Positions 1 to 60,999 of a stretch of 60,999 nt of DNA are shown here, piece by piece (positions within the stretch are counted from its first letter, which is position 1; each line of letters begins with the position of its first letter). Source of the stretch: Deltaproteobacteria bacterium (lineage in GTDB: Bacteria; Myxococcota_A; Polyangia; DRWM01; JAAZOP01); the NCBI GenBank assembly GCA_016218765.1, contig JACRCZ010000077.1, positions 1-60,999 of the forward strand, read 5' to 3'. Both the position numbers and the translations under genes were made by a program. The notes beneath the pieces were generated by a model. It searched no databases. It saw only the letters and a list, made by a program, of their open reading frames with translations, and was not told the DNA's origin.

Positions 1-551
1 ACCCGCGGGACGCCGGCGAAGTAGTCGAAGGCCTGGGCGTGGCCGCGCAGGAAGCTCTCCAGGGTCTGGTCCACCGTGAACAGGCCATCGATCCCGCGGC
101 ACCAGGACAGCACCATCACGAAGCCGGAAAGCGGGCGCCGGCCCCTCCCGATGGCAATGCTGCCGAAGGAGCCCCAGTCCGCCTGCGCTTCCTCTCCGGG
201 CAGCACCGTCAGCCGCAGGTACGCTTCCGTGGTCGACGGCGGACGCAGGCGCGACACGACGCGGCGCACCTGTGACGAGGAACGGCCGGTGTAGCCCCGG
301 TCCTTGATCATCTCGAAGATCCGCGAGGCGCAGACCTTGGGGTACCGGCCCAGCGTCTCCCGCATGAAGGGCAGGTAGGGATCCATCTTCGAGCCCCGGG
401 TCGTGCCGCCCATCGTGCGGAAGCTGTCCACCCCGATCGCCGCCGCCACCGTTTCGTGGTGCACGCCGAGCGCCGACGAGATCGTCCCCACCGGCCAGTG
501 CTCCGCGTAGAAGAGCCGCCGGATCTCGGCCTTCGTCTCCGCCGTGATCAT
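1..551 (-). CDS. istA: IS21-family transposase IstA (N-terminal part)
   Basis: The visible 183 residues are the N-terminal part of an IstA-type DDE transposase, which catalyses strand cutting and joining for an IS21 element with the IstB ATPase. The N-terminus reads as a helix-turn-helix DNA-binding region (MITAETKAEIRRLFYAEHWP, then VGTISSALGVHHETVAAA). A stretch ending LPGEEAQADWGSFGSI matches the beginning of the catalytic core, where the D of QADWG is the first acidic residue of the triad. The rest of the core is cut off by the window edge. ATG at 551 is preceded by a GGAGGAG sequence on the minus strand. The identity is secure; whether the copy is intact cannot be judged here. Confidence 0.9.
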   Translation of the reverse strand, partial: MITAETKAEIRRLFYAEHWPVGTISSALGVHHETVAAAIGVDSFRTMGGTTRGSKMDPYLPFMRETLGRYPKVCASRIFEMIKDRGYTGRSSSQVRRVVSRLRPPSTTEAYLRLTVLPGEEAQADWGSFGSIAIGRGRRPLSGFVMVLSWCRGIDGLFTVDQTLESFLRGHAQAFDYFAGVPR

Positions 552-572
552 GTTCTCCTCCTCCCGTGCTGC

Positions 573-1034
573 TCACGTCCGCCGCGGCGGCTCCCGCCGG
601 TGCCGCGGCACCGGCCACCACACCACCCAGCGCGACGCCCGGCCGCACACCGCGCAGCGCACCTCCCGCCCCAACCGTTTCCGACCTCCTCGCTCCACAT
701 CGCCCTGCTCCCCGGCGGGCAGCGCAGGCGCCGTCACCTTGACGGCGGGCCTGCCCGCCGAGGCGACCGTGCCCGAGGACGATGGCTCCCCTCGACCCTG
801 ATCCGTCACGCGCAGCCGCAAACGCTCCCGGTAGCCGGCTTGCCGGTCACGGTGATCGCCGCGGCCCTCCTCAGTCCCCTGGTGCCGGTTCCGGGCGTCC
901 CGCATCTGCCTGGTCCGCGACAGCTTCCGGCAGGAACTACCCGGGCAATACGCGTGGCCCCGATCGCAGCATCGGCAGATGCAGAAGATCCGGCCGCACC
1001 ACCGGCACGGCCGATAGCGAAGCGCGTCGCACAC
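573..1034 (-). CDS. Cys-rich accessory protein of the IS21 element
   Basis: A 153-residue basic protein starting at a GTG. The N-terminal half is rich in cysteine: CRWCGRIFCICRCCDRGHAY is followed by CPGSSCRKLSR and then RHQGTEEGRGDHRDRQ, which looks like a zinc-binding, nucleic-acid-binding fold. From memory, small ORFs with the same RHQ-EGR-DHRDRQ-YR-VTDQG signature accompany IS elements in many deltaproteobacterial genomes; I know of no assigned function. The C-terminal third is low in recognisable features and may be less constrained. It ends 21 bp before istA and probably shares its transcript. A role in target choice or in regulating transposition is possible but is only a guess. Confidence 0.65.
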   Translation of the reverse strand: MCDALRYRPCRWCGRIFCICRCCDRGHAYCPGSSCRKLSRTRQMRDARNRHQGTEEGRGDHRDRQAGYRERLRLRVTDQGRGEPSSSGTVASAGRPAVKVTAPALPAGEQGDVERGGRKRLGREVRCAVCGRASRWVVWWPVPRHRREPPRRT

Positions 1035-1211
1035 GTCCCCGTCCGCCCGTGGTCGGGCTGGACAAGGAGCGCGAGGACGTGCGAGAAGGGGATCGTACCA
1101 ACCGCGGCGTCATCGCGGAACAGAGAGGGCTCGGGGATGCAACCCCCGGGCCCTCGCCGTTTCCGGCCCACCCGGGCGGCCGCGGCTTCTACACGCTCTG
1201 CTCCGATATCG

Positions 1212-1403
1212 CTACCCGGTCGGCCTCAGGCGCAGGAAGCCGCGATTTCCCATGCGCGCCCACACCTCGCGGTCTCGATCGAGCACGCGCCAGACCACCC
1301 GACCTCGGCACCGAAGTCGGTACGGGCCGGGGAGGGGTGGGATCAGCTTCCCGCCGACGCACGCGTCGAGCGGCTTCCAGGGGGTCCACCGGATCGAGCG
1401 CAT
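1212..1403 (-). CDS. short hypothetical protein, copy A of the repeated leader-ORF family
   Basis: A 63-residue basic protein. Its first 17 residues (MRSIRWTPWKPLDACVG) are nearly identical to those of the ORFs starting at 2702 and 3401. The following PGPYRLRCRGRVVWRVLDRD also aligns with the 119-residue copy (PGAYSIRCRGRLVRRAIGSD), but this copy stops soon after, so it looks truncated or diverged. ATG at 1403 follows a GGAGG by 7 nt; a GTG directly in front would be too close. That GGAGG is part of the hairpin at 1406-1433. No function is known. Confidence 0.5.
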   Translation of the reverse strand: MRSIRWTPWKPLDACVGGKLIPPLPGPYRLRCRGRVVWRVLDRDREVWARMGNRGFLRLRPTG

Positions 1404-1434
1404 CACCGTGCCTCCGGTAGGAGGATATCACGGC
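1352..1434 (-). repeat. 83-bp repeated gene-start module, copy A
   Basis: Direct repeat shared with 2651-2733 and 3350-3432. It spans the SD hairpin and the first 17 or so codons of a small ORF on the minus strand. Copies differ mainly in the hairpin loop, in the bulge and in a few codons, while the pairing bases are preserved. Confidence 0.85.
1406..1433 (-). promoter_or_regulatory. Shine-Dalgarno-sequestering hairpin, copy A
   Basis: Read on the minus strand: CCGTG-atat-CCTCC-TACC-GGAGG-CACGG, ending 2 nt before the ATG at 1403. CCTCC pairs with GGAGG (the ribosome binding site) and CCGTG with CACGG, giving a ten-pair stem with a 4-nt bulge and a 4-nt loop. Translation of the leader ORF should therefore be low unless the stem is opened. 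Activity is inferred from sequence only. Confidence 0.6.
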
Positions 1435-1533
1435 GGGGAGGGCGGTGGCGACGGGGACGGCGACTGGCCCAGGCGAGCCTCCCTGACAGCCGTCGCAGAG
1501 GACGGACGGGAAACGCGCGACCGACTCGCGTCT

Positions 1534-2349
1534 TCATGGGGCCGCTTCGTCTCGTGCGGGTCTCGCGGAATCCAAGTGGCGGAAGAGCATGCTGAGGAGG
1601 GCCAATGCCTCAAGCGCATCCGGCAGGCTCCGGCCGAGCGCGACATCGTGGGCCGGAGGATTTCTCAGCGCCTGGACGACGCCCATGAACAAATGCCCCA
1701 ACCCCTGCTGCTCGTCCTCGCAAGCGCGTGCCGACCCGCGATAGAAACGCAGCAGCGGGGCATCTCCGCAGAACACCTTACCGATCAGCTTGACGCCGTC
1801 GAGGTCAGCCTGACCGCTCCGGCCCTTGACGGTGCCGACCAGCGCGATGCTCGTGTCCAGAACGGCCTGCCGATAGTGACCGTTTACGAATAGCGCGCGC
1901 GCCACCTGCCCGACGGCGGGATGCAACTCGCGCTCGTCGAAGATCCTGCTCCGGACATCGGCTGACTCGCACGCCAGAACCGTTTGCGCCGGTTCCACGA
2001 TCAACTCGACGATGCCGGTGGTCGTCGGGAACCTGCCGACGCCGCCCTGGTGCTGGTCGTAGTTGGGCTCAAGAACGACGACTCCCTTCGCCCAGACGTC
2101 GAACTCCGCGGGCAACTGGAATGCTGCTCGCAGCAAGTCGCGATCCACGTGCCATAGCCGCGAGCGTACCGTGAACCAATTGACCCCAGCGGTCAGCAGT
2201 TCCTTCTCGACTAGGCGGATGGCCTTGCGCCTGCCCGGAGCGCCAGGGAACGGAAAGGCGATGACGACTCCGGGCTGCCCGTCCGCGTCATCCCCCATCG
2301 GCTCCCAGACCAGCCCACCTGTGGTCCCGTGCCCGATGATCCTCAACAT
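1534..2349 (-). CDS. TIGR02391 (Ymh)-like protein
   Basis: A 271-residue protein starting MLRIIGHGTTGGLVW. The C-terminal part, from about residue 150, has the look of the TIGR02391/Ymh family: HPAVGQVARALFVNGHYRQA, a VKGRSG-DLDG region, QQGLGHLFMGVVQALRNPPA-HD and LEALALLSMLFRHLDSA. This family is found in phage-defence and accessory islands and is of unknown activity. The first ~140 residues (PFPGAPGRRKAIRLVEKELL and so on) are not recognised. ATG at 2349 overlaps the end of the upstream 119-residue ORF by 7 bp, so the two are probably translationally coupled. The link to defence is contextual inference. Confidence 0.7.
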   Translation of the reverse strand: MLRIIGHGTTGGLVWEPMGDDADGQPGVVIAFPFPGAPGRRKAIRLVEKELLTAGVNWFTVRSRLWHVDRDLLRAAFQLPAEFDVWAKGVVVLEPNYDQHQGGVGRFPTTTGIVELIVEPAQTVLACESADVRSRIFDERELHPAVGQVARALFVNGHYRQAVLDTSIALVGTVKGRSGQADLDGVKLIGKVFCGDAPLLRFYRGSARACEDEQQGLGHLFMGVVQALRNPPAHDVALGRSLPDALEALALLSMLFRHLDSARPARDEAAP

Positions 2350-2702
2350 CTCGTTTGCTCCTCCAGTTGGGGCGCATGGCCACCGGCGACCGCGGTGTCC
2401 CAGCAGACCTCCAGCCTCTCGGGCGGGTACCGTCGGTGCAACCCGACCTCCCGGTACCTCCACCCCGCCATGTGGCCGTGGCGGGCTTTGGGGGCGATGG
2501 CGCACCTGAAGAACGCCGCCAGGCGCGTGCGAAGGCGCACGCTCTTGCCGACGTCGAGCACGCCCTCCCGGTCGCTGCCGATGGCCCGCCGCACCAACCT
2601 CCCCCGGCACCTGATGCTGTACGCGCCGGGGTCGGAGGGGATCCGCTTCTCGCCGACGCAGGTGCCGAGCGGCTTCCAGGTGGTCCACCGGGTCGAGCGC
2701 AT
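2343..2702 (-). CDS. GIY-YIG-like small protein, copy B of the leader-ORF family
   Basis: A 119-residue basic protein and the longest member of the three-copy family. After the shared N-terminus (MRSTRWTTWKPLGTCVG) comes PGAYSIRCRGRLVRRAIG, then GVLDVGKSVRLRTRLAAFF and GHMAGWRYREVGLHRRYPP. The GAY...LDVG spacing followed by S-x2-LR-RL and a GHxAGWRY segment resembles a divergent GIY-YIG nuclease fold; the classical YIG is replaced, so catalysis is doubtful. ATG at 2702 lies 7 nt after the hairpin GGAGG. Its end overlaps the start of the TIGR02391-like gene. The fold is a tentative reading. Confidence 0.55.
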   Translation of the reverse strand: MRSTRWTTWKPLGTCVGEKRIPSDPGAYSIRCRGRLVRRAIGSDREGVLDVGKSVRLRTRLAAFFRCAIAPKARHGHMAGWRYREVGLHRRYPPERLEVCWDTAVAGGHAPQLEEQTRC

Positions 2703-2733
2703 CACCGTGCCTCCGGTGGGAGGGTATCACGGC
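2651..2733 (-). repeat. 83-bp repeated gene-start module, copy B
   Basis: Second copy of the module described at 1352-1434, in front of the 119-residue ORF and the TIGR02391-like gene. Confidence 0.85.
2705..2732 (-). promoter_or_regulatory. Shine-Dalgarno-sequestering hairpin, copy B
   Basis: Minus strand: CCGTG-atac-CCTCC-CACC-GGAGG-CACGG, ending 2 nt before the ATG at 2702. Both stem halves are identical to copy A; the loop and the bulge differ. Confidence 0.6.
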
Positions 2734-2775
2734 AGTGGCGGCGGGGACGATGACGGCGGTGAACCGCAGGTGCGG

Positions 2776-3303
2776 CTACCCTTCGGCTGGTCCGGGGTAC
2801 AGCCCAAAGCTCCGCCCTTGCTTTCGTCGGTGGACGCGGCCGAGTTCGGCCAACCAGTAGCAAACCTCGCGGACCGCATCGGCTTCCGCAGCCACGAGCG
2901 CCGGGAACTTCGTCTGCAGTACGCCCGGCTGCGCGCTCACCGTCGCCAGGATCCGGTCGTTCAACGCTGCATGGTGCACGCCGCGGGCGACGACCCCACG
3001 CCACACCTCGGTCCCCGGGACCGAGGCCAGTCGCTGTCGGGCCTCCGACAGCGCCTGCGTGTTGCCCGTCACGGCGAAGAGGATGCACGCGTCGGCGAGG
3101 AACAGCCCCGGCCCGTTCAGCGCGTCGGGCCTCTTCCCGGTCTCAAGGTACCACCCCGCGTATGGGGCGAGGCACGCGACGGCATGTCGAGCATGTTCAA
3201 CCGCTTCAGCGAGACGACGAGCGGATCGTGCCTCCTCGAATCGGGCCTTGGCCTCGAAGTAGGCATCCACCCTGTCCCCAGTGGCGCGGTCGTTGGCGGT
3301 CAC
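2776..3303 (-). CDS. hypothetical helical protein of the accessory island
   Basis: A 175-residue protein starting at GTG 3303 (VTANDRATGDRVDAYFEAKA). It is mostly helical and soluble by appearance (ARFEEARSARRLAEAVEHAR, FLADACILFAVTGNTQALSE, ALVAAEADAVREVCYWLAEL), and it ends in a short basic tail. I do not recognise a family; the repeated helix pairs could be TPR-like, but the spacing is not regular enough to claim it. The GTG overlaps the stop codon of the 33-codon leader ORF (GTGA) and is preceded by GGAGGA, so coupling is likely. It occupies the same place behind the leader module as the TIGR02391-like gene does behind copy B. Confidence 0.65.
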   Translation of the reverse strand: MTANDRATGDRVDAYFEAKARFEEARSARRLAEAVEHARHAVACLAPYAGWYLETGKRPDALNGPGLFLADACILFAVTGNTQALSEARQRLASVPGTEVWRGVVARGVHHAALNDRILATVSAQPGVLQTKFPALVAAEADAVREVCYWLAELGRVHRRKQGRSFGLYPGPAEG

Positions 3304-3401
3304 GGCGTCCTCCTCCCGTGCATCGCGCCGGGCACGGCTGGGTACGGGTCGCCGACGCACGCATTGAGCGGCTTCCAGGTGGTCCACCGGATCGAGCGCA
3401 T
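3300..3401 (-). CDS. 33-residue leader peptide, copy C of the leader-ORF family
   Basis: The ORF begins MRSIRWTTWKPLNACVG like copies A and B, then continues only as DPYPAVPGAMHGRRTP before a TGA that overlaps the GTG of the next gene. It looks like a truncated family member now serving as an upstream leader ORF. Too short for confident protein function. Confidence 0.5.
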   Translation of the reverse strand: MRSIRWTTWKPLNACVGDPYPAVPGAMHGRRTP

Positions 3402-3432
3402 CACCGTGCCTCCGGTGGGAGGGTATCACGGC
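3350..3432 (-). repeat. 83-bp repeated gene-start module, copy C
   Basis: Third copy of the module described at 1352-1434, in front of the 33-codon leader and the helical protein gene. Confidence 0.85.
3404..3431 (-). promoter_or_regulatory. Shine-Dalgarno-sequestering hairpin, copy C
   Basis: Minus strand: CCGTG-atac-CCTCC-CACC-GGAGG-CACGG, ending 2 nt before the ATG at 3401. It is the same as copy B. Confidence 0.6.
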
Positions 3433-3490
3433 GACGACGGCGGTGACGATGGGGCCGGGGGGCGGAGACGTCGAGCCCCCGGCAATCGAG

Positions 3491-4744
3491 CTAGGTCGTC
3501 GGCGCGGGTGGTTCTGGCGCGTCGTCTTTTCGGGCCTGCGCCAACTCCAAGCTCCGAAGCACGAGCGCCTTGATCGCCCATAGCTGAGCCGGTCCGTCGA
3601 GGTACACGCGAGAAACGCCCCACACGGCAGGGGCATCCTCGACCTCGAACCCCGGAGCGAGCACTCGCGCTTCCGTAGTGGGAACCCACGTGGCGATGTA
3701 GCGCCGCTTCGACGTAACGAAGTACCGCAGAAACCACTTCGTCGGCCGCCTGATCGACACGTTGAAGTAATTGACAGTGTCCCGGGACAGGATCTCCTCT
3801 GCTTTCGTCCCGGCCTTGACGCAGATGTCGCGCACGACATCGAAGAACTGCATTTCCTCGGCCGACGTCTCGATGACCCGTTGCCGCTCCTCCATGGGCT
3901 CTTCCGGACTTGGTGCAGGCTGCACTGCCGCCGCCGGGGCTGAGACCGCGGTCGCCGGATCCGCGGCTTGACGATCAGCCGGTCCGCGCGACTCCTGAAT
4001 CCGCTCGCGCAGCTTCGACAAGAAGTCCTCGCCGATGACGCGGAGCAACGCCGGTTCCACGGCCTCGCGTGCCACTTCCCCGAGGCGCGACATGACGGCC
4101 TTCGTGCGCAGGCCCTTGTAGACGTCCTCGGTCAGCCACTTCAGGAACCCCTCGTCCTCGGCGGGCGCTTTGAGTACCTTCGCCAGCTTCTCGACCATCG
4201 CTTGCCGGTACCGCGAATTCTCGGCGTCCGTCACCAGGGTCTCCGCGTTGAAGGCGTCGCGGCTGAACTTGGACAGGAACTTGGCGACCTTGGTCCAGTC
4301 CGCGTTCGGATCGTCGAGCGAGAAGGTGAAGAAGGGCTCCCGGTCCATCTGGTTCTGGCTCTCCAGGTCGCCGTAGAAGAGGTAGTGGCAGCCGTCGGTG
4401 ATGATCCCGAAGTGAAGGTCCGCCACCTGCGCGATGTACCGCGCAAGCTGGTTCGCCTTCGACGCGAGATCGGTACCGAGCGGCTTCGTCTCGATCACGA
4501 GGAGCGGCTTGGACCCGGTCTTGTCGAAGATGGCGAAGTCCATCCGGTCCGGCTGCCGCTTCCCGTCGGCCTGCGTGAACTCGGCGGCGAACTCGGGCCG
4601 GACCTCCCGCGGCGTGCTCGGGTCGTAGCCGAGCAGGCGGATGAACGGCACGACGAGCGTCATCTTCGCGGTCTCCTCGTTCGCGATGAAGTCGCGGTTC
4701 TCGCGGTACCGCTGCACCAACTCGACCAACTGATTTGCGTCCAT
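3491..4744 (-). CDS. type I restriction HsdR N-terminal domain-like protein
   Basis: A 417-residue protein with a good GGAGGGACCG ribosome site before ATG 4744. Residues ~30-160 resemble the HsdR N-terminal nuclease domain (HSDR_N_2): FIRLLGYDPSTPREVRPEF, RMDFAIFDKTGSKPLLVIET-K with a D...E-x-K pattern, then ASKANQLARYIAQVADLHFG and GIITDGCHYLFYG. No helicase motor follows. Instead there is a helical middle, a Pro/Ala-rich linker near 290-310 and an unrecognised C-terminal domain (EEILSRDTVNYFNVSIRRPT, KWFLRYFVTSKRRYIATWVP). No hsdM or hsdS is nearby. It may be an orphan defence nuclease or a DNA-binding protein. The nuclease motif is visible; activity is not shown. Confidence 0.75.
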   Translation of the reverse strand: MDANQLVELVQRYRENRDFIANEETAKMTLVVPFIRLLGYDPSTPREVRPEFAAEFTQADGKRQPDRMDFAIFDKTGSKPLLVIETKPLGTDLASKANQLARYIAQVADLHFGIITDGCHYLFYGDLESQNQMDREPFFTFSLDDPNADWTKVAKFLSKFSRDAFNAETLVTDAENSRYRQAMVEKLAKVLKAPAEDEGFLKWLTEDVYKGLRTKAVMSRLGEVAREAVEPALLRVIGEDFLSKLRERIQESRGPADRQAADPATAVSAPAAAVQPAPSPEEPMEERQRVIETSAEEMQFFDVVRDICVKAGTKAEEILSRDTVNYFNVSIRRPTKWFLRYFVTSKRRYIATWVPTTEARVLAPGFEVEDAPAVWGVSRVYLDGPAQLWAIKALVLRSLELAQARKDDAPEPPAPTT

Positions 4745-5130
4745 CGGTCCCTCCGCCGCCCGAACGGGTTGCTGGGCGGGCCGCGCTCTGGCCGCACCCC
4801 GTGTCGCCTCCGGCGGCGGCCTTCCTTCTCCGCTGCGGAGATCGAGCGCCGACGTGGCAACGGCCAACGAACCTAGGGATTCTCCGCCGGTCGGCTGTTC
4901 GCGGTCAAGCATCGGTCGGCGGTAGTCGGGCCGCGAAGCAACCGGCAAGACCGCATCCGCCTCGTTGACCGGGACGGTTCCGCAGAGCCTTGCGGCGCTC
5001 GGGCTTCTGGTGCGGTTCAAGAAGAACGGCGAGAAGATGTGGCGGTCGACCGGGAGGGGGTAGCCCGTCCGGTGCCGTCTTCAGCGCAGGGTGCCGCGGA
5101 ACGCGTCCGTCGGTGACCCGTCTCCGACCG
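4745..5130 (-). other. non-coding gap between accessory genes
   Basis: About 386 bp without a convincing gene. Frames open here are opposite-strand artefacts of the GC-rich sequence. It should hold the promoter of the HsdR-like gene, but no clear -35/-10 pair was found. Confidence 0.4.
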
Positions 5131-5721
5131 TCAGCCGGGGGGAAGCGCCTTCCAGTGGGGCCAGCGTCGACCGGCCGAGGCCAGCGCGGACTTGATGACC
5201 TTCGGCCGCAGCCACAGCCCGATGTCGAGGAACACCGCCTGGGCGAACGTGAGCACCGTCTCCGGCTCGGCGTAGGGCTGGACGAGCGCTTGGACGGTGC
5301 GAAGGAACAGCTCCCGGCCGCCCAGCAGCGTCAGGTGGGCGTGCTCGTAGTCGATGTACTTCACCCACGGCCGGGTTTCAGGTCCCTTCGGACGCGGCTT
5401 CACCCCAAGCACCGCACGCGCCTGGTCGTGCAGAAGCGACCGCGATGGAACCTCTGGCGGGCCGTTGCGGAAGATGCGCTCCGCCTCCCGCAGACCGGCG
5501 TCGGCGTCGAGCTTCTCGAACTCCTCGGGCTCGCCGGTGAAGAGGTAGGCGACGGCACCGACCAACCGGGCGACCTCGGTGATCGCCCGGTCAACCTTGT
5601 AGGACTGCGCCAGCGTCCGGTGGACCGGCTCGAACGCCCAGTCGTCCTCGGCCTCGGGCGAGAAGCGCCGCTGGAGAAACGCCTGGACGCGCCCGACGCG
5701 ATCTTGGGGGAACTCGATCAT
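5131..5721 (-). CDS. hypothetical protein, third gene of a coupled operon
   Basis: A 196-residue protein starting MIEFPQDRVGRVQAFLQRRF at ATG 5721, preceded by GGAGGAGACC. It appears soluble and largely helical, with HRTLAQSYKVDRAITEVARL, VGAVAYLFTGEPEEFEKLDA and LRTVQALVQPYAEPETVLTF. I do not recognise the family. Its ATG overlaps the stop of the 109-residue gene (ATGA), which in turn touches the zinc-ribbon gene, so the three are co-translated. Accessory-island context only. Confidence 0.65.
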   Translation of the reverse strand: MIEFPQDRVGRVQAFLQRRFSPEAEDDWAFEPVHRTLAQSYKVDRAITEVARLVGAVAYLFTGEPEEFEKLDADAGLREAERIFRNGPPEVPSRSLLHDQARAVLGVKPRPKGPETRPWVKYIDYEHAHLTLLGGRELFLRTVQALVQPYAEPETVLTFAQAVFLDIGLWLRPKVIKSALASAGRRWPHWKALPPG

Positions 5722-6047
5722 GGTCTCCTCCTTGGCCGGTTGCCAGAAGCCCGTCCTGAGACCCGCTCCCCGGAACGGTCGGCAACCGCGATCTCCTTGG
5801 CCCGCCGGAAGTCCTCCTCGGCGCGGACGAGCAGGTTCACGCGGCGCGCCTTGGACAGCCGCCGAGCACCTGCGCGGCGGAGAAGCCCGTCGCCACGGTC
5901 GAACTCCTGCCGGGCGCTGGCGTGACGCCGGACACCAGCACGGGACGCCAGAGCACGGGCGAAGCAGGCGTCCTCGGTCGACGACACGACGGCGATGTCT
6001 TCCTCGTCGTCGAGCCAAGTGGGGAGCAGGACGATCAGCTTGGCCAT
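5718..6047 (-). CDS. hypothetical protein, middle gene of a coupled operon
   Basis: A 109-residue, strongly basic protein (MAKLIVLLPTWLDDEEDIAV at the N-terminus; RRAGARRLSKARRVNLLVRA in the middle). No family is recognised. The ATG at 6047 shares its first base pair with the preceding stop (TAATG on the minus strand), and its own stop overlaps the next ATG (ATGA). This tight packing is the main support for it being a gene; the Arg-rich C-terminus could be partly an artefact of base composition. Confidence 0.5.
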   Translation of the reverse strand: MAKLIVLLPTWLDDEEDIAVVSSTEDACFARALASRAGVRRHASARQEFDRGDGLLRRAGARRLSKARRVNLLVRAEEDFRRAKEIAVADRSGERVSGRASGNRPRRRP

Positions 6048-6262
6048 TACCGTCCTCGTCGGCGTCGAGGCGGCATCGGGCCGAGGGCGTGACCAGGGAC
6101 CGGGTAGCCTTTCATCCTGGCGATCCATCGCCTCCCGCACCCTGGGCACCTCAGCTCGGCCTCCCACTCGCCCGGCTTGCACGGCGGGTCGTGCGCGAGT
6201 TCACCGCGCTTGCCGCACCGCGGGCACTTCACGGGTGCCAACACGATTCTCGTCACGCCCAT
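6047..6262 (-). CDS. small zinc-ribbon protein, first gene of a coupled operon
   Basis: A 71-residue protein with two CxxC knuckles: CPRCGKRG near residue 13 and CPGCGRRW near residue 39, with one further Cys (PPCKPGEW) between them. This is a zinc-ribbon arrangement typical of nucleic-acid or protein-contact modules; no enzyme domain is attached. ATG at 6262 follows GGGAGGTGGAGC, a strong ribosome site. It leads the three-gene operon 6262-5131. Confidence 0.65.
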   Translation of the reverse strand: MGVTRIVLAPVKCPRCGKRGELAHDPPCKPGEWEAELRCPGCGRRWIARMKGYPVPGHALGPMPPRRRRGR

Positions 6263-6859
6263 GCTCCACCTCCCGCCGCTCGGACGGCGGCGCTGCGACA
6301 GGATCTGACGCCGGTGGTGGCCGACGACCGGCGCGGCCTCCTCGGCGGTTCACCGTTCGCTCCGAAGGCGACCGAAGTCAACGGACTGTGGGCGGAAAAC
6401 GCCGTGGTTCCGCGTGCTCGTGCTGTACGCACCTGCTTGACCTCTGACGCCTGGAGGCCACAGACGTCGCCTCCGTCGACGGCGTCGCCGGGGGACGCTT
6501 CCTGCGCCGCCCCGAGGGCGGCGGACGTCGCCGTCACGACGGGCGGGGCTGCCCTGCAATTCGCCTGGCTTTGCAGAATCGGCGGGAACGACGTGATCAC
6601 GGCACGTTGCGTCCGGCGAGATCGCCAGATCTGGGGTCACCGGCGTCGGGTGGAGCCGTCGTCGAGGACATCGACATCATCTACTCCCCCGCCGGACGAC
6701 GCCGTCGGGATCAAGGCGTCCGTGATCCGCGGGCGAAGAAGCGCCGACCGAAGAGGCAACTTGCGGGTTTCAGCTCAGCGTCGTATTCTAGTCCAACTGG
6801 CGCGCCGCTGGGGCTACCGTCCCAACGGTTTCGCGTGCATCGACACGGGAGGAGGCGTC
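6263..6859 (+). other. gene-poor stretch with a sigma70-like promoter at its right end
   Basis: About 600 bp without a gene I can defend. Open frames on both strands are compositional. The only clear signal is the promoter at 6761-6789 facing right. Confidence 0.4.
6761..6789 (+). promoter_or_regulatory. sigma70-like promoter
   Basis: TTGCGG (6761-6766), 17-bp spacer, TATTCT (6784-6789). It points to the small ORF at 6860, whose predicted leader would be about 65 nt. Confidence 0.45.
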
Positions 6860-7060
6860 ATGGTAGACCAGAAAGCCAAACGGGGAGTGGATCCGGCGAA
6901 GGAGAGTCGGACGGAGAACAGCGGTGAGGCCGGTTTGTCGCCGGGAAACAGCGCTGGCCTCCTGCTCGCGAGAATCTGCGTCAATTCGGACGGCCTCACA
7001 AATGATCGTCCTGTTCAGTTGCGGGAAATCACGGCGAAGCGGCGAGAAACTGGATCCTGA
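6860..7060 (+). CDS. possible small protein overlapping the HAD gene end
   Basis: A 66-residue hydrophilic ORF (MVDQKAKRGVDPAKESRTEN ... RPVQLREITAKRRETGS) with a strong GGAGGAGG ribosome site 5 nt before the ATG, downstream of a good promoter. Local GC is lower than the window average. It overlaps the last 32 bp of the convergent HAD gene. No family recognised. Support comes from the signals in front of it rather than from the protein. Confidence 0.35.
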   Translation: MVDQKAKRGVDPAKESRTENSGEAGLSPGNSAGLLLARICVNSDGLTNDRPVQLREITAKRRETGS

Positions 7061-7970
7061 CCGTCATGTCTAGAAGCCGTTGCTCGACGAGCTTCACGAG
7101 CAATGCTCCGAGACTGCCCTTGACCCTCATCCGGTAGTCCGCCCGTTCGAAGAAGTTCATTCCACGCTCGACAACAAAACGCTGGTACTTCTCGCCCACC
7201 TTGGCCTCTGGTGGAACAACGGCGATGGGAGTCCCGCCAAACTTCTCCAGCATCGAGAAGCACGGGATGTCGGTCAACCCGTCGCCGACGTAGATCATGT
7301 TGTGGAACGGCACGGGTCTCGATGCGGGATCCACCCACTCGTTGACCTTCGTCGGGTCGCGATCGCCGAAGAACCCCTTGTTGATCTCGTAGAGGTATCG
7401 GGTTTTCTCAGTGAAGGAAACCGCCCGCCGAATTCGGGCGAGCCCGTTGGGACCATCATCCAACTGGCAAGCGACCACTCGGTCCTCGAAGAAATCGCCG
7501 AGCCCGTGGCGGGCCAGCCCGGCCTTGACCAACGGTTCCAGGCCACCGCTCACGACGTAGAACTCGACCTTCGGATAGTAAGTGTGCTCATCGGTGAGCT
7601 GACCGTAGTGAATGGACCTTGTGATCGCGCTATCCTTCACGAGATCCCTGAGGTACTTGAAGGTCTCGTGGATCCCCTCGAACGGCTCAGCGAGCTGTGT
7701 CCTGCCGAAGTCCTCCAGGTCCGAGTTCTTCAGGCCCTTCAGCGGACTTCCGTCGCGTGCCACCTCGTCGAGCACGTAGTTGAGGAAGCCGAACACGTGA
7801 TCCTGTCCGTCGCGGTAGACGCGCTTGTCAATCTCCTTGCGGAACTGCTCCCTGTTGACGTTTGCCCTCTCGTAGAACAGTTGCGCGGTCGAGTCAGGGA
7901 ACAGGGTATCATCGAAGTCGAAAACAAGTGCAATCGTCAACTTCGTGCGAAGCTGCTCGGTCTCGGCCAT
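7029..7970 (-). CDS. HAD-superfamily phosphatase
   Basis: A 313-residue cytoplasmic hydrolase of the haloacid dehalogenase fold. Motif I is VFDFDDTLFPD, with nucleophile Asp18 and acid/base Asp20; motif II is the YVVSGG near residue 165; motif IV is YVGDGLTDIPCF near residue 245, binding Mg2+. The long insert between motifs I and II forms a cap. The layout resembles phosphoserine-phosphatase-like HADs, but the substrate cannot be read from sequence. ATG at 7970 follows GGAGGA by 6 nt. Base composition is slightly less GC-rich than the later genes, consistent with a transferred island. Confidence 0.85.
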   Translation of the reverse strand: MAETEQLRTKLTIALVFDFDDTLFPDSTAQLFYERANVNREQFRKEIDKRVYRDGQDHVFGFLNYVLDEVARDGSPLKGLKNSDLEDFGRTQLAEPFEGIHETFKYLRDLVKDSAITRSIHYGQLTDEHTYYPKVEFYVVSGGLEPLVKAGLARHGLGDFFEDRVVACQLDDGPNGLARIRRAVSFTEKTRYLYEINKGFFGDRDPTKVNEWVDPASRPVPFHNMIYVGDGLTDIPCFSMLEKFGGTPIAVVPPEAKVGEKYQRFVVERGMNFFERADYRMRVKGSLGALLVKLVEQRLLDMTVRIQFLAASP

Positions 7971-7993
7971 CGCGATTCCTCCTCTTGGCAGCA

Positions 7994-8022
7994 ATACTAC
8001 GGCAACGCTGGCCGGGGAACAA
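7994..8022 (-). promoter_or_regulatory. sigma70-like promoter of the HAD gene
   Basis: On the minus strand: TTGTTC (8022-8017), 17-bp spacer, TAGTAT (7999-7994), about 24 nt before the ATG at 7970. Confidence 0.5.
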
Positions 8023-8240
8023 GTTGGCATCGGTCATCGCCTCACTGGGCGGACACCATCGCCGATTTGTCCGGCGCTCGGCTGTCCGCCGCCGGTGGGA
8101 GGCGCGCAACCGGGAGGTCGGGAGTGCCGATGCGTTCCGCCAGGCACAGGCTACTGCGGCCGTGCTTGCGCCGCTCCCTGGAATCGCGCACCATTCCCGT
8201 GGTGGCTGCCAGGTTCCACCAGGACCAAGGAGGATTCCGG

Positions 8241-8714
8241 ATGCGTGCGCGGGTCTGGATCGGAGCTGCCGTCCTGATCCTCGCCGGAGGTGGTTGCCCG
8301 GCTGACGACGATCTTCCACCCGACACCGGCGACGACGGCGAAGGTGAGACGGCGGTCGACGACAGAACGGCGGAAGTTGACGGCGGCGCGGCCGACGACG
8401 GGCCGACGGAGGCCGACGCGGCTGCCTGCACCCCCTCCGACAATCTGGCATGCATGCAGAGCTGCGCCGCGCCGATGTGGACCCCGAACGGCGGGGTGTG
8501 CGTGGACGGCGAGTGCCGCTGCGACCTGTGCGACGATTCGACCTGCTACGTCTACTGCTCCGGGGGCGGGGGCCGCAACACGAGCCGATGCTACGGCGAC
8601 CGCTGCCAGTGCAGCCACGAGGATCCCCCGTGGGACGCCGAAGCGGGAGCGGACGACGCGGACGTCGGGATTGCGGACGAAGGGGCGGCGGACGCCGACG
8701 CGGGCGTCGAGTAG
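8241..8714 (+). CDS. Asp/Glu-rich, Cys-rich secreted protein
   Basis: A 157-residue protein with an export signal (MRARVWIGAAVLILAGGGC), probably a lipoprotein although LAGGGC is a non-standard lipobox. An acidic linker (DDDLPPDTGDDGEGE) leads into a Cys-rich core of about 70 residues (CMQSCAAPMW, GVCVDGECRCDLCDDSTCYV, CYGDRCQCSH) likely held by disulphides, and then a second acidic tail. The pattern is typical of myxobacterial-type surface proteins; no family is assigned. SD is aggaggattccgg before ATG 8241. Confidence 0.65.
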   Translation: MRARVWIGAAVLILAGGGCPADDDLPPDTGDDGEGETAVDDRTAEVDGGAADDGPTEADAAACTPSDNLACMQSCAAPMWTPNGGVCVDGECRCDLCDDSTCYVYCSGGGGRNTSRCYGDRCQCSHEDPPWDAEAGADDADVGIADEGAADADAGVE

Positions 8715-8939
8715 CGGTCACCTCACGATCAACCGCCACCAAGACGGACCCGCCCCGGCTCCAGGTCGTCCGTCACCCGGCGCACCTCCTGGCCGGTTCG
8801 CCTCGCGCGATCCTCCTCCAACCCGTCTTCGAACGCCGTTCGCTCGTGCCCGTCGCGCCGGTTCGCAGCGGCGGCGCGGCGTCTTGGCGACGACGTCCAG
8901 GCCGCGTCGCGAGGCATGTGTAGGCGATCAGGGCTGCAG

Positions 8940-9476
8940 CTACGGCGCGTCGTGGAACAGCTCGGGGTGCGAGGCTCTGAACTGACGGACGGAACGGTTG
9001 AGTTCATCGAGATGCTCACTGGCGATTTCTTCGCCGACCTCGCCCGCGCGCTGCATCATGCCAGGCATGTCCCGAATCGCGCGCTGACCCACGTCCGTCC
9101 CGTAGAACCACGCCAGCTGGCGCAACTCCAATTCGGTGAACGAGCTGGTCAGAATCTCGGCCATGCGTGGACCGAGGATCTCAAGGGACATGCAGCGCCG
9201 GTAGAAGTCCAGGAAGACGCCCCGAAGCGGGGCGAGCGAAGGATCCATCGCCACCTGCATGTCGAGGATCGATTGGAGCTGTACCTCCATGGCAGCCTCC
9301 AGGCCCACCATCTCCAGGTACGACATGGCGGCCTGCATGTGCGTCTCGGGCGTAGATTCCGCTGCGAGGCTGGTGGGCATGGCGGTCGCGGGATCGGGGC
9401 ACGTTGCACACGCGGACACCATGCCGAGAACGCACACGGCTGCCGCAGCAAACCCGAACGTACGCTGTACACGCAT
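8940..9476 (-). CDS. DUF2059-like lipoprotein
   Basis: A 178-residue exported protein: signal peptide to VLGMVSAC, a good lipobox with Cys21, then a helical domain with ETHMQAAMSYLEMVGLEAAM and LTSSFTELELRQLAWFYGTD. The 'F-x-E-L-x2-L-x2-FY-x-T/S-x2-G' segment is the hallmark of DUF2059, a periplasmic domain of unknown activity. The chosen ATG at 9476 has GGAGGTGGG in front. It is convergent with the acidic Cys-rich protein gene. Confidence 0.75.
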   Translation of the reverse strand: MRVQRTFGFAAAAVCVLGMVSACATCPDPATAMPTSLAAESTPETHMQAAMSYLEMVGLEAAMEVQLQSILDMQVAMDPSLAPLRGVFLDFYRRCMSLEILGPRMAEILTSSFTELELRQLAWFYGTDVGQRAIRDMPGMMQRAGEVGEEIASEHLDELNRSVRQFRASHPELFHDAP

Positions 9477-9618
9477 CGGCCCACCTCCGGACGATCTGCT
9501 CGTCACCCCTCGGAGGTTGGAGACTGCCCCGCCGCACCGACCGGCGTCAAGCCGCGGAGAGTCCGTCTCATCTGGTCCATCACCAGGCGCACATCTTGGC
9601 GGGTGCGTGATCGGCCGC

Positions 9619-10062
9619 TCACGACCGCCGACGGGCTCCCCGGCGCACGCCCCCAAGCGACGCAGCCGGAGGAGCCCAGCCGCACGCCGCACCGGCCGCC
9701 GGGACCAGCTTCTCCCCGATGGCCCTCACCATCCGCCGGATCTGCGACGGACTGCACTCGCCCCCCTCGCTGCAGCGCAGATGCAGGTCGGCGAAGGCCC
9801 GCGAAAGGTGGGCGTCCAGGGGGAGCATGTCCGGACTCCTCTCCGCCAGATCCTCGATCACCCGGCGCAAGCGCTCGGTCCCCCGGGGACGATGGCCGGT
9901 CTTGCACTCGGCGACGGGCGCAGCCGCCATCCGGGCGGCGATCCAGCCCTTGCCCGCGGCGTTCTGGACGAGCGCGGGGTCGGGACTGGCCGCCTCCTCG
10001 TCCGCCAGGGCCGCCAGCCGTGCGGCCCGTTCGAGTACTTCGTATCGGCCGAGCTTCGTCAT
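9619..10062 (-). CDS. hypothetical protein
   Basis: A 147-residue soluble protein (MTKLGRYEVLERAARLAALA). The middle is helical with a short Cys pair (LRCSEGGECSPSQIRRMVRA). I do not recognise it. The last ~25 residues are Ala/Gly/Arg-rich and may be poorly constrained. ATG at 10062 follows GGAGGT by 7 nt. Confidence 0.5.
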   Translation of the reverse strand: MTKLGRYEVLERAARLAALADEEAASPDPALVQNAAGKGWIAARMAAAPVAECKTGHRPRGTERLRRVIEDLAERSPDMLPLDAHLSRAFADLHLRCSEGGECSPSQIRRMVRAIGEKLVPAAGAACGWAPPAASLGGVRRGARRRS

Positions 10063-10172
10063 GACCGTGACCTCCGCGTCTTGCACGGTGTCCCGTCGGC
10101 AACGGTGCGCAACGCCCGCAGCCCCGCCCGCGGCGACGTCGGCGGCGCGGCCCGTGGGGCGCAGCGTGACGC

Positions 10173-10367
10173 CTACCGCCCCGCGAGATTCCTGTAGAGC
10201 GCGGCGCGATGGACGCCGGGCTGCCGGGCAACCTGGCGTGCTGAGAGGTTCGGGTTGGCCATCAGCGTGCGGGCCATCTCGAGCTGCTCGGGCGTGAGGG
10301 CGCGGGGGCGGCCGAGCTTGGCGCCGCCGGACAGCAGGCGCCCAGCACGGCAAACATACCGACCCAC
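10173..10367 (-). pseudogene. remnant of a serine resolvase/invertase (C-terminal HTH only)
   Basis: The 64-codon frame contains GRPRALTPEQLEMARTLMAN followed by LSARQVARQPGVHRAALYRN. This is the Hin-type helix-turn-helix found at the C-terminus of serine resolvases and invertases (GRP-x-LT-x2-Q...VA-x3-GVSRxTLYR). The catalytic domain is absent upstream, so this is a broken leftover of a site-specific recombinase. It marks the right side of the accessory island. Confidence 0.7.
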
Positions 10368-10560
10368 GTTCGCCTTCGATCACACCACACACCGCGACGC
10401 TGCGCCCGGACGGCGTGGCCGTCAAGTCGCGCCAGCAGGTCTGCGAATCTTCCGCAGTCGCCGCCCCAGGCGACGAAGCGGTCCACTCGTGACCGCCGAC
10501 CGCCAACCCCCGACCCCCGACTCCCCCCCGCGCCGCCTCCCGGCGCCCCCGGCGCCGGGA

Positions 10561-10590
10561 GCCCTGAGCGAGCGCAGCGAGTCGAAGGGC
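10561..10590. repeat. dispersed intergenic repeat 'CCTGAGCG...TCGAAGGG'
   Basis: A 30-bp element running cctgagcgagcgcagcgag then tcgaaggg. A shorter variant (cctgagcttgtcgaaggg) lies near 40508, and a degenerate one (ccgagcgaaatcgaaggg) at 47885. From memory, this family is scattered between genes in many unrelated environmental bacteria. Confidence 0.7.
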
Positions 10591-10608
10591 CGTCCTCCGA
10601 GGTCACCC

Positions 10609-12771
10609 TCACGCCGTCGGCCGCCCGGCCGCCCGCACCGCCCGCATCGCCCGCAACAACGCCTCCTCCCCCAGCGGCTTCGCCACGAAACCGTCCATCC
10701 CGGCCGCGAGACACCGCCGGCGATCCGACTCGCCCGCGTGCGCCGTCACCGCCACGATCGGCAGGTGCCGCCCCGTCTCCCGCTCCGCCGAACGAATCCG
10801 CGCCGCCACCTCGAATCCGTCCATCTCCGGCATCTGCAGGTCCAGGAGCAACAAGTCGAAACCCCCGGGATCCGCCTCCACCGCCGCCAGCGCCGCAAGA
10901 CCGTTCACCGCCGCTCGCACCCGGTGCCCGTGACGCTCGAGCATCCGCACCACCAGCAACCGGTTGCTCGGACTGTCCTCCGCCACCAACACCCGCAAAG
11001 GACGCGCGTCCGGCTCGCCCGGCGACGCACGCGGCGGCACGGACGACCGCTCGGGCTCGTCCTCCACCACCGCACCCGCCTCCGCCCGGCCGAACCTCGC
11101 CGTGAAATGCACCGTGCTCCCCCGCCCCTCGGCCCCGTCCAGCCCGATCGTGCCCCCCATCAGCCGCACCAGACGCGCGCAGATCGCCAGTCCCAACCCG
11201 GCCCCGCCGTAACGCCGCGTGTTCGACGCATCGACCTGCACGAACGGCTCGAACACCTCGACCCGCCGCGCCGCGGGAATCCCGATCCCCGTGTCCGTCA
11301 CCGCGAAGCGCAGACACACCCCGTCCCCCACCCCCTCCTCCACCCCGACGTCCACCGCCACCGCCCCCTCCGGCGTGAACTTGAGCGCGTTGTCCAGCAC
11401 GTTGAGCAGCACCTGCTGCAGACGACCGCGATCGCCCAGCACCACCTCGGGCACCTCGTCCGCCACCCGCCCCCCCAACACCAGCCCCTTCTGCCGCGCC
11501 AACGGCTCGACGCGCCGCAACACCGCCTGCAACGTCACCCGCGGCCGGAACGGTCGCGCCTCCAAGGCCAGCCGGTCCGCCTCGATGCGCGAGAGGTCCA
11601 GGAGGTCGTTCACGATCCGCAGCAGCTCCTCGCCCGCGTCGCGCGCCACCACCGCACATTCGCGCTGCTCCGGCGTCAGCTCGGACTCGAGCAGCAGCGA
11701 CAGCATCCCCAGGACCGCGTTCATCGGCGTGCGCAGCTCGTGGCTCGTGTTCGCCAGGAAGACCGATTTCGCTCGGCTCGCCGCCTCCGCCGCCTCCGCC
11801 GCCCGGCCCAGCTCCCGCTCCGCCTCCTTGCGGTCCGTCACGTCCAGCGCCAGGCCGTCGTAGCGCATCTCGCCGCCAGGCAGCACCTCCGGCTCCGACA
11901 TCACCTGGAACCACCGCGTCTCGCCCGAACCCACCCGCACCCGCCCCGTCCACCGCCACGGTCCCCGCACCGCCGCCGACTCCCGGATGGAACGCCAGAA
12001 AACCTCCCGATCGTCCGGATGCACCAGCTCGAACAGCCGCTCCGACCCCGCCTCGAAGTCCGATGGCTCCAGCCCCGACATCTCCAGGAGCCGCGGACTG
12101 ACGAAGATCAACCGCACCCGACCCTCGGACGTCACCATCGCCTGGTACGTGATCGCCGGGACGTTCCCCGCCAGCTTGCGGAAACGCTCCTCCCCCGCCC
12201 GCAGCGCATCCCGCGCCTCCCGCCGCAACAACGCCACCGCCGCCTGGTTCACGAACGTCTCCAGCGTCGCCGCACGGTCCAGCAACCCGGCCGAGTGCGT
12301 GACCAGGCCGACCTTGCCCAGAAGCCGCCCCTCCGCCACCATCCCCATCGACCAGATCCGCCCCACCCCGAACCGCCGCTCGATCGCCGCACAACGCTCC
12401 GCATCCGCGACCCCGAAACTGAACACGTGCAGCCCGCCCGGAACCTCCACCAGCCGCCCCCGCAACAACGGCTCCCGCGCCCGCTCCTCGATGCGCACGT
12501 CCGCAGTCTCCAGCGGCACCGGGAACGCCTCCACGAGACTCCGCACCTCCTCCTCACGCCCCAGGAGGCAACGGGGACGGAACGTGTCGCCCCCGACGTC
12601 GAAGGAGGCGACCGTGACCATCGCGTCCGGCACCAGGACCCGCAGGCGCTCTCCGATGAAACGATACAGATCGTCGTCGGGCCCCAAATGCAGAAAACCG
12701 CTCGCCGACTGCCACAGGAACTCGACGTCGTGCGCCCGCTCGCCCCCCGCTCCCACCTCGCCGCTCGTCAC
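10609..12771 (-). CDS. hybrid sensor histidine kinase (GAF-PAS-HisKA-HATPase-REC)
   Basis: A 720-residue cytoplasmic hybrid kinase. An N-terminal GAF-like segment (~10-190) precedes a PAS domain (~195-315, ITYQAMVTSEGRVRLIFVSP, ending DGLALDVTDRKEAE). HisKA follows with the phospho-acceptor His in NTSHELRTPMNAVLGM, then an HATPase with N box LLNVLDNALKF, G1 DTGIGI and G2 GAGLGLAI. The receiver (~595-715) has LLLLDLQMPEMDG as phosphorylation site, VAVTAHA and VAKPL. No transmembrane helix is seen. GTG 12771 (VTSGEVGAGG) was chosen because GGGAGGT lies upstream and the reading frame before it is repeat-derived. Signal and downstream partner are unknown; it sits alone. Confidence 0.88.
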   Translation of the reverse strand: MTSGEVGAGGERAHDVEFLWQSASGFLHLGPDDDLYRFIGERLRVLVPDAMVTVASFDVGGDTFRPRCLLGREEEVRSLVEAFPVPLETADVRIEERAREPLLRGRLVEVPGGLHVFSFGVADAERCAAIERRFGVGRIWSMGMVAEGRLLGKVGLVTHSAGLLDRAATLETFVNQAAVALLRREARDALRAGEERFRKLAGNVPAITYQAMVTSEGRVRLIFVSPRLLEMSGLEPSDFEAGSERLFELVHPDDREVFWRSIRESAAVRGPWRWTGRVRVGSGETRWFQVMSEPEVLPGGEMRYDGLALDVTDRKEAERELGRAAEAAEAASRAKSVFLANTSHELRTPMNAVLGMLSLLLESELTPEQRECAVVARDAGEELLRIVNDLLDLSRIEADRLALEARPFRPRVTLQAVLRRVEPLARQKGLVLGGRVADEVPEVVLGDRGRLQQVLLNVLDNALKFTPEGAVAVDVGVEEGVGDGVCLRFAVTDTGIGIPAARRVEVFEPFVQVDASNTRRYGGAGLGLAICARLVRLMGGTIGLDGAEGRGSTVHFTARFGRAEAGAVVEDEPERSSVPPRASPGEPDARPLRVLVAEDSPSNRLLVVRMLERHGHRVRAAVNGLAALAAVEADPGGFDLLLLDLQMPEMDGFEVAARIRSAERETGRHLPIVAVTAHAGESDRRRCLAAGMDGFVAKPLGEEALLRAMRAVRAAGRPTA

Positions 12772-12951
12772 GTGCCCCGGACCTCCCGCGGCCGGGGGTC
12801 CGCCCCGGCGGCGGCAGAGTGTACCATCGACCGGCCACGCACTCGCGCATCGCTCGCCGCAACCCTGCGCCGTCGGCATCACGGTCACGCGCCCCCCCCA
12901 AGCGAAACCGCCCCTCCCCTTCGTGCGCGTGCCCTCTCGGCGCCCTTCAGG

Positions 12952-13026
12952 AACTCGTCCCGATCGACCCACCCCCAACTCATCCCGATCGACCCACCCC
13001 CAACTCGTCCCGATCGACCCACCTCC
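12952..13026. repeat. 25-bp tandem repeat, three copies
   Basis: The unit aactcgtcccgatcgaccc plus acccccc-like spacer is repeated three times with one or two differences, in the gap between the divergent hybrid kinase and metallophosphoesterase genes. Each copy carries a cgatcg palindrome. It could bind a regulator or be a neutral slippage product. Confidence 0.75.
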
Positions 13027-13076
13027 AGCCAACATCCTCCTTCCCCCCGCCCCGCCCCTGCGCTACCGTCCGCCGC

Positions 13077-14012
13077 GTGCCACACGACCGCCTCGCCGTC
13101 GTCGCCCACGTCTCGGACCTCCATCCGACCGGCGTCGCACGCCCCGCTCCCTGGGACCTGCTCGGCAAACGCGCCCTGGGCTGGGCCAACCTCGCGTTCC
13201 TCCGCCGGCGCCGCCACCCCTTCGCACTCCTCGAACGGACCATGGCCGACCTGCGCGCCGAACCGCCCGATCACCTGCTCGTCGGCGGCGACGTCGCCAA
13301 CCTCGGCCTCCCCGCCGAGTTCGCCGCGTCCCGCGCCGTGCTCGGCGGCAGCGGCCTCCCCCCCGAACGCATCTCCGCGGTCCCGGGCAACCACGACCGC
13401 TATACCGCCGACGCCGAACGAAATCACCTCTTCGAAACCTACTTCGGCGTGTTCGCCCAAAGCGTCGCGCCGTTCGGGGACGGATCGTTCCCCTTCCTCC
13501 AGCCGCGCGACGGCTTCTCCGTTCTCGGCCTCTGTTCGGGCTGGCCGGCCTCCCCCATCCAGGCCCGCGGCACCATCGGCCAACGCCAGCTCGCCCGGCT
13601 GCGCGACCTCCTCGCCCATCCCCTCGCCCGACCACCCCTCCTGGTCGTCCTGCATCACCCGCCCCTGCCCTACGAAAACACCCTCGAACAGTGGCTCAAC
13701 GGCCTGCACGACTGGCGCGAGCTCCTCGAGCTCCTCTCGGGCACCGGCGCCACCATCCTCCACGGCCACCGCCACCTCTCCCTCCACGCCCTCGTCGAGA
13801 CCGCACGCGGTCCGCTCCGCGTCATCGGCGTGCCCTCGACCAGCGACCGCGGCGGACGGAACGAACGCTCCGGCGGATACCACCGCTACCGCTTCGGCCC
13901 GGACGGCTTCGCCGGCGGAGAACGCCGCATCTGGAACGACGCGAAAGGCGCGTTCGACACCCGCGATCTGCCCGCTCCCGTCCATGTGCCCTGGAAGGAG
14001 GTTCGGCGATGA
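13077..14012 (+). CDS. calcineurin-type metallophosphoesterase
   Basis: A 311-residue metal-dependent phosphoesterase. Dimetal motifs are in order: HVSDLH near residue 11 (D-x-H), LLVGGDVANLG (GD), VPGNHDR (GNHD), LVVLHHPPLPYE and LHGHRH (GHxH). The Asn-His pair needed for catalysis is present. Substrate is not evident; related enzymes act on cyclic nucleotides or phospholipids. GTG 13077 has no ribosome site but follows TACCGT (13063-13068) by 8 nt, so a leaderless start is likely. Its end overlaps the RidA gene (ATGA). Confidence 0.85.
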   Translation: MPHDRLAVVAHVSDLHPTGVARPAPWDLLGKRALGWANLAFLRRRRHPFALLERTMADLRAEPPDHLLVGGDVANLGLPAEFAASRAVLGGSGLPPERISAVPGNHDRYTADAERNHLFETYFGVFAQSVAPFGDGSFPFLQPRDGFSVLGLCSGWPASPIQARGTIGQRQLARLRDLLAHPLARPPLLVVLHHPPLPYENTLEQWLNGLHDWRELLELLSGTGATILHGHRHLSLHALVETARGPLRVIGVPSTSDRGGRNERSGGYHRYRFGPDGFAGGERRIWNDAKGAFDTRDLPAPVHVPWKEVRR

Positions 14013-14392
14013 AGAAGCTCTGGCGCACGGACCACGCCCCGGCCGCCATCGGCCCCTACAGCCAGGCCGTCGAGGCCGGCGGCCTCGTCTTCCTCTCGGG
14101 ACAGATCCCCCTCGATCCCGCCACCGGCCAGCTCGTCCCGGGCGACGTCACCGCCCAGACCGAGCGCGTCCTGGACAACCTCGGCGCCGTGCTCGCCGCC
14201 GCGGGCCTCGACTTCTCCCACGTGCTCAAGACCACCATCTACCTCACCGACCTCGCGGCCTTCCCCAAGGTCAACGAGGCGTACGGACGCCGCTTCACGA
14301 CCGAACCGCCCGCGCGCGCCACCGTCCAGGTCGCCGCGTTGCCGCGCGGTGCGCTCGTCGAAATCGACGCCGTCGCCCGGCGCGAACCGTGA
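14009..14392 (+). CDS. ridA: RidA family enamine/imine deaminase
   Basis: A 127-residue RidA (YjgF/YER057c/UK114) protein, which hydrolyses reactive 2-aminoacrylate and related imines made by PLP enzymes. All signature blocks are present: AIGPYSQAVEAGGLVFLSGQ, TAQTERVLDNLGAVLAAAGL, TTIYLTDLAAFPKVNEAY and PARATVQVAALPRGALVEID, including the active-site Arg in ARATVQVA. The length is normal. SD GGAGG precedes ATG 14009. It is co-translated with the phosphoesterase in front and the unknown gene behind (GTGA). Confidence 0.93.
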   Translation: MKKLWRTDHAPAAIGPYSQAVEAGGLVFLSGQIPLDPATGQLVPGDVTAQTERVLDNLGAVLAAAGLDFSHVLKTTIYLTDLAAFPKVNEAYGRRFTTEPPARATVQVAALPRGALVEIDAVARREP

Positions 14393-15534
14393 GCAACACC
14401 ATGACCACGCCCGGTCGGGACGAGCTGCTCGCGCTGGCAGGCACCGGCAACCCGGACGAGCTGCGCCGCACCGCCGCCCAGGCAACCCCGGAGGACGCCG
14501 GGGCGCTCGTCGCCGCCCTGGCCGAACGCGGCGATGCCGCCGCGCTCGCCGCCCTCGACGCGGAAGTCGTCCCGAAGAACACCCGCAAGGCGGCAAGGCG
14601 CGCCCTCCACGCCCTGCGCGCCAAGGGCGTCCGCACCACGGAACCGGAACGCATCGGACGCCTCGGCACCGTCAACCCGGACCCCGCCACCGCCTTCCGG
14701 GCCGAAGCCTACGTCGCCGTCCCCCCGCCGCTCGCCGAGCTGCTGCTCGTCGTGCGCACCGCCGCCGACCGCCACCTCTACGTCGGGATCCTCGACGAGG
14801 AGGAACGCGTGATCGAAGGCGCCGCCTTCGGCGGCGCCACCAGACAGGGCGTGCGCGACCTCCTGGCCCGCAGGCGCAGCCGCGCCGACGCCTACGTCCC
14901 GCTCGACCCGGGCCACGTCGCCGCACGCCTGCGCGCGGCCGTGCTCCGCGCGCCGTCGCCCCACGGCAAGAAGGCAGGCCTCGGACGCGCCGAGATCGCC
15001 GAACAGCTCCCGTTCTGCGAGCCGCTCGCGGACGCCCCACACCCGGCCCTGGCCCTCGCCCCGGACGACCCGGCCGAGCTCGAAGCCGAGGCGGCCTGGG
15101 TCATCGAGCGCCTGGACGCGCGGGACCTGCCGTTCGCGCTCTCGCGCGAGCAGGTCGCGCTCCTCACGAAACGCCTGAACGCCGCTCGCGAAGCCCCGCT
15201 CATCGTCGTCCCCGGAACCGAAGCGAACCGCGAGGCCCAGGCCTTCCGCGCCTTCCTCGACGAAGACCTGCCCGCCGACCTCAAGACGGCCCTGGGCCTG
15301 CGCCTCCTGGATCGCGCGTGGGTCGCCCGCGAACACCGCGAAGCACGCCAGGCACGCGGCGAGGCCGCCTGCGGCGCGGCGCTCCTGCACCGCCCCGACT
15401 CCAACGTCGCCCAGGCACTGCTGCTGCGCTTCGCCGCCCTCCACGTCCGCCCCCCGCGAAGCACCGGCGACGAGAACGACCGGCACGACCAGCCGCCCGA
15501 ACGCCGCAGCGGCGGCGGCATCATCCTCCCGTAG
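14389..15534 (+). CDS. conserved hypothetical protein in the phosphoesterase-RidA operon
   Basis: A 381-residue, Ala/Arg/Glu-rich soluble protein. The N-terminal ~100 residues look like HEAT-type or other helical repeats (VAALAERGDAAALAALDAEV, TRKAARRALHALRAKGVRTT). The middle has LLLVVRTAADRHLYVGILDE, a mixed alpha/beta segment. I do not recognise a family. GTG 14389 overlaps the ridA stop. Its last 14 bp overlap the convergent ATC-hydrolase-like gene. Confidence 0.65.
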   Translation: MSNTMTTPGRDELLALAGTGNPDELRRTAAQATPEDAGALVAALAERGDAAALAALDAEVVPKNTRKAARRALHALRAKGVRTTEPERIGRLGTVNPDPATAFRAEAYVAVPPPLAELLLVVRTAADRHLYVGILDEEERVIEGAAFGGATRQGVRDLLARRRSRADAYVPLDPGHVAARLRAAVLRAPSPHGKKAGLGRAEIAEQLPFCEPLADAPHPALALAPDDPAELEAEAAWVIERLDARDLPFALSREQVALLTKRLNAAREAPLIVVPGTEANREAQAFRAFLDEDLPADLKTALGLRLLDRAWVAREHREARQARGEAACGAALLHRPDSNVAQALLLRFAALHVRPPRSTGDENDRHDQPPERRSGGGIILP

Positions 15535-16195
15535 GCGAGGCCGCCGCCGCCGTACGCGCCCGGCGGGCCGTCAGATCCCCGACGACGTGGAAGGTGAAAC
15601 GGCACAGCGGCGCCCCCCGCGCGATCGTCATGTCGCGGACCAGCACGAGCTGCGGGTCGCCGCGCGTCAGCAACGGGGACTCCGCGTCGCAGAAACACGT
15701 CGTGACCTCGGGCGCCCCCGCGGCATGGCAGATCTCGTGGATGCGACACCGCAGGATCTCGAGCTGCACCGTCCCCGGCGCGCCCTCCAGCCAACGGACG
15801 TCGTAGATCCCCAGCTCCTGCCCCGTCGAAAGCGTCGCCTCGATCGCCTCCGCCAGGGCCTCGAGCGGATCGTCGTCCGCGGCCCGCAGCGGCGGAAGCG
15901 CCAGGTGCCGCGCGGCGGCGACGATCGCCGCGCGAAGCGTCCCCAGCGCCCGGTGCGGACCGATGCTGCGTACCAGCGCGTGGTAGCAGGCCACCGCCCC
16001 GACCGCGGCGTACAGGATGGGACTGGCGCCGACCCCCGCCAGCGCCGCCTGCCGGCGGAACGTCGCCGGCGCCGAAAGCGCCGCGATCGCCCGCGTCGCC
16101 GCGACGAGGCCCGCCTTGCGCCGGATCTCCTCCAGGAACGTCGACAACAGCCGGGCCCGGCGAAGAGGCGTGGGATGGAACGGATCCAACGGCAT
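15521..16195 (-). CDS. L-2-amino-thiazoline-4-carboxylate hydrolase-like protein
   Basis: A 224-residue protein resembling the ATC-hydrolase family (PF14196), known from conversion of L-2-amino-thiazoline-4-carboxylate to N-carbamoyl-cysteine, although most members have no tested substrate. Visible: the helical N-terminus FLEEIRRKAGLVAATRAIAA, then VQLEILRCRIHEICHAAGAP and VTTCFCDAESPLL with conserved His/Cys residues, and C-terminal LCRFTFHV. ATG 16195 was preferred over an upstream start because a TTGCCA-17-TACGGT promoter ends 9 nt before it. Confidence 0.6.
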   Translation of the reverse strand: MPLDPFHPTPLRRARLLSTFLEEIRRKAGLVAATRAIAALSAPATFRRQAALAGVGASPILYAAVGAVACYHALVRSIGPHRALGTLRAAIVAAARHLALPPLRAADDDPLEALAEAIEATLSTGQELGIYDVRWLEGAPGTVQLEILRCRIHEICHAAGAPEVTTCFCDAESPLLTRGDPQLVLVRDMTIARGAPLCRFTFHVVGDLTARRARTAAAASPTGG

Positions 16196-16204
16196 CGCGG
16201 CTGT

Positions 16205-16233
16205 ACCGTACAACCGACGCCGCACCCTGGCAA
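16205..16233 (-). promoter_or_regulatory. sigma70-like promoter, leaderless type, of the ATC-hydrolase-like gene
   Basis: Minus strand: TTGCCA (16233-16228), 17-bp spacer, TACGGT (16210-16205), then 9 nt to ATG 16195. Confidence 0.5.
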
Positions 16234-16264
16234 CCGCACACCCCGCCCCCAGGCTCGCGGGTCA

Positions 16265-16293
16265 TTGGAGGTCCCGCCGGATTGGCGTACAGT
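16265..16293 (+). promoter_or_regulatory. sigma70-like promoter of gatDE
   Basis: TTGGAG (16265-16270), 17-bp spacer, TACAGT (16288-16293). Transcription would start near 16300, leaving a leader with a strong GAGGAGGAAC ribosome site before gatD. Confidence 0.55.
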
Positions 16294-16335
16294 CCCGGCC
16301 GACCGGGTGGGGAACCGACGGAGGAGGAACGGACG

Positions 16336-17724
16336 ATGAACGCGGCCGATCCGTGGAAGGGCTACCGGGGTCGCGCCCGGGAGGCGCTGCAAAGCCTCGG
16401 AGGGCGCGTCTGGGCCGACGTCGAGATCGAAACCGAAACCGGGACCTTCGTCGGCATCATCCTCCCGCGCTCGGAACAGGCCGACGACCGGCACGTCGTC
16501 CTCAAGCTCCCGACCGGCTACAACGTCGGCCTCGCCGTCGACAAGATCCGCCGCATCGCGGAGCACGGGTTCCGCGAGGCGAAGTACAAGATCCCGGAGA
16601 AGGAGTTCCCCTTCGACCCCGTGAAACCGAAGGTGACGCTGCTCGGAACCGGCGGCACCATCGCCTCGCGCCTCGACTACCGCACCGGCGCCGTCATCCC
16701 CGCCTTCACCCCGGGCGAGCTGTACGGCGCCGTGCCCGAGCTGGCCGACATCGCCAACCTCACCACCATCAAGCTGTTCGGCGTCTTCTCCGAGAACATG
16801 GGACCCGAACAGTACATCGCCACGGCCAAGGCGATCGGCGAGCAGATCGAGAAGGGCGTCGATGGCATCGTGATCGGTCACGGCACCGACACCATGCACC
16901 ATACCTCCGCCGCCCTCACCTTCATGGTCCAGAACTCCCCCGTCCCCATCGTCATGGTCGGCTCGCAACGCTCCAGCGATCGCCCGTCGTCCGACGCCGC
17001 CTTCAACCTCCAGTGCGCCGTCAACGCCGCCGCCAGGGGCCCCATCGCCGAGGTCCTCGTCTGCATGTTCGGCCCCACCTCCGACAGCTACAACCTCCTG
17101 CACCGCGGCACCCGCGTCCGCAAGATGCACTCGTCCTACCGCTCCACCTTCCGCACCATCTCCGACATCCCCGTCGCGACCTGCACCCCGGACGACGTGA
17201 AACCGCTGCGCAGCGACTTCCGCCCGCGACGCATGGACCGCAACGTCACCGTCGATGCCGTCTTCGACGACCGCGTCGCGATCGTCTACTACTACCCGGC
17301 CATGAAGCCGGACATCATCTGGTCGCTGATCGAGAACGGCTACAAGGGCATCGTCGTCAACGGCACCGGTCTCGGCCACGTCAACAAGCCGCTCTACGAA
17401 CCGCTCCGCGAGGCGTGCAAACGCGGCATCTCCGTCGTCATGACCGTCCAGACCATCTGGGGCTACGCCCACATGTTCGTCTACGATACCGGCCGCGACC
17501 TCGTCGAGCTCGGCGTCGTCCCCTGCGCGAACATGCTCGCCGAAGCCGCGTACGTGAAGCTCGGCTGGGTCCTCGCCCATACCCACGAACGCGAGGAGGT
17601 CGCTCGCCGCATGCTCGAACCCGTCAACGGCGAAATCACCGAACGCGAGCCGCCGGACGGCTACCTCGTCTTCCAGGGCGGCCTGCCCGAGGTCGAGGAG
17701 TTCCTGCGAAGGGGGTGGCGCTGA
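16336..17724 (+). CDS. gatD: archaeal-type Glu-tRNA(Gln) amidotransferase subunit D
   Basis: A 462-residue asparaginase-type glutaminase that releases ammonia for the transamidation of Glu-tRNA(Gln) by GatE. An N-terminal beta domain (VEIETETGTFVGIILP) precedes the two-domain asparaginase fold. Catalytic signatures are intact: VTLLGTGGTIASRLDYRTGA with the nucleophilic Thr near residue 108, IVIGHGTDTMHHTSAAL with the Thr-Asp pair, and VRKMHSSYRSTF with the Lys. The TMHHT form of the second motif and the N-terminal extension mark GatD rather than AnsA/AnsB. ATG 16336 follows GAGGAGGAACGGACG. The stop overlaps the gatE ATG (TGATG), so both are made together. This enzyme is described as characteristic of archaea. 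Confidence 0.92.
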   Translation: MNAADPWKGYRGRAREALQSLGGRVWADVEIETETGTFVGIILPRSEQADDRHVVLKLPTGYNVGLAVDKIRRIAEHGFREAKYKIPEKEFPFDPVKPKVTLLGTGGTIASRLDYRTGAVIPAFTPGELYGAVPELADIANLTTIKLFGVFSENMGPEQYIATAKAIGEQIEKGVDGIVIGHGTDTMHHTSAALTFMVQNSPVPIVMVGSQRSSDRPSSDAAFNLQCAVNAAARGPIAEVLVCMFGPTSDSYNLLHRGTRVRKMHSSYRSTFRTISDIPVATCTPDDVKPLRSDFRPRRMDRNVTVDAVFDDRVAIVYYYPAMKPDIIWSLIENGYKGIVVNGTGLGHVNKPLYEPLREACKRGISVVMTVQTIWGYAHMFVYDTGRDLVELGVVPCANMLAEAAYVKLGWVLAHTHEREEVARRMLEPVNGEITEREPPDGYLVFQGGLPEVEEFLRRGWR

Positions 17725-19688
17725 TGGACCCCTGGCGTCACACCCTGATCCACGGCATCGACTTCGACGACGCCGCCTTCTACGGCGCCCTCGGCTTCAA
17801 GTGCGGCCTGGAAATCCACCAGCAGCTCGACACGAGAAAAAAGCTCTTCTGCCACTGCCCCGTCGGCTACCGTAACGACGCTCCCGACGCCGTCATCCTG
17901 CGCCACATGCGCCCCACCCTGTCCGAGATGGGCACCTACGACGGCACCGCCCTCATGGAGTTCAAGACCCACAAGCAGGTCATCTACCACCTGTATCGCG
18001 ACAACGTCTGCACCTACGAGATGGACGACACGCCTCCCTTCCCCATCAACCAGGAGGCCCTCGACGACGCCATCGAAATCGCCCTCATGCTCAACTGCAA
18101 GCTCGTCGACGAGGTCCACATCACCCGCAAACAGTACCTCGACGGCTCCATCCCCACAGGCTTCCAGCGCACCGCCATCATCGGCGTCGATGGGTGGATC
18201 CCCTACCGCGACCGGCGCATCGAGATCCAGCAGCTCGCGCTCGAGGAGGACGCCTGCCGCGAGGTCGATGACAAGAGGCACACCGTCGTCTTCCGCACCG
18301 ACCGCCTCTCCACCCCGCTCGTCGAAATCGTCACCAAGCCCGACATGCGCACGCCCCACGAGGCCGCGGAGGTCGACGGCCTGCTCGGCCGCCTCCTGCG
18401 CGCCTCCGGCCGCGTCCGCCGCGGCCTCGGCTCCGCACGCCAGGACGTCAACGTCTCCATCACCGGCTCCGATCGCGTCGAAATCAAGGGCGTCCCCCGC
18501 ACCCCCGACATCCGCGCCCTCACCCACTACGAAGCCCTCCGCCACAAGGCACTCCTCGAGCTCCGCGCCGAGCTCGCGCGCCGCGGCATCACCCCCGCCA
18601 ACTTCCCCCACCGCGAGCGGGACGTCACCGGCATGATGGCCAAGACCAGGAACGAACGGCTGCGCAAGTTGCGCGAGGCCGGCGGACGCCTCCGCGCCGT
18701 CCTCCTCGCAGGCTGGGGCGATACCCTCGCCTGGAAAACCCAGCCGGGACTCACCTTCGCCGACGAGCTCGGCGGCCGCGTCCGCGTCATCGCCTGCCTC
18801 GACGAAATGCCCAACCTCTTCGTCCTCGACGGCCGCGGCACCGGCGTCGCCGTCCACGAGGAAGCTCACGTCCGCAAAGCCCTCGGCGCCGCCGCCGGCG
18901 ACGCCGTCGTCCTCACCTTCGGCCCCGCCGAGGACGCCCAGACCGCCGTCAACGAAATCCTCGAACGCGCCCGCAACGCCCTCGCCGGCGTCCCCCAGGA
19001 AACCCGCCAGCACCTCCCCGACGGCTGCCGCACCGACTTCGAACGCATCCTCCCCGGCCCCGACCGCATGTACCCCGACACCGACTCGCCCCCCGTCCCC
19101 CTCGCCCGCGATCGTCTCGCCGCCATCGTCGCCCAACAGGCCAAACGCCCCTGGGAACGAGAAGAGCTCTACCGCGCCCGCGGCGTGCCCCCCTCCACCG
19201 CCCGCCAGCTCGCCATCCACCGCCACGCCCGCGTCTTCGAACGCCTCCTCGACCACACCCCCACCCCGGCCTGCACCACCGCCGTCGCCCTCGCCGACTG
19301 GGACAAGGCCCTCCGCCGCAACCTGCGCCGCGAAGGGAAACTCCTCCCCCTCCCCGCCCCCGAAACCCTCGAGACCTTCCTCCGCCTCGCCGCCCAGCGC
19401 CGGACCCCCTGCCGCGCCCTCCGCCTCGGCCTCGCCCGCCTCTACGAAACCGGCGCCGCGGATCCCCCGCCACCCCTGCCCGACCCCGAGCTGCAGGCGC
19501 TCTGCGAAACCGTCGTGCGCGAATCCGCCACCGCCTGGTGGCGCACCCGGACCAAGACCGTCGATCACCTGCTCGGCCTCGCCGTCGAACGCAGCGCGGG
19601 CCGCGCCGAACCCGCCACAGCCCGCCGCATCCTCGAGCGCCTCGTCCCGCCCGAACCGCCCGCACCCGTCACCGCGAAATCGTGCTGA
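17724..19688 (+). CDS. gatE: archaeal-type Glu-tRNA(Gln) amidotransferase subunit E
   Basis: A 654-residue GatB/GatE-type kinase/amidotransferase subunit that phosphorylates Glu-tRNA(Gln) and amidates it with ammonia from GatD. The N-terminal catalytic 'cradle' has LGFKCGLEIHQQLDTRKKLF, CHCPVGYRND, MDDTPPFPINQEA, RKQYLDGSIPTGFQRT, LEEDACREV and STPLVEIVTKPDM. The insert near residues 330-450 (VIACLDEMPNLFVLDGRGTG) corresponds to the AspRS-like domain that distinguishes GatE from bacterial GatB. The C-terminal YqeY-like tail is Pro/Arg-rich but full length. With gatD it forms a two-gene operon. Confidence 0.92.
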   Translation: MDPWRHTLIHGIDFDDAAFYGALGFKCGLEIHQQLDTRKKLFCHCPVGYRNDAPDAVILRHMRPTLSEMGTYDGTALMEFKTHKQVIYHLYRDNVCTYEMDDTPPFPINQEALDDAIEIALMLNCKLVDEVHITRKQYLDGSIPTGFQRTAIIGVDGWIPYRDRRIEIQQLALEEDACREVDDKRHTVVFRTDRLSTPLVEIVTKPDMRTPHEAAEVDGLLGRLLRASGRVRRGLGSARQDVNVSITGSDRVEIKGVPRTPDIRALTHYEALRHKALLELRAELARRGITPANFPHRERDVTGMMAKTRNERLRKLREAGGRLRAVLLAGWGDTLAWKTQPGLTFADELGGRVRVIACLDEMPNLFVLDGRGTGVAVHEEAHVRKALGAAAGDAVVLTFGPAEDAQTAVNEILERARNALAGVPQETRQHLPDGCRTDFERILPGPDRMYPDTDSPPVPLARDRLAAIVAQQAKRPWEREELYRARGVPPSTARQLAIHRHARVFERLLDHTPTPACTTAVALADWDKALRRNLRREGKLLPLPAPETLETFLRLAAQRRTPCRALRLGLARLYETGAADPPPPLPDPELQALCETVVRESATAWWRTRTKTVDHLLGLAVERSAGRAEPATARRILERLVPPEPPAPVTAKSC

Positions 19689-19718
19689 CCGCCCGGCCGA
19701 CCCACCCCCGGCGCCGCC

Positions 19719-20807
19719 CTACTCCGCCTCGCCCTCCGCCGACGACCACGTGTACGAAAGCGTCACCAGCAGGTTGTTCTGGATCTGGAACGCATCGACA
19801 AGCTGCGGGCGGCGCAACGCCCGGAACGTGTAGTCGATCGACAGCCAGGAGAGCAGCTTGAAGGAGAGCGTGGCGTTCAGGTCGACGTTGATCATCTCCT
19901 CCAGGCTCCGCCCGGGATCCTCGGGCCGGCTGACCACCGGAATCGCCACGTCCGCGCCGACCCGCCAGCTCACCTTGTCCTCCACGTACCGGCCGAACAG
20001 CGCCACCCCCATCTCCACCGCCGCCTGGTCGAAGCTGTACAGCTCCCGGACCTCGATCTCGTCCGTACCCCCGTCGTCGGAAACCACGAGCTGCCCGTCC
20101 GCCAGCGTGTGCAGCCCGCCGAAACCGGCCCGCGTCTCGATCGCGAACGCGTCGCTCGCGTACGGATGCACGAACAGCCCCGCGCTCTCCCGGAACGTGA
20201 TCGGCAGGAACGGATCCGTCAGCCGGAAACGCGTCCCCGCCCAGCGCTCCACCCCGCCGCCCCGCCGCATCACCAGCCACACCGTCGCCCCAGCCCTCGT
20301 GTCGTACCCGGGCAACATCGCCGCCTCCAGCCCGAAATGCACGTACGGCCCCAGGACCTCGATCGCGTGGAAGAGGTAGTCCGCGTCGAACGCGAAAAGA
20401 TCCTTGGACTTGATGAACTCGGACAACGCCGTCGAACGGCTGAACGCCACCTGCCCCTCGAACGCCGCCCGCACCTCGTGGCCACCGGCACGATAGCCGA
20501 CCGACGCCGGAACCGCCGCGTCCAGCGTCAGCGCCCAGCCGTCCGGCTGGCCCACCACGTTGCGGTTGTCGTTGAAGCTGAACCCGAGCCCCGGCCCGAT
20601 CTTCCAGACCAGACCCTCGTCCTCGACCTCCTCCGCCGGCACCTCGTCCGAAACCAGCTCGTCCGCGACCTGCTCCTCCGTCTCCTGCCCCGCCGCCGGC
20701 GCCCCGACCGCCAGCACCAGGAACACCACGAAAACCCGCGGCCCGACTCGGACGTGATCCGCGATGCCGCCGCCGGAACCAGGCCCAGAGTCCCCCGTCC
20801 GCTCCAT
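19719..20807 (-). CDS. outer-membrane beta-barrel protein (DUF3078-like)
   Basis: A 362-residue exported protein. The N-terminus has a long pre-region before the hydrophobic FVVFLVLAVGAPAAG, then an acidic linker (EEQVADELVSDEVPAEEVED). The rest is a run of amphipathic beta strands: GPGLGFSFNDNRNVVGQPDG, EVRAAFEGQVAFSRSTALSE and VNLLVTLSYTW-like ends. The NNRNVVGQ-DG, then F-KSKD and GPY-GLEAAMLPGYD pattern resembles the DUF3078 group, with low certainty. ATG 20807 has GGAGGGAGCG in front. It is convergent with gatE and followed, on the same strand, by no near gene. Confidence 0.6.
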   Translation of the reverse strand: MERTGDSGPGSGGGIADHVRVGPRVFVVFLVLAVGAPAAGQETEEQVADELVSDEVPAEEVEDEGLVWKIGPGLGFSFNDNRNVVGQPDGWALTLDAAVPASVGYRAGGHEVRAAFEGQVAFSRSTALSEFIKSKDLFAFDADYLFHAIEVLGPYVHFGLEAAMLPGYDTRAGATVWLVMRRGGGVERWAGTRFRLTDPFLPITFRESAGLFVHPYASDAFAIETRAGFGGLHTLADGQLVVSDDGGTDEIEVRELYSFDQAAVEMGVALFGRYVEDKVSWRVGADVAIPVVSRPEDPGRSLEEMINVDLNATLSFKLLSWLSIDYTFRALRRPQLVDAFQIQNNLLVTLSYTWSSAEGEAE

Positions 20808-20822
20808 CGCTCCCTCCCTTCC

Positions 20823-22286
20823 CTACTCGTCCGGCAACCGCCGCTCGCCCCGCAGCTCGCGGATGCCCGTCACGTCCTGGCTCACCTCGAGCGTCCCGCG
20901 GTAGCGGCCCTGCGCGTCCCGCATCGCGAAATACCGGATGTGCACGAACCGCCCCTGGTGCGTGATCCAGAACTCCGCGGCACTCCGCGTCCCGTCGCGG
21001 AACCCGTCCAGGATCCGCTGCACCGCCCCCAGACTCTTGGGCGGATGGCAGTTCTGCACCTTGCGACCGATGATCCCCGGACTCCGCGGGAAGATCCGCT
21101 CCTCGCCCCGCGAGAAGTAGCGGACCTCGTCGTTCTCATCGACGAACGTCACATCCACCGGCAGATGCGACAACAGCAGGTTGACCTGGTCCAGCCCCAA
21201 CAGCCCCGTGTCCAGCGGCAAACGCGACATCGCCCGGCCCGGCGCCGACCCCGCCGCCGCCACCGCCGCCCCCGGCGCCGGCCACTCCACCGGCGGCTCC
21301 ACCAGCGCCCACCCCACGTCCCCCTCCCCCTTGCGGATCGCCGCCCACTCCGCCTCGTCCAGCAGCTCCAGCGTCATCGGAAAGAGGATGTTCTCCTCCT
21401 TGTAGATCATGTCCGTCATCGTGCGCACCAGCGCCGTCGCACGCTCCACCAGCGCCTTCGACTCCCCACCCTCGATCGCCGCACGGACCGCCTTGAACAA
21501 CGTCCGCACCTGGTCGTGCACGGCCCACATCACCTGCGGCGGCGCCGAGAGCCCGTACTTCTCGAGATATGGGAAGAGCTGGTTCTCCTTGCGCACGTAG
21601 TGCCGCTCGACCTGCGCCAGCAGCTCGACCGTCGCGCCGAGCTGCGGGCGCAGCTCGGCCAGTGGAACGGCCGGCGAGGCCCCGAGCCGCGCCACCGTCT
21701 CCGCCAGCGCCAGCGCGACCTTCTCCAGCGCCCGGTTCTCCGCCAGGAACGTGTGCACCGGATGCCCGGCCGGCACGTGCAGCTCCTCCTGCTTGTCCAG
21801 CGCCGCCCGGAAGACATCGACGTGCAGATCGCACAGCTTGTGGATCTCCTCGGGACGCAGCCCGTCGCACACCAGCTCCTGCTCCAGCGCCGGGATCTCC
21901 GCCGGCCCCACCTCCGCCGTCAGCTCCGCGAACCGCTGCTTGAGCTCCGCCATCGGCTTCCCGGCGTGCAGGTCGCGCAAGATCCCCTTCAGCGTCTCGA
22001 CCCGACGCTCGTGCTCCGCGTCGGCCGGCTGCGCCACGGCGTCCGGGGCCCCAGGATCCTCGCCCGTCGTCTCGCGGATCGCCGCCCGCACGTCGGCCAC
22101 CAGACGCTCCGCCGGCAGATGCCCCATCGAAGCCGCCATCTCCAGCGTCGCAATGCGCCCGACCGTGTTCCGCAATACCGGATTGCGCAGCTTGCGGAAC
22201 TCCGGCGCATACCCCGCCAGGAACTCGAGCAGGAACGGATAGCGCGAGATGAGCTCCGAGATGCGCGTCTTGTTCGTCAATTTCAC
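20823..22286 (-). CDS. DUF438/hemerythrin/PAS redox-sensor protein
   Basis: A 487-residue cytoplasmic protein with four parts: a DUF1858-type helical domain (~1-65, LTNKTRISELISRYPFLLEF); a DUF438 segment (~90-165, LKGILRDLHAGKPMAELKQR, ending IHKLCDLHVDVF); a hemerythrin-like four-helix bundle (~175-335) with HPVHTF, VERHYVRKENQLFPY, VHDQVRTLF and MIYKEENILFP as metal ligands; and a C-terminal PAS domain (~375-480, VDVTFVDENDEVRYFSRGEE, NCHPPKSL, RYFAMRDAQGRYRG). Such proteins are thought to sense O2, NO or iron. GTG 22286 was chosen with GAAGGG upstream; it is 15 bp from the barrel gene start, so the two may share a transcript. Confidence 0.85.
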   Translation of the reverse strand: MKLTNKTRISELISRYPFLLEFLAGYAPEFRKLRNPVLRNTVGRIATLEMAASMGHLPAERLVADVRAAIRETTGEDPGAPDAVAQPADAEHERRVETLKGILRDLHAGKPMAELKQRFAELTAEVGPAEIPALEQELVCDGLRPEEIHKLCDLHVDVFRAALDKQEELHVPAGHPVHTFLAENRALEKVALALAETVARLGASPAVPLAELRPQLGATVELLAQVERHYVRKENQLFPYLEKYGLSAPPQVMWAVHDQVRTLFKAVRAAIEGGESKALVERATALVRTMTDMIYKEENILFPMTLELLDEAEWAAIRKGEGDVGWALVEPPVEWPAPGAAVAAAGSAPGRAMSRLPLDTGLLGLDQVNLLLSHLPVDVTFVDENDEVRYFSRGEERIFPRSPGIIGRKVQNCHPPKSLGAVQRILDGFRDGTRSAAEFWITHQGRFVHIRYFAMRDAQGRYRGTLEVSQDVTGIRELRGERRLPDE

Positions 22287-22411
22287 GTCACACCGCCCTT
22301 CCCGAATTGGCCGCGTCACCCTAGACACGACCCACCGTCGGGTCAACCCGCCCCCGGACGTCTCCGCAGTCCACCGGATCGGGTCCGTCGCGTGGGTTCG
22401 GCTCCCGCCCT

Positions 22412-22470
22412 GGCCGGAATCTGTGTTCATCTGTGTTCATCTGTGGCTTCCCCCTCCGGTCCGGACCCGG
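22412..22470. repeat. dispersed repeat 'atctgtgttcatctgtg', copy 1
   Basis: About 59 bp that match 58553-58611 with only a few changes: gccggaatctgtgttcatc, a second and third tgtg-catc unit, then ctgtggcttcccc and ccggacccgg. Intergenic at both places. Confidence 0.85.
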
Positions 22471-22553
22471 CTCGAAACACGAAAAACGCCACCCGCCCGC
22501 CACCCGATCTGATAGCGTCCCGCCCGCGGGGAGGCCGCGGAGCGTCGGACACC

Positions 22554-24047
22554 GTGGTGGAAGTCGCCGGGACACAACCGATCCTCGAACGGCCGCCCGC
22601 CGGCCCCGGTCCCTCGACCGCGGCGCGCCTCGCGCGCGCACTCGTCGAGCCGGCCGCCGCCCTCCAGGATCGCGAGCTCCGCTGGCGCGCCAAGCTCCTC
22701 TCCACCGTCCTCCTCGTCCTCCTCCCGTTCATGACCCTCGGCGTGATCGGGGGAGCCGCGTTCTCCACCTCCATCGCCACCACCCTCGGCATCGCCGCCG
22801 CGGGCCTCGCCGCCGCCTACGCACTCAGCCGCACCAGACACCACCTCCCCGCCGCCCTCCTGGCCATGGCCGTCGAGGTGCCCCTGCCGTTCGTCCTCTA
22901 CTTCCAGGCCCTGGACGTCCTCCCGGCCGCCGCCTTCGAAGTGCTCGCCTGCGTCCTCCTCAACATCCTCCTGGGCAGCCTCCTCTTCGGCGTCCGCGGC
23001 ATGCTCGTCCTGGTCGCCATCAACATCGCCGGCCTCCTCGCCGTCCTCTCCGCGTTCGAACCCGCCAACTCCGCCCACATGATCGTCCTCCTCCTCCTCA
23101 ACGGCGCCGTCTGCAGCATGCTCCTCCTCTCCACCCGCCACCGCGACACCATCGAAGCCATCCGCATGGACCACCTCACCCGCACCAACCGCGAGCTCGA
23201 AGCCCTGCGCGACAGGCTCGAGGAACGCGTCGTCGAACGCACGCGCGAGCTCGCCGCCGCGAACGAGGCCCTCCACCTCCACCAGGACCGCCTGCTCGCC
23301 GCCGAGAAGATGGCGTCCCTCGGCCGCCTCACCGCCGGAATCGCCCACGAGATGGGCACCCCCCTCGCCGCCGTGCGCTCGTCGCTCGCGGTGCTCGAGG
23401 GCCTCATCCAGGAACAGGAACGCGCGATCGGCGACCCGGAGATCACGCCGCAGGACCAGACGGAGATCGCCCGGGAAATGAAGGACTCGGCCCGGATGGC
23501 AGGCACCGCCGCCGAACGCGCCGCCGCGTTCGTCCGCGGGATCAAGCTCCAGACCCGCGGCGCCGGGACCGGGGAACGCGTGCGCTTCGACGCCGGCGAC
23601 GCCCTGCGCGACGCCGTGCTCCTCCTCGATCACGCCCTGCGCAAGGGCTCCTGCCGCGCCGCCGTCGAGACCGACGACGGACCGCATCCCCTGTTCGGCT
23701 CCCCCGGTCGCTTCGCCCAGGTCGTCACCAACCTCGTCACCAACGCCATCGATGCCGGCGCCGCTCGCGGCGGAGGCCCGATCGCCGTGCGGCTGCGCCG
23801 GACGGCCGGCAGCCTCGAGCTGTCCGTCATCGACGAGGGCGCCGGCATCGCCGCGGCCGACCTGCCGCGCATCTTCGATCCCATGTTCACCACGAAGCCC
23901 TTCGGCGAAGGCACCGGACTGGGCCTCACCATCGTCCACGACATCGTCACCGGCGACTTCGGAGGCACGATCGAAGTCGCGAGCGAGCAGGACCGCGGGA
24001 CCACCTTCCGCGTCCTCCTGCCCGCGCCGGACGGAGGCGCTCCATGA
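22554..24047 (+). CDS. membrane sensor histidine kinase
   Basis: A 497-residue kinase. Residues ~45-185 hold five or six membrane helices (LLSTVLLVLLPFMTLGVIGG, GLAAAYALSR, LPFVLYFQALDVLPAAAFEV, LLNILLGSLLFGV, LVAINIAGLLAVL, MIVLLLLNGAVCSMLLL) with no sizeable periplasmic loop. A coiled coil (~205-250) leads to HisKA with GIAHEMGTPLAAV (phospho-His), then an HATPase with VTNLVTNAIDAG, DEGAGI and GEGTGLGLTI. GTG 22554 fits the frame. The stop overlaps the next gene's ATG (ATGA), pairing this kinase with the REC-GAF-GGDEF protein. Confidence 0.85.
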   Translation: MVEVAGTQPILERPPAGPGPSTAARLARALVEPAAALQDRELRWRAKLLSTVLLVLLPFMTLGVIGGAAFSTSIATTLGIAAAGLAAAYALSRTRHHLPAALLAMAVEVPLPFVLYFQALDVLPAAAFEVLACVLLNILLGSLLFGVRGMLVLVAINIAGLLAVLSAFEPANSAHMIVLLLLNGAVCSMLLLSTRHRDTIEAIRMDHLTRTNRELEALRDRLEERVVERTRELAAANEALHLHQDRLLAAEKMASLGRLTAGIAHEMGTPLAAVRSSLAVLEGLIQEQERAIGDPEITPQDQTEIAREMKDSARMAGTAAERAAAFVRGIKLQTRGAGTGERVRFDAGDALRDAVLLLDHALRKGSCRAAVETDDGPHPLFGSPGRFAQVVTNLVTNAIDAGAARGGGPIAVRLRRTAGSLELSVIDEGAGIAAADLPRIFDPMFTTKPFGEGTGLGLTIVHDIVTGDFGGTIEVASEQDRGTTFRVLLPAPDGGAP

Positions 24048-25531
24048 CACGCAAGGCCGGCATCGTTCCCACCCAGCGGACCATCCTGCTCGTCGATGAC
24101 AGCCCCGACTACTCCGAGGCCTCCCGCCGCCTGCTGGAACGCGAAGGCCACACCGTCCTGTGCTGCAACGACGGCGCCGAGGCCATCGAAGTCCTCCGCT
24201 CCCACGAGATCGACCTCGTCCTCCTCGACTACTTCATGCCCGGCATGACCGGCGAGGAAGCCGTCGCCCGCATGCGCGAGTTCAACCCGCACGTCCAGGT
24301 CATCCTCCAGACCGCCTACGCCGGCGAAAAACCCCCGCGCGACATGCTCCGCCGCCTCGATATCCAGGGCTACCACGACAAGAGCGAAGGCCCGGAGAAG
24401 ATGCTCCTGTGGGTCGACGTCGGCCTCAAGGCCGCCTACGCCGTCCAGCTCCTCCACAAGAGCCGCCAGGGCCTCCGCTACCTCCTCGACATCGCTCCCG
24501 ACCTCCACAAGTTCCAGCCCCTCGACGACCTCCTCCAGGGCGTCCTGTGGCAGGTCGCAGGCCTCCTCGGCGTCACCAGCAGCTTCATCGCCGAAATCCC
24601 CGCCTCCCTGCCGCCCCCGAGCTCCGCCCGCGCCGAAGGCTTCGTCGCCATCGTCGAAGGCGAAACCGACCTCGTCGTCCGCGCCAGCACCGGCCGCTTC
24701 ACCACCCGCTCCCGCGTCGAACAGTGCCTCCCCGCCCCATCCCTCGACGCCGTCCGCCGCGCCATGGGCGACGGCCGCATCCTCGTCGACGGCCCGTCCA
24801 CCATCGTCCCCCTCCGCGCCGGCGAAACCACGATCGGCGTCATCTTCCTCGACCAGCGCGTCGTCCTCGACCAGCACGTCGAGCTCGTCGGCATCTTCGC
24901 CAACCAGGCCGCCCTCGCCGTCCAGAACGCACGCCTCTACGCCCTCGCCACCATGGACGGCCTCACCGGCGTCTACGTCCGCCACTTCCTCGAACAGTCC
25001 CTCGTCCGCGACCTCCGCCTCGCCTTCCGCGCCCGCCTCCCCCTCGCCCTCCTCGTCGTGGACCTCGACGACCTGAAACGCATCAACGACGCCGCAGGCC
25101 ACGGCGCCGGCGACGCCGCCCTCCGCCGCACCGGCCGCGTCCTGCGCGAGACCATCCGCGGCAGCGACATGGCAGGCCGCTTCGGCGGCGACGAGTTCGT
25201 CCTCGTCCTCGGCCAGACCGATCTCGACGGCGCCCAACAGGTCGCCCAGCGCATCCTCCAGCTCGTCGGCCAAAGCTCCGTCAGCGGCCCGCAAGGCGAC
25301 ATCCCCCTGCGCTGCAGCATGGGCGGCACCGTCGTCCGACCCCACGAGTTCGCCCTGGACACCCTGCCCCGCCCCCTGCCCCACCAGTACTTCCACCGCA
25401 CCTCCAGGCGCCTCCTCGCCTCCGCCGACCAGGCACTCTACTGCGCGAAAAACGCCGGCGGCCACCGCTACTGCCCCGGCCAACCCGTCGATTGGGAACC
25501 GCTCGGGGAAGAAGAACCCGCCGGAGCCTGA
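24044..25531 (+). CDS. response regulator with GAF and diguanylate cyclase domains
   Basis: A 495-residue output protein: receiver (~10-130; ILLVDDSPDYSEA, phospho-Asp in LVLLDYFMPGMTGEE, LQTAYAG, Lys in YHDKSEG), GAF-like middle (~170-300), then GGDEF (~310-475). The catalytic signature FGGDEFVL is intact, preceded by DGLTGVYVRHFLEQ and DLDDLKRINDAAGH. It should make cyclic-di-GMP when phosphorylated by the upstream kinase. No EAL domain and no clear RxxD inhibitory site was seen. It is coupled to the kinase by ATGA. Confidence 0.88.
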   Translation: MTRKAGIVPTQRTILLVDDSPDYSEASRRLLEREGHTVLCCNDGAEAIEVLRSHEIDLVLLDYFMPGMTGEEAVARMREFNPHVQVILQTAYAGEKPPRDMLRRLDIQGYHDKSEGPEKMLLWVDVGLKAAYAVQLLHKSRQGLRYLLDIAPDLHKFQPLDDLLQGVLWQVAGLLGVTSSFIAEIPASLPPPSSARAEGFVAIVEGETDLVVRASTGRFTTRSRVEQCLPAPSLDAVRRAMGDGRILVDGPSTIVPLRAGETTIGVIFLDQRVVLDQHVELVGIFANQAALAVQNARLYALATMDGLTGVYVRHFLEQSLVRDLRLAFRARLPLALLVVDLDDLKRINDAAGHGAGDAALRRTGRVLRETIRGSDMAGRFGGDEFVLVLGQTDLDGAQQVAQRILQLVGQSSVSGPQGDIPLRCSMGGTVVRPHEFALDTLPRPLPHQYFHRTSRRLLASADQALYCAKNAGGHRYCPGQPVDWEPLGEEEPAGA

Positions 25532-25538
25532 TCCCGGC

Positions 25539-26315
25539 ATGACCACCAGGCTCGCCGCACTCCTGCTCACCGGCCTGCTCGCCCCGGCACCGGCCCACGC
25601 CCAGTCCCCGGACCGCCAATCCTCCGTCTCCCCAGCCGCAGCCGAAGGAACCGTCGACCTCCGACGGCCGGGCCCCGCCACCGGCCGCGGATGGTGGCGC
25701 GGAATGGTCAGCGTCGGCACCGTCCTCAACCTCGCGGGCTGGGACGGTACCCGCGTCGAGCTCCAGGACGCCGCGAACACCACACCCCTCACCCGCACCT
25801 TCGACGGGGAAAGCGGCTTCGCCAGCGGCGCCTACGCCGCGGGCTACGCCGCCCTCGACGGCCACTTCCAGCTCGGCGGCTTCGTCTACTTCGTCGGCAT
25901 CGGCGTCTCCGCCGCACGCTCCGACGACGGCGGCGAGTTCTACCGCGCCCAGAACGTCGTGGGCCTCGGACTCTCCGCCAAGGGCGGCGGCCGCATCCAC
26001 CGCGTCATCTGGCTCGGCGCCGCCCTCGACCTCGGCCTCGCCGTCGTCCTGCCCCGCAACACCGCCCTCTCCGACAGCGGCGGCCACCTCGCACTGGACG
26101 ACTGGTACGGCCTGTTCCTCTTCCCCAGACTGCACACCGACATCCTCGCCGGCGGCGCCCGCGACGCCGGCATCGGCTTCTTCGGCGACCTGGGCCCGAT
26201 GCTCCTCCCCGTCGCCCAGGGCGCCGGCCGCAGCCGCGACGGCTCCACCAACCTCGCCTTCTCCACCTGGGCCGTCTGCCTCCAGCTCGTCCTCGGCTTC
26301 TCCTTCGGGATGTGA
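25539..26315 (+). CDS. exported hypothetical protein, probable outer-membrane barrel
   Basis: A 258-residue protein with a clear signal peptide (MTTRLAALLLTGLLAPAPAHAQ, cleavage after AHA). The body alternates Gly/aromatic strands (MVSVGTVLNLAGWDG, HFQLGGFVYFVGIGVSAARS, LQLVLGFSFGM at the end), suggesting a small barrel. No family recognised. It starts 7 bp after the diguanylate cyclase gene and is probably co-transcribed. Confidence 0.6.
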   Translation: MTTRLAALLLTGLLAPAPAHAQSPDRQSSVSPAAAEGTVDLRRPGPATGRGWWRGMVSVGTVLNLAGWDGTRVELQDAANTTPLTRTFDGESGFASGAYAAGYAALDGHFQLGGFVYFVGIGVSAARSDDGGEFYRAQNVVGLGLSAKGGGRIHRVIWLGAALDLGLAVVLPRNTALSDSGGHLALDDWYGLFLFPRLHTDILAGGARDAGIGFFGDLGPMLLPVAQGAGRSRDGSTNLAFSTWAVCLQLVLGFSFGM

Positions 26316-26317
26316 GC

Positions 26318-26346
26318 TTGCAGTCAACCGCGTAAGCCGTTATACG
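26318..26346 (+). promoter_or_regulatory. sigma70-like promoter of the arsenite exporter
   Basis: TTGCAG (26318-26323), 17-bp spacer, TATACG (26341-26346), about 30 nt before the first start codon at 26378. No ArsR-type operator or arsR gene is visible. Confidence 0.55.
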
Positions 26347-26377
26347 ACACGCAACCGCGAAGGGGAGGGAGGACGCG

Positions 26378-27544
26378 ATGCGGGACGTGCGCCACGCCAG
26401 AACCCCGACGCCGCGCACCGGAAGGAACACCACGATGAGCGACGCCAACCCCGGCGTGGCGGGTAGACTGTCCTTCCTCGATCGCTACCTCACGCTCTGG
26501 ATCTTCCTCGCCATGGGCCTCGGCGTCGGCGCCGGCTGGGCCTTCCCAGGCATCGTCCCGCTCCTGAACCGCTTCAGCGTCGGCACGACCTCCATCCCCA
26601 TCGCCGTCGGCCTCATCCTCATGATGTTCCCGCCCCTGGCCAAGGTGCGCTACGAGGACATGGGCCCCGTCTTCCGCAACACCAAGGTGCTCGGCCTGTC
26701 CCTCGTCCAGAACTGGATCGTCGGCCCGATCCTCATGTTCGGCCTGGCCGTCCTCTTCCTGCACGACAAGCCCGAGTACATGGTCGGCCTGATCATGATC
26801 GGCCTCGCCCGCTGCATCGCCATGGTCATCGTCTGGAACGATCTCGCCAAGGGCGACGCCGAATACTGCGCCGGCCTGGTCGCCTTCAACTCCATCTTCC
26901 AGGTGTTCCTCTACTCGGTCTACGCCTACGTCTTCATCACCGTCGTCCCCACCTGGTTCGGCCTCCAGGGCGTGAAGGTCGACATCACCATCGGCGAGAT
27001 CGCACAGAGCGTGTTCATCTACCTCGGCATCCCGTTCCTCGCCGGCGTCATCACCCGCTTCTCGCTGATCAAGCTCAAGAGCAAGGAGTGGTACCACACC
27101 AGGTTCATCCCGAAGATCAGCCCGATCACGCTCCTCGCCCTGCTCTTCACGATCGTCGTCATGTTCTCGCTCAAGGGCGAGAAGATCGTCGAGCTGCCTT
27201 TGGACGTGGTGCGCATCGCGATCCCCCTGCTCGTCTACTTCGTCCTGATGTTCTTCCTCTCCTTCTTCATGTCCAAGCGCGTCGGCGCCACCTACGGCCA
27301 GGCCACCACGCTGTCCTTCACCGCCGCCTCGAACAACTTCGAGCTGGCCATCGCCGTGGTCGTCGGCACCAGCGCCCTCGGCATCAACCACGGCGCCGCT
27401 TTCGCCGCCGTCATCGGACCGCTCGTCGAGGTCCCGGCCCTCATCGGCCTGGTCAACGTCGCCCTCTGGCTCCGCCGCAAGTACTACCCCGAGGACCCCG
27501 CCGTGCTGAAGTCGGTGCAGTCGTGCGCCGGGGAGGCCGGATAG
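26378..27544 (+). CDS. acr3: ACR3-family arsenite efflux transporter
   Basis: A 388-residue inner-membrane protein with ten predicted helices, exporting arsenite by proton antiport. ACR3 signatures: [20 protein letters not shown] at the N-terminus, [51 protein letters not shown] with the conserved Cys, and [22 protein letters not shown] 26378 has GGGAGGACGCG; a second in-frame ATG at 26435 also has a purine-rich site and would remove 19 non-conserved residues, so either may be used. Followed by a broken gene rather than arsC/arsR. Confidence 0.93.
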
Positions 27545-27577
27545 CCGGGACCGGGGTCGCCCCCAACGGACGCCGAC

Positions 27578-27843
27578 ATGAAGGAACTCACCAGACTCGG
27601 GCTGATCGTCGCCGCCGTGGCCGCGGCCTGGGCCATGCCCGTCGGCGAGCCCCGCGTCCAGGGCGCCATCCTCGAAGCCTTCGCCATGCTCCACGAGTAC
27701 GCCCGGGACCACATCCTGCTCTCCAGGCGTTCTTCGCCCTCCCCGCAATCTACTTCCTCGACCCCTCGGGCGCCCTCCTGAACCTGCTCCAGGGCGAGGT
27801 CACCCCCGCCCAGATCCGCCCCATCCTGTTCCCCGACTCGTGA
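27578..27843 (+). pseudogene. fused remnant: permease N-terminus joined to a thioredoxin-like C-terminus
   Basis: In one frame (27578 to about 27725) the sequence reads MKELTRLGLIVAAVAAAWAM ... AMLHEYARDHILL, the start of a DUF318-type permease often found beside acr3. It then runs out of register. From about 27725 another frame gives QAFFALPAIYFLDPSGALLN LLQGEVTPAQIRPIL to a stop at 27843, which looks like the C-terminal part of a thioredoxin-fold protein. The simplest reading is a deletion of about 1 kb that joined two neighbouring genes. Family readings rest on short segments. Confidence 0.5.
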
Positions 27844-27881
27844 TCCCCTTCCCCTTGCCGCTCCTGGCCGACCCTTCCCCT

Positions 27882-27960
27882 GCCCTCTCAGCGTTCCTCT
27901 CCGCGCCCTCAGCGTCTCAGCGGTCAGTCGGTCGCCCTCCGCGCCCTCCCCCCCCCCTCT
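27882..27960. repeat. dispersed low-complexity repeat 'ctcagcg/ctctgcg'
   Basis: Runs of ctctcagcgttcctctc, then cgccctcagcgtctcagcgg. The same family occurs at 40449-40590 and 49477-49567, always between genes. Confidence 0.7.
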
Positions 27961-28084
27961 GCCCCCAGCGCCGCGGGGCCGCCTTGCACACGCCCATCCC
28001 GTGTCGTAGTAGATGTCGCAAAGGGTCTTGCATGTTGCCGCTCCTTCGCCTCCCCTCCCTCTCCGTTCTCCTCCCCCTCCTCGA

Positions 28085-28396
28085 ATGAGCCGCCCCGCCC
28101 TGCTGCTGCTCGCACTGTTAGCCGCGCCCGCGTGCTCCACCTGGGCGGAGATCCACGGACCGACCGTCGGCGTGGCGCTCGAGATCACCGAGGACCTCGA
28201 AGTCTCCCCCCGCCTCCAGATTGGCTACGACTACGACACGTGGACCGGGATGGCCGCAGGCTACGGCGGCGGCGGCGGCCTCGCCGTGTCGCTGCTCGAG
28301 GCCCGTGTCGAGCTGTATGGCGAGATCCGCGGCACGGGCTTCCCCCTGCCCTGGTTCCGCTACGGCGGCGTCGCACCGGGGCCGGTCGTGGAGTAG
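28085..28396 (+). CDS. small lipoprotein
   Basis: A 103-residue protein with a lipoprotein signal MSRPALLLLALLAAPAC (lipobox AAPAC), then a beta-rich stretch (LEITEDLEVSPRLQIGYDYD, GGGGGLAVSLLEARVELYGE). No family recognised. There is no clear ribosome site in the pyrimidine-rich upstream region. Confidence 0.5.
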   Translation: MSRPALLLLALLAAPACSTWAEIHGPTVGVALEITEDLEVSPRLQIGYDYDTWTGMAAGYGGGGGLAVSLLEARVELYGEIRGTGFPLPWFRYGGVAPGPVVE

Positions 28397-28501
28397 GAGG
28401 CGAGGGGTACGCGACGCCGACGGACTCCGGCAGCCTGTCAGCCGCGTCGTGACCGAGTGTCAGATCCCCGCAGGTGGTCCCGCACCCGCGGGGCGCCGAT
28501 C

Positions 28502-29716
28502 TCAAACGACGTGCTGCAGGCTCGACCCGGCGAACTCGAAGAACAAACGCTCGACCGCGACCTTGTGGACATAGGCGGACAGCGACGGCCCGCGGACCCT
28601 GCCGAAACCCGCGTACGTCGACTCCATGCGCAGGGCTCGACCCCCGCCCACGTGAACCAGGTGCCGCGCACGCCCGTCGTAGCGCGCGCCCGACGGGCGG
28701 CCGTCCAGCTCCGCCAGTACCTGCTCCACCACGACCGCCGCCTGGAAGTGCGCGGCGCTGCCGAGCTTCGGAGCCGGCAGACGGGCGGCATCGCCCAGGG
28801 CGAAAACCCCGGCCGCGCCGCGCGCGCGCAGGGTCCGTGGGTCGACCGCCACCCATCCGGCGGAGTCCACCAGGGACGAGCCGGCCAGGAAGGGAGCGCC
28901 CCGGTGCGGCGGTACCAGCACGAGCAGGTCGAACGGCTGCTCCGCCCCGTCGGCGGCGTGCAGCGAGCGGGCCCGGGGATCCATGGACGCGATCGACCAC
29001 GGTGCGCGGACACACGCGCCGGCTTCCAGTAGGAGCCGTTCGAGCTCCTCGCCCAGGGGCCCCAACGTCGCGAAGAGCGGTTCGGGAAGCAGCACGTGCA
29101 GCCGGGTCTTCCCCCGCAGTCGCCGCGAACGGAGCCATCCATCCAGCAGCAGCGCGAACTCCGGAACCGCGTACGGACAGCGGTAGATCTCGGCGGCTGC
29201 GCCCACGACGAGGTCACCGCCGGCGAAGTCCTCGAGACGCTCCCGCAGCCGCTCGGCCGCGTTGTGGCAGTGGAAGTTGTGGGCCGCCTCGCGAAATCCC
29301 GGCAGCGAACGCTTGTCGAGGCGTGCGCCGGTGGCCAGGACGAGAGCATCGTATGGCAGGGCCGTGCCCGCCCGGAGGTGGACGACTCGACCGTCCAGGT
29401 CGATCCCGGCGGCGTGGTCCACAACCAGGCGGATGCCGCCTCGCAACAGCCGCCCGGTCGCACGCGCGCGCTCCAGGCGTACGGCGAACGGAATGTGGAG
29501 ATGGGTCGGCTGGTTCACCACGTCGCCGTGCGAGTCCACCAGCGTGACGTCGAGGTTGGCGCGGCGACGGCGCAACGCGTTCGCGACGGTCGTCCCGGAC
29601 ACGCCGCCGCCCAGGACCACCACCCGCCGCCGGGACCCACGGTACCCCACCATCGCGGCTCGCGCGGCGCACGCTCCCCCCGGGCAATCGGCCGCACCGG
29701 GACGTCCAACGCTCAT
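28502..29716 (-). CDS. FAD-dependent oxidoreductase (SQR / flavocytochrome c-like)
   Basis: A 404-residue pyridine-nucleotide-disulphide-type flavoprotein. FAD site: VVVLGGGVSGTTVANALRRR near residue 32; second nucleotide region near LVVGAAAEIYRCPYAVPEFA; flavin-binding end VFALGDAARLPAPKLGSAAH. The YRCPYAVPE Cys matches the position of a redox Cys in sulfide:quinone oxidoreductase and flavocytochrome c, but a full set of three Cys is not evident. The first ~25 residues are Cys/Ala-rich without a clear Tat motif. Last gene of the molybdoenzyme operon, overlapping the polyferredoxin gene by ATGA. Electron donor or acceptor is unknown. Confidence 0.8.
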   Translation of the reverse strand: MSVGRPGAADCPGGACAARAAMVGYRGSRRRVVVLGGGVSGTTVANALRRRRANLDVTLVDSHGDVVNQPTHLHIPFAVRLERARATGRLLRGGIRLVVDHAAGIDLDGRVVHLRAGTALPYDALVLATGARLDKRSLPGFREAAHNFHCHNAAERLRERLEDFAGGDLVVGAAAEIYRCPYAVPEFALLLDGWLRSRRLRGKTRLHVLLPEPLFATLGPLGEELERLLLEAGACVRAPWSIASMDPRARSLHAADGAEQPFDLLVLVPPHRGAPFLAGSSLVDSAGWVAVDPRTLRARGAAGVFALGDAARLPAPKLGSAAHFQAAVVVEQVLAELDGRPSGARYDGRARHLVHVGGGRALRMESTYAGFGRVRGPSLSAYVHKVAVERLFFEFAGSSLQHVV

Positions 29717-30840
29717 CGCGCGGGAACCCCGGAGGAACGCAGGCGCGTGGCAAGGTGGTAGACCGGGGCGACGCAGGATTCGCAGACGTCCGGGCCGGCC
29801 GGAGCGATGGGGCGACCGCAGGTCCGACACGTCCGGCCGCCCGGGCGCACGCGCGCCACGACGGGCGGGTTCAGCAACTCCCAGGGAAGGGCCGCGCGCA
29901 CGCGCGCCGCCTCGGCACGGCACGCGGCGGCGCAGGCGCCGCAGGCCGTGCAAAGGTCCTGGTCCAGCAGCAGGTCGCCGGATCGCGAGGCGTCGGCGGC
30001 GCGGCGGATGGCCCCGGTCGGACACACCGCCGCACAAACCGGACATCCATGGCAGCGCGCGGGATCGATGTCCACGCGACCGAACGGCCATTCGACAGCC
30101 GGCGCGATCCGCCGCGCCGCCACGCCCCCGCCGCTGCGCAACAGGGCCAGCAGCGCGCGACGCGGCGCCTCCGGCGCTGCCGGCAAAACGGTCGCCGGCG
30201 GGACGGGGCGGCAGATCTCACGTGAAACCGCATGCGGCGTCGCGAAGAACCGGCGCAGGAACCCGCGACGCTCGCGGTCGACCGGAGTGGCGCCGGACCG
30301 CGCGCAGCGCCAGTCGAAGCGCAACTCGTGTCCCGCCAGCTTCCCGAGCGTCACGGTCAGCTCGAGCGTGGCGGCGAAGCGGGTCATGGCGACCCGGCGG
30401 TCGCAGCCAAGGCAAGTGCCCGACTGGAGCACGAAGCGGGCGACGCCGAGCGCGGCGGCTTCGAGCCACGTGCCGGGCCCCAACCGCGCGAGACACGGCA
30501 CCCGATACGGGGTAGGGAAGTCCGTGGCGCCGCAGGCAATCACGGGGGCAAGGTCGGGCGCGGTCGCCAGCCCGCGGCCGAAGGCGGCCGGATCGAACTC
30601 CGCCAGCCGCAAAGCGTCGCTCGGGCAGGCAGCAACGCACGCCCCGCACCCGGAGCATCGTGAGAGCAAGGGGACCGGACCGGGGTCGAGCGCCAGGGCC
30701 TCCGCGGGACACGCGGCGCGGCAGCGGTCGCACGTCGCGTGCGACCAGCGGACGCGGGTGCAGCGCCCGTCCAGACATCTCGGACCGGCCGGGACGAAGG
30801 AGTCGTCGGCCCTGGCCGGTGCGGTGGCGCCGTCGCTCAC
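29713..30840 (-). CDS. multi-cluster ferredoxin (polyferredoxin-like)
   Basis: A 375-residue soluble Fe-S protein. Cys groups in order: CDRCRAACPAEAL (~40), CSGCGACVAACPSDAL (~65), CLGCDRRV (~140), CHGCPVCAAVCPTGAI (~260), CTACGACAAACRAEA (~295), and a closing zinc-ribbon-like CRTCGRP...DVCESC (~340). At least four [4Fe-4S] clusters are likely. GTG 30840 overlaps the TorD stop (GTGA) and its own stop overlaps the FAD gene (ATGA). No export signal, so it may act in the cytoplasm, for instance in maturation or in feeding the flavoprotein (inference). Confidence 0.8.
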   Translation of the reverse strand: MSDGATAPARADDSFVPAGPRCLDGRCTRVRWSHATCDRCRAACPAEALALDPGPVPLLSRCSGCGACVAACPSDALRLAEFDPAAFGRGLATAPDLAPVIACGATDFPTPYRVPCLARLGPGTWLEAAALGVARFVLQSGTCLGCDRRVAMTRFAATLELTVTLGKLAGHELRFDWRCARSGATPVDRERRGFLRRFFATPHAVSREICRPVPPATVLPAAPEAPRRALLALLRSGGGVAARRIAPAVEWPFGRVDIDPARCHGCPVCAAVCPTGAIRRAADASRSGDLLLDQDLCTACGACAAACRAEAARVRAALPWELLNPPVVARVRPGGRTCRTCGRPIAPAGPDVCESCVAPVYHLATRLRSSGVPAR

Positions 30841-31586
30841 GACCGGCAGTCTCCACCCGACGGCGGGTGCCGCTCCAGCGCGGGCCGCGAGGGAACCTGC
30901 GATGCGCCGACGGCCAGACTGGATGCGGCGGCGCTCATCCCGGTCGCGCAGCGCGCGGCATCCGCGGCAACCAGCGCGGCGGCAAGACGTGCGAGAGCCG
31001 GGAAAACCGCCGAGCGGGCGTTCTCCGCGATGCACTCGACCAGCGCCGGAAGCCACCGCGCGGGATGAGCCGCCGCGAAAACGGCGGCAGCCTCCACCGC
31101 CGATGCCTGACCGCCCGCCGCCCGACCGTGCAGCTCCCCGAGAAACGCCAGCTCGCAAGCGATGTGATCCGGAAGCTCGCGGGCTTCCACCCGGAACCCG
31201 GCACGCTCGTAGCACCGGCGTACGGCGTCGGTGGACGGGCCGCCCAGCAGCCCGCGGACCGGACGGCCGGCCACGTCCCGCTCGTCGCAATACACGGACT
31301 CGAAGGGCGTCACGTAGCGCGACGTCGGCACGGCCAGGAGGTCGAAGAACTCCTGCCGGAGCGCGACCGGATCGACCGGCAACCGCCCCAGCTCGCGCAA
31401 CCGCTCCGCGACCGCGACGCCCAGTAACGCCTCGGCCGCATCCGCCGTTCCGGGATCGACCAGCGGCGCGAGAAGCTCCGGCGCGGGCGGCGCCACGAAC
31501 GCCCCGGCCAACAGCCGGTATAGTCCCGCGCCGAGCTCGCGGGCCGAGTCGACAAGGGCGGCAGCGGAGTCCGAAGCCGCACTCAT
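30837..31586 (-). CDS. TorD/DmsD-family molybdoenzyme chaperone
   Basis: A 249-residue helical protein of the redox-enzyme maturation group that binds the Tat signal of a molybdoenzyme until the cofactor is inserted. Signature: YVTPFESVYCDERDV near residue 95 and ELPDHIACELAFLGELHG near residue 140 (the PDH-ELxFL motif). The C-terminal ~30 residues are unusual and Ser/Pro-rich. It lies 4 bp after the Fe-S subunit gene. The obvious client is the 996-residue oxidoreductase upstream. Confidence 0.85.
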   Translation of the reverse strand: MSAASDSAAALVDSARELGAGLYRLLAGAFVAPPAPELLAPLVDPGTADAAEALLGVAVAERLRELGRLPVDPVALRQEFFDLLAVPTSRYVTPFESVYCDERDVAGRPVRGLLGGPSTDAVRRCYERAGFRVEARELPDHIACELAFLGELHGRAAGGQASAVEAAAVFAAAHPARWLPALVECIAENARSAVFPALARLAAALVAADAARCATGMSAAASSLAVGASQVPSRPALERHPPSGGDCRS

Positions 31587-31590
31587 GACG

Positions 31591-32148
31591 TCACGGGAAG
31601 CGGATCGACGGGACGGTCAGGCTCGGATCGGCAAAGCCGGCCGGCGGCGTTCCCGTGCCCCCGGTGAAGTCCGCCGTGTAGTCCAGCGCTCGCGCCGGAC
31701 ACGACGTGGCGCAGGCCGGCGCAAGGCCCACCGCCTGCCGGTGGGCGCAGCCGCTGCACTTCTCCACCTTGCCGCTCGCCTCGTTGAACTGCGGCGCGCC
31801 GTACGGACACGTCCACTCGCAGTACCGGCAGCCGATGCAGGCGGCGTCATCGATGCGCACGATGCCGGTCGCGGCGTCCTTCGTGATCGCTCCGACCGGA
31901 CACGCCGGCATGCAGGCGGGGCTGGCGCAGTGGTTGCACGACATGGTCACGAACGTGCGCGTCGGCGCCGGATAGGCGCCGCCGTCCACCGTGTAGACCA
32001 TGCGGTAGTTCACCGCCACCGCCTTGCCGTAGCGCACCGTCATCGGGCTCTGCACCGGCGGCGTGTTCATCTCCGCCTTGCAGGCGACGGCGCACGCGTT
32101 GCAACCGACGCAGCGCCGGAGGTCCAGGTTCCATCCAAATTGCGGCAT
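31591..32148 (-). CDS. four-cluster Fe-S subunit of the molybdoenzyme
   Basis: A 185-residue DmsB/PhsB/TtrB-type electron-transfer subunit. Four Cys groups are complete: CVGCNACAVACKAE, CNHCASPACMPACPVGAI, CIGCRYCEWTCPYGAP, and CSGCAHRQAV...PACATSCPARAL. No signal peptide, so it probably leaves the cell with the Tat-tagged catalytic subunit. Shorter than TtrB, lacking the C-terminal extension. 17 bp after the catalytic gene. Confidence 0.92.
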   Translation of the reverse strand: MPQFGWNLDLRRCVGCNACAVACKAEMNTPPVQSPMTVRYGKAVAVNYRMVYTVDGGAYPAPTRTFVTMSCNHCASPACMPACPVGAITKDAATGIVRIDDAACIGCRYCEWTCPYGAPQFNEASGKVEKCSGCAHRQAVGLAPACATSCPARALDYTADFTGGTGTPPAGFADPSLTVPSIRFP

Positions 32149-32165
32149 GGTGCCCTCCTCCCTCC

Positions 32166-35156
32166 CTACGAAGCCGGCTCGACCCGCACGCGCGTGTCGT
32201 TGAAGGAGACGCTCCCCCCGATCGGATCCTGGAGGGAGACGTTGCCCAGATAGTCGTCCAGGCGCATCACCGGGTTCACCGTCAGGCCCGAGCCACGGGA
32301 CTGGTCGAACGATGTGGCCGTGCCGTCAACCGCATGCGGCCGCGAGCTCTGCTCCCAGTGCCCGAAATGGTGCATCACCGCGACGACACCCGGCCTCTGC
32401 CCCTCGATCACCCGCGCCGTTCCCACGACACCAGACGGGTTCGACACCGAGACGATGCGCACCCGATCCCCCGTCTCGATGCCCAGCGTCCGGGCATCGG
32501 AAACCGCCAGGTCGACGTAGTTCTGCGGCTGCATCACCATCAGCCACGGGTTCACGTTCGTCCGCCCCTGGCCGTGCAACACACTCTTGTACGTCACGAG
32601 CTGCATCGGGTAGGCCGGGTCGTCCACCGGAACGCCGTTGCAGTGCGAGATCGGAGTCCAGTTGGCGGTGCCACGGTACTTGACGCCCGTAATCGAATCG
32701 GTGGTCGTCGCAAAAGCAGGGACGTAGAAATGGAGCACGCCGCCGTACTTGCTGTTCAACAGGTTGGGGTTGGCCGTGTCGTACGAAGTACCGGGATTCG
32801 CGAACGCCCCGCCCCGGGCGATGAAGTCCGCCGCCGTGATCGCCGCGCCGCCGATGCTCGTGCCCACGTTGATCACCGCGTTGTTGACCTGATGCTTGAA
32901 CATGTCCCAGGCCCGGTCGAGACCGCCGGCGGCGCCGAACGCGCTCGCACCCACCCCGGGGAAGGACGTCGAGATGGCCTTGGCCAGGTTGATCAGGATG
33001 TCGGCGTACATCATCGTGTCCGGCAGGAACGGCGTGTACGCGTTCGTCGCCGTCGGGTTGAAGCTCCACGTGCCCGTTCCGCCAATCACCGTGCCGTCGT
33101 ACGCACCGACAACCGGCTGCTGGAACGGCGTGAACTTCGTGAGGATCGTCGGCGTACCCCCAGGGAACGACCACTTCTCCAGGAATGTCGTGTCCGGCAG
33201 CACGTAGTCCGCCCACGCCGCCACCTCGCCCATCACAGGGCTGATCGCCACGAACAACGGCAGCTTGACCTCGTCCGATACCGTTCGCTCCCACGTCGCC
33301 TTCCCGCCCGGAACGGAATACGGCCACGCGTTCCAGTAGGTAAACAGCACCTTCGCAGGGTAGGGATACGCATCCTCGATCGACGGGATCAACTCCTGGA
33401 ACACACCGTGACTGCCGAACGGGAACCACGGCCGCGGTGTCGGGTAGCCGACGTAGTACGACTTCGTCGAATTGTAGACCGAGCCCTTCGCCCGATCCAT
33501 CCGCGGCCCCACCCGCGTCGGCGCGCCGGTCACGGCCGCCGTGTCCACCCCGCCCGTCGCCGTCACCTCGCTCCAGCCGCCGCCGCCCTTCGCCAGCCCG
33601 CCGGCCCAGTCGACGTTGCCGATGAGCCAGTTGAGCGCCATGACCGAGAGCTGCGTGTACGTCCCGTTGGTGTGCTGCACCGCACCACGATAGGTCCAGG
33701 CGGAAGCCTTCCGCCCGTGGGACGTGAAGTCCGTCGCCAGCGTCGTGATCGTCGTCTCGCTCACCCCGCACAGCGTCGCGTACTCGTGCAGTGAATGCTC
33801 GAACACCGCCCCGCGGTACAGCTCGAACGCGGTCCGGCAGGCGATGCCGTTGACCACAGTGTCCGACCCGGCGCCGGGCTCGAGCCGCCCGACCGCGGCG
33901 GCGGGCGACGTGCCGCGCACCGCCGCCTCGATCGTGACCCCGTCCGAGTCACGGACGCAGACCGGGTTGGCCGCGTCCAACGGAGCGGAAAGCCCGGCCT
34001 CGGCCGCGGTCAGGAACTTGCCCTGGTTGGCGTGGCCGGGCTGCACGATGACCAGCCACGTGGCGTCGGTGTACGTCGAATCCGTGGCCGCCGTCGCCGC
34101 CGCCTTGTTGGCCAGCCGCAGATACGCGGCGTTGTACGTGCCGGCCCCGAGAATCACCCGGGCCATCCCGAGCGCCAAGGCGGAATCGCCACCCGGACGA
34201 ATGGGGACCCAGGTGTCGGCCTTCGCGGCGGAGTTGGAAAATCGCGGGTCCACGATCACGACCCGCCCCGGCCCGCCGGCACGCGCCAGATCGCGCATGT
34301 CCGCGTTCAGCCGCGCCAGCGCCAGCATCGGGAAGTTCGCCTCGACCGGGTTGCCGCCGAAGACAATCATGTATTCGGCCTTCAGCATGTCCGTCTTGAA
34401 GTGGTTGGGACCCTGCGCGGCCGTGACGTGGTCGAGCGTCATGTACTCGTTGCCGGTGTGGTGGCTGACCTCGCAGATCGACGTGTGGTCGATGCCGTAG
34501 TTCACGGAGCCGTAGGCGGTCTTGAAGACGCGCTCCGAAACGGACTTCTCGATCGACCGGCCCGGCGACAGGATGAGCTGATTGGCAATCTTGCCCAGAT
34601 CCACGCTGCCGTCATCGATGTTCGTCGTGTTGCGCGACGAGAACGGGATCAGCGCGTTGACCCTCGCCGCGATCTCCGTGAAGGCCTGCGTCCACGTGAT
34701 GGTCTCCCACCGCCCCGAACCACGGGCGCCGACACGCTTGAGCGGATGCTGGATCCGCAGCGGGTCGTACAGCGTCTGCACCCCGGCCTGGCCCTTGGGA
34801 CACAACCTGCCGAACTGCGTGCGCGCCGCCGCCGGCGTCGTGGCGTACGTCAGCCGCTCGTCCTCGCCGCGGTTGTTCGGGTGCCACGGATTCCCGTCGA
34901 TCTTCAGGAGCTGGCCCGCAAGCACCTTGGCCTTGATGCCGCACCGGCTGTGGCACATCTGGCATGTCGAGTGGATGAACACCACGTCGGTGTCGTCCTC
35001 GGTCGGATCCGGCGCGGCCGACGCCGTCGACTCGCGCAACACCGCCGGCAGCAGCGCCGCCGCGGCCGCCACCGTCCCGGTCACCTTGAGAAAGTCCCGC
35101 CGGTCAACCGACGCCGCCGTCGTTCCCGGCTGCTCATTGCTCTTGCCTTCGCCCAT
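32166..35156 (-). CDS. molybdopterin oxidoreductase, catalytic subunit (Ttr/Arr/Srr-like)
   Basis: A 996-residue Mo-bisPGD enzyme of the DMSO-reductase family. Tat signal: SVDRRDFLKVTGTVAAAAAL. Proximal [4Fe-4S] site: STCQMCHSRCGIKAK, then QFGRLCPKG. A Cys in DHTSICEVSHHTGNE is the likely Mo ligand. Typical cofactor segments are EYMIVFGGNPVEANFPMLAL, VVIVDPRFSNSAAKADTWVP and IRPGGDSALALGMARVIL. Length and the VVDPRFSNSAAKAD / HANQGKFLTAAEAGL pattern point to the tetrathionate/arsenate/selenate reductase branch rather than nitrate or formate enzymes. Substrate is not decided; the nearby ACR3 and PhnD-like sensor favour an oxyanion such as arsenate. ATG 35156 follows GGAGGAACG. The operon has no NrfD-type membrane anchor of its own. 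Confidence 0.88.
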   Translation of the reverse strand: MGEGKSNEQPGTTAASVDRRDFLKVTGTVAAAAALLPAVLRESTASAAPDPTEDDTDVVFIHSTCQMCHSRCGIKAKVLAGQLLKIDGNPWHPNNRGEDERLTYATTPAAARTQFGRLCPKGQAGVQTLYDPLRIQHPLKRVGARGSGRWETITWTQAFTEIAARVNALIPFSSRNTTNIDDGSVDLGKIANQLILSPGRSIEKSVSERVFKTAYGSVNYGIDHTSICEVSHHTGNEYMTLDHVTAAQGPNHFKTDMLKAEYMIVFGGNPVEANFPMLALARLNADMRDLARAGGPGRVVIVDPRFSNSAAKADTWVPIRPGGDSALALGMARVILGAGTYNAAYLRLANKAAATAATDSTYTDATWLVIVQPGHANQGKFLTAAEAGLSAPLDAANPVCVRDSDGVTIEAAVRGTSPAAAVGRLEPGAGSDTVVNGIACRTAFELYRGAVFEHSLHEYATLCGVSETTITTLATDFTSHGRKASAWTYRGAVQHTNGTYTQLSVMALNWLIGNVDWAGGLAKGGGGWSEVTATGGVDTAAVTGAPTRVGPRMDRAKGSVYNSTKSYYVGYPTPRPWFPFGSHGVFQELIPSIEDAYPYPAKVLFTYWNAWPYSVPGGKATWERTVSDEVKLPLFVAISPVMGEVAAWADYVLPDTTFLEKWSFPGGTPTILTKFTPFQQPVVGAYDGTVIGGTGTWSFNPTATNAYTPFLPDTMMYADILINLAKAISTSFPGVGASAFGAAGGLDRAWDMFKHQVNNAVINVGTSIGGAAITAADFIARGGAFANPGTSYDTANPNLLNSKYGGVLHFYVPAFATTTDSITGVKYRGTANWTPISHCNGVPVDDPAYPMQLVTYKSVLHGQGRTNVNPWLMVMQPQNYVDLAVSDARTLGIETGDRVRIVSVSNPSGVVGTARVIEGQRPGVVAVMHHFGHWEQSSRPHAVDGTATSFDQSRGSGLTVNPVMRLDDYLGNVSLQDPIGGSVSFNDTRVRVEPAS

Positions 35157-35176
35157 GGTTCGTTCCTCCGCCACGG

Positions 35177-36280
35177 TCAGGGATAGTAGAAGTCGGCCGC
35201 AATGCCGCCGTCGTGACACATCGAGCAGCGCGCCACCGCCACCTGGCGCCGCAGGTTCCCCGCCGAACGGTTGGGGCCGAGATCGACCGTCGGGTGGCAG
35301 TACATGCAGTCCTCGTTGTCGACCCCCGTCGCAGTGTCGAAGGTCGGTGTCTCGGGCAGCATCCGCGGATGCGCCTCCTGCACCGTCGGCGAGAGCGTGC
35401 GACGCGTCAGTACCTCGCGGTGGCACTTGAGACAGTCGCCGTCGTAGCGGCTCGACGAAGCATCGTGCAGCGCCACGAGATTCACCCCCGTGAGGTCGAT
35501 CGCCGGCGGACCCTCGGGTCCCCGGCAGTCGTCCAGGTTGACCAGCGTGTCCCCGTTCACGTCTTCCGTCGCGGGATCCGCCACCCCGTCGCCGTCCAGA
35601 TCCCAGCAGTCGTCCCCGGGACCACCACGGCAGTCGTCCACGTCCACCACCGTGTCCCCGTTCACGTCCTCCGTCGCGGGATCCGCCACCCCGTTGCCGT
35701 CGAGATCCCAGCAGTCGTCGCCGGGACCGCCACGGCAGTCGTCCACGTCCACCACCGTGTCCCCGTTCGCGTCCTCCGTCGCCGGATCCCCCACCCCGTC
35801 GCCGTCCAGATCCCAGCAGTCGTCGCCGGGACCACCACGGCAGTCGTCCACGTCCACCACCGTGTCCCCGTTCACGTCCTCCGTCGCGGGATCGGCGACG
35901 CCGTCGCCGTCGAGGTCCCAGCAATCCTCGCCGGGACCACCACGGCAGTCGTCCACGTCCACCACCGTGTCCCCGTTGCGGTCCTCCGTGGCGGGATCGG
36001 GGTCGCCGTTGCCGTTGAGATCCCAGCACGGCTCCCCAGGCGTACCGCCGTCCCCCGAAGTCCCACGGCAATCGAGGACGTCCACCTCTCCGTCGCCGTT
36101 CAGATCCTCGGTCACCGGGTCGCCCGCCCCGTTGCCGTTGAGGTCCCAGCACGGGGCACCGGTCAGCCCGGTCTCGCCGCGGTCGCCGCAGGCGACTCCA
36201 AGAGCCGCCCAGCCAAGCACGGCCAGGACGGGAGCAACTCGCTTGATGGGGTTCGTCGTTCGTGGGTTGCGTTCCTTCAT
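35177..36280 (-). CDS. triheme cytochrome c lipoprotein with repeated Asp-rich linker
   Basis: A 367-residue exported lipoprotein, first in the molybdoenzyme operon. Signal to ALGVAC (lipobox). Residues ~33-250 are six units of the type CWDLDGDGVADPATEDVNGD plus TVVDVDDCRGGPGDD, each with two EF-hand/dockerin-like acidic loops and a Cys pair, so calcium binding and disulphides are likely. The C-terminal ~110 residues have three haem c sites: CLKCH, CMYCH and CSMCH. It probably carries electrons to the exported enzyme at the outer face of a membrane, with the repeats acting as a rigid spacer (inference). ATG 36280 follows GAGGAGG. Confidence 0.8.
   Translation of the reverse strand: MKERNPRTTNPIKRVAPVLAVLGWAALGVACGDRGETGLTGAPCWDLNGNGAGDPVTEDLNGDGEVDVLDCRGTSGDGGTPGEPCWDLNGNGDPDPATEDRNGDTVVDVDDCRGGPGEDCWDLDGDGVADPATEDVNGDTVVDVDDCRGGPGDDCWDLDGDGVGDPATEDANGDTVVDVDDCRGGPGDDCWDLDGNGVADPATEDVNGDTVVDVDDCRGGPGDDCWDLDGDGVADPATEDVNGDTLVNLDDCRGPEGPPAIDLTGVNLVALHDASSSRYDGDCLKCHREVLTRRTLSPTVQEAHPRMLPETPTFDTATGVDNEDCMYCHPTVDLGPNRSAGNLRRQVAVARCSMCHDGGIAADFYYP
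35560..36020. repeat. 105-bp tandem coding repeat
   Basis: Near-identical units with an exact period of 105 bp (35 codons); the marker cagtcgtccacg occurs at 35631, 35736 and 35841, with cagtcgtcc again at 35946. It lies within the triheme lipoprotein gene. Confidence 0.9.
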
Positions 36281-36384
36281 CGCGTGGCGCCTCCTCAGGA
36301 TCTGGAAGCCAATCGTGCCGCGTGCCAACGGCCGCGCAGGGCTCTCGCGCGACCGGCAAACGCCAGCCGCGCGGGGCACCACTT

Positions 36385-36400
36385 TGCACCAAGCATGCCA
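36385..36400 (-). promoter_or_regulatory. sigma54-like (-24/-12) promoter of the molybdoenzyme operon
   Basis: Minus strand TGGCATGCTTGGTGCA: the GG at -24 and GC at -12 have the right 16-bp frame (consensus TGGCACG-N4-TTGCA). It lies about 105 bp before ATG 36280, and the gene just upstream encodes a sigma54-dependent activator. Confidence 0.55.
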
Positions 36401-36527
36401 GCATCGACGGATTGCCGCAGGAGAAGGAGCGAAAGGAGGATTGCCGTGGTTACGCGCAATTCCCGAGGGCATCGCGCCGGTTCGCCCGACCACCGCCCCC
36501 CGCGCCGCGCGGATTCTCGCGGTCAAT

Positions 36528-36541
36528 CACGGGAAACCGTG
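36528..36541. promoter_or_regulatory. inverted repeat, possible activator site
   Basis: CACGGGAAACCGTG, a perfect 5-bp-arm palindrome about 130 bp upstream of the sigma54-like promoter, which is a usual distance for an enhancer site. It may instead be a weak terminator of another transcript. Confidence 0.3.
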
Positions 36542-36587
36542 GCCGCGACCTGCGCCGAAGCTCCTCCAAACAGAAAAGTCTGCTCAC

Positions 36588-37928
36588 CTACTCGATGCCC
36601 AGTTTCGCCAGGCGGTCGCGGAACGTCGACGGCGCCAGACCCAGCTCCTCGGCGGCACGAGTGCGGTTCCCCCCGGTACGGCGCAGCGCCTCCAGCAGCA
36701 GGTCGCGCTCGGCGCGAGCCAACACCTCGTCGAGCCGGCCACGGGGAGAAGGAGTGGCCCGGGCCGCCTCCGCGGCGTGCCGGATGTGCAACGGCAGCGC
36801 CGAAACGTCGATCGGACCGCTAGGCACCAGCACGAGCAGCCGCTTCACCAGGTTCTCCAGCTCGCGCACGTTGCCGGGCCACGGGTGCGCCAGGAGCACG
36901 TCGAGCGCCTCCGGGGCGACCTGGACGGCGCGCCCCGGCGCGTAGCGCACCAGGAACCGCTCGAGGAGCAGCGGCAGGTCCTCCAGCCGCTCGCGGAGCG
37001 GCGGCAGGTGCATCGGCAGCACGTTGATCCGGTAGAACAGGTCGCGCCGGAATTTCCCCTGCTCGACCAGTCCGCCAAGGTCGGCCTTCGTGGCGACGAT
37101 GATCCGCACGTCGACACGGATCGGCCGCTCGCCGCCGACCCGCTCGATCACGCCGTCCTGGAGCACCTCGAGCAGCTTGACCTGCAGGCCGGCCGGGACG
37201 TCATCAATCTCGTCGAGCATCAGCGTCCCGCCGTCGGAGCGCTCGAAGCGTCCCACGACACGCTGGTCGGCGCCCGTGTAGGCGCCCTTCTCATGGCCGA
37301 ACAGCTCGCTCTCGATCAGCTCCGGGCTGAGGGAGGCGCAGCTCACCTTCACGAACGATCTGTCGCAGCGGCGGCTTCGGCCGTGGATCAGGCGGGCCAG
37401 GTGCTCCTTGCCGGTCCCCGTCTCCCCCGCAATGAGCACGATCTCGTCCGAGCCCGCCACCAACGGCAGGTCGGCCAGAATCCGGCTCATCGCCGGCGCC
37501 GACCCCAGTTCGTCCTCGCGACAACAACGCTCGACCCGCCGGCGCAGCGCGCTGTTCTCGTCCTCCAGCGCCCGGACCGAGCGGATCCGTTCCAGCAGGA
37601 CCAGCAGCTCGTCCACCTCGAACGGCTTCGTCAGGTAGTCGAACGCGCCCAGCCGCATCGCACGAACCGCGTCGCGCACCGTGCCGAACGCCGTCATGAA
37701 CACGAACGGAACCCGGGGACGCACCTGCCGCGCCTGTTCCAGGAACTCGAACCCGTCCATCCCCGGCAGCCGGATGTCCGCGAGCACCAGGTCGCAGGGC
37801 TCCCGCTGCAACCCCGCCAGGGCGGAGGCGGGCCGCTCGTGGTCCTCCACCACGTGACCCGACTTCTCCAGCTCGTTGCGCAACGAGACGCGCAGGATGT
37901 TCTCGTCCTCGACCAGCACGATGCGCAT
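36588..37928 (-). CDS. NtrC-family sigma54-dependent response regulator
   Basis: A 446-residue enhancer-binding activator. Receiver (~1-118) with VEDEN, phospho-Asp in LVLADIRLPGMDGF, FMTAFG and YLTKPF. AAA+ core (~140-370): Walker A GETGTGKE, sigma54-contact loop FGHEKGAYTGA (GAYTGA variant), Walker B GGTLMLDEID, sensor region VDVRIIVATKADL, and [14 protein letters not shown]. The C-terminal Fis-type HTH is GGNRTRAAEELGLAPSTFRD. Ends a binding protein-kinase-regulator operon and faces the sigma54-like promoter of the molybdoenzyme operon, its likely target. Confidence 0.92.
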   Translation of the reverse strand: MRIVLVEDENILRVSLRNELEKSGHVVEDHERPASALAGLQREPCDLVLADIRLPGMDGFEFLEQARQVRPRVPFVFMTAFGTVRDAVRAMRLGAFDYLTKPFEVDELLVLLERIRSVRALEDENSALRRRVERCCREDELGSAPAMSRILADLPLVAGSDEIVLIAGETGTGKEHLARLIHGRSRRCDRSFVKVSCASLSPELIESELFGHEKGAYTGADQRVVGRFERSDGGTLMLDEIDDVPAGLQVKLLEVLQDGVIERVGGERPIRVDVRIIVATKADLGGLVEQGKFRRDLFYRINVLPMHLPPLRERLEDLPLLLERFLVRYAPGRAVQVAPEALDVLLAHPWPGNVRELENLVKRLLVLVPSGPIDVSALPLHIRHAAEAARATPSPRGRLDEVLARAERDLLLEALRRTGGNRTRAAEELGLAPSTFRDRLAKLGIE

Positions 37929-37971
37929 CTGCTCCTCGCCTCTCTCCCCACGTCACGCCGCCGCGGACCCC

Positions 37972-39459
37972 TCAGCCGGAGCGCTCCCGCGCCTCCGCGG
38001 CCGGAAGCGCGACCAGGAACCGCGTCCCCCGCCCGGGCGCGGATTCGAACGTGACCGTACCGTCGAGATCCTGGACCAGCGTCTTGACCATCGCCAGGCC
38101 CAGCCCCGTACCGCCGCGCTCCGCCTTCGTCGTCACGAACGGATCGAAGATCCGCTCGCGCACCTCCGGGGCAATCCCCGTCCCCCGGTCGATCACCTCG
38201 AGCAGCGCCTGGCCCGCCTCGACCCGCACCTGCAGCTTGACCGCCTCGCCGCGGGGCGATGCGTCGGCCGCGTTGAGCAGCAGGTTGACCAGGATCTGCT
38301 GCAGCAACCCCTCGTCCGTCCGCACAGGACCCAGCCGCGCCGCACACTCGATCTCCAGTCGCACCCCCGCCGCCACGAACCGATGCCGCACCAGCAGCTC
38401 CACCCGCTCCGTCAGCGCACACACGTCGAACGTGCTCGGAGCAGGGCGCGAGCGCGCCGCGACGTCGATCAGGCTCCGCACCGTGCGCTCGATGCTGTGA
38501 CTCGCCTCGATCATCATCCGGGCGTAGCTCCGCGTCTGCTCCACGTCCTCCGGCTCCCGCGAAATCGCCTGCAGACAGTTGCGCAGCCCGGCCAACGGGT
38601 TGTTCACCTCGTGCGCGATGCCGCTCGCCAGCGCACCCACCGTCGCCAGCCGCTCCGCCCGCACGATCCGATCCTGGAACGCCTGCCGATCCTCGTGGAG
38701 CTGGTGCAGGCGCGCGGCCATCGCCTCGAAGCTCCTCGCCAAATCCGCAATCTCGCCCCGCGCCGGAACGTCAAACGCCACCGGCTCCGGGGGCCGCGCG
38801 GGGTCGAAACGAAGCGCCGCCGCTGCCAGCGTCTCCACCGGCGACGCGATGAGGTGCGCCATCAGATGAGCGCCCAGAATCCCGGCGACAAGGAAAGCGA
38901 CCACCATCCCGAGCAGCGCAAGCCGCAGCGACAGCAGCGCGGAACGCACCCGGTCCAGCCGCGCACCGACGCGCAGCGTTCCGATCCGGCCGTCGAGGAC
39001 CGGGACCGCCACGTCGCTGAACTCCGTCCCGCGGTCCAAGACGAGTATGGTCGACTCGTCGCCGGCTGGGGGCCGGTGGGCGGCCGCAAGTCCGCGAGGC
39101 GCTCCCCCGGAGAAGGTCGAGACCACGACCTCCCCGTCGGACGACAGGACGAGCGCGTAGCCCAGCCCGCCGTCGGACTCGACGGCGGCCGCGAGAATGC
39201 GCCGCAGGGCCACCGTGTCCTGCTGCAGGATCGGGCCGGCCGCCTCCGCCGCCAGCAGGCGCGCCGTGGCTCGGGCGCGGTTCTCCACCTCCGCGGCGAG
39301 CACGCGCCCCGCCACCGAGTCGATGAACAGGAAGTTGACCGAACCGAAAACGACCACCGCCGCAATCAGCAGCGCGATGAACCGCGTGCGCAGGCGCAGG
39401 TTGGCCATGAACCGGGGGACGAGCCACGAGGCGACGCGGGAGGTGAAACTCCGGCTCAC
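37972..39459 (-). CDS. membrane sensor histidine kinase of the binding-protein module
   Basis: A 495-residue kinase: helix 1 FIALLIAAVVVFGSVNFLFI (~28-47), periplasmic sensor domain (~50-175), helix 2 LLGMVVAFLVAGILGAHLMA, HAMP, then HisKA with GIAHEVNNPLAGLRN and an HATPase with VNLLLNAADASPRG, DRGTGI and GGTGLGLAMV. Its ATG overlaps the stop of the PhnD-like gene (ATGA), and the NtrC-type regulator follows 43 bp later. The order resembles the ArrT-S-R / ArxX-S-R sensing modules reported beside arsenic respiration genes (from memory). Confidence 0.88.
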   Translation of the reverse strand: MSRSFTSRVASWLVPRFMANLRLRTRFIALLIAAVVVFGSVNFLFIDSVAGRVLAAEVENRARATARLLAAEAAGPILQQDTVALRRILAAAVESDGGLGYALVLSSDGEVVVSTFSGGAPRGLAAAHRPPAGDESTILVLDRGTEFSDVAVPVLDGRIGTLRVGARLDRVRSALLSLRLALLGMVVAFLVAGILGAHLMAHLIASPVETLAAAALRFDPARPPEPVAFDVPARGEIADLARSFEAMAARLHQLHEDRQAFQDRIVRAERLATVGALASGIAHEVNNPLAGLRNCLQAISREPEDVEQTRSYARMMIEASHSIERTVRSLIDVAARSRPAPSTFDVCALTERVELLVRHRFVAAGVRLEIECAARLGPVRTDEGLLQQILVNLLLNAADASPRGEAVKLQVRVEAGQALLEVIDRGTGIAPEVRERIFDPFVTTKAERGGTGLGLAMVKTLVQDLDGTVTFESAPGRGTRFLVALPAAEARERSG

Positions 39460-40406
39460 GGCGCCTCCGCGCGCGCACCGCCGTCCGAGAAGGATGGCGG
39501 CGCGTCCTCGGCCAGCGCCACCCCGGCCACCTCGATCGCGAACGCGTAGTCCGCCCCGGCCACGAACCGCTCGACCCTCAGCCCGGCGAGAATCCGGCCG
39601 CCCTCGACATCGCCGGCCATCCCCAACAGCGCCGACCGCACCGACTCGACCACCGCAAGATCCAGGTCCGCTCGGGCCACGAATGGCGGCGAACCGAAAG
39701 GCGGCGAGCGGTGGATCACCGCCAGCTCACCGGCCTGCTCCGGATGGCGACCCGCGAATCCATCCCATACCAGACTGTCCACCGCAGCGGCTTCCACGGC
39801 GCCGTCGAGCACCAGACGAATGCTCTCGTCGTGGCCGCCCGAGTAGACGACGCCGGCGAAAAACTCGCGCGGCGCGGCCGCGAACCTCCGGCGCAACAGG
39901 TAGATCGGGTACAACCGCCCCGAGTTGGACAGCGGATCGGTGAAGGCGAACCGCGTGTCGCGCAACGCCTCCAGCGTCCCCGGACCGCCCCGCCGCGCCA
40001 CGAACACCGAGGCGTACGACGGGGACCCCGCCACCACCGGCGCGGCCAGCAGCCGCACACGGTCGCGGATCGCCACGTACGCACCCGTGCAGATGAACGC
40101 CACGTCGATCTCGCCGTCCAGCAGCAGCCGGTTCGTCTCCTCGTAGGTCCGCCGCTGCACGAGGTCCGCCCGCCGGCCCGCGCGCCGGGCCAGATACTCC
40201 ATCAGGCTGGCGTAGGACTCGTACGTCTCGCGCGGACCGACCATCGCCCCTACGGCCAGGCGCAACGTGGCGATGTCAGACGCCGCGACCGCCGGCACCG
40301 GCTCCTTCCGCGAAAAATCCACCGCGACCCGCCGTTGCGAACGACAGGCACCCAGAACGAGGAACAACAGCAGGGCAGGCACGGCCCCCCGGACGCACCC
40401 CGACAT
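39456..40406 (-). CDS. PhnD-like periplasmic binding lipoprotein (oxyanion sensor)
   Basis: A 316-residue solute-binding protein with lipobox LVLGAC. The PhnD-type fold shows as LRLAVGAMVGPRETYESYAS, DVAFICTGAYVAIRDRVRLL, YASVFVARRGGPGTLEALRD, RFAFTDPLSNSGRLYPIYLL and YSGGHDESIRLVLDGAVEAA. There is no permease beside it, so it likely hands ligand state to the coupled kinase rather than feeding a transporter. ATG 40406 lies 8 nt after a TAGGAT box, suggesting a leaderless transcript. Confidence 0.85.
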   Translation of the reverse strand: MSGCVRGAVPALLLFLVLGACRSQRRVAVDFSRKEPVPAVAASDIATLRLAVGAMVGPRETYESYASLMEYLARRAGRRADLVQRRTYEETNRLLLDGEIDVAFICTGAYVAIRDRVRLLAAPVVAGSPSYASVFVARRGGPGTLEALRDTRFAFTDPLSNSGRLYPIYLLRRRFAAAPREFFAGVVYSGGHDESIRLVLDGAVEAAAVDSLVWDGFAGRHPEQAGELAVIHRSPPFGSPPFVARADLDLAVVESVRSALLGMAGDVEGGRILAGLRVERFVAGADYAFAIEVAGVALAEDAPPSFSDGGARAEAP

Positions 40407-40414
40407 GGCTCCGT

Positions 40415-40443
40415 ATCCTAGACGCGACCGCCGCGCGGGACAA
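40415..40443 (-). promoter_or_regulatory. sigma70-like promoter of the binding protein-kinase-regulator operon
   Basis: Minus strand: TTGTCC (40443-40438), 17-bp spacer, TAGGAT (40420-40415), then 8 nt to ATG 40406. Confidence 0.5.
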
Positions 40444-40448
40444 GACCA

Positions 40449-40590
40449 GGACCTCTCAGACCAAATCCTCTCAGCGTTCGTCTCAGTGCCCTCAGCGCCT
40501 GCCCGCACCCTGAGCTTGTCGAAGGGTCAGCGGTGCAACCGGTCTCTGCGCTCTCCCGTCCCCTCCGCGCCCTCTCCTCCCCTCCCCACC
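40449..40590. repeat. dispersed repeat cluster between operons
   Basis: A ctctcagcgttcgtctcagtg-type run, with a cctgagcttgtcgaaggg element inside it (about 40508-40527), then ggtctctgcgctctcccg. Two repeat families are nested here. Confidence 0.7.
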
Positions 40591-40598
40591 TCCGGAAT

Positions 40599-41885
40599 TC
40601 AGGTCCCCGCCGCCGTCACCGGCGGCACCGCCTCGGCCTCGGATCCCCCAGCCCGCGGCTCGGGCGCCGGATCCGCGTCGACGTGGAACCGCCCCAACGC
40701 AATCGGCACCGCGACCTTCAACATCAACGTGAACACCAGGAACCCGATCGCGAAAATCCCGGCCGCCACCCGGATCTCCGTCCACGTCGGCGAGTACGAG
40801 TAGATCTCTCCCAGCGTGTCCGGCGTCAGCCCGGGAAGGATGAGCCCCATCCCCTTCTCGATGTACACGCCGAGATACGTCGCGGCGGCACCGAGGTTGA
40901 GCGTCACGAAGTTGCGGCGCGTGCGGGGGATGATGAACAGCACGAACGCCGCGACGTTCAGCACCACCGCCGCCCAGGCGTACGGCTGCAACGCATGATG
41001 CCCGCCCACCCCCTCGTAGAGATACCGCGTGTGCAGCAGATGATGCGTGTCCGAATAGTACTCCTTGAAGATCTCCGCCCCGTGCAGGAACAGGTTCAGG
41101 AACATCGCGTACGCCATCAGCTCCGCGATCTTCCAGATCGCCTCGTCCCGGATGCGGAACGAAGTGAAACGCCGCAGAAGCTGCAGCACGAAGAGCAGGA
41201 TCGCCGGACCCGAGCAGAACGCCGAGGCCAGGAACTGCGGCGCCAGGATCGATGCGTTCCAGTACGGCCGCGCCGCCAGCCCGTTGTACAGGAACGCCGT
41301 CACCGTGTGGATGCTCACCGCCATCGGAATCGACAGCAGCACCAGCGTCCACACCAGCCTGTGGTTGTAGTCCCGGCGCGCAAACCCGCAGTACACCAGG
41401 TGCGTCACCACGATGAAGTTGACGACAAAATACAGGTTCAGCACCAGCACGTCCCACGCCAGCAGCGACGACGGGAAGTTCAGGATGCCGAACGGCGGCA
41501 GGAGATGCCAGAAACGATCGGGCCGGCCGATGTCGACGAACACGAAGAGCAGGCACATCACGATCGCGCTCACCGCCAGCAGCTCGCCGAAAATCGCGAT
41601 CTCCCGGATCGGTCCCCACTTGTAGATGTACGCGGGGATCACCAGCACCACCGCCGCCGCCGCGACCCCGACCAGGAACGTGAAGTTCCCGATGTAGAAC
41701 CCCCACGACACCGGGTCCCGCATCGCCGTGACCGACAACCCGGCGTCGAGCTGGTCCGCGTAGGCCAACACCCCCGACGCCACCAGCAAGAGCAGGAAGG
41801 CGAGCCAGCCCCAGTACAACGCGTTGCCCCGCGTCACCACGCGCGCACTCCCCACGAAGAACCTGGCGAACAGCCGGAAGCGCAT
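40599..41885 (-). CDS. NrfD/DsrP-like integral membrane subunit
   Basis: A 428-residue polytopic inner-membrane protein with about ten helices (LYWGWLAFLLLLVASGVLAY, FTFLVGVAAAAVVLVIPAYI, ELLAVSAIVMCLLFVFVDIG, LILPGLTPDTLGEIYSYSPT and others). The IGNFTFLVGVAAAAV segment and the overall layout fit the NrfD/PsrC superfamily, closest in flavour to DsrP and Hme-type quinol-interacting subunits. It should exchange electrons between the quinone pool and the Tat-exported Fe-S protein encoded 7 bp upstream. Last gene of its operon. Confidence 0.88.
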   Translation of the reverse strand: MRFRLFARFFVGSARVVTRGNALYWGWLAFLLLLVASGVLAYADQLDAGLSVTAMRDPVSWGFYIGNFTFLVGVAAAAVVLVIPAYIYKWGPIREIAIFGELLAVSAIVMCLLFVFVDIGRPDRFWHLLPPFGILNFPSSLLAWDVLVLNLYFVVNFIVVTHLVYCGFARRDYNHRLVWTLVLLSIPMAVSIHTVTAFLYNGLAARPYWNASILAPQFLASAFCSGPAILLFVLQLLRRFTSFRIRDEAIWKIAELMAYAMFLNLFLHGAEIFKEYYSDTHHLLHTRYLYEGVGGHHALQPYAWAAVVLNVAAFVLFIIPRTRRNFVTLNLGAAATYLGVYIEKGMGLILPGLTPDTLGEIYSYSPTWTEIRVAAGIFAIGFLVFTLMLKVAVPIALGRFHVDADPAPEPRAGGSEAEAVPPVTAAGT

Positions 41886-41892
41886 GCCCCCC

Positions 41893-42771
41893 TCACGTCC
41901 CGTAGAAGTAGAAGAACTTCGGCATCGTGTTCAGCTCCTCCTTCAGGATCAACACACGCTTGTGCTCGATGACGTATCGCACCTCACTGCCCGGATCGAG
42001 CAGGTTGCCGAACTTCCGCGCCCCCACCGGACACGCCTCCACGCACGCCGGATACCGCCCCTGCCGCGTCCGCTGGATGCAGAACGTGCACTTCTCCACC
42101 ACCCCCATCGGCCGCGGACGGTTGCCCAGGTAGTGCAGCGCGGGGTTCAGCTCCGCCGCTCGCAAGCCCGGCTCCGACCAGTTGAAGTGCCGCGCCCCGT
42201 ACGGACACGCCGCCATGCAGTAGCGACAGCCGATGCACCAGTCGTAGTCCACCACCACGATGCCGTCCGGCTCCTGCCACGTCGCACGCACCGGACACAC
42301 CTTCGTGCACGGCGCGTTGTCGCACTGCTGGCACTGCACCGGGACGTAGAACCGGCCGTCCTCCGGCACCGCCGGCGGATTGTAGTAGGCGTCGGCATGC
42401 ACCAGATCGATGCCCCGCCGCTTGTCCATCGCGAGCACCTTGATCCAGTGGATCTGCGGCTCGCGCGACTGGTTGTTCTCCTCGACACACGCATACACGC
42501 ACCGCCGGCAGCCGATGCACCGTGAAAGGTCCAGCGCGTAGCCAAACACCACCCCCGGCTGCGCCTCCTGCGCCGACAGCGTGACCTCCCTCCCGAACCG
42601 CGCCCGCGTCTCCGCCTCCAGCCGCGCCAGCCGCCGTCGCGCCTCGTCCCGCGGCAGGTCCCGCAGCCTCTCCCCGACGCACGACGGCAACAGCCCCGCC
42701 GCCACACCCCCCGCCGCCGCGCCGGCCACCTGCCGCAGGAAGGAACGACGATCGGTCGGATCCCCGCACAT
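41893..42771 (-). CDS. Tat-exported Fe-S protein (DsrO/NrfC/HybA-type)
   Basis: A 292-residue protein with Tat signal DRRSFLRQVAGAAAGGVAAG followed by LLPSC, so possibly lipidated. Cys groups: CIGCRRCVYACVEEN, CQQCDNAPCTKVCPVRAT, CIGCRYCMAACPYGAR and CTFCIQRTRQGRYPACVEACPVGA, giving up to four [4Fe-4S] clusters. Typical partner of an NrfD-type membrane subunit, on the periplasmic side. 5 bp after the tetraheme gene. Confidence 0.9.
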   Translation of the reverse strand: MCGDPTDRRSFLRQVAGAAAGGVAAGLLPSCVGERLRDLPRDEARRRLARLEAETRARFGREVTLSAQEAQPGVVFGYALDLSRCIGCRRCVYACVEENNQSREPQIHWIKVLAMDKRRGIDLVHADAYYNPPAVPEDGRFYVPVQCQQCDNAPCTKVCPVRATWQEPDGIVVVDYDWCIGCRYCMAACPYGARHFNWSEPGLRAAELNPALHYLGNRPRPMGVVEKCTFCIQRTRQGRYPACVEACPVGARKFGNLLDPGSEVRYVIEHKRVLILKEELNTMPKFFYFYGT

Positions 42772-42776
42772 GGAAC

Positions 42777-43349
42777 TCACCGCCTCCCGGGCCGCACCGG
42801 CGGCGGCATCGGAATCACCGGCTCCCGCCCGGGCGGCCCCTCCCCACGGAACCCGGGATGGAACCCCGGCCGGTGCGGATTGTGGCAGTGCGCGCACAGG
42901 AGGTACGTCTTGTGCCCGCTCCATTCCCCGGAACGCCGGCCGTGTACCCCCGCCCGCCAGTCGCGATACTTGTCGCCGTGACACTGCCCGCACAGCCGGA
43001 ACGACTCCTCGAACGCCACCCGCTCCCCGCTCGCCAGCCGCAACTTGTCCCGGTCGTCCGGGTCGTGGCAGTCCAGGCACCACCGGTGCCCCTCGTCGTG
43101 CGCCAGCACGATCTCCCGGTGGAACGTCAGCTCGCGACGCTTCGTGTTCGCCGGGGCCCGCGAGTGACACTGCGAACAGGGGAAGATCCCCTCCGAAAAC
43201 GGCGGCGGCGGAACTTCCGTCCGCTCCGTCGCCGGCGGCATCGCCGCCAGCGTCGGATCCGGGTCCGCCGGACCCTCCGGCGAATGCCAGGGCGGGGTCT
43301 CCCCCGCGGTCGAGCACGACACGAGCGCCAGCACGGCGAGAAGGCGCAT
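42777..43349 (-). CDS. tetraheme cytochrome c lipoprotein
   Basis: A 190-residue exported cytochrome with a short lipoprotein signal (MRLLAVLALVSC). Four haem c motifs: CSQCH (~57), CLDCH (~91), CGQCH (~119) and CAHCH (~151), with extra His residues for axial ligation (TFHREIVLAHDEGH, GVHGRR, GHKTY). It belongs to the NrfD complex operon and would pass electrons from or to the Fe-S subunit. Related roles are played by DsrJ-type or NrfB-type cytochromes, but it is not a clear member of either. Confidence 0.85.
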   Translation of the reverse strand: MRLLAVLALVSCSTAGETPPWHSPEGPADPDPTLAAMPPATERTEVPPPPFSEGIFPCSQCHSRAPANTKRRELTFHREIVLAHDEGHRWCLDCHDPDDRDKLRLASGERVAFEESFRLCGQCHGDKYRDWRAGVHGRRSGEWSGHKTYLLCAHCHNPHRPGFHPGFRGEGPPGREPVIPMPPPVRPGRR

Positions 43350-43353
43350 GGCG

Positions 43354-43839
43354 TCAACCCAACCGCGTGTCCAGCGTCCGCTGCAGCTCCCGCAGCCACA
43401 TGGCCTGGGTCTGCTGGGCGCGGTGACCGAGCAACTCGACGAGGTTCAGCAGGACGACGACGCCGGCGGCCGGGTCAAGCACGATCTGCGCCCGAAGCTC
43501 GACGCCAAGGAAGGACGACAGCTCGCTGTCCTCCAGCGCGTGCGCCGAAAGCGTGTAGCGGTGCGGCGGCGCCAGCGCCGACCAGCCCACCAAGCTCCCA
43601 GGCCCCTTCTCGTCGACCAGCGCGTCCTGCGAGGTGCCCTGGACGTCGATCGGCATCGTGAAGGCGATGCGGCCCGAACGGACGACATACAGCGTCAGCG
43701 CGTCGTCGCCCATCCGGAACAGGCTCGACCCGCGCGTCAGGCGGACCGGACGTCCCAGCGGCCGGAACGGAGCGATCTGCGAAGCGCTCAGGCCCCGGAA
43801 CAGCTCGATCCCGGCGCCCGACGACTCGGCGGCCGCCAC
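43354..43839 (-). CDS. cyclic-nucleotide-binding-domain protein without HTH
   Basis: A 161-residue protein that is a single Crp-type sensory domain: LFRGLSASQIAPFRPLGRPV, GSSLFRMGDDALTLYVVRSG, GPGSLVGWSALAPPHRYTLS, ALEDSELSSFLGVELRAQI. The usual C-terminal winged helix is missing; the C-terminus is a helix (LNLVELLGHRAQQTQAMWLR), perhaps for dimerisation. It cannot regulate transcription alone, so it may gate or assemble the neighbouring redox complex. GTG 43839 sits next to the preceding stop. Confidence 0.75.
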   Translation of the reverse strand: MAAAESSGAGIELFRGLSASQIAPFRPLGRPVRLTRGSSLFRMGDDALTLYVVRSGRIAFTMPIDVQGTSQDALVDEKGPGSLVGWSALAPPHRYTLSAHALEDSELSSFLGVELRAQIVLDPAAGVVVLLNLVELLGHRAQQTQAMWLRELQRTLDTRLG

Positions 43840-43840
43840 G

Positions 43841-44155
43841 TCAGTTCACCAGCGGCGAAGCCGACCGCCGCCGCAGGTTCTCCGCCGACGGCAAACGCAG
43901 GAAACCCTCGACCGCCACCTGCTCCGCTCGCACGTGCCGCTCGAGCCGCCGCAGGGCCGCGTCGGCCGCAATCGGCTCGCGCTCCACGATCACTTCCGGC
44001 TCGCCACCGCGCCCGAAGAACCGGGACGGAACCGTGTCGGACGGGACATCCGCGGCCTGAGCACGCTGCGGCTCGCGCTCCGGCGCCAGCCCGACGAACA
44101 CCGCGAACCCCCCCATCACCACGATCGCTCCCACCAACGCAACGATTTCGATCAT
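43841..44155 (-). CDS. small single-helix membrane protein, first gene of the NrfD operon
   Basis: A 104-residue protein: one N-terminal helix (MIEIVALVGAIVVMGGFAVF), then a hydrophilic, charged tail (LRRLERHVRAEQVAVEGFLR). No family recognised. GGGGAGACC precedes ATG 44155. It is the first gene after the sigma54-like promoter, and may help anchor or assemble the complex (inference). Confidence 0.6.
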   Translation of the reverse strand: MIEIVALVGAIVVMGGFAVFVGLAPEREPQRAQAADVPSDTVPSRFFGRGGEPEVIVEREPIAADAALRRLERHVRAEQVAVEGFLRLPSAENLRRRSASPLVN

Positions 44156-44205
44156 CTGGTCTCCCCTTTCCTCCAGGGCACCGCAGCGCCCGCGCCGACG
44201 ACCGT

Positions 44206-44221
44206 TGCGGCGACCATGCCA
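44206..44221 (-). promoter_or_regulatory. sigma54-like promoter of the NrfD complex operon
   Basis: Minus strand TGGCATGGTCGCCGCA: same TGGCATG -24 half as at 36385-36400, and GC at -12 in the correct frame. It ends about 50 bp before ATG 44155. Confidence 0.5.
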
Positions 44222-44318
44222 GACGACATGGCGCGCCGAGCCCCGTGCAGCATCGCTGCCGAATTCGGGGATTCGGCGCGGCGGGAAGGTCCCGGAACAG
44301 AGCCCTGCGACTGCCGGA

Positions 44319-44339
44319 TTGTCAGGTCCCGACTGACAA
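44319..44339. promoter_or_regulatory. perfect inverted repeat, candidate enhancer site
   Basis: TTGTCAG-gtcccga-CTGACAA: 7-bp arms, 7-nt spacer, about 100 bp upstream of the sigma54-like promoter, where NtrC-type activators bind. The NtrC-type regulator encoded at 46334-47686 is the likely ligand. Confidence 0.5.
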
Positions 44340-44466
44340 GGTGGCGGATCGACGGTTGACAACGCTTCGCGAAAGCGCGGACATTCAGCGTGCCGGACGG
44401 TGCGGTCCCGGACTTGCATGGACGCCGTCCGGGGAGGGCCGGAACGATCGGAGCGGGGTAGGTCGA

Positions 44467-46329
44467 GTGAGAACCGCTCGCCGACAGGGTTGGAGCATGA
44501 CGGCGGGCCTCGCGTTCGGCGTGACCGCCGTCGTCCTGGCCGTCATCGGCCTCGGCGCCTACCTCTTCTTCATCCATCACCGCGACCGCCTGGTGGACGC
44601 CGCGCGCGCGACGGCAAGGCTCCAAAGCGACCTGATCCGCGCCGCACTCGAACACCAGATGATGGAGAACGACCGCACCCTCATCCGACAAATGCTCCAG
44701 ACCTTCGCCCGGGACCCGGCCATCCGCCAGGTGCTCGTCCTCGACCGCACCGGCCGGCCCCAGCACGCCAGCAGACCCGTCCCCCCGGGAACGCGCTTCG
44801 CCCTCGATGAGCCGACGTGCCGCATCTGCCACGCACACCAGCCCGTGCGCCGCGACAGCGCCGTCATCGAGACCGAAGGCGGCTCCGTCCTCCGCTCCGT
44901 CCTGCCCATCGAGAACCGACCCGCCTGCCACGCCTGCCACGACCCCCGCAACCGCATCAACGGCGTCCTCATCGTCGACATGGCTACAGGCGCCAGCACC
45001 AACGAGCTCGCCGGCGACCTGCGCTGGATGACCATCGGCGGCGGCCTCCTCGCACTCTGCCTCCTCGCCGCCATCGCCGTCGTCATGCGCATCGTCGTCC
45101 ACCGCCGCCTCAACCGCTTCGAGGAAACCGCGCGCGCCATCGCCCTGGGCGACCTCCGCCGCCGCGTCCCCGTCGCAGGAAACGACACCCTCTCCTGGCT
45201 CGGCCGCGAGTTCAACGACATGGCCGACACCGCCGAACGCCTCCTCGACGACCTGCGCGGCCAGCAGCAACGCCTCGAAACCGTCATCAACAGCGTCGAC
45301 GACGGCATCGTCGTCCTCGACCGCAACCTCCGCGTCGTCGCCGCCAACGACGCGTTCCTCCAGCGCGCCGGCAAGGAACGCGCCGCCGTCGTCGGCAAGC
45401 CCTGCCGCGACGTCGCAGCCACGCTCTGCGCCTCCGCAGACTGCCCGGGCCTCTCGTGCTTCGAATCCGCCGAACGCTTCACCTCCATCATCGCCCGCAC
45501 CGGTCCCGACGGCCGCACCCGCCACGAGGAAGTCCGCTCCTCCCCCGTCCGCGGCGCCGGCGGCGAAGTCGCCTTCGCCGTCGAGGTCTGGCGCGACATC
45601 ACCGGCCGGCGCGCCGAAGAGGCTCGCATGGCCGAAGCCCACCGCCTCGCCTCCCTCGGCATGCTCGCCTCAGGCTTCTCCCACGAGCTCAATACCCCGC
45701 TCGCCTCCGTGCTCACCTGCGTCGAGGGAATCCTCCGCACCGTGGAAGGCAAGGAGGCCGCCGCCGCACCCGGAGCATCCGACGTCGCCGAATCGGCCCG
45801 CATCGCCCGCGAACAGCTCCTGCGCTGCCGCGCCGTCACCCAGCACTTCCTCCGCATGTCCCGCGGCCAGAACTCCACCACCGACATCCTCGAGCTCGGA
45901 CCCCTCGTCGCCGCCGTCGTCCGCCTCGTCGAACCCACCGCTCGCGAGCTCGGCGTCACCGTCCTCGTCGAGCCGACGGCCGGGCCCGTCTCGGTCCGCG
46001 CCGGCGACGCCCAGCTCCAACAGGTCCTCCTCAACCTCATCCTCAACGGCATGCAGGCCTTCCCCCGCGGCGGCACCGTCCGCGTCTCGGTGTCCAACCA
46101 CGACCGCGTCCACATCCGCGTCCAGGACGACGGCCGCGGCATCGCCCCCGAACACCTCACGCGCATCTTCGAGCCCTTCTTCAGCCTCCGCCCGGGCGGC
46201 ACAGGCCTCGGACTCTTCCTCTCCCAGAACCTCGTGCGCGGATGGGGCGGGGAAATCTCGGTCGCGAGCGAGCCCGGGAAGGGGACCACCTTCGAGGTCG
46301 CCTTCCCGGCCGCCGCCTCGAAAGGATGA
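44467..46329 (+). CDS. sensor histidine kinase with a c-type haem periplasmic domain
   Basis: A 620-residue kinase. Helix 1 is GLAFGVTAVVLAVIGLGAYL (~12-33). The periplasmic domain (~36-190) contains two covalent-haem motifs, CRICH at 118-122 and CHACH at 154-158. Helix 2 (IGGGLLALCLLAAIAVVMRI) and HAMP follow, then a PAS domain (~280-385) with four spaced cysteines (PCRDVAATLCASADCPGLSC), HisKA with GFSHELNTPLASV, and an HATPase with LNLILNGMQAFPRGG, DDGRGI and GGTGLGLFL. GTG 44467 has GGGGTAGGT in front; an ATG at 44497 is a weaker choice. The haems suggest sensing of redox state or a gas. Partner: the regulator 4 bp downstream. Confidence 0.88.
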   Translation: MRTARRQGWSMTAGLAFGVTAVVLAVIGLGAYLFFIHHRDRLVDAARATARLQSDLIRAALEHQMMENDRTLIRQMLQTFARDPAIRQVLVLDRTGRPQHASRPVPPGTRFALDEPTCRICHAHQPVRRDSAVIETEGGSVLRSVLPIENRPACHACHDPRNRINGVLIVDMATGASTNELAGDLRWMTIGGGLLALCLLAAIAVVMRIVVHRRLNRFEETARAIALGDLRRRVPVAGNDTLSWLGREFNDMADTAERLLDDLRGQQQRLETVINSVDDGIVVLDRNLRVVAANDAFLQRAGKERAAVVGKPCRDVAATLCASADCPGLSCFESAERFTSIIARTGPDGRTRHEEVRSSPVRGAGGEVAFAVEVWRDITGRRAEEARMAEAHRLASLGMLASGFSHELNTPLASVLTCVEGILRTVEGKEAAAAPGASDVAESARIAREQLLRCRAVTQHFLRMSRGQNSTTDILELGPLVAAVVRLVEPTARELGVTVLVEPTAGPVSVRAGDAQLQQVLLNLILNGMQAFPRGGTVRVSVSNHDRVHIRVQDDGRGIAPEHLTRIFEPFFSLRPGGTGLGLFLSQNLVRGWGGEISVASEPGKGTTFEVAFPAAASKG

Positions 46330-46333
46330 ATCC

Positions 46334-47686
46334 ATGCCCACCCGCCCCAGCCTGCTCCTCGTCGATGACGACGACACGTTCCGCACCGTGCTCGCGGGCG
46401 AGCTCGCCCGCAGGGGCTTCGAAACGGCGACGGTGCCAAGCGCCGCGGAGGCGCTCGCCGCGCTGGGACGCTCCACCGCCGACGTCATGCTCCTCGACCT
46501 GCGCCTCCCCGACGGCCACGGCCTGGACGTCCTGCGCGCCGCTCGCGAACGACGCCCCGGCATGGAGGTCATCGTCCTCACAGGACACGGCACCATCGAC
46601 ACCGCCATCGAGGCCATCCGCCTCGGCGCCTTCGACTACGTCGCCAAACCGTGCCCCCTCGATGAGCTCGAAGTCCGCGTCGGAAAGGCCCTCGAACGCC
46701 GCTCCCTCCTCCGCCGCAACACCATCCTCGAGGACGCCCTCACGCCGTCCGATCCCGCCGCCGAGTTCGTCGGCGACAGCCCGGCCCACCGCGAGACCCT
46801 GGCCCTCGTCGAACGCGTCGCACCCACCGACTCCACCGTCCTCGTCCTGGGGGAAACCGGCACCGGCAAGGAAGTCGTCGCCAAGCTGATCCACGCCCGC
46901 AGCGGCCGCCGCGACCGCCCCTTCGTCATCGTCGATTGCGCCGGACTCCACGAGGAGCTCCTCCAAAGCGAGCTGTTCGGCCACGAGAAAGGCGCCTTCA
47001 CCGGCGCCGTGCGCCGCAAACATGGCCTGTTCGAAGTCGCCGACGGCGGCACGATCTTCCTCGACGAAGTCGGCGAAATGAGCCTCGCCACCCAGGCCAA
47101 GCTGCTCCGCGTCCTCGAATCCTCGTCCTTCCGCCGCGTCGGCGGAACCGAGGAAATCCGCGTCGATGTCCGCACCCTCGCCGCCACCAACCGCGACCTC
47201 GAGGTCTCCGTACGCCAGAAGATGTTCCGCGAGGACCTCTACTGGCGACTGTCCACCATCCGCGTCCGCCTCGCGGCCCTCCGCGAACGTCCCGGCGACG
47301 TCGCCGCCCTCGCCGAACACTTCCTCCGCCGCGGCGAACAGCGCTTCGGCCGCAAGCTCCACCTCTCCCCGGAGGCACACCGCGCCCTCGAACGCCACCC
47401 CTGGCCCGGAAACGTCCGCGAGCTGGCCCACACCATCGATCACGCCATCATCGTCGCCGACGGCCCCACCATCGAATCCCGCCACCTCCCCCCCGCCGTG
47501 CGCGACGGCGGCTGCCCCGAGCTCAATGCCGCCGGTTGGCCCATGGTCCCCCTCGCACGCCTCGAGCGCATGCACATCGAACGCATCCTGGCCTCCGCCG
47601 GCGGCCACCGCGGCCGCGCCGCCGAACTCCTCGGCATCAGCGAACGCAACCTCTACCGCAAGCTCCGGGAGTACGAGGCGGAGTGA
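46334..47686 (+). CDS. NtrC-family sigma54-dependent response regulator (haem-sensor partner)
   Basis: A 450-residue activator. Receiver: LLVDDDDTFRT, phospho-Asp in VMLLDLRLPDGHGL, VLTGHG, YVAKPC. AAA+ domain: Walker [22 protein letters not shown] with intact sigma54-contact loop, Walker B GGTIFLDEVGEM, sensor region [27 protein letters not shown]. Fis-type HTH at the C-terminus: GGHRGRAAELLGISERNLYR. It is co-transcribed with the haem-domain kinase and divergent from the NrfD operon, whose promoter region carries the signals it would need. Confidence 0.93.
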   Translation: MPTRPSLLLVDDDDTFRTVLAGELARRGFETATVPSAAEALAALGRSTADVMLLDLRLPDGHGLDVLRAARERRPGMEVIVLTGHGTIDTAIEAIRLGAFDYVAKPCPLDELEVRVGKALERRSLLRRNTILEDALTPSDPAAEFVGDSPAHRETLALVERVAPTDSTVLVLGETGTGKEVVAKLIHARSGRRDRPFVIVDCAGLHEELLQSELFGHEKGAFTGAVRRKHGLFEVADGGTIFLDEVGEMSLATQAKLLRVLESSSFRRVGGTEEIRVDVRTLAATNRDLEVSVRQKMFREDLYWRLSTIRVRLAALRERPGDVAALAEHFLRRGEQRFGRKLHLSPEAHRALERHPWPGNVRELAHTIDHAIIVADGPTIESRHLPPAVRDGGCPELNAAGWPMVPLARLERMHIERILASAGGHRGRAAELLGISERNLYRKLREYEAE

Positions 47687-47700
47687 GCCGGATGAGAGGA

Positions 47701-47949
47701 AATGTAAGTTCCAAGACACGCAATCGAAAACCGACAACGGGCGGGCCCGGCAGCAACGCGAGACTGGAAACGGGCAACGGACCCCGTTCGATCCTCACCA
47801 CCCGTCCTCGACCCTGATCGGCCGCGCTCGCGCGGCCTCCATCTTTCATCTTCGGTTGCCCGTCCGGCGTTGCGTCCTGCCTGCCCCGAGCGAAATCGAA
47901 GGGCCGCTCCCGTTTCCGGTTTTCGATTGCATGTTTCAGCATTTACATT
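47701..47949. repeat. long imperfect inverted repeat
   Basis: The left arm 47701-47741 (aatgtaag, ..., caatcgaaaaccgacaacggg) is mirrored by the right arm 47909-47949 (cccgtttccggttttcgattg, ..., tttacatt), 41 bp each with several mismatches, enclosing about 167 bp. Inside are a hairpin (47820-47837) and a degenerate cctgagc/tcgaaggg element (about 47885-47903). No ORF is seen in the element. Confidence 0.7.
47820..47846 (+). terminator. GC hairpin followed by a short T run
   Basis: GGCCGCG-CTCG-CGCGGCC, then tccatcttt. The stem is strong but the T tract is short. It may end the kinase-regulator transcript. Confidence 0.35.
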
Positions 47950-48019
47950 GCCCCGCCCCCCCGCTTGCGTCCACCCCCCGCGGGTGCCACACTTGCCGTA
48001 CGCGACGGTCCGTAGAACG

Positions 48020-49426
48020 TCACGGGCCCATGAGCCGACCGACGCACGCCGCCCCATCGGCGTCCAGCTCATGCTCGGAAGTGTCCGGCGGATCGTGGGC
48101 CCAGACCCAACGGTCCGCGCCCTCGCGCGGCCTGCCGCGGAGGATGACCCACACCTTTCCGACCACGCTCTCGACCGGCACCGTTCCCCAGAACCGCGAG
48201 TCGTTGGAGTTGTCGCGGTTGTCGCCCATCACGAAGAGCTCGCCGGGCGGAACCACGACTCCACCCTCGGCCGCCTCGCGCGTTCCCCGCCGCGGGTAAG
48301 GCCGCCCGGGTAACTCGCCGCCGAGGACGAGCACCTCGCCGCCGCCCCGGTAGGCCCCCGGCGCCGTCCGGATCGGCTCCGGCGCGCCGCTCCCCTCGTG
48401 GTACTGCCGCACCGTGTAGATCGTGTCACCCACGCGCTCCAGGAAGATATCGAACTCCGCCCGACGAGAACTCGGGTCGTCCCGCTCGGGGGCCGTGACC
48501 ATCGCCAGGAGACAGCGCGGCGCGGCTCCCCCGTCGAGCCGCAGGGTTCCGTCGTCATCGACGGCGATCCGATCGCCGGCCACCGCCACCACCCGCTTGA
48601 TGAAGTCCTCGCCGGTCCGTGGCGCCGTGAACACCACCAGGTCGCCGCGCTGCGGCGTTCCGAACTCCGCCAGCGTGAGATCCAAGAACGGCACGCGGAG
48701 GCGATAGGCCGCGAGGTTCACCAGGATACGGTCGCCAACCGCGATGGTCGGCAGGCTCGCCCCGGAAGGAATACGGTATGCCCCGAGGAAGGTCCCGGGA
48801 AGCATCGCGAACACGGTGGCGGCGGCGACGACCGCGGCCACGGCACCGCCCGCCCGCCAGGACGGAAGACCAATGCCTCGGCGGAGTGCACCCCACAGGA
48901 ACGCGAGCCACCAGCAGAGGACGCCGAAGTGGACGAGCCAGGCGACGGTGGAATCGACGGCCGCGGTGACGAGTTGGACGGGGCCCAGGCAGCCGAGAGC
49001 GACGGCCTCGCCGGCGACCAGAGCGCGCACGAAATCCGCGACCCGACCACGCGCGCCAAACGCCCGCGCGACCCCCGCAAGGCAACCGGTGAGCGCGGCC
49101 AGCAGGACCAGCCCGACGGCCGCTCCGAGCAGCAGCCCGACCAACACGACGGCCGACAACTCGCGCGAACGGACCAGCCAAATCGCAGCCAGCCCGACGG
49201 CAAGGCCTACCGCCGCCGCTCTCCATACCGGCATCGCCGGCTGCCGGGCCGTTGCCTCCGCAAGATCGACCGGGCGGTGGATGCCGCGAACGAAGATCTC
49301 GTGAACTCGCCATGGCGGTAGAGCATCCACCCGCCGTGGCGCCGGCGGGGGATCCAGCGCCGCTTCGACCGACCCGGCATCGGATACCGCGCCATCCGGT
49401 GCGCCCGTCTTCCGCTCCTCGATCAC
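48020..49426 (-). CDS. lepB: signal peptidase I with an extra polytopic N-terminal domain
   Basis: A 468-residue membrane protease that cleaves Sec/Tat signal peptides. The C-terminal half is LepB: catalytic Ser in YRIPSGASLPTIAVGDRILV, catalytic Lys in EDFIKRVVAVAGDRI, and box E VMGDNRDNSNDSRFWGTVP. The N-terminal ~200 residues carry five or six helices (AAAVGLAVGLAAIWLVRSRE, AVVLVGLLLGAAVGLVLLAA, VAWLVHFGVLCWWLAFLWGA) and resemble a Yip1-type domain rather than the normal one or two anchors. GTG 49426 follows a TACAGT box by 6 nt, so leaderless. Confidence 0.85.
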   Translation of the reverse strand: MIEERKTGAPDGAVSDAGSVEAALDPPPAPRRVDALPPWRVHEIFVRGIHRPVDLAEATARQPAMPVWRAAAVGLAVGLAAIWLVRSRELSAVVLVGLLLGAAVGLVLLAALTGCLAGVARAFGARGRVADFVRALVAGEAVALGCLGPVQLVTAAVDSTVAWLVHFGVLCWWLAFLWGALRRGIGLPSWRAGGAVAAVVAAATVFAMLPGTFLGAYRIPSGASLPTIAVGDRILVNLAAYRLRVPFLDLTLAEFGTPQRGDLVVFTAPRTGEDFIKRVVAVAGDRIAVDDDGTLRLDGGAAPRCLLAMVTAPERDDPSSRRAEFDIFLERVGDTIYTVRQYHEGSGAPEPIRTAPGAYRGGGEVLVLGGELPGRPYPRRGTREAAEGGVVVPPGELFVMGDNRDNSNDSRFWGTVPVESVVGKVWVILRGRPREGADRWVWAHDPPDTSEHELDADGAACVGRLMGP

Positions 49427-49432
49427 ACCACC

Positions 49433-49462
49433 ACTGTAGCGAAACCATGACGGCGGGAGCAA
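49433..49462 (-). promoter_or_regulatory. sigma70-like promoter, leaderless type, of the signal peptidase gene
   Basis: Minus strand: TTGCTC (49462-49457), 18-bp spacer, TACAGT (49438-49433), then 6 nt to GTG 49426. Confidence 0.5.
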
Positions 49463-49476
49463 CGTGTGCTCTCCCC

Positions 49477-49567
49477 CTCTGCGTCTCTGCGTCTCTGCGT
49501 CTCTGCGCGGCAGTTCCCCCTCCCTTCCGGCATCGGTGTCCATCGGTGTCCATCGGTGGTTTCTCTT
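49477..49567. repeat. dispersed low-complexity repeat 'ctctgcgt / catcggtgtc'
   Basis: Four units of ctctgcgt (49477-49508) and, after a short gap, three units of catcggtg (from 49531). Member of the same intergenic families as 22412 and 27882. Confidence 0.75.
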
Positions 49568-49650
49568 CCCCCAACCGCCGGATGACCGCGTGGAACGCCA
49601 CGACCGGGCGCGACGGCTCGAAGCTCCGCCTGGCCCGGTAGCCGCCGCCG

Positions 49651-49679
49651 TTGTCGACATGCCGCGCGAGTGGTAGCTT
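49651..49679 (+). promoter_or_regulatory. sigma70-like promoter, leaderless type
   Basis: TTGTCG (49651-49656), 17-bp spacer, TAGCTT (49674-49679), then 6 nt to ATG 49686. Confidence 0.5.
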
Positions 49680-49685
49680 CCACGC

Positions 49686-50852
49686 ATGCTCCGCCCTCTT
49701 CCCCTCTCCCGCCGACCGCTCCTCCTCGCCGCCGTGCTCCTCGCCGTGCCCACCGGCATCGCCCGCGCGCAGGATTACCCCCCGGAGGCCATCGAAACCC
49801 ACCGGCAAGGGGTGGAGGCGTTCGAACGCGGCGACATCGACGAGGCGATCCGCCTGTTCCGCGAATCGTACGAGGTCCACCACGGACACCCCTATGCCCT
49901 GTTCAACCTCGGCGAATGCTACGAACGCCTCGGCGACCTGGCCCAGGCCGTGGACTGGTTCGAACGCTACATCGCCGCCACAGGCGATGACGCCGCCGAT
50001 CGCGAGGTCGTCCTCGAACGCATCCGCAACCTGCGCACGCGACCCGCCACCGTGACCCTGCGCTCCACGCCGCCAGGAGCATCCGTCACCGTCTCCGATC
50101 CCGACGGCACCCCGCGGACGGAATTCCCCGCGGTCGTCACCCCCGCCGATCTGGACCTGCCGCCCGGCACGTTCGTCCTGCGCTTCGAGCTTCCCGACCG
50201 ACCCGAGCAGACCCGCGTCGTGGAAGGAGGCCTGGGACGGCGCGCAACCCTCGATGTCGTCTTCGCGGCCACGGAAACGCCCGTTCCGCCCCCGGTGGAG
50301 GGTCCCGCCACGGGTGACGGCGCCGGATCGGTCTTTCTGTCGGCGCAAGGGGGCGTCATCGCGGCCCTGAGCGGCGCGGACAACGTCTTCGCCACGGCCG
50401 GCGCCGGAATCGCGGCGGGCTACGAGTTCTCCGGCGACCCCTGGCGCTTCGTCCTCGGCGGCGACTTCTGGTTCGGATACTACCCGATCGAAGTGCGGCA
50501 GACCGGCGCACGCCACGCCACCACCTTCCTCGACGTCGCCGCCGTCCCCGGGATCGCCTGGCAGCCCCTTCCCGCCCTGCGACTCGTCGGCTCCGTCGGT
50601 ATCGGCCTGGGCGTCTACCTCCCGCCGGACGACCCGGCGATTCCCGTCCCGTGGGTCGGCGCGCCGCTGGACGGACCGACGCTCCTCTTCCACCTCCGCC
50701 CTGCCGTCGCGCTGGAGTGGCTGCTCCTGGACGCCTTCGGCCTGTACGCCGTGCCCCTGGCCGTCGACATCGACATCCCGCTCGGTCCCGACGTCCTGCG
50801 CCGCGTCCTCGTCAATTACCTCGCCGTGGGCGGCCTCGCCGCACACTTCTAG
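49686..50852 (+). CDS. TPR-PEGA protein with C-terminal beta-barrel
   Basis: A 388-residue exported protein. Signal peptide MLRPLPLSRRPLLLAAVLLA ... ARAQ; two TPR units (~35-110: GVEAFERGDIDEAIRLFRES, YALFNLGECYERLGDLAQAV); a PEGA domain (~120-195: TVTLRSTPPGASVTVSDPDG, LPPGTFVLRFELPDRPEQTR); then a Gly/aromatic region with regular strands (GGDFWFGYYPIEV, LRLVGSVGIGLGVYLPPDDP, VNYLAVGGLAAHF) that reads as an outer-membrane barrel. The architecture is common in myxobacteria-like genomes. No ribosome site. Confidence 0.75.
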   Translation: MLRPLPLSRRPLLLAAVLLAVPTGIARAQDYPPEAIETHRQGVEAFERGDIDEAIRLFRESYEVHHGHPYALFNLGECYERLGDLAQAVDWFERYIAATGDDAADREVVLERIRNLRTRPATVTLRSTPPGASVTVSDPDGTPRTEFPAVVTPADLDLPPGTFVLRFELPDRPEQTRVVEGGLGRRATLDVVFAATETPVPPPVEGPATGDGAGSVFLSAQGGVIAALSGADNVFATAGAGIAAGYEFSGDPWRFVLGGDFWFGYYPIEVRQTGARHATTFLDVAAVPGIAWQPLPALRLVGSVGIGLGVYLPPDDPAIPVPWVGAPLDGPTLLFHLRPAVALEWLLLDAFGLYAVPLAVDIDIPLGPDVLRRVLVNYLAVGGLAAHF

Positions 50853-50902
50853 GTGGTGCGGTCGTGCGGTAGGCGTTGGAGCGTCGGCCGGACGGGCGAC
50901 GC

Positions 50903-52570
50903 TTAGTCGGGCTGCACTCGCCGCGCCGTGCCGATCTTCTCGAACGGAAGCTCGGAGGGACCGGACGCGTCGGCGCCGGCAACCGCCGGCGGCTCCTCGC
51001 CGGCGTCGGGACCGGCCGGCACGGCGTCGAGGGACCCGGAAACGGGCACGGCGGACGCGTCGCGGGCTCCACTCCGGCCGTCGCGCCGCACGGCCGCCGC
51101 CGTGCCGGCGTCGCGCGGAACGGGACCCAGGATCGCCGGAGCGCCGGCGTCGGATTCGTCCGGGCCCGCCGCCGACGAGACGGCAGCATCGGCGGCCATC
51201 CCCGCGTGGCCGGCGGACGTCTCCACCCCGGGAAGCAGGGGCGGCGCCGGAGCCGGGACGACCGTCGCGGGCTTCGCCACACCAGAATCGTCACCCCCCG
51301 AAAACACCGGACCGGCCGGCACAGGCGGCACCGCAACGCCCGGCCGCCCGCCCGCCCTACCCCCGCCGCCTCCCCCCGGCGGCCACAACCCCACCGTCGC
51401 CCCGACCGCAATCGCCGCGACCGCTACCGCGGCCGCCGCGAGCCGCCGCTTGCGGCGCGCCCCGAAGGTCGGCAGCGTGTCCTCGTCGACCACCGGCACC
51501 GCAGGACCGGCCCGCACCCCGGTCGCGGCCGCCGTCGCCACCCCCGCCCTCTCGGCCGCCATCGTCGGCGCCAGCCCGAACGGCGCCGGCGCTCCGACGG
51601 TGCCCGGCAATCCGGCGACGCGCAAGGCCGACGGATCCGCCATCCCCGCCAGCACCGCCGCCACCACGGCCATGTCCCGCGGCCGTCGCTCGGGCTCCTT
51701 GGCCAGCATGCAGAACACCAGCTCGTCCAGCTCCTCGGGGCATCCGGCCAGAATCTCCCGCACGCGCCGCGGCGTCCGGCTGAGGTTCAGGCTCAGGTAC
51801 GCCATCTCCGTGCCCTCGGCGGGAATCGGAGCCCGCCCGGTCAGCATCTCGAACAGGAGCACGCCCAGGGCCCAGATGTCCGTGCGACCGTCGACCTGCC
51901 GCCCCAGGATCTGCTCCGGAGCCATGTAGCGCGGCGTCCCGATGAGCGACGTCGTCGCCGTGCCGTGCGGCCCCATCACCCGCGCCACCCCGAAGTCCAG
52001 GATCTTCACCAGCCCCGTCGCACGCTCGATACGGATGTTCTCCGGCTTCAAATCGCGGTGCACCACGTCCTTCGCGTGCGCCTCCGCCAGACCCTCCGCG
52101 ATCTGCCGCGCCAGCTCCGCGGCCCGCCCGGGCGGCAGCGGCCCGGCACGCCGCAACAACACGTCCAGACCCTCCCCGTCGACGTACTCCTGCACCTGGA
52201 ACGGCACCCCGTCGTCGTCCTCGTCCAGGTCCAGCACCCGCACGATGTGCGGATTGACCAGCGCCCGAGCCACCCGCACCTCGTTGATCACCCGCCGCCG
52301 GATCTTCGCGCTCGCCGCCAGCTCGCGGTGCAGGAACTTCAGCACCACGCGGCCCAGCTCCACGCCGTCCTGCACGTGCGTCGCCAGGAAGACCGTCCCG
52401 AACCCCCCGGCCGCCAGCCGGCGCTCGATCCGGTAACGCCCCCCGACCAGCTTCCCGCTCGAATCCTCGTCCGGCCATCCCGTCCCCGGACGCGCCGTGC
52501 CGCACGAACCGCAAGCCTCCGCCCCGCGCTCCACCGCCGAACGGCACTCCGGACAATACGCTCCGTCCAC
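50903..52570 (-). CDS. zinc-ribbon Ser/Thr protein kinase with one membrane helix
   Basis: A 555-residue PKN2-type kinase. An N-terminal zinc ribbon ([20 protein letters not shown], ~5-25) precedes the kinase domain (~42-300): [10 protein letters not shown]-loop, VVLKFLH with catalytic Lys, [26 protein letters not shown] and [13 protein letters not shown], all intact. A single helix ([20 protein letters not shown], ~385-405) leads to a Pro/Ala-rich extracytoplasmic tail of ~150 residues. GTG 52570 was chosen with GGAGAGG before it. Its neighbour two genes away is an FHA-domain activator, the kind of protein that reads phospho-Thr. Confidence 0.88.
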
Positions 52571-52657
52571 CACGCCTCTCCCGCGATCGCCCCCGCAATC
52601 GCCCGCCGGCCACAGGATAGCAGGAGCGGGCCCGCCCGACCGCAACGACCGCTGCCC

Positions 52658-52687
52658 TTGACCGATCCCGACGCAGGGCCCTACATT
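52658..52687 (+). promoter_or_regulatory. sigma70-like promoter, leaderless type
   Basis: TTGACC (52658-52663), 18-bp spacer, TACATT (52682-52687), then 7 nt to GTG 52695. It is divergent from the kinase gene. Confidence 0.55.
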
Positions 52688-52694
52688 CCGACCC

Positions 52695-53297
52695 GTGCGT
52701 GCACGAACCCGCCACGGAAACGCGCTCCTCGCCGCCTGCGCGGCAGCCGCCGCCGCCGCCGGACTCGCCCTCGCGACCGCCTCCGGCGCCTGCGGCGCCG
52801 CGCTCGTCGACGTCGACGCCGGCCGCGACTCGGCGGAAGACACGGCCGAGGATACGACCGTCGCCGACGACGCCGACCCGCCCGAGACCGAATCCGGCTG
52901 CGGAACCGTATGGTACTTCGACGGCGACGGCGACACCTGGGGCGACCCCGACGCCACCGTGTGCGAGTGGGCCCAACCGTCAAGCTACGTGGAACGTCCA
53001 CGCGACTGCTGCGACGCCAACGGAACGGTCCACCCCGACCAGATCGGCTGGTTCGCCTCGGCCTTCGACCAGTGCGGCTCCCCCTCCTTCGACTACGACT
53101 GCTCGACCGTCGAGGAACCCGAGCCCGCCGCAGTCGGCGGCCACTGCTCCGGCGTGATAACTTCCTGCGACCTCGTCGTGGGCTGGGAAGGCGCCACCGC
53201 CCCCGCCTGCGGCGCCGCCGCCCCCTTCGTCACAGGCTGCCTCGCCGGCGCCGTGTGCCTCCCCGAACACCCCAACCGCACCCAGGCCTGCCACTGA
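52695..53297 (+). CDS. exported Asp/Cys-rich hypothetical protein
   Basis: A 200-residue protein with an export signal ([20 protein letters not shown] ... [12 protein letters not shown]), probably a lipoprotein. The acidic linker (ETESGC preceded by [19 protein letters not shown]) precedes a domain with [19 protein letters not shown] and further Cys residues, resembling the DGDGDxxGD metal-binding loops of MopE-like proteins. Function unknown. Confidence 0.6.
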
Positions 53298-53362
53298 TCC
53301 ACCGCTCCACCGCCCCACCGCTCCACCCCTCCACCCCTCCACCCCTCCACCGCTCCACCCCT
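53297..53362. repeat. 8-bp tandem repeat (s)CTCCACC
   Basis: About eight units of gctccacc/cctccacc directly before the promoter region of the FHA activator gene. Copy number could vary between strains and shift upstream elements. Confidence 0.75.
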
Positions 53363-53380
53363 GTGCTACACTCCGCCGCC

Positions 53381-54802
53381 GTGACCGAACGGCAACCACC
53401 CGAAGTGGCGACCCTGCCCGACGACGACGGCGACCCCGCGGCAACCGCCCCCCCTCGCGCCTTCCTGCTCGTGCTCGGCGGCGGCCAGGCACGCACCGTT
53501 CCCGTCCCGACCGACGGCCTGCTCGTCGCCGGCCGCGATCCCTCGCTCCGCATCCCCCTCGACGACGAAAAAGCATCCCGCCGCCACGCGGAGCTCCGCT
53601 CCGCCGGAGGCGAAGTCTCCGTCGTCGATCTCGGCAGCACCTACGGGAGCTTCGTCTATGGCGTGCGCCTCGATCGCCCGCGCGCCCTCGCCCACGGCGA
53701 CGAGATCCGCATCGGCGCCACCCGACTCACCCTGCTGCGCCCCTCGCGGCCCGTCGCGGGCCCCCGACCACCCGACGTCCTGCGCGCCGCACGCGCCCGG
53801 CACGACGGCTCGGGCCCAGGCACCTGCGCCACGGACGCCGGCGACGAAGCCCCCGCCGACGTCGGCGACATCGAGCTCCACGACCCCTCGATGTGCAAGA
53901 TCTACCGCCTCGCCGACCAGGCCGCACGCTCGACCTCCCCCGTCCTCGTCCTCGGCGAGACCGGCGTCGGCAAGGAAGAAGTGGCCCGCTACGTCCACCG
54001 CCGCTCGCCCAGCCACGGCGGACCGCTCGTCGTCGTCAACTGCGCCGCCCTGCCCGAAACCCTCGTGGAAAGCATGCTCTTCGGCCACGAAAAAGGCGCC
54101 TTCACCGGCGCAGGCGAACGCCGCCTCGGCTACGTCGAAGCCGCGGCCGGCGGAACCCTCTTCCTCGACGAGCTGGGCGAGCTTCCCCCCGCCAGCCAGT
54201 CCAAGCTGCTCCGCTTCCTCGACCGCAATACCATCACCCGGCTCGGCTCCACCGCCGAAGTCCCCGTCGATGTCCGGATCGTCGCAGCCTCCCGCCGCGA
54301 CCTGGCCCGCGAAGCCGAACGCGGCACCTTCCGCGAAGACCTCTACTACCGCGTCGCCGTCCTCACCATCTACGTCCCGCCCCTCCGCGACCGACCCCTC
54401 GATATCCTGCCCCTCGCTCGGCGATTCGCACGACGCGCCGCCGGCGCCGGCCCACGCCCGGACTTCACCGACGCCGCCATCGATCGCCTGCTCGAACACC
54501 CCTGGCCCGGCAACGTCCGCGAGCTGCGCAACGCCGTCGAAGGCGCCGTGCTGCAGGCCCAGGGCGCCCCGCTCGCACCACACCACTTCCCACCGGCCGT
54601 GCAACGGCCGGCCCCAGGACCCTCAGCTACCACCGGCCTCCCCGCCCGCGTCGCCGAAGTCGAACGCGACGCCATCGTCGCCGCTCTCCGCGACTGCGCA
54701 GGCAACCAGTCCCAGGCCGCCCGCAAACTCGGCATCTCCCGCCGCACCCTCATCTACCGCATGCACAAATACGACATCCGCCTCTCGCGAACCACCGAGT
54801 AG
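53381..54802 (+). CDS. FHA-domain sigma54-dependent transcriptional activator
   Basis: A 473-residue activator with an FHA domain in place of a receiver. FHA (~30-110): [40 protein letters not shown]+ core (~165-390): Walker [22 protein letters not shown] intact, Walker [40 protein letters not shown]. Fis-type [23 protein letters not shown]. Such proteins answer to Ser/Thr kinases through phospho-Thr binding; the kinase at 50903-52570 is a candidate. GTG 53381 follows TACACT (53367-53372) by 8 nt, leaderless. Confidence 0.9.
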
Positions 54803-54859
54803 CCGGACCCCCCCCGCGCGAATCCGAACGTCCCGCGCCGGACCCGCCGTCGGGTCGAT

Positions 54860-54887
54860 TTGCACGTTTGCCGGATCGCGCTACGCT
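54860..54887 (+). promoter_or_regulatory. sigma70-like promoter of the large DUF4215/MopE-motif protein
   Basis: TTGCAC (54860-54865), 16-bp spacer, TACGCT (54882-54887). The transcript would have a leader with AAGGAG before ATG 54925. Confidence 0.5.
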
Positions 54888-54924
54888 TGCACCAGTCGTT
54901 CGCTTCCGGAAAGGAGTGGGAGAC

Positions 54925-57900
54925 ATGTTGGCTGCCGAACGGACGTCGTGGATGCGCTGGGCTCTCCTGGGTGCCTTCGCCATGCTGCTCGCCGCTGGCT
55001 GCGGCGGCGACTCGACCGGACGACCGGACGACGACGCCGACAACGGCGACGTCGATCTGGACGGGGACTTCGACGTCGAATCCGAAGGCGGCGACGACGG
55101 CCGGGACGACGGCCGCGAAGACGGCCGCGAGGACGCCGGCGAGGACGGCGGCGACGGCGGCGAAGTCTGCGGCGACGGCGTCGTCGAGGGCGCCGAAGAA
55201 TGCGACGACGGCTCGGGCAACAGCGACACCGAACCCGACGCCTGCCGCACCGACTGCACCGCCGCAACCTGCGGCGATGCCGTGACCGACACCGGCGAGG
55301 CCTGCGACGACGGCAACACCATCGACGACGACGAGTGCACCAACGCCTGCGCCCTCGCGACCTGCGGCAACGGCACGCTCGACGCCGGCGAGGCCTGCGA
55401 CGACGGCGTCGACAACAGCGACACCGAGCCCGACGCCTGCCGCACCAACTGCGTCCTGTACTACTGCGGCGACGCCGTCACCGACTCCGTCGAGGTCTGC
55501 GACGACGGCAACCGCATCGATGACGACGCCTGCCCGAACGACTGCGCGCCCGCCGCCTGCGGCGACGGCGTGGTCGACCCGGGCGAGGAATGCGACAACG
55601 GCACCGACAACAGCGACACCGCCCCCGACGCCTGCCGCACCACCTGCGTCCTGGCCCACTGCGGCGACGCCGTGGTCGATACGGGCGAGCCGTGCGACGA
55701 CGGCAACACCATCGACGACGACGCCTGCCGCAACGACTGCACCCTGCCCACCTGCGGCGACGGCGTGCTAGACATGGGCGAGACCTGCGACGACGGCAAC
55801 ACCATCGAAACCGACGACTGCCTGGGCACCTGCCTCCCCGCCTCCTGCGGCGACGGGTTCACCTGGGCCGGTCACGAGGACTGCGACGGCGACGCGCCGC
55901 GCGCCTGCTCCACCACCTGCGCCTCCGCCGGCACCCAGGCCTGCCTCGGCGACTGTACCTGGGACCCCGCCTGCATCGCCCCGCTCGAAAGCTGCAACGG
56001 CGCCGACGACGACTGCGACGGCGCCACCGACAACGGCTTCGACTGCGTCGCCGGCGCCACCGTGTCCTGCACCACCACCTGCCTCACCACCGGCAGCGGA
56101 ACCTGCACCGGCACCTGCGCCCTCCCCGACCCCGTCGATTGCGCCGTGCCCCTCGAGTCCTGCAACGCCGCCGACGACGACTGCGACGCGTCCACCGACG
56201 AGGACTGGGCCTGCGTCCGCGGCGCCGCCGTCTCCTGCACCACCACCTGCTCCACCACGGGTTCCGGCCTGTGCACCGACTCCTGCGCCGTCCCCGCCGC
56301 CGTGGACTGCATCCCGCCCGCCGAATCGTGCAACGGCCTCGACGACGACTGCACCGGCGGCCCCGACAACGGCCTGCCCTGCGTCATGGGCGCCCCGACC
56401 GCCTGCACCACCTCCTGCGGCACCGCAGGCACAGGCACCTGCACCGCCTCCTGCGCCATCCCCACCGGAGCCGCCTGCACCCCGCCCGCCGAAGTCTGCA
56501 ACGGCACCGACGACGACTGCGACGGCTTCACCGACGAACCCGCCCCCTGCGCCGCAGGCCAGACCGTCGCCTGCACCACCACCTGCGGCTCCACGGGCTC
56601 CGGCGCCTGCACCGCCTCCTGCGCCATCCCGGCCCCCGCCGCCTGCACCCCGCCCGCCGAGGCGTGCAACGGCGCCGACGACGACTGCGACGGCATGACC
56701 GACGAGGATTCCGCCTGCGTGCCCGGCTCCTCCGTCTCCTGCTCCACCGCCTGCGGCTCCACGGGCTCCGGCCTCTGCACCGCCACCTGCGAAATCCCGG
56801 GCGGCGCCGCCTGCACCCCGCCCGCCGAAGTCTGCAACGGCACCGACGACGACTGCGTCGGCGGCTGCGACAACGGCTGGGCCTGCTGCTCCGGCACCTC
56901 CGTCTCCTGCACCACGTCCTGCGGCTCCACGGGCGCAGGCAGCTGCACCGCCCTCTGCGGCATCCCGGGCGGCGCCGCCTGCACGCCCCCCGCCGAAACC
57001 TGCAACGGACTCGACGACGACTGCGCCTCCGGCTGCGACAACGGCTTCGCCTGCTGCTCCGGCGCCTCCACCGCCTGCACCACCACCTGCGGCTCCACGG
57101 GCTCCGGCACCTGCACCAGCGGCTGCGCCGTCCCCACCGGCGCCTCCTGCACGCCCCCCGCCGAAACCTGCAACGGACTCGACGACGACTGCGCCGGCGG
57201 CCCCGACAACGGCTTCTCCTGCGTCCTCGCCGCCACCCAGAGCTGCACCGTCGGCGTCTGCACCGGAACCCAGACCTGCGTCGGCCCGAGCTGCTCCTGG
57301 GGCGCCTGCAACTTCGGCGCTACCCCGCCCAACGACACCTGCTCCGGCGTGTCCATCCCCGAAATCTCCGGCGGCGGCACCTTCACCGGCTCCACCTGCC
57401 CCGCCGTCAACAACTACACCGCAAGCTGCGGCGGCTCCGCCGCCTCCGCCGACCTCGTCTTCCGCCTCACCCTCGCCGCACGCACCTTCGTCGTCATCGA
57501 TACCGTCGGCTCCAACTTCGACGCCGTCCTCCACCTCCACCGCGCCGCCTCCTGCGACGGCTCCGGCGCCACCGAAATCGCCTGCGACGACAACACCGCC
57601 GGCGGCTCCCCGGGCCAGGCACGCATCAGCAACGCCTTCGACGCCGGCACCTACTGGCTCGTCCTCGACGGCGCAGGCGCAGGCAGCCGCGGCAGCTACG
57701 TCCTCAACGTCTTCACCGCCCCGGCCCCTCGCAACGACGCCTGCTCCGGCGCCATCGACATCAGCGCCGGCGGCTCCTTCCCAGGCGATACCTCCTTCGC
57801 AGGCAACGACGACGCTCCCGCCTGCGCCGGCGTCACCCCAGGCGGCGGCGACGTCTACTACTTCTTCCGCCTCCTCGTCCCCTCCGTCGTCTACCTCGAC

Positions 57901-58497
57901 ACCGTCGACGGCGGCGCCTGGAACTCCGTCATCCAGGTCCGCAGCGGCACCTGCACCGGCGCCAGCTCCGGTTGCGCCAACGACAGCTGCGGCACCCTCC
58001 GCTCCCAGTTCGCTCAGGTCCTCCTCGCAGGCACCTACTACGTCATCGTCGATGGCGCCGCCCCCGATCAGCGCGGCACCTTCACCCTCTTCGCCCAGTT
58101 CGCACCCACCGGCCCCTGCGGCACCCCGACGCCCACCGCCATCGCCGCCAGCGGCAGCTACTGGCCGTGGACCACCGGCCAGACCGATGACCTGACCCCG
58201 AGCTGCCAGGCCACCGACGCCGAGGACGTCGTCTACTTCGTCCCCGTCTGCGGCCCGCGCTCCGTCACCTTCAGCTCCTGCAACACCGGCGGCGGCTCGC
58301 TCCTCGACCCCGTCCTCTACGTCCGCACCGGAAGCTGCTCCGCCGCCGACGCCGGCTGCGCCGACGACACGCCGGGCTGCCTCACCCCGAACCGCGAATC
58401 GCTCACCGTCGCCCTCCCCCGCGGCCTCTCCTTCTTCATCGCCGACGGCTTCAACGGCCAGGACGGGTGGTTCCGCGTCGACGTCAGCGGCCTGTAA
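54925..58497 (+). CDS. very large Cys-rich lipoprotein with DUF4215 and MopE-type repeats
   Basis: A 1190-residue surface lipoprotein (signal ending AMLLAAGC). After an acidic linker come about seven DUF4215-type Cys repeats (~80-310: [38 protein letters not shown] and similar), then about nine MopE-type units (~350-790) of the form CNGxDDDCDGxTDE, alternating with [18 protein letters not shown] segments. The last ~370 residues are beta-rich ([40 protein letters not shown]) and look like three pre-peptidase C-terminal-like domains. No catalytic domain is seen; role is probably structural or metal binding at the cell surface. Confidence 0.85.
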
Positions 58498-58801
58498 CTC
58501 CACGGCGACGACCCCCCCGGGATGCGTCGCACACGCCCCGCTCGTCCCCCCGGGCCGGAATCTGTGTTCATCTGTGTCCATCTGTGGCTTCCCCGTCCCG
58601 TCCGGACCCGGGTTTGCCCAAGCCACCCGACCCACGATCAAGCCTGGACAGGTCGCCCGCCGCATGTCACCCTGATCGACGGCGGCCAGGTCCGCGCGCC
58701 GGCGACGGGAGCCGCCACGCGGACCACGAACGACGGCGACGACGCACGACACGTTCCGGGGGTGGGGGAGCGTTGTCGCGAGCCGCTGGAGGGAACAAGT
58801 C
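58498..58801 (+). other. intergenic region with dispersed repeat
   Basis: About 304 bp between the two large surface-protein genes, carrying the atctgtgttcatctgtg element. No promoter was picked with confidence. Confidence 0.4.
58553..58611. repeat. dispersed repeat 'atctgtgttcatctgtg', copy 2
   Basis: Near-identical to 22412-22470; see that entry. Confidence 0.85.
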
Positions 58802-60999
58802 ATGCGCACCAACCTGGGTCGGGTCGGGATCGCCGCCGCGCTCGCGGCCGGAATGCTCGCAACTGCGACGCCGCGCCACGCGGCCGCGCAGACGCAGATC
58901 AAGCCCTACATCATGATCGTGTTCGATACCTCGGGCTCCATGGTCTGGACCGCCGCCGCCGTCAACCCCGGGATCGGGGGCGCCGGCGACACCCGCGGCG
59001 ACGGCTCCTGCGACCCCTGGGGCGCTCGCCAGTGCTGCGCAGGCAGCGGCCGCCCCGCCGCCGATCCCGTCCGTGGCGGCGGCGCCGCCAGCGCCATCAG
59101 CCGCCTCTACGCCTGCAAGAACGCCATCTACCGCTTCGTCGCCTCCACCGGCGACGTCGCCTTCGGCCTCACCAAGTTCCCCCAGTTCTGGACCCCCGCC
59201 GGCCGCCTCATGGACTGGTACTACAACAACCAGAACGCAGCCGGCCAGGACACCGGACGCTACAACGGCGAGTGCACCTCCGCCACCGTCACCGACTACC
59301 GCGTCGTCGACATCGATGGCACCGGCGACAACGTCAACAACATCCTCATGTGGGTCGACCACCGCGAATGGTCCGGCGCCGGAACCCCCATCAGCGCCTC
59401 CGAACGCGAGCTCCGCGCCGACGGACCCACACCCATCGCCTGGACCCTCACCCAGACCGAAACCTACCTCTCCACCCTCGTCGCCGCCGACACCACCTAC
59501 CGCGGCTGCCGCCCCTACAAGGTCATCCTCCTCACCGACGGCGAGGAAACCTGCGCCGGCGACCCCGTCGGCGCCGTCACCTCCCTGCGCACCACCGTCG
59601 GCGGCGGCTTCACCAAGGACGTACGCACCTGCGTCATCGGCTACGGCTCCAGCGGCCTCCCCACCCTCAACTCCATGGCCCTCGCCGGCCGCTGCTTCGA
59701 CTCCACCACCACCGCCTTCACCGCCACCAACGAGGACGAGCTCGCCGCCGCCCTGTTCCAGATCGTCGACGGCACCGTTCTCACCGAAATCTGCGACGGC
59801 GACGACGACGACTGCGATACCCTGGTCGACGAAGGCTTCACCAAGTACTGCAACCGGCCCGGCGGGATCGGTACCCCCACCCTCTGCGCCGATCCGGGCG
59901 AGACCGTTTGCGACGGCATCGACGACAACTGCAACGGCGCCACCGACGAAGGCCTCCTCAACGTCTGCGGCACCTGCGGCCCCGTCCCCCCGGAAACCTG
60001 CGCCGACTCCGTCGACAACGACTGCGACACCGTCGTCGATGAGGGCTGCGTGGGCTGCATTCCCGAGGTCTGCGACGGCCTGGACAACGATTGCGACACC
60101 GTCGCCGACGACGGCATCGCCCCGCGACCGTGCGGCTCCGACGTCGGCCAGTGCAGCTACGGCTCCCAGTCCTGCACCGGCGGCACCTGGGGCGCCTGCA
60201 TCGGCGGCCAGGGACCGGTGGCCGAAGCCTGCAACAGCCTGGACGACAACTGCGACGGCATGACCGACGGCCTCACGCGCAACTGCGGCACCGACGTCGG
60301 CGTCTGCGAGTTCGGCAGCCAGATCTGCACGATGTCCGCCTGGGGCGCCTGCACCGGCGGCTACTCCGGCTCCGCCGAAGTCTGCAACCTCCTCGACGAC
60401 GACTACGACGGCGCCACCGACGAAGGCAACCCGGGCGGCGGCGCCGCCTGCGGCACCGACGTCGGCGAATGCGCCCGCGGCACCATGACCTGCACCGGCG
60501 GCACCCTCGTCTGCACCGGCGGCACCAGCGCCGTCCCCGAAACCTGCAACAACCGCGACGACGACTGCGACGGCTCCACCGACGACGGCAACCCGGGCGG
60601 CGGCGCCGCCTGCTACACCGGCCCCCCGGCCACCCGCCGCGTCGGAGCCTGCACCGACGGCGTCCTCCAGTGCACCGCAGGCACCCTCGCCTGCGGCGGC
60701 CAGACCACCCCCGTCGCCGAAACCTGCAACGGCGTCGATGACGACTGCGACGCCGCCACCGACGAAGGCATCGCCACCAGACCCTGCGGCACCGACGTCG
60801 GCGAGTGCACCGCAGGCACCGAAAGCTGCGTCTCCGGCGCCTGGTCCTGCGCGGGCTCCGTCGGCCCCGCCGCCGAAACGTGCAACAACCGCGACGACGA
60901 CTGCGACGGCTCCACCGACGACGGCAACCCGGGCGGCGGCGCCGCCTGCTACACCGGCCCCCCGGCCACCCGCCGCGTCGGAGCCTGCACCGACGGCGT
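58802..60999 (+). CDS. VWA-domain protein with MopE-type repeats (cut by window end)
   Basis: At least 732 residues. Signal peptide MRTNLGRVGIAAALAAGMLA ... RHAAAQ. A von Willebrand A domain (~35-330) has MIDAS residues in MIVFDTSGSM (D-x-S-x-S) and PYKVILLTDGEETC; it carries a Cys-containing insert (GSCDPWGARQCCAGSG). From ~335 follow MopE-type CDGxDDxCDxxVDEG units (at least eight visible). The 3' end lies beyond the window. GGAGGGAACAAGTC precedes ATG 58802. It probably binds metal ions and partner proteins at the cell surface; no enzyme domain is visible. Confidence 0.85.
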   Translation, partial: MRTNLGRVGIAAALAAGMLATATPRHAAAQTQIKPYIMIVFDTSGSMVWTAAAVNPGIGGAGDTRGDGSCDPWGARQCCAGSGRPAADPVRGGGAASAISRLYACKNAIYRFVASTGDVAFGLTKFPQFWTPAGRLMDWYYNNQNAAGQDTGRYNGECTSATVTDYRVVDIDGTGDNVNNILMWVDHREWSGAGTPISASERELRADGPTPIAWTLTQTETYLSTLVAADTTYRGCRPYKVILLTDGEETCAGDPVGAVTSLRTTVGGGFTKDVRTCVIGYGSSGLPTLNSMALAGRCFDSTTTAFTATNEDELAAALFQIVDGTVLTEICDGDDDDCDTLVDEGFTKYCNRPGGIGTPTLCADPGETVCDGIDDNCNGATDEGLLNVCGTCGPVPPETCADSVDNDCDTVVDEGCVGCIPEVCDGLDNDCDTVADDGIAPRPCGSDVGQCSYGSQSCTGGTWGACIGGQGPVAEACNSLDDNCDGMTDGLTRNCGTDVGVCEFGSQICTMSAWGACTGGYSGSAEVCNLLDDDYDGATDEGNPGGGAACGTDVGECARGTMTCTGGTLVCTGGTSAVPETCNNRDDDCDGSTDDGNPGGGAACYTGPPATRRVGACTDGVLQCTAGTLACGGQTTPVAETCNGVDDDCDAATDEGIATRPCGTDVGECTAGTESCVSGAWSCAGSVGPAAETCNNRDDDCDGSTDDGNPGGGAACYTGPPATRRVGACTDG
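60545..60999. repeat. direct duplication inside the VWA gene (119-bp identical arms)
   Basis: 60545-60663 and 60881-60999 are identical over 119 bp, offset 336 bp (112 codons). The second copy runs into the window end, so more copies may follow. Confidence 0.9.

Follow-up and report, generated by a model that had tools for sequence, protein, structure and literature searches.

A separate branch of the GatDE amidotransferase in bacteria, many of which also encode GlnRS

Sequence comparison indicates that the amidotransferase GatDE is widespread in bacteria, in many phyla, and is not one archaeal pair moved into one bacterium. The window analysed here, by which we mean the whole of contig JACRCZ010000077.1 (60,999 nt; GenBank assembly GCA_016218765.1), is predicted to encode an intact GatD and an intact GatE, both members of the GatDE family. 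They belong to a branch of bacterial and some archaeal copies that we name GatDE2 (GatE2). GatDE2 does not stand in for GlnRS, which, by profile scores, coexists with it in most hosts. From sequence and predicted structure, we propose that GatDE2 would amidate Glu-tRNA(Gln) beside GlnRS as a second, back-up or clean-up route, with a probability of about 0.5.

Two reviews, in their passages on the enzyme, describe GatDE as archaea-only (PMC9499178, PMC8762117), as the original prediction had also said. One of them calls archaeal Gln-tRNA formation 'always' indirect, yet also writes of 'almost all' archaea and of GlnRS being absent from 'most' genomes (PMC8762117, in the passages concerned), wording that leaves room for earlier sightings of archaeal GlnRS. 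A 2014 survey, where it treats the point, knew of no bacterium with both routes to Gln-tRNA(Gln) (PMC4206432). Among the matches listed in an open-licence subset of the literature, no paper on bacterial GatDE or Thermoplasmatota GlnRS stood out.

Intact gatD and gatE genes in a bacterial genome

The features of the two genes are as follows.

16336..17724, + strand: gatD, asparaginase-type glutaminase subunit, 462 aa (TIGR02153, 492 bits, cut-off 324)
16417..16557, + strand: GatD N-terminal domain, residues 28-74 (PF18195, 47.8 bits, cut-off 25.7)
16879..16905, + strand: GatD motif HGTDTMHHT, residues 182-190, read from the sequence and aligning with HGTDTMHYT of 2d6f_A
17724..19688, + strand: gatE, kinase/transamidase subunit, 654 aa; its start codon shares one base with the gatD stop
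18126..18173, + strand: GatE cradle loop, residues 135-150, RKQYLDGSIPTGFQRT, with three branch-fixed sites (Y138, I143, P144)
18594..18992, + strand: AspRS-like insert domain, GatE residues 291-423
19218..19646, + strand: putative YqeY-like helical tail, GatE residues 499-641, poorly conserved

These features bear out the earlier description of overlapping, intact genes for an asparaginase-type GatD, with its N-terminal domain and TMHHT motif, and a GatE with an AspRS-like insert; the GC of gatDE fits the contig, as had also been claimed. A profile search of window GatD returned the domains GatD_N, Asparaginase and Asparaginase_C, and its nearest solved chains, 2d6f_A and 1zq1_A, are both GatD. 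Window GatE scores above the NCBI GatE equivalog cut-off, GatB models fall far below theirs (148 bits vs a cut-off of 338), and the partner is GatD rather than GatA, which places the pair outside GatCAB. In the predicted model of window GatE, 513 residues align with the GatE:tRNA(Gln) complex. The window copy also keeps the residues that are invariant in both canonical GatE and GatE2, among them E30, H32, E174, E175, D176 and E201, which we take to be catalytic. Profile scores, modelled fold and retained residues together favour GatDE2 being an active GatDE-type enzyme.

The host is a bacterium, as judged from its synthetase and amidotransferase genes. Its draft genome (5.9 Mb, 154 contigs, 79.6% complete, 1.6% contamination) encodes GlnRS (contig C87, 677 bits, cut-off 425.8), two bacterial GluRS (C6 and C97, 528 and 423 bits, cut-off 289.95), GatB (C26, 466 bits, cut-off 314.8), GatA (C139, 494 bits, cut-off 481.1) and AsnRS (C19, 486 bits, cut-off 342.6), as well as a short GluRS-like protein on C111. 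The original prediction of a GatDE, not a GatCAB, in a bacterial genome is thus upheld, and the checks that it had proposed, on gatCAB, glnS and GluRS type and on phylogeny, gave a non-archaeal contig and proteins that are not ordinary AnsA or GatB. Its implied view of GatDE as the cell's route to Gln-tRNA is weakened by GlnRS, GatA and GatB in the same genome. Neighbouring genes in the window encode RidA-like, metallophosphoesterase, ATC-hydrolase-like, sigma-54 response regulator, NrfD-like and molybdopterin-oxidoreductase-like proteins.

Some other bacteria charge tRNA(Gln) with a second GluRS, according to a passage in PMC3927822. In printed alignments read by eye, the Arg358 position of GluRS holds Gly in GluRS2 (L084) and seems to hold Arg in GluRS1 (L083). 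We did not use Arg358 as a sign of non-discrimination, as the rule fails in H. pylori (PMC3927822, same passage).

Spread among bacteria and gene order

A scan of GTDB representatives returned at least 575 relatives among at least 588 matched stretches, of which the closest 80 loci were kept. All but one of these are titled bacteria, spanning at least 16 phyla (NCBI ranks); the exception, L047, is titled Euryarchaeota archaeon. The automatic names given by NCBI and JGI to such bacterial proteins are already GatD and GatE. The fetched stretch around gatE also includes gatD in 60 of the 80 loci. The order is gatE-gatD in 54 of these 60, gatD comes ahead of gatE in five (L002, L003, L004, L008, L035), as in the window, and the two genes lie on opposite strands in one (L047). 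The other 20 loci are without gatD, many of them on stretches cut short; L027, L046, L054, L055 and L078 gave no gatD although their stretches extend some 6 kb to either side of gatE, and in these it may lie elsewhere in the genome. We also sought an operon partner by clustering the neighbours in the 80 loci and in positions 6001-32000 of the window, and, setting aside gatD, gatE and opposite-strand frames that overlap them, no neighbour was shared by more than 11 loci.

Window GatD is 61-83% identical to complete bacterial matches and 69% to the GatD of L047, and identity is at least 70% in each of the best 120 homologues listed. When compared with canonical, near-complete GatD copies from the archaeal phylum sampled below, window GatD is 35-44% identical.

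GatE2 forms its own clade

We sampled 60 archaeal genomes from the phylum of the genome that holds L047 (G053), taken to be Thermoplasmatota from the names of similar proteins (P0116, P0119, P0213). GatE was above cut-off in 53 of them, with two copies in G073 and G082, and 50 GatE stretches were added to the trees (FastTree, 133 rows; IQ-TREE with a mixture model, 71 of those rows; two PDB chains included). Both trees recover, with support of 100, one clade of all bacterial GatE, the window and nine archaeal copies (eight in the smaller tree), so that 9 of the 51 sampled archaeal GatE copies fall inside GatE2. Its stem measures 0.91 (FastTree) and 1.0 (IQ-TREE) changes per site, and in neither tree is window GatE nested among canonical archaeal GatE. 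G073 and G082 each hold one copy within GatE2 and one canonical copy. The closest relatives of window GatE within the clade are from Stahliibacteriota and Caldifarciminota (support 100). The smaller tree unites the bacterial GatE2 (support 89, not starred) and the larger does not; archaea beyond the sampled phylum are represented by the two PDB chains only. GatD shows the same split between canonical and GatE2 copies when identities are compared. As to the earlier claim of acquisition by the host lineage, a bacterial genome does hold GatDE, but this host belongs to a large branch, most of it bacterial, that stands well clear of canonical archaeal GatE.

Five sites (T75, D102, Y138, I143 and P144 in window numbering) are fixed in 89/89 GatE2 rows, where the canonical rows (n = 44) have A in 44, E in 41, V in 43, N in 43 and T in 41, respectively. 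Three of the five lie in the cradle loop RKQYLDGSIPTGFQRT, which stands where Methanothermobacter has RKQVIDGSNTGGFQRT and resembles the GatB loop RKSYFYPDLPKGFQ of the same genome. Mean identity in the cradle is 0.70 in GatE2 bacteria vs 0.53 in canonical archaeal GatE, and in the tail 0.20 vs 0.28 in canonical GatE, between sets that differ in breadth. Because cradle identity exceeds the canonical value, the enzyme appears to be under strong selection, which we take as a hint only.

Coexistence with GlnRS, GatA and AsnRS

GlnRS was above cut-off in 36/53 GatDE2 bacteria (26/40, 9/12 and the window genome), GatA in 21/41 and AsnRS in 48/50 genomes. Among 40 of the bacterial genomes, 14 encode GlnRS and GatA, 12 GlnRS alone, 6 GatA alone, and 8 neither above cut-off. 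The genomes were picked by similarity to window GatE, not at random, and absences from draft genomes are weak; GlnRS is present and no GatA is above cut-off in both a complete genome (G008) and a chromosome record (G022). For bacteria, we claim coexistence of GatDE2 with GlnRS and not enrichment: an excess of GlnRS was considered and dropped, 36/53 not being far above the 254/547 bacterial genera with GlnRS that we summed from Table 2 of the 2014 survey (PMC4206432). A need for an Asn-tRNA product through missing AsnRS was likewise rejected, given how widely AsnRS occurs.

In the archaeal sample, GlnRS was found in 8/9 genomes with GatE2, 2/44 with canonical GatE only and 4/7 without GatE above cut-off, an association between GatE2 and GlnRS with a Fisher p of 4e-7, shared ancestry left in. 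The 14 archaeal GlnRS form one clade (100/100). The four genomes with GlnRS and no GatE above cut-off indicate that GlnRS does not require GatE.

tRNA-Gln of the hosts

A covariance model was built from eight tRNA-Gln; in a trial set that included the training rows, tRNA-Gln scored at least 72.5 bits and other tRNAs at most 68.8. The model was less clean genome-wide, with three hits of 72.6-72.7 bits being tRNA-Pro or tRNA-Arg, and tRNA identity was therefore assigned by the ARAGORN anticodon. Hits came from 52/54 genomes, with none in G000 and G001 among the hits listed, and thirteen further, weaker hits (about 67-70 bits) were all other tRNAs. This search found no tRNA-Gln in the window's own genome, a draft with the incompleteness given above.

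U1-A72 occurs in 85/86 distinct tRNA-Gln genes of 51 GatDE2 bacteria; the exception, a UUG gene of G037, has A1-U72, as do 3/3 tRNA-Gln genes of the archaeon G053. The A1-U72 pair is what archaeal GatDE reads in tRNA-Gln, as stated in a passage of PMC9499178, so the near-uniform U1-A72 of the hosts implies that bacterial GatDE2 could not use it. G053 has a tRNA-Gln(CUG) gene some 140 bases upstream of gatD and, some 860 bases from glnS, a second copy with a single base difference; its gatE and gatD lie on opposite strands, with a frame in between. An odd tRNA-Gln(CUG) of Ignavibacteria/Bacteroidota, with D-arm GGTGTAATTGGCAACAC, was considered as GatDE2's own tRNA and set aside, since other hosts carry a different CUG type. 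The same D-arm presumably also occurs in ordinary Bacteroides.

Comparison with known systems

Like archaeal GatDE (2d6f, 1zq1), GatDE2 has both subunits with their main domains and the AspRS-like insert, scores with the same equivalog models and keeps the invariant GatE residues. It differs in the separate stem of GatE2 (about 0.9-1.0 changes per site) with five fixed substitutions, in bacterial hosts that often encode GlnRS, as this host does, and whose tRNA-Gln has U1-A72 rather than A1-U72, and in the gatE-gatD order of most loci, which the window does not follow. With bacterial GatCAB, the likeness lies in the catalytic cradle and, tentatively for window GatE, the YqeY-like tail common to GatB and GatE, and in the Y138/P144 loop, which looks GatB-like; however, the glutaminase of GatDE is asparaginase-type and not the amidase GatA, and the host's GatA and GatB are encoded elsewhere. 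A further parallel is GatCAB in Bdellovibrio, Deinococcus and Thermus, kept despite possible direct charging by GlnRS and AsnRS, where it may serve tRNA-dependent Asn synthesis (PMC4206432, in the relevant passages); here, by contrast, the extra enzyme is GatDE, with GatA too in about half of the genomes searched for it.

Proposed function and alternatives

The product of archaeal GatDE is Gln-tRNA(Gln), according to a passage in PMC9499178. In the scheme that we favour, GatD would hydrolyse glutamine (or asparagine) to release ammonia, which would pass from GatD to GatE; with ATP, GatE would phosphorylate the side-chain carboxyl of tRNA-bound Glu and then amidate it. The Glu-tRNA(Gln) would be supplied by a GluRS with incomplete discrimination against tRNA(Gln), two GluRS genes being present in the host genome. 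What we infer in this scheme is the substrate, the passage of ammonia, which GluRS supplies the Glu-tRNA(Gln), and the role in back-up or clean-up. We counted for the Glu-tRNA(Gln) reading the equivalog scores, the kept residues, the cradle conservation, the gatD-gatE linkage in 60/80 loci, the tRNA-Gln(CUG) of G053 and the two host GluRS. Counted against it were the lack of A1-U72 in nearly all host tRNA-Gln and of any tRNA-Gln found in the window's genome, the five fixed changes in or near the active region of the cradle, which possibly mean another substrate, and the five gatD-less loci together with the opposite strands of gatE and gatD in G053. Because GlnRS and GatA are so often encoded, the indirect Gln route via GatDE would often be unneeded.

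The main rival, which we consider unlikely, is that GatDE2 has no role in Gln-tRNA and amidates another aminoacyl-tRNA, such as Asp-tRNA or some other tRNA charged with Glu, or else a carboxylate that is not on a tRNA. Such a shift of substrate would suit the fixation of five substitutions throughout GatE2, the RKQY..IP.G loop so like that of GatB, a tail far less conserved than the cradle, and the frequent presence of GlnRS and near-constant presence of AsnRS; yet the model scores are still those of GatE, the structure predicted for window GatE can be aligned with the GatE:tRNA(Gln) complex, G053 has a tRNA-Gln gene close to gatD, and no other shared neighbour gene points to another pathway. 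It is less probable still that GatDE2 alone makes Gln-tRNA where GlnRS and GatCAB are absent, as in canonical archaea, coexistence elsewhere being transitional. The eight bacterial genomes without GlnRS or GatA above cut-off (G007, G009, G012, G015, G025, G028, G030, G033) agree with this, but they rest on draft contigs, with GlnRS pieces in G012 and a GatA piece in G030, and other Aminicenantes genomes (G029, G031, G036) carry GlnRS.

That GatDE2 is a leftover, retained without a needed function, seems very improbable to us: 32/40 hosts do have genes for one or two further routes, but the cradle identity across bacterial phyla and the GatD identity among the best homologues listed suggest strong selection. 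We regard it as barely credible that the pair reached this assembly as a contaminant or by recent transfer from an archaeon. The genome is an incomplete draft with some contamination, but the nearest GatE are bacterial with full support, the GC of gatDE fits the contig, and a sigma-54 response regulator is encoded on the same contig.

Implications

If GatDE2 amidates Glu-tRNA(Gln), as we prefer, cells bearing it likely have two routes for Gln-tRNA, to judge from their gene content. At odds that we put a little short of even, GatDE2 would be a second, GlnRS-associated GatDE branch across bacterial phyla and in some archaea that also depart from the rule of GlnRS-free archaea, with direct and indirect Gln-tRNA formation running in parallel and tRNA(Gln) read by features other than A1-U72. 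The reviews cited above treat GatDE, in the passages concerned, as an archaeal signature, and arguments on LUCA and on the absence of archaeal GlnRS have been built on that (PMC9499178, PMC8762117). GatDE2 calls into question, in many genomes, both the archaeal exclusivity of GatDE and the statement that no bacterium has both routes, and it poses the question of what role an amidotransferase plays where GlnRS is already present.

tRNA-Gln and glutamyl-tRNA synthetases

Among the 86 distinct tRNA-Gln genes read from 51 bacteria with GatDE2, the mainly bacterial branch of GatDE, the archaeal-type A1-U72 pair occurred only once, in the tRNA-Gln(UUG) of a member of the Planctomycetota (G037) that carries both GatDE2 and GlnRS. 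In many GatDE2 hosts, the body of tRNA-Gln(CUG) differs strongly from that of its UUG isoacceptor, and these divergent bodies fall into at least two types. Positions are those of fetched stretches:

L140:1486-1561 (-), tRNA-Gln(UUG) with A1-U72, G037
L164:2400-2473, L146:135-208 and L147:138-211, among other examples, divergent tRNA-Gln(CUG)

Searches of the window's own genome (G000) with Rfam, a pattern and a covariance model found no tRNA-Gln, which probably reflects an assembly gap because the draft is 79.6% complete and yielded 30 tRNA matches. This single genome combines GlnRS, GatA and GatB with two GluRS, which share 46% identity across the aligned part:

Contig C6 (L083), GluRS
Contig C97 (L084), GluRS

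Neighbourhood of gatDE

An Rfam search of the window found no RNA families, and the tRNA-Pro called by ARAGORN is probably false.

15524-16225 (-), L-2-amino-thiazoline-4-carboxylic acid hydrolase domain gene, divergent from and adjoining gatD
32166-41885 (-), single stretch of molybdopterin oxidoreductase, sigma-54 response regulator, phosphonate-binding-type and NrfD-type genes
39428-39522 (-), tRNA-Pro call, 95 bases

GlnRS in archaea

GlnRS exceeded the cut-off in 14 of 60 genomes sampled from one archaeal phylum, probably Thermoplasmatota (G053, G058, G059, G062, G067, G071, G073, G080, G082, G089, G094, G096, G108 and G111), and these sequences form a single clade. Archaea are commonly stated to lack GlnRS; its occurrence here runs counter to that statement.
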